From: Planctomycetota bacterium
Lineage (GTDB): Bacteria > Planctomycetota > Phycisphaerae > UBA1845 > PWPN01
Length of the DNA stretch: 11,001 nt
Assembly (NCBI GenBank): GCA_016209665.1
Contig: JACQVT010000192.1
Location: 1-11,001 of the forward strand
Direction of reading: 5' to 3'
Both the position numbers and the translations under genes were made by a program. The notes beneath the pieces were generated by a model. That model saw only the letters and a program-made list of their open reading frames with translations, had not been told where the DNA came from and made no database searches. Each line of letters opens with the position of its first letter. The stretch's first letter is position 1. This document shows positions 1-11,001 of this stretch, one piece after another.

Positions 1-825
1 GCGGGCAAGCACGTGTACTGTGCCAAGCCGATCGCGGTTGACGTGCCGGGCTGTGCATCCATCGAAGCGGCCGGCCGCAAGGCGACGAGCAAGAAGCTGG
101 TGTTCCTCGTCGATTTCCAGACGCGGGCCAACGAGTTCTATCGCGAGGCCGCCAAGCGCATCCACCGGGGCGACATGGGCCGGCTGGTCTGCGGCGTGGC
201 CGGCTATCCGTGCGGGGTCATCGGCCTGGAGGCGCCGGCGACGTCCGAGGACCGGCTGCGGAAATGGTACTGCACGAAGGCCATCAGCGGTGACTTCATC
301 GTCGAGCAGAGCATCCATTCGCTGGACGTGACCACTTGGATGATCAACGCGGCTCCGATCGCAGCGATGGGCCGCGGCGGCAGTAAGGGACTGCGGCGGT
401 ACGGCGACATCTACGACCACTTCACGCTGGTGTACGAGTTCCCCGACAACGTGGCGGTGTCGTTCCACTGCGAGCAGATGTGCCACGGCTCGCCGAACGA
501 GATCATGTGCCGCATCTACGGGGCCAACGGCACGTTCGACAGCGATTACCTCACCCACGTGTGGATTCATTCGCCCGACAAGGGCTACGCGGGCGGCGAG
601 TTCAAGGACCTGTACGACAGCGGGACCATCGTCAACATCAAGGAGTTCCACGAGGCCATCACCGGCGGCCGGTACGACAACGAGACCGTGTCCCAGTCGG
701 TCCGCAGCAACCTGACGGCGATCCTGGGCCGCGAAGCCGCCTACGCCAGAAAGCGGCTGACCTGGGAGGCTCTGATGGCCTCGACGCAGCGGTTGGAGCC
801 CGACCTGTCGGGGCTGAAGTCCTGA
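1..825 (+). CDS. Gfo/Idh/MocA family NAD(P)-dependent oxidoreductase, 5'-truncated
   Basis: This is the last 274 codons of a gene whose start lies left of the window; frame 1 is open from base 1 to the TGA at 823-825. It begins inside the motif GKHVYCAKP (residues 2-10 of the visible part), the family's conserved end of the Rossmann NAD(P)-binding half. The usual EKP is AKP here, but the lysine expected to take part in hydride transfer is kept. The segment EQSIHSLD (102-109) matches the conserved substrate-site motif with His106 and Asp109. The rest fits the alpha/beta C-terminal dimerisation and substrate domain, ending in the typical DLSGLKS. Members oxidise sugars, inositols or their derivatives in the cytoplasm; the substrate cannot be read from this sequence. 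A lipoprotein gene follows 98 bases downstream on the same strand. The family call is firm, the substrate unknown. Confidence 0.93.
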   Translation, partial: AGKHVYCAKPIAVDVPGCASIEAAGRKATSKKLVFLVDFQTRANEFYREAAKRIHRGDMGRLVCGVAGYPCGVIGLEAPATSEDRLRKWYCTKAISGDFIVEQSIHSLDVTTWMINAAPIAAMGRGGSKGLRRYGDIYDHFTLVYEFPDNVAVSFHCEQMCHGSPNEIMCRIYGANGTFDSDYLTHVWIHSPDKGYAGGEFKDLYDSGTIVNIKEFHEAITGGRYDNETVSQSVRSNLTAILGREAAYARKRLTWEALMASTQRLEPDLSGLKS

Positions 826-923
826 CGTGGCGGAGAAGGTCAAGACCGTCCGGCAGGCACTGGAAGTGTTGCAGTCGGGCCAAGTCTAATCCGTCGAGGA
901 CAAGTGTTGGCGCGGAGGTGGAT

Positions 924-1760
924 ATGCTCCCCCGATGGAGCTGGCGATGGGTGGCATTGAGCGTTGCCGGCATCCAACTGGGGGGCGCTGCGGGCTGCGC
1001 GAAGGCCCCGAGCGGCACATGGCGTTACAAGATCTACCCGGACAAGCTGCGGCAGACGATCGACTTCGAGGCGGACGTGCTGCCGGGGCAGGTGTTCAAG
1101 CTGGTGATCCCCGAGATCATCACGGACGAGCAGGAGATTCTGATTCCCTGGAGCCAGGACGTGCCGGCGTGGGACATCGGGCCCAACCGGGCGGCATGGA
1201 CCTGCGAGCGGCCGGGCATCGTCCGCATGGCGGCGGCGGTGCTGTTCGACGACGGTTTGATCGAGGCCCGGGTCGAGATCACCAACCTGTCGTCGCGGAC
1301 GTGGCACCTGGCCAACGCGTTCACGTGCTTCGCGTTCTACGAAGCGCCGCGGTTCGACAACCCCGAGCTGGACCGGATGTTCTTCCCGGTCGAGGGGCGT
1401 TGGCGGTCGGTGGCGGACCTGTTCGCCGAGAAGAGCCCCGGCGACGGGCCGTACACGTTCTTTCCGGTGCGGGGCGGGCCGCGGATCAGGGACATGATGG
1501 TCGTGCGGCTGGTCAAACAGACGCATCCGCAGATGATCGACGCCGGCGCCGGATGCGTGGTGTCGACCGATGGCGAATGGGTGGCGGGCATCAGTTGCGA
1601 GCATCCGGCCTACGTGTTCTGTAACCGCAAGGAGCGGTGCCTGCACGCCAACCCGGTGTTCGACGACGCGGAGCCGGGCGCGACCGCGCGGGCGAGCAGC
1701 TATGTGCGCATCATGCGGGGCGGCGTGGCGGAGTTCGCGAGGGCTATCGCGCGGCAATGA
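924..1760 (+). CDS. predicted lipoprotein of unknown function (278 aa)
   Basis: I do not recognise this family. The start at 924 is chosen because GGAGG at 914-918 sits 5 bases before the ATG, and because the first residues form a signal peptide: basic MLPRWSWRWV, a short hydrophobic stretch, then GAAGC with Cys25 as the probable lipid-modified residue. The lipobox has Ala rather than Leu at -3, so it is acceptable but not ideal. The frame stays open further upstream, but that part overlaps the oxidoreductase gene out of frame and is not coding. The mature part looks beta-rich, for example VRMAAAVLFDDGLIEARVEITNLSSRTWHLAN, which recalls sugar-mutarotase-like beta-sandwich proteins; that is only an impression. 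A Cys/His-containing stretch (CEHPAYVFCNRKERCLHANP) lies near the C-terminus. Its place 98 bases after a Gfo/Idh/MocA gene suggests a role in carbohydrate handling at the envelope. Confidence 0.85.
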   Translation: MLPRWSWRWVALSVAGIQLGGAAGCAKAPSGTWRYKIYPDKLRQTIDFEADVLPGQVFKLVIPEIITDEQEILIPWSQDVPAWDIGPNRAAWTCERPGIVRMAAAVLFDDGLIEARVEITNLSSRTWHLANAFTCFAFYEAPRFDNPELDRMFFPVEGRWRSVADLFAEKSPGDGPYTFFPVRGGPRIRDMMVVRLVKQTHPQMIDAGAGCVVSTDGEWVAGISCEHPAYVFCNRKERCLHANPVFDDAEPGATARASSYVRIMRGGVAEFARAIARQ

Positions 1761-1825
1761 ATTGCCGCGGTCCTGGGCGGAAGATGGCGGGCAGCGGGGA
1801 TGGAAATGCGTCCACGGAGTGACAG

Positions 1826-2278
1826 ATGAGCTGCGGGGGGAAGGTTCTCTTTCTGTGCTCGGGCAACTATTACCGCAGCCGGTTCGCCGAGGTGCTGTTC
1901 AACGCACAGGCCGAGGCGGCGGGGCTGGCGTGGCGGGCGGACTCGCGGGCGGTGACGCTGGGGGAGAGCCTCAAGTATATCCGCGGGCCGATCTCGCCGT
2001 TTGCGGTCGAGGGCCTCACCGCCCGCGGCATCGTGCTGGAGGCCGACGTTCGCCATCCGATGCAGGTGGTCGAGGCGGACATTGCCGGCAGCGATCGGGT
2101 CATCGCCATGAAGGAGGCCGAGCACCGCGATCCGCTGGAGAAGCTGTTTCCCGCCCTGACCGACCGCATCGAGTACTGGCACATGCACGACATCGACTGC
2201 GCCGAGCCGGCGGCGGGCTTGGCCGGGATCGAGGGGGCGATCGGGGAGCTGATCGAGGAGTTGAAAGCACGGAGTTGA
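1826..2278 (+). CDS. low-molecular-weight protein tyrosine phosphatase-like protein (150 aa)
   Basis: The N-terminal beta strand and P-loop VLFLCSGNYYRSRFAE (residues 7-22) carry the CX5R signature: nucleophile Cys11, phosphate-binding Arg17 and Ser18. The 150-residue length is typical for this cytoplasmic phosphatase fold, which hydrolyses phosphotyrosine or phosphoarginine, or acts as an arsenate reductase in related clades. The second P-loop cysteine and the Pro of the usual NxCRSP are Tyr16 and Arg19 here, so this is a divergent subgroup. W118-HMH-D122 aligns with the WxVxDP loop; Asp122 is the likely general acid, followed by Ile instead of Pro. The start at 1826 has GGAG at 1816-1819, 6 bases upstream. 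The gene lies 65 bases after the lipoprotein gene and could be cotranscribed; the two-way terminator at 2312-2352 would end the transcript. The substrate is unknown. Confidence 0.9.
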   Translation: MSCGGKVLFLCSGNYYRSRFAEVLFNAQAEAAGLAWRADSRAVTLGESLKYIRGPISPFAVEGLTARGIVLEADVRHPMQVVEADIAGSDRVIAMKEAEHRDPLEKLFPALTDRIEYWHMHDIDCAEPAAGLAGIEGAIGELIEELKARS

Positions 2279-2311
2279 GCCGTCGTGAGGTCGACGGAAC
2301 GAAAAAAAGGC

Positions 2312-2352
2312 ACGCTCGTCTGCGTGCGTCTCAGGTTATCGCAGACGAGCGT
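2312..2352. terminator. bidirectional intrinsic terminator between convergent units
   Basis: The arms acgctcgtctgcg (2312-2324) and cgcagacgagcgt (2340-2352) are perfect 13-bp complements around a 15-base loop. Read on the + strand the stem is followed by TTTT (2352-2355). Read on the - strand it is followed by a run of seven T (from AAAAAAA at 2302-2308). It sits 33 bases after the phosphatase stop and about 85 bases after the stop of the minus-strand small gene, so it can serve both directions. Confidence 0.85.
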
Positions 2353-2393
2353 TTTGGAGGGATATTGACCGTGCATCCCAAAACCCTGAAAAC

Positions 2394-2414
2394 GGACCGG
2401 CTGGAAGCCGGTCC
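2394..2414. repeat. REP-like short palindrome
   Basis: The sequence ggaccggct-gga-agccggtcc is a perfect 9-bp hairpin with a 3-base loop, placed between the two-way terminator and the minus-strand small gene. It has no T tract, and the terminator already explains transcription end, so it looks like a dispersed extragenic palindrome rather than a terminator. Only one copy is in the window, so the repeat status is inference. Confidence 0.45.
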
Positions 2415-2437
2415 CACACGGGTTGCAGGAGGCACTC

Positions 2438-2590
2438 TTAGTTGCCGGACGGCGTCGTATCGACCGGCCGGGTCAGGGGGGCGCGGTTCACGCGGCCCAT
2501 GTGGTGTCGCGGCAGCACGTTGCGGAGCTGCGTGACCCGGCCCCGGCGGCTCGGATTGAGCGGACGATACTTGAACAGCGGTCTGGCCAT
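2438..2590 (-). CDS. small Arg/Pro-rich basic protein (50 aa), hypothetical
   Basis: On the minus strand an ATG at 2590 opens 50 codons ending in TAA at 2438-2440. GAGGAG lies 6 bases before the ATG (2597-2602), a very good ribosome-binding site. Only 6 of the 50 codons end in A or T, although the neighbouring intergenic DNA is less G/C-rich; this supports real coding. The product has ten Arg, one Lys, two His, seven Pro and one acidic residue, with no Cys or Trp and no membrane segment, so it is strongly positively charged and could bind nucleic acid. I do not recognise the family. It lies 526 bases beyond the GNAT stop on the same strand and is followed by the two-way terminator at 2312-2352. 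It could also be a chance ORF; a conserved short homologue would settle this. Confidence 0.5.
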   Translation of the reverse strand: MARPLFKYRPLNPSRRGRVTQLRNVLPRHHMGRVNRAPLTRPVDTTPSGN

Positions 2591-2759
2591 GTGTTTCTCC
2601 TCACTCCTGGCACTTCAACCGAAGCGCCGCACACAGGCGAACGACAGATCCCGTCGAGGGGTACGATGGCAGGAAGGTGAGATCGGGGCAGCAACGGTTG
2701 CCCTCCTGAGCTGCTCAACCTTCTTATCGGCGAACCGCCTCGCAAATCATGAAAGAAGT

Positions 2760-3106
2760 AGAGGGGCCGGGAGTCTGACCGTTAGAATGGATGCCGGCCG
2801 GGCCTTCTCTTCGACCCTAGGCACCACTTTCTCCGTAGACGTTATTCCCTTGACTCGCCGGCCCCTCTCAGCCCGGCCGGCATCCGACAAACCTTTTCGT
2901 CCCGGCGGATCCGCCGCCGGGGCGGCAAGAAACCTGAAGTCACCGCAGGGATCGCCGGGGACGCAGTGGCCCGCACGATCGAACAACGGCAACGGGACGG
3001 AGTGCACTGTACGGTTGTCGATTCGTTCCGTTGCCGCCCGAGAAACCCCGACACCTCCTTTCCTTAAAACGCGCCCCACTGCGGTCCTGGCGCTCCCTGC
3101 GGTGAC
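2760..3106 (+). ncRNA. candidate large structured RNA (about 350 nt), no known class recognised
   Basis: This non-coding stretch holds five long helices. Helix A pairs 2760-2775 with 2852-2868 (16 bp, one bulge at 2857). Helix B pairs 2789-2803 with 2871-2885 (15 bp, perfect). Helix D pairs 2897-2908 with 2914-2925 (12 bp, 5-base loop). Helix P pairs 2939-2969 with 3076-3106 (29 of 31 positions paired). Helix C pairs 2987-2999 with 3024-3036 inside P. A and B cross each other, so they form a pseudoknot or two exclusive states. Positions that are not Watson-Crick in helices C, D and P are mostly G-U when the + strand is RNA (one in C, two in D, two in P) and would be A-C mismatches on the other strand; this points to + strand transcription. 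The 3' end lies 10 bases before the convergent GNAT stop codon. No clear promoter or T-tract terminator was found. RNase P, tmRNA, 6S and SRP signatures were looked for and not seen. Confidence 0.5.
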
Positions 3107-3116
3107 CGATCTCGAC

Positions 3117-3788
3117 TCAATCCGATTCTCCGTTACGGGGGGAGTCGGCGGCGTACCGCTCCGCCCAGTCGCTTCGCAGCAGGGCAAAGCGATACTCATC
3201 CACGTAGTGCCCGCCGCGGTAGTGGGCCTGCCGGGCACAGCCTTCCTGCACGAACCCGACCTTCTGGTAGGTGCGGATGGCCCGCCAGTTCTCGGCCAGC
3301 ACGCTCAGCTCGACGCGGTTGAGGTTCAGTTCCTCGAAGGCGAACTGAAGCAGCAGCCGAACCGTCTCGCGCCCGTAGCCTCGGCCCTTGGCGGCGTGCT
3401 CGCCGATGCAGATGCCCAGGACGGCGCTGCGGTTGACCGGGTCCACGCGGTGCAGGCCGGCCGAGCCGATCAGCCGGTCGCCCTGCTTGGCCACGACGCC
3501 GAACGTGTAGTCGGCAGCGGTCTTGCCCTGCGACTCGATGAACTCGCGTTCGCGGGCCGCGTTCAGCGGCGGACGATGGAGCAGGTACCGGCGGTTCACC
3601 GGGTCGTTGATCCACCGGCGGAGCAACGGCTCGTCCTCGAGTTCGAGCGGGCGGAAATAGACCCGCGGCCCCTCGCAGTACACGACCGGCTCGGCGGGGC
3701 TGGAAGCCGAGATTCTGACCCGGCTGGGCCGCAACGATGCCGCGGGCGGCCCGAGTTCGTTGGCCGGAATCGTCAATGTGCCGCTCAT
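3117..3788 (-). CDS. GNAT family N-acetyltransferase, RimJ/RimL-like (223 aa)
   Basis: The protein is a cytoplasmic acetyl-CoA-dependent N-acetyltransferase of the RimJ/RimL type. It starts its domain with VYFRPLELEDEPLLRRWINDP (residues 43-63), the usual first strand and helix. The acetyl-CoA pyrophosphate loop is KGRGYGRE (134-141). AENWRAIRTYQKVGFVQEG (165-183) is the C-terminal signature with Asn167 and Tyr174. About 40 residues before the domain form a variable N-terminal extension. I start at the ATG at 3788 rather than at 3794, because GGAGG (3796-3800) is 7 bases from the former and only 1 from the latter. The acceptor could be a protein N-terminus, an amino sugar or a small amine; the sequence does not say. 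The last codons overlap a 10-bp hairpin (3122-3148). Confidence 0.92.
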   Translation of the reverse strand: MSGTLTIPANELGPPAASLRPSRVRISASSPAEPVVYCEGPRVYFRPLELEDEPLLRRWINDPVNRRYLLHRPPLNAAREREFIESQGKTAADYTFGVVAKQGDRLIGSAGLHRVDPVNRSAVLGICIGEHAAKGRGYGRETVRLLLQFAFEELNLNRVELSVLAENWRAIRTYQKVGFVQEGCARQAHYRGGHYVDEYRFALLRSDWAERYAADSPRNGESD

Positions 3789-3795
3789 GTCCATA

Positions 3796-3800
3796 CCTCC
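3796..3800 (-). promoter_or_regulatory. Shine-Dalgarno site deciding the GNAT start
   Basis: CCTCC on the + strand reads GGAGG on the minus strand. It lies 7 bases from the ATG at 3788 and 1 base from the ATG at 3794, so translation most likely begins at 3788. Confidence 0.65.
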
Positions 3801-3867
3801 CAGCGATGGCGCACGGATTCCCCGCCCGCGCCGTAAGCGCTGTAAGAAACCACCAGCATTCAGCGGA

Positions 3868-3896
3868 ACACGGTTGCACCGGCCTCTGAACCGTGT
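3868..3896. other. inverted repeat upstream of the GNAT gene, possible operator
   Basis: acacggtt (3868-3875) and aaccgtgt (3889-3896) are perfect 8-bp inverted arms separated by 13 bases, about 80 bases upstream of the GNAT start. The spacing suits a dimeric regulator, but nothing else supports this. No convincing -10/-35 pair was found next to it. Confidence 0.25.
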
Positions 3897-4161
3897 ATGA
3901 TGATCACGTCAGGACCGCAAGACTCCTCGAGTTTTCGTGTTCCTGCCCGGCAGCGGTCGTCACCACCGATCGCTGCCAACTCTTTTTCATTCGCTCGACT
4001 CACTCTCACCCGTCGGTCGCGGACAGTCTTTGCGTTGCCGACAAACCCTTGATCCTTCGTTCCCTCATCGCTTCGATGCCCCGGGACAAGCCCGGCGGCT
4101 CGTGGTTGACCATCGATCGGGCTGTTGGTTTCAGGACGAACCTGAAAACGTTGTGTCCAAC
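3897..4161. other. non-coding stretch between GNAT and the small Cys-protein unit
   Basis: No supported gene is visible on either strand. Open frames here lack ribosome-binding sites and recognisable protein features. The only structures are small: ccggg/cccgg around 4080-4095, and tttcagg-acgaa-cctgaaa (4129-4147), a 7-bp hairpin just past the terminator of the minus-strand small unit. The base composition is lower in G+C than in the flanking genes. Confidence 0.5.
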
Positions 4162-4197
4162 AAAAAAGCCCTGCAACCTTCTGGGGCCGCAGGGCTT
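4162..4197 (-). terminator. intrinsic terminator of the small minus-strand unit
   Basis: Read on the minus strand, aagccctgc (4197-4189) pairs with gcagggctt (4174-4166) over a 14-base loop. The stem runs straight into six T (AAAAAA at 4162-4167 on +). This is a textbook Rho-independent terminator. It ends a transcript that would start near 4395. Confidence 0.85.
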
Positions 4198-4223
4198 ATG
4201 ATTTCCTCGGAAACCAGCTTACC

Positions 4224-4364
4224 CTACGGCCCATCGTCACCATCGATGCACAGGCCGCGGAAATAGACCTTCGTCGTATTGGCGGCCTGCTCCGCGCACA
4301 TCGGGTGCACGACCGGCGAGGTCGTCTGCGTGAGGCACCAAACTGTCGAGGTCAAGCTGGTCAT
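4224..4364 (-). CDS. small Cys-containing protein (46 aa), hypothetical
   Basis: On the minus strand an ATG at 4364 opens 46 codons ending in TAG at 4224-4226. The ORF lies inside a self-contained transcription unit: promoter 4402-4429, expected start near 4395, terminator 4162-4197. Only 7 of 46 codons end in A or T, as in the real genes nearby. The product has Cys10, Cys23 and Cys39, with His20 in HPMC and a later VYFRGLCID. That spacing loosely recalls small metal-binding YHS/TRASH-like segments, but it is too short and too divergent to claim. There is no good Shine-Dalgarno site before the ATG, and no signal peptide or membrane helix. The alternative is that the roughly 230-nt transcript is a small RNA and the ORF incidental. 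Confidence 0.5.
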   Translation of the reverse strand: MTSLTSTVWCLTQTTSPVVHPMCAEQAANTTKVYFRGLCIDGDDGP

Positions 4365-4401
4365 GGTATCCAAATCCCGACGCTATCTTACCGTCGCCTA
4401 C

Positions 4402-4429
4402 AGTATAGCACAATCATCGGACGTGTCAA
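4402..4429 (-). promoter_or_regulatory. near-consensus sigma-70 promoter for the small minus-strand unit
   Basis: On the minus strand TTGACA (4429-4424) and TATACT (4407-4402) are separated by 16 bases. The -35 is a perfect match and the -10 differs in one base. Transcription would begin near 4395, about 30 bases before the ATG at 4364. It is the best promoter seen in this GC-rich window and suggests strong expression. Confidence 0.8.
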
Positions 4430-4591
4430 GGCCAAACGTGAAAAACATTTGAAGTTCAGCAGATTGTCGGGAATCCGAGGTCAAAGCCCGGGGGCGGCCA
4501 ACCCGGGGCGGGCGTGGGATAGGCTCGCGGCGTGCGGCCGTCTTTGTCACGGGGGGTAGAAATGGTTAAGATGAATGAGTTGGCCGCCAGT

Positions 4592-4616
4592 GGGGACCGG
4601 GGGGCGGGCCGGCGGG
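4592..4616 (+). other. G-quadruplex motif in the leader of the 2-oxoacid oxidoreductase gene
   Basis: Four G tracts, GGGG, GGGGGG, GGG and GGG, are separated by loops of 3, 1 and 5 bases, fitting the G3+N1-7 rule. It lies on the coding strand 48 bases before the predicted start. Two further GGG tracts follow in the adjacent tandem repeat. Folding in RNA or DNA is inferred. Confidence 0.45.
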
Positions 4617-4637
4617 TTCAGGCGGGTTCAGGCGGGT
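4611..4637 (+). repeat. tandem repeat of a 10-mer, 2.7 copies
   Basis: ggcgggttca occurs at 4611-4620 and 4621-4630 and is followed by ggcgggt at 4631-4637. It sits just upstream of the predicted start codon at 4665, where no Shine-Dalgarno site is seen. Its copy number could vary by slippage. Confidence 0.75.
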
Positions 4638-4664
4638 GCGGAACGTGGCGCGAGTTCCGTTTTC

Positions 4665-7600
4665 ATGAGAAAGCGAATACCCCAGAAATTCCTCCGCGGC
4701 AGCGGCGTGGACGTGTTCAACGGCAACGAGCTGCTGTTCAAGGGCGGGCTGGAGACCGACGGCGGCGTGCACCTGATGACGGGCTATCCGGGCTCGCCGG
4801 TGGCGACGTTCTTCGACGTCATGGCCGCCTGCGCGCCGCTGCTGAAGGAGCGGGGCATCGAAGGCCGGCTGGCCAACAACGAGGCCCTGGCGGTGGCGGC
4901 GGTCAACGGCTCGCAGATGGGGCCGCTGCGGGCGATGGCCGTGTTCAAGTCCGTCGGGCTGCACGTGGCGAGCGATGCCCTGGCGTTGGGCAGCCTGGCC
5001 GGGGTCCACCCGGAAGGGGGAGCGGTCATCGTCATCGGAGACGACCCGTGGAGCGAGTCGACGCAGGTGCCGGCGGACTCGCGCTTCCTGCTGCGGCATC
5101 TGTTCGTGCCGGTGCTCGAGCCCAGCACCCCGCAGGAGATAAAGGATTACGTCGGGATCGCGTTCGATCTGTCGCGGGCCGCCAACCTGTACCTGGGCTA
5201 CATCATCACGACCACGCTGGCCGACGGCGGAGGTACGGTGACGTGTCGGCCCAATCACTACCCGCTGACCAACCGCAACCATCCCTTCGAGCTGAACACG
5301 GGCCTGCTCAACCTCGAGAAGACGGTGCTGCTTCCGCCGCGGACGGGGCGAAACGAAGTCGAGATGCCCGAGCGGTACGAGCGGTTGCATCGCGAGGCGG
5401 CCCGGTTGGGGCTGAACCGGCTGATCGACGTCGAGGGGCAGGACGAGGTCCTGATCGTCACCAGCGGGATGGCGTACCAGTACGTGCAACAGGCGCTGGC
5501 GAACGTCGGCCTCGAGGGCCGGGTACCGATCCTCAAGCTGGCGATCACGTTTCCGCTGGACCGCGGGCAGATCGAGCCGCTGCTGGCGCGGTTCGACCAC
5601 GTGGTGGTCGTCGAGGAGCGGCGGTCGTTCATCGAGGAGCAGATCGCCGAGATCGCCGTGCGGTTCCGTCAGCGGACTCACTCGGCGGTGGCCGACATCT
5701 GGGGCAAGCAGTTTCCGGCGGACGCGAGCGGCGTCCCGTCGGCGCTGGGGTTGAACGCCTCGATCGTGGCCGACCGGCTGGGACGGTTCCTGCGGGCGAT
5801 CGCCTCGCCGCTGGCCCGGCGGGCGGCGGCGGGCATCGAGGCGGAACTGCGGCTGATCGGCGAGGCGGGTCGGCTGGACGCCCAGATCGCAGCCCGGACG
5901 CCGACGTTCTGCCCGGGCTGTCCACACCGCGACTCGTCGAACGTGCTGCTGGAGATCAAGAAGCAGTTCGCCGACGAGGCCTACATGCGACGGCGGCACC
6001 GACGGGGGGCGGTGGACCTGGTGTTCCACGGCGACACCGGCTGCTACACGATGCTGATGTTCGAGCCGAACTCGACGCTGATGCACAACTACTCGGGCAT
6101 GGGCCTGGGCGGGGGAACGGGCAGCGGGATCGACCCGTTCATCACGAACAAGCAAGTCGTCTTCATGGGCGACTCGACGTTCTTCCACTCGGGACTGACG
6201 GCAATCAGCCATTCGGTCGCGGGCCGGCAGGACCTGCTGTACATCATCCTGGCTAACGACACGACGGCGATGACCGGCCACCAGCCGCTGCCGACGCTGA
6301 ACCGGGACCTGCTCGGCCGGCCGATCATGGCCCAGGACATCGAGCGGACGGTCAAGGCCCTGGTCGGCCCGAACGTGCCGGTCATGCGGATCGACCCGTC
6401 GCATCGTCCGGCGTACAAGGCGATGTTGGAGAAGGCGATCCTCACCGACGGCGTGAAGATCCTGATCGCCGACAAGGAATGCGGGATCACCTACAACCGC
6501 CGCCAGATGCGGCAGGAGCGAGCGGAACTCGGCAAGGTGGGTTTCCTGGCCCGCAAGACGTACATGAACGTCACGCCGGAGGTCTGCGAGTTCTGCCTCG
6601 AGTGCACGAACAAGACGGGCTGCCCCGGCCTGCGGATCGAATCGACGGATTACGGTCCGAAGATCGGCACGGACCTGTCGTGGTGCGTGAATGACGGCGG
6701 CTGCGCCAAGATCGACGCCTGCCCGTCGTTCGAGGAAGTCACGATCATCCGGCGGCAGGCCCCGACGCCGCGTGGCCACAACATCAACCTCGACGACATC
6801 CCCGAGCCGACGCACGTGTGCGGTGGGAGCGGCCGGTCGTTCGGCGGCGATGCCTGGCGGGCGTGGGTTGCCGGTGTCGGCGGGATGGGGATCGGCACGG
6901 TGACGAGCATCCTGGTGCACGCGGGCCGACACGAGGGCTACCACGTCCAGTTCAGCGACAAGAAAGGGCTGGCGATCCGCAACGGCGGGGTTTACTCGCA
7001 GCTCGTGTACAGTCGGCCCGATCGACCCGTCGGCATGACGGTGGGCTACGGCAAGGCCGACTTGCTGCTGGGTGTCGATCTGCTGGAGGCGGTGCGAGCG
7101 GTGGACGCCAGCGCGCCGTTCCGCGTGGCCGACCCGCGGCGGACCGCCGTGGTGGTGAACGTCGACTGCACGCCAACGATCCTGATGCTCATGGGCCGCG
7201 AGAACATCGACCCCGACGAGCTGCAGACGGCACTGCACCGAGCGACGCGGGCCGACCGGTATTTTGCGGCCCGGGTGTCGTCGCTGTGCGAGCGGATTTT
7301 CGGCACCAAGCTGTACGTCAACATCGTCATGCTGGGCGTGGCCTACCAGCGGGGGCTGATCCCGGTGTCGCTCGAGGCGATCCGCGACGGCATCCGCAGG
7401 TCGGTGCGGGCGGATCTGGAGAAGAACCTGCGGGCGTTCGACGTCGGGCGCAAGTTCGTCACCAACCCCGAGTTATTCGGGGAGATCTTCAGCGACAGCC
7501 GGTTATCGGACTCGCTGGCCCGGATCGTGCGGGCCAAGGCGGCGTACCTCAACATGCGGCTGCTGGGGTCTCGGCGGGCTTTGCGCGGCGACCGGCCCGG

Positions 7601-8327
7601 CGCCGGCGGCAAGCGGCGGCTGCCCGACACCAAGCTGGCCCGGGCCTACAAGCACATGGTCTACACCACGCTGCGGGCCTGCCGCGAACTCGATCGGCAG
7701 ACGATGCGGGACATCGCGATCCGCATCTACGACCTGATCCAGTGGGGCGGCATCCGCTACGCTCAGCGGTACGTCGAGCGGGTGCGGCGGACGTTCCTGG
7801 CCGACCATGAGAAACACGACTTTGCGGCCACGCGGGCGGTCGTCTGGAACCTCGCCAAGCTGATGCTGATCAAGGACGAGTTCTACGTGCCGCACCTGCT
7901 GACGAGCTACGAGAAGTTTCGCCGCGACCGCCAACGCTACAACGTCAACCCCGCCAACGGCGACCGGATCAAGTATCGGCGGACGTTCCATCCGCGGTTC
8001 TTCGGGCGCAAGTTCAACCTCCGGGTACCGCACTGGACGTTGTACATCCTGCGGAACCTGCGCTTCCTGCGGCACGTTCTACCGCTCTATCGACGGGAGG
8101 AGCGGCAGTTCCTGGCCTGGTACGAGCGGATCGTCGACGGCCTGCAGCTCAACGATGACGCCACGTACTCCCTGTGGGTCGAACTGCTCCAAGCGGTGCG
8201 CACCGTGAACGGGTACGCGGAGTACCGTGTTCCCCGCATGGACGCCGCCCGGGCCCGCGTCGACCAACTCATGACGACAATCCGCCGGATCGAGGGCGGT
8301 GGCGTCCGCACGGCGATGACGGGGTGA
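4665..8327 (+). CDS. fused indolepyruvate:ferredoxin oxidoreductase-type enzyme (IorA-IorB-DUF6537 architecture, 1220 aa)
   Basis: The enzyme class oxidatively decarboxylates an aryl or other 2-oxoacid with CoA to an acyl-CoA, passing electrons to ferredoxin in the cytoplasm. Domains in order: N-terminal oxoacid:ferredoxin-oxidoreductase domain with GYPGSP (40-45) and NNEA with Glu73; TPP domain with IorA-type CPGCPHR (416-422), GDTGC (456-460) and the cofactor motif GDS-X26-N (502-531); Fe-S segment with Cys641, 644, 647, 653 and Cys674, 680, 686, ending CPSF; IorB-like gamma domain starting GVGGMGIG (737-744); and a C-terminal region with KDEFYV (1070-1075) typical of DUF6537. The fused order is known from proteobacterial family members. 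The ATG at 4665 is preferred because family similarity begins just after it; an in-frame ATG at 4575 would add 30 residues that look non-native. No Shine-Dalgarno site precedes 4665. The true 2-oxoacid is not determined; indolepyruvate is the family default. Confidence 0.93.
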   Translation: MRKRIPQKFLRGSGVDVFNGNELLFKGGLETDGGVHLMTGYPGSPVATFFDVMAACAPLLKERGIEGRLANNEALAVAAVNGSQMGPLRAMAVFKSVGLHVASDALALGSLAGVHPEGGAVIVIGDDPWSESTQVPADSRFLLRHLFVPVLEPSTPQEIKDYVGIAFDLSRAANLYLGYIITTTLADGGGTVTCRPNHYPLTNRNHPFELNTGLLNLEKTVLLPPRTGRNEVEMPERYERLHREAARLGLNRLIDVEGQDEVLIVTSGMAYQYVQQALANVGLEGRVPILKLAITFPLDRGQIEPLLARFDHVVVVEERRSFIEEQIAEIAVRFRQRTHSAVADIWGKQFPADASGVPSALGLNASIVADRLGRFLRAIASPLARRAAAGIEAELRLIGEAGRLDAQIAARTPTFCPGCPHRDSSNVLLEIKKQFADEAYMRRRHRRGAVDLVFHGDTGCYTMLMFEPNSTLMHNYSGMGLGGGTGSGIDPFITNKQVVFMGDSTFFHSGLTAISHSVAGRQDLLYIILANDTTAMTGHQPLPTLNRDLLGRPIMAQDIERTVKALVGPNVPVMRIDPSHRPAYKAMLEKAILTDGVKILIADKECGITYNRRQMRQERAELGKVGFLARKTYMNVTPEVCEFCLECTNKTGCPGLRIESTDYGPKIGTDLSWCVNDGGCAKIDACPSFEEVTIIRRQAPTPRGHNINLDDIPEPTHVCGGSGRSFGGDAWRAWVAGVGGMGIGTVTSILVHAGRHEGYHVQFSDKKGLAIRNGGVYSQLVYSRPDRPVGMTVGYGKADLLLGVDLLEAVRAVDASAPFRVADPRRTAVVVNVDCTPTILMLMGRENIDPDELQTALHRATRADRYFAARVSSLCERIFGTKLYVNIVMLGVAYQRGLIPVSLEAIRDGIRRSVRADLEKNLRAFDVGRKFVTNPELFGEIFSDSRLSDSLARIVRAKAAYLNMRLLGSRRALRGDRPGAGGKRRLPDTKLARAYKHMVYTTLRACRELDRQTMRDIAIRIYDLIQWGGIRYAQRYVERVRRTFLADHEKHDFAATRAVVWNLAKLMLIKDEFYVPHLLTSYEKFRRDRQRYNVNPANGDRIKYRRTFHPRFFGRKFNLRVPHWTLYILRNLRFLRHVLPLYRREERQFLAWYERIVDGLQLNDDATYSLWVELLQAVRTVNGYAEYRVPRMDAARARVDQLMTTIRRIEGGGVRTAMTG

Positions 8328-8367
8328 AAACCCCCAGCCATCTGTCCATCCAGGCCTTCTCTCCCTG

Positions 8368-8390
8368 CCTATTCAGATAGGTTGTATCTT
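8368..8390 (+). terminator. weak candidate terminator after the oxidoreductase
   Basis: cctat-tcag-atagg (8368-8381) is a 5-bp hairpin followed by ttgtatctt, a T-rich but broken tract. A second small hairpin, ggggt-gaaa-acccc (8321-8334), overlaps the stop codon. Both are weak; termination could instead be Rho-dependent. Confidence 0.3.
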
Positions 8391-8490
8391 CCAAAACTCG
8401 GTGCTATGCTCGCCCGCGTCGAGTGACCGGCCTGGCACTTATCGGCCGTAACACGAGGACGCCATAGGAACGTCATCTTCGCACCAAGAA

Positions 8491-8510
8491 GGCGGGCAAG
8501 GATGCCCGCC
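8491..8510. repeat. REP-like short palindrome
   Basis: ggcgggca-agga-tgcccgcc is a perfect 8-bp stem with a 4-base loop in the gap after the oxidoreductase. It has the same general build as the 2394-2414 palindrome (GC-rich arms, short purine loop) but different arms. There is no T tract. Dispersed-repeat status is inferred. Confidence 0.45.
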
Positions 8511-8588
8511 CCCCAAGCTGACACGGGAACGCAACAATAACGTCGTATTCCCGATGGACTTTGGGGGGTAGGCGCGGAAGAATTCCGC
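8509..8588 (+). other. stacked hairpins in the 437-base gap before the Calx-beta gene
   Basis: ccccccaa (8509-8516) pairs with ttgggggg (8561-8568). It encloses cgggaa (8524-8529) paired with ttcccg (8548-8553). Immediately downstream gcggaa-gaa-ttccgc (8574-8588) forms a third hairpin. The outer stem can be extended by a G-U pair (8517/8560) on the + strand. The rest of 8391-8755 shows no gene, tRNA or clear promoter. Confidence 0.35.
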
Positions 8589-8764
8589 AACAGGTCAGTT
8601 CGTGGGGCACGCAGTTCGGCAGGCAGCCTCGGGCCGTGAAGCTGCCGCCCAGGGAAGTTTTTAATCTCGGCACAAGCAGGGCAGTGGTTCAACGGGAGCC
8701 GGCCCTGACCGTGAGTGCGACAAAGGGTGGGGACCGCGGCCGTCTTAGACGCTTCGGGAGGTTC

Positions 8765-11001
8765 ATGGTGTCATCGTCAAAACCTGCGCTGAAAGTAGCC
8801 GTCCTGGCGAGCCTGGTGGCTCTACCGTTCATGTTCGGGGCGAACTGCACGCCGCCGCTCGGTCCCGCGGGGGATCCGGCCGGGTCTCCGCTGCCCGCGG
8901 GCACGGGGACGGATGCCAGCGGCGCTCCGATCCGCCGGCCGCCAACGGCCAGCGATCCGATCACCCTCTCCGCCAACAAGTCGGTCGTGGTCACGGGTCT
9001 CAACCAGGCGACCCACCAGGTCATCACGCTGAAGATCATCGCGCCGAGCGACATCGACCCGTCATTCTTCATCATTCGGATCGCCCAAGTGCTCGACGCG
9101 AACGGGAACGTGTTGTTCGAGGCGGCCAGCGCCAACGACGTCGCCCCGGCGCAGTTCGGGACGCTCGGTCCGCTGCAAGAGGACCTGACGTTCACCTATA
9201 CGCCGCCGGAGCTGGTGGTCGAACCGCTGAAGGTCCTGATCGGCCTGTCGGCGCCGGCACCGGCCGATAACGCCAAGGCAACAACGTCCGCCCAGGCCAT
9301 ACCGGGGGAAATCGTCCTGGCCACGTTTACGATCGAGGTGCTGCCGCCGGATTCCGTATTGCGGGTCAGCGCGCGGGCGTTCCCGCGTTCGATCACCGTG
9401 GACGGCAACGGCGGTCCGAGCGCGACCACCACGACGCTGCGGGCCGAGGTCTCGGGCGGCAAGCTGATCCCGGGCACGCTGTACGAGGTCTTCTGGACGG
9501 CGCAGGGGCTGCCGCTGACCCCGGCGGGCACGTTTGAGACATTGGTCCTGGACGACACGGACAACAACGGCCTCGATGACGCGATCGTCGCCGAACGTGC
9601 GGTGACCGCCAACGAACTGGCGGCGCTGACCGGCACGACGGGCGAGATGCTGCTCAACGTGACCGCGCGCGACCAGACCGGCCTGCAGATCAACGACGTG
9701 GTGTCGGTGGTGGTCAACCCCGCCCTGACGGTGGCCGCGACGATGACGCCCGAGGTGTTCGTGGGCGACGGCGAGTTGCGGACGATGCTGGCCGCGAACG
9801 TCAGCGGCGGAGCGGGGGCCTATGAGTTCCAGTGGAGTTCAGACCCGGTGATCCCGGGCCTGTTCGACGAGGTGGACACCACGGCACAACAGATATCGGT
9901 GCGGGCCCGGGACCTCGGGGACCAGCAGGTCTCGTTCACCGTGGTGGTGACGGACGGCGCGGGCAACACGGCCAGCGCGCTGGCCCGACGGGGCGGCGGC
10001 GATCCGAACGATCCGCCTCCCCCGGTGCCGGACGACCTGGTCGTCTCGATCGCGACCCCGCCGACCTGCTCGGTCGTGGGCGGCACGATGGTCCTGGACG
10101 GCGTGGTTTCCGGCGGGGTAGCGCCGCTGACGTTCCAGTGGTCGGCGGCGTGCGGGAGCTTCACCGACGCGACGGCGGAGGATACGACGTGGACGGCGCC
10201 CGCCGACGGCCAGACGTGCTCGATGACGTTCACGGCCACCGATAAGAACGGCCTGAGCCGCAGCCAGACGATCGCGGTGACGACCGCGGCGCCGATCGTG
10301 TCGTTCGTTGCCGCCGGCTCGGATACCGATCCGGAGACGGTGGTGGCCGCCGACGCCGACGGGCACCAGGTGCAGGTCGCCCTGTCGTTGCCGCCGGGTT
10401 GTGCGCTGCAAACGCCGGTAACGGTGGACGTCGTCGATCTGGGGACGGGGACGGCGACAGTGGGGGCGGACTACACGGCCCTGGCGGTGCCGACGACGGT
10501 AACGTTCCCCGCGGGGTCAGTCAACGGTGACACGCAGGCTGTCGACGTTATCTTGGCCGACGATCCGATCGTCGAGGGGCCGGAGACGATCCGGCTCGGG
10601 CTGACCAACGCCACCGGCGGGGCAGTCCTCGGCTCGACGGTCGAACATGCGGTCACGATTACCGACGATGACCAGGCGGTTCTGACCATCGCCGACGCGA
10701 GCGCGGTGGAAGGCGGGACGATGGACTTCATCGTCAGCCTGAGCGCCCCGTCCAGCCAGGACGTGAGCGTGTTCGCGGCGACCTCGCCCGGGACGGCCGG
10801 GGCGGCGGACTACACCTCCAACGCCCAGGTCATCACGTTCGTGCCGGGCGGGCCGCTCACCCTGCCGTTCAGCGTGACCACGCTGGCGGACGACCTCAAC
10901 GAAGGCGACGAGACGTTCTACGTCAACCTGATGAGTGCCAGCGGGGCGACGGTTGCCGACGGGCAGGGCGTGGGGACGATCGTCGACGACGATCTGCCGC
11001 C
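8765..11001 (+). CDS. secreted or lipid-anchored surface protein with Ig-like and Calx-beta domains, 3'-truncated
   Basis: The frame is open from ATG 8765 to the window edge (745 codons, no stop). GGGAGG at 8756-8761 lies 3 bases before the ATG and 6 before an in-frame GTG at 8768, so either may start translation. Residues 1-28 form a signal peptide (KPALKVAVLASLVALPFMFGANC); Cys28 may be lipidated, although Asn at -1 is unusual. Ig/PKD-like repeats show SGG...FW (about 230-246), SGGAGAYEFQW (347-357) and SGGVAPLTFQW (449-459). DTDNNGLDD (264-272) is a calcium-binding-like loop. Two Calx-beta domains follow: the first about 505-636 with GADYT and ITDDD, the second about 640-743 with AADYT and IVDDD. 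Such proteins are extracellular, bind calcium and often mediate adhesion or scaffold large surface proteins. The C-terminal part, perhaps with more repeats or an anchor, is missing. Confidence 0.88.
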   Translation, partial: MVSSSKPALKVAVLASLVALPFMFGANCTPPLGPAGDPAGSPLPAGTGTDASGAPIRRPPTASDPITLSANKSVVVTGLNQATHQVITLKIIAPSDIDPSFFIIRIAQVLDANGNVLFEAASANDVAPAQFGTLGPLQEDLTFTYTPPELVVEPLKVLIGLSAPAPADNAKATTSAQAIPGEIVLATFTIEVLPPDSVLRVSARAFPRSITVDGNGGPSATTTTLRAEVSGGKLIPGTLYEVFWTAQGLPLTPAGTFETLVLDDTDNNGLDDAIVAERAVTANELAALTGTTGEMLLNVTARDQTGLQINDVVSVVVNPALTVAATMTPEVFVGDGELRTMLAANVSGGAGAYEFQWSSDPVIPGLFDEVDTTAQQISVRARDLGDQQVSFTVVVTDGAGNTASALARRGGGDPNDPPPPVPDDLVVSIATPPTCSVVGGTMVLDGVVSGGVAPLTFQWSAACGSFTDATAEDTTWTAPADGQTCSMTFTATDKNGLSRSQTIAVTTAAPIVSFVAAGSDTDPETVVAADADGHQVQVALSLPPGCALQTPVTVDVVDLGTGTATVGADYTALAVPTTVTFPAGSVNGDTQAVDVILADDPIVEGPETIRLGLTNATGGAVLGSTVEHAVTITDDDQAVLTIADASAVEGGTMDFIVSLSAPSSQDVSVFAATSPGTAGAADYTSNAQVITFVPGGPLTLPFSVTTLADDLNEGDETFYVNLMSASGATVADGQGVGTIVDDDLP

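Follow-up and report, generated by a model that had tools for sequence, protein, structure and literature searches.

A GNAT acetyltransferase gene is followed by a conserved element that, by its base pairing, is an RNA on the minus strand, the strand of that gene. Two helices, A and B, of 14 to 17 bp each are interleaved in it as an H-type pseudoknot, and an unpaired stretch between their arms includes an invariant 19-mer. Across genera, conservation covers positions 2760 to 2885 (about 126 nt) of the window, by which we mean the whole stretch of DNA analysed, an entire contig of 11,001 bases (G000:C43). The original prediction of an undescribed structured RNA in this region was borne out by compensatory changes across three genera and by the lack of a match in Rfam; of the three refuting conditions named with it, covariation in homologues and comparison with Rfam were examined, and both left it standing. 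The features on which the argument rests are the following.

3117 to 3794, minus strand: GNAT acetyltransferase gene, with the element in its 3' UTR (PF13302, E 2.4e-26)
2871 to 2885, minus strand: helix B, 5' arm, pairing with 2789 to 2803 (14 to 16 bp in four genomes)
2852 to 2868, minus strand: helix A, 5' arm, with one bulged base in the window, pairing with 2760 to 2775
2810 to 2843, minus strand: 34-base stretch, identical in the window and genome G001 (gap alignment with locus L005)
2810 to 2828, minus strand: invariant core AGTGGTGCCTAGGGTCGAA, identical in four genomes of three genera
2789 to 2803, minus strand: helix B, 3' arm, pairing with 2871 to 2885
2760 to 2775, minus strand: helix A, 3' arm, pairing with 2852 to 2868
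2750 to 2759, minus strand: T-rich tract ACTTCTTTCA after helix A, 5 T of 10

Along the minus strand, 5' to 3', these parts follow one another as the 5' arm of B, the 5' arm of A, an unpaired stretch containing the invariant 19-mer AGUGGUGCCUAGGGUCGAA, the 3' arm of B, the 3' arm of A, and the T-rich tract. Each of the two interleaved helices is kept by compensatory change. The linkers between the unbroken helices measure 1–4 nt (L1), 38–53 nt (L2) and 7–18 nt (L3), and the arms of helix A stand 76 bases apart in the window. Neither the interleaving nor the invariant core was part of the original prediction; a nested minimum-energy fold can contain no more than one of the two helices. Both may coexist in one molecule, in which, by geometric reasoning, they would fit only side by side. 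In the gap alignment, positions 2810 to 2843 showed no difference to G001 while their flanks diverged widely. The H-type pseudoknots of bacterial regulatory RNAs likewise consist of two interleaved helices with unpaired linkers; the present element differs in its unbroken helices of 14–17 bp, its middle linker of 38–53 nt, and its position behind a gene rather than before one.

The pairing was tabulated in four genomes: the window's own, G001, G007 and G005. All 118 tabulated pairs of A and B form (110 Watson-Crick, 8 G-U, and no A-C when read on the minus strand), and changes on both sides were found at 24 of 31 positions, 10 of 15 in helix B and 14 of 16 in helix A. For this count the arms were entered in a fixed register with one bulged base omitted, which makes it a tabulation and not a blind test. 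The helix letters of G007 and G005 differ almost throughout, and still 14 or 15 bp remain unbroken. For helix B we also used a model-made alignment (A6), in which all 58 of 58 cells were paired and both sides had changed in 10 of 15 pairs; none of 500 shuffles scored as high on any of five measures, on an alignment that was fitted to helix B and so leans towards it. Helix A was absent from that model, and its pairing in G007 and G005 was therefore not built in. A MAFFT alignment (A5) misaligned the helices and was excluded from the counts.

The RNA had originally been placed on the plus strand and given an extent of about 350 nt (2760 to 3106), with helix P as one of its helices. The helices then listed are present, and helix P was confirmed with arms of 36 nt. 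In the window's genus it lies between the element and the GNAT gene, in the window together with two smaller hairpins.

3071 to 3106, minus strand: helix P, 5' arm, 10 nt after the GNAT stop codon, with a counterpart in G001 only
2939 to 2974, minus strand: helix P, 3' arm, pairing with 3071 to 3106
2982 to 3036, no strand assigned: hairpin D, inside helix P (arms 2982 to 2999 and 3023 to 3036), seen in the fold of the window
2898 to 2925, no strand assigned: hairpin C, seen in the fold of the window

The arms of helix P are 83% complementary, and its counterpart in G001 is of similar length, with both-side changes seen by eye in these two sequences only and strand counts that point clearly neither way. 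Helix P was seen only within the window's genus, in two species; we therefore rejected it as the heart of the element, and it is best seen as genus-specific matter within the same 3' UTR. The extent given earlier shrinks accordingly to the 126 nt conserved across genera. The plus-strand assignment, which had been argued from G-U pairs, was wrong. Helices P, C and D together have 4 positions that are G-U on the plus strand against 2 that are G-U on the minus strand in the window, too few to decide, and in the relatives the sign is reversed: helix P of G001 has 2 G-U pairs on the plus strand against 3 on the minus strand, and helices A and B have the 8 G-U and no A-C on the minus strand given above. 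Folding energies by themselves favour the plus strand, since region 2730 to 3120 folds better than shuffles with z -5.96 on that strand (0 of 100 as good) and z -2.44 on the minus strand (1 of 100 as good). A plus-strand RNA was rejected on the pair counts despite these energies.

A coding explanation was considered and set aside. More than one frame is open in the window and in G001, yet the encoded peptides agree only across the invariant nucleotides. A mini-ORF that runs out in the core (ESGA-stop) opens with a start codon in G005 and G007, whereas the window and G001 lack one.

The distribution of the element was determined with a covariance model built from the window and G001, in which helix B is the only helix (R1), scanned against 114 genomes of the order. 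Matches at E≤1 occurred in 14 of these, and beyond the model sequences only G007 (E 1.7e-6) and G005 (E 1.6e-4) stood out, the remainder lying at E 0.097 or weaker. G007 and G005 belong to the window's family and to other genera, and both contain AGUGGUGCCUAGGGUCGAA exactly. The carriers are thus four genomes of one family in three genera, two of them in one genus; the element was found in 4 of 13 family genomes, with one copy in each. Allowing up to 2 mismatches, the 19-mer was found in these four only among the 114 order genomes, and allowing up to 1 mismatch in the same four among 397 class genomes. A second model (R2), built from the four elements and scanned against 392 phylum genomes, returned two at E≤0.1, namely the window's genome and G351 (L062, E 0.086). 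At G351 the match retains 14 of the 19 core bases, is without a GNAT gene in its vicinity and falls within a long open frame of the opposite strand; it was taken as chance, as were the 12 weaker R1 places (L033–L044); these 13 loci have no GNAT gene, a best core match of 11 to 15 of 19, and no interleaved geometry. A match on an actinobacterial contig (L028), which extends to 20 bases with a best 34-mer match of 24/34, was likewise taken as chance. Model scans of more than 40 genomes were run with strict filters, under which weak matches are lost, and the class and phylum genome sets are draws from larger groups. The exact 18-mer used on genome and viral contigs detects the genus-type core (GGAGAAAG...) but not that of G005 and G007, and a class scan with a 32-mer (198 genomes) is narrow in the same way.

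The geometry was also sought directly, as two unbroken helices of at least 11 pairs with linkers of 0–6, 30–70 and 1–25 nt, on both strands. Only the four elements were recovered from 45 loci (205,872 bases on each of 2 strands), from which 24 loci repeating the four places had been dropped beforehand and some of which overlap each other. The geometry was absent from 617,616 bases of first-order Markov sequence and from 13 further GNAT loci of the class (L009–L021). Rfam 15 gave no match in the window at E≤5, and in five relative loci at E≤1 only one weak match, far from the element: L045:14085-14188 (minus strand) resembled the Chloroflexi-1 RNA family at 28.7 bits against a cut-off of 80. 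AGAGUGGUGCC partly resembles the T-box sequence; the T-box model of Rfam gave no match. In the portions available of the literature on planctomycete structured RNAs, planctomycete attenuation and 3'-UTR-derived pseudoknots (including PMC2864571, PMC4833913 and PMC6310831), with most subscription journals outside the coverage, the element is not described. For the core letters, the matches listed were all studies of plants, animals, patients or cell culture.

Folded single-stranded DNA also tolerates G-T pairs, and pair counts alone thus do not separate RNA from DNA. A site acting as folded single-stranded DNA or in recombination, comparable to integron attC, would suit a position directly behind one gene in otherwise differing surroundings. 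Integron attC ends follow the consensus RYYYAAC / GTTRRRY, and such ends were not seen by eye in the 19-nt core. Integron attC arrays have several copies per genome, but the core occurs once per genome even with up to 2 mismatches allowed, and the T-rich tract fits transcription. The gap gave no plasmid or phage match and the core none in viral contigs, on which grounds a mobile element was also rejected. We regard a DNA site as very improbable and retain an RNA read from the minus strand.

In all four carriers the element lies downstream of the GNAT stop codon on the same strand, at 234 nt (window), 215 nt (G001), 28 nt (G007) and 58 nt (G005) from the first base of that codon. The gene itself runs from 3794 to 3117. 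The nearest solved chain to its protein, by sequence likeness, is named an aminoglycoside acetyltransferase (E 8e-18), with spermidine acetyltransferases next. The gene-free gap that follows had been noted before, at 526 bases; it is present and measures 525 (2592 to 3116), ending at a small minus-strand ORF (2591 to 2442). In the window and G001 the element is followed by this small ORF and in G005 by a PIN/TRAM-like gene, each in the orientation of the GNAT gene; in G007 a convergent agmatine-deiminase-like gene comes next (names of the latter two by eye). Because the genes after it differ, the element is to be assigned to the GNAT gene rather than to the following gene as a leader. The small ORF, which is basic and 50 codons long, is conserved in both members of the genus and present in 2 of 13 family genomes; it had no homologue in the protein collection, and for these reasons it was rejected as a regulated gene. 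Elsewhere on the contig, an ORF at 924 to 1760 (plus strand) matched nothing in Pfam or NCBIfam, and 4575 to 8327 (plus strand) encodes a single-chain indolepyruvate ferredoxin oxidoreductase-like protein with a C-terminal DUF6537.

Ten GNAT places were found in 9 of the 13 family genomes: 4 with the element, 5 without it (one of these a remote match, 32% identical) and 1, in G002, that ends at a contig edge. With half of the places lacking it, the element is not needed by every GNAT gene of the group. On a GNAT tree of 23 rows, in which most forks are open, it requires 2 changes, and it may have a single origin.

The tracts directly after the 3' arm of helix A are ACTTCTTTCA in the window, CGCGTTTTAT in G001, TTCTTTTTAT in G007 and ACTTCTTTTT in G005, with 5, 5, 8 and 7 T of 10, respectively. 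The share of 10-mers from the same loci that are as T-rich is 0.022, 0.018, 0.0005 and 0.0021 in the same order; in the first two genomes the tract is weak. A G+C-rich helix followed directly by a T-rich tract was thus found in all four genomes, and helix A with its tract resembles an intrinsic terminator whose loop is very long. The convergent next gene in G007 fits a terminator as well. A scan with loops of 3–8 nt gave 4 sites, and helix A was not among them. Bacterial intrinsic (Rho-independent) terminators share with helix A the G+C-rich helix and T-rich tract behind a gene, whereas helix A spans a long stretch with the core and the 3' arm of B, is interleaved with a second long helix, and encloses a core that does not vary.

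We propose that this region, read on the minus strand, would be the 3' untranslated end of the GNAT mRNA. Helix B would form first, and helix A would close through the loop of B while the last part is transcribed, giving the H-type pseudoknot. Helix A and the T-rich tract would then act as an intrinsic terminator and leave a stable mRNA 3' end, and the pseudoknot would present the invariant 19-nt single strand as a putative binding site, whose partner may be a protein, another RNA or the ribosome. Binding there would tune termination or stability of the GNAT message. Termination leaves 19 unchanging unpaired bases unexplained, for which a binding site is the simplest inference. Transcription, termination and any role of the core are inferred throughout, and we give about an even chance to the reading as a whole, a pseudoknotted, self-terminating 3' end of the GNAT mRNA with the core as a binding site. 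A bolder version is possible but doubtful: the long-stem pseudoknot would be a new class of bacterial RNA with two tasks, ending the mRNA and exposing an invariant 19-nt sensor or seed. It would thereby couple the 3' end of an acetyltransferase message with an attenuated leader to some partner, be it a protein, an RNA, the ribosome or a metabolite.

An unpaired core that stays invariant amid changing surroundings, and a 3' end resembling a terminator, would also be expected of a 3'-UTR-derived small RNA, either processed out of the GNAT mRNA or transcribed from a promoter of its own, with the core as seed for targets in trans. Such RNAs share with the element the position at an mRNA end, the terminator-like end and a conserved unpaired stretch; the element differs in that it is not known to yield a separate transcript or to act on a target. 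No sigma-70-type promoter was found in 2400 to 4250, no second copy or complement of the 19-mer exists in the four genomes with up to 2 mismatches, and the core pairs with the leader of its own gene no better than shuffles do (fractions of 0.30, 0.08, 0.40 and 0.68 of 300 were as low). We consider a small RNA unlikely. Several riboswitch- and ribozyme-type RNAs are pseudoknots with an invariant unpaired core, and the core could by this likeness be the binding site of a riboswitch, ribozyme or other ligand-binding fold. The helices of such folds are usually short and irregular, whereas those found here are unbroken over 14–17 bp; moreover, Rfam gave no match, and the carriers have no downstream gene in common (small ORF, PIN/TRAM-like, convergent gene). 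A ligand-binding fold is thus improbable in our view.

At its other end the GNAT gene has a predicted leader attenuator.

4402 to 4429, minus strand: promoter-like TTGACA-16-TATACT upstream of the leader (by eye)
4224 to 4364, minus strand: 46-codon leader ORF ending in Gly-Pro-UAG
4221 to 4232, minus strand: antiterminator strand GGGCCGTAGGGT over the leader stop codon, with 12 contiguous pairs to the terminator 5' arm
4162 to 4197, minus strand: leader terminator hairpin and T-run (terminator scan)

The sequence GGGCCGUAGGGU, which surrounds the leader stop codon, is able to form 12 bp with the terminator 5' arm. Similar leader attenuators were seen upstream of GNAT genes at L005, L045, L046, L055–L058, L009, L010, L016 and L063. 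Upstream regions of 23 GNAT loci were examined, and 11 had a terminator or the pattern while 12 had neither (one of the latter offering only 374 bases). In a tabulation of 13 loci, at least 9 contiguous pairs between the stop-codon region and the terminator 5' arm were found in 10, the others being G002, G003 and G080. A Pro-stop leader end was found in 11 of the 13, 8 by script and 3 by eye, the script having used the wrong ORF frame for G005, G007 and G012 and G181 being unsettled; the leader of G002 ends in Ala-stop. Two of the 13 leaders, those of G017 and G008, were among the 6 matches of a pattern search in 61 genomes. In G017 a GNAT gene stands behind the leader; G008 (L064, G008:C50) shows the same leader pattern with no GNAT gene on the stretch examined.

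Ribosome-dependent attenuation of hflXr is reported to work through a small ORF with alternative antiterminator and terminator (PMC6310831). In its sequence the GNAT leader has the same anatomy as this attenuation of resistance genes; it differs in its Gly-Pro-stop end, and it is a 5' feature separate from the pseudoknot. The leader anatomy, together with an aminoglycoside acetyltransferase as the nearest solved chain, suggests that the GNAT gene may be switched on when translation is disturbed.

The core and the antiterminator strand look alike by eye, and we considered whether the two ends of the gene are linked: the core (GGUGCCUAGGGU) would mimic the antiterminator strand (GGGCC(G)UAGGGU), pair with the terminator 5' arm and keep the gene on. 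The leader of G002 contains GGGGCCTAGGGT, and its match to the core was equalled by only 3 of 300 shuffles. The best match in the carriers themselves, however, was at chance level (126, 134, 223 and 50 of 300 shuffles as good), duplex energies were ordinary in all four, and changes in the terminator arm of G007 are not followed by its core. Leader mimicry was rejected because the four carriers did not rise above chance, and we rate it as highly unlikely.

If the reading of the element as a pseudoknotted, self-terminating mRNA 3' end is right, it would add an undescribed conserved RNA element to a little-studied branch of the Planctomycetota. Here an intrinsic terminator would be formed by the second helix of a long pseudoknot whose single-stranded core is fixed, and such a design is missed by terminator scans with short loops and by nested folds. 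The element would allow pseudoknot closure to be tested as a transcription terminator, and the 19-mer could be used to seek a binding partner. Together with the predicted attenuator in the leader, the element seems to give a single small gene RNA devices at both of its ends.
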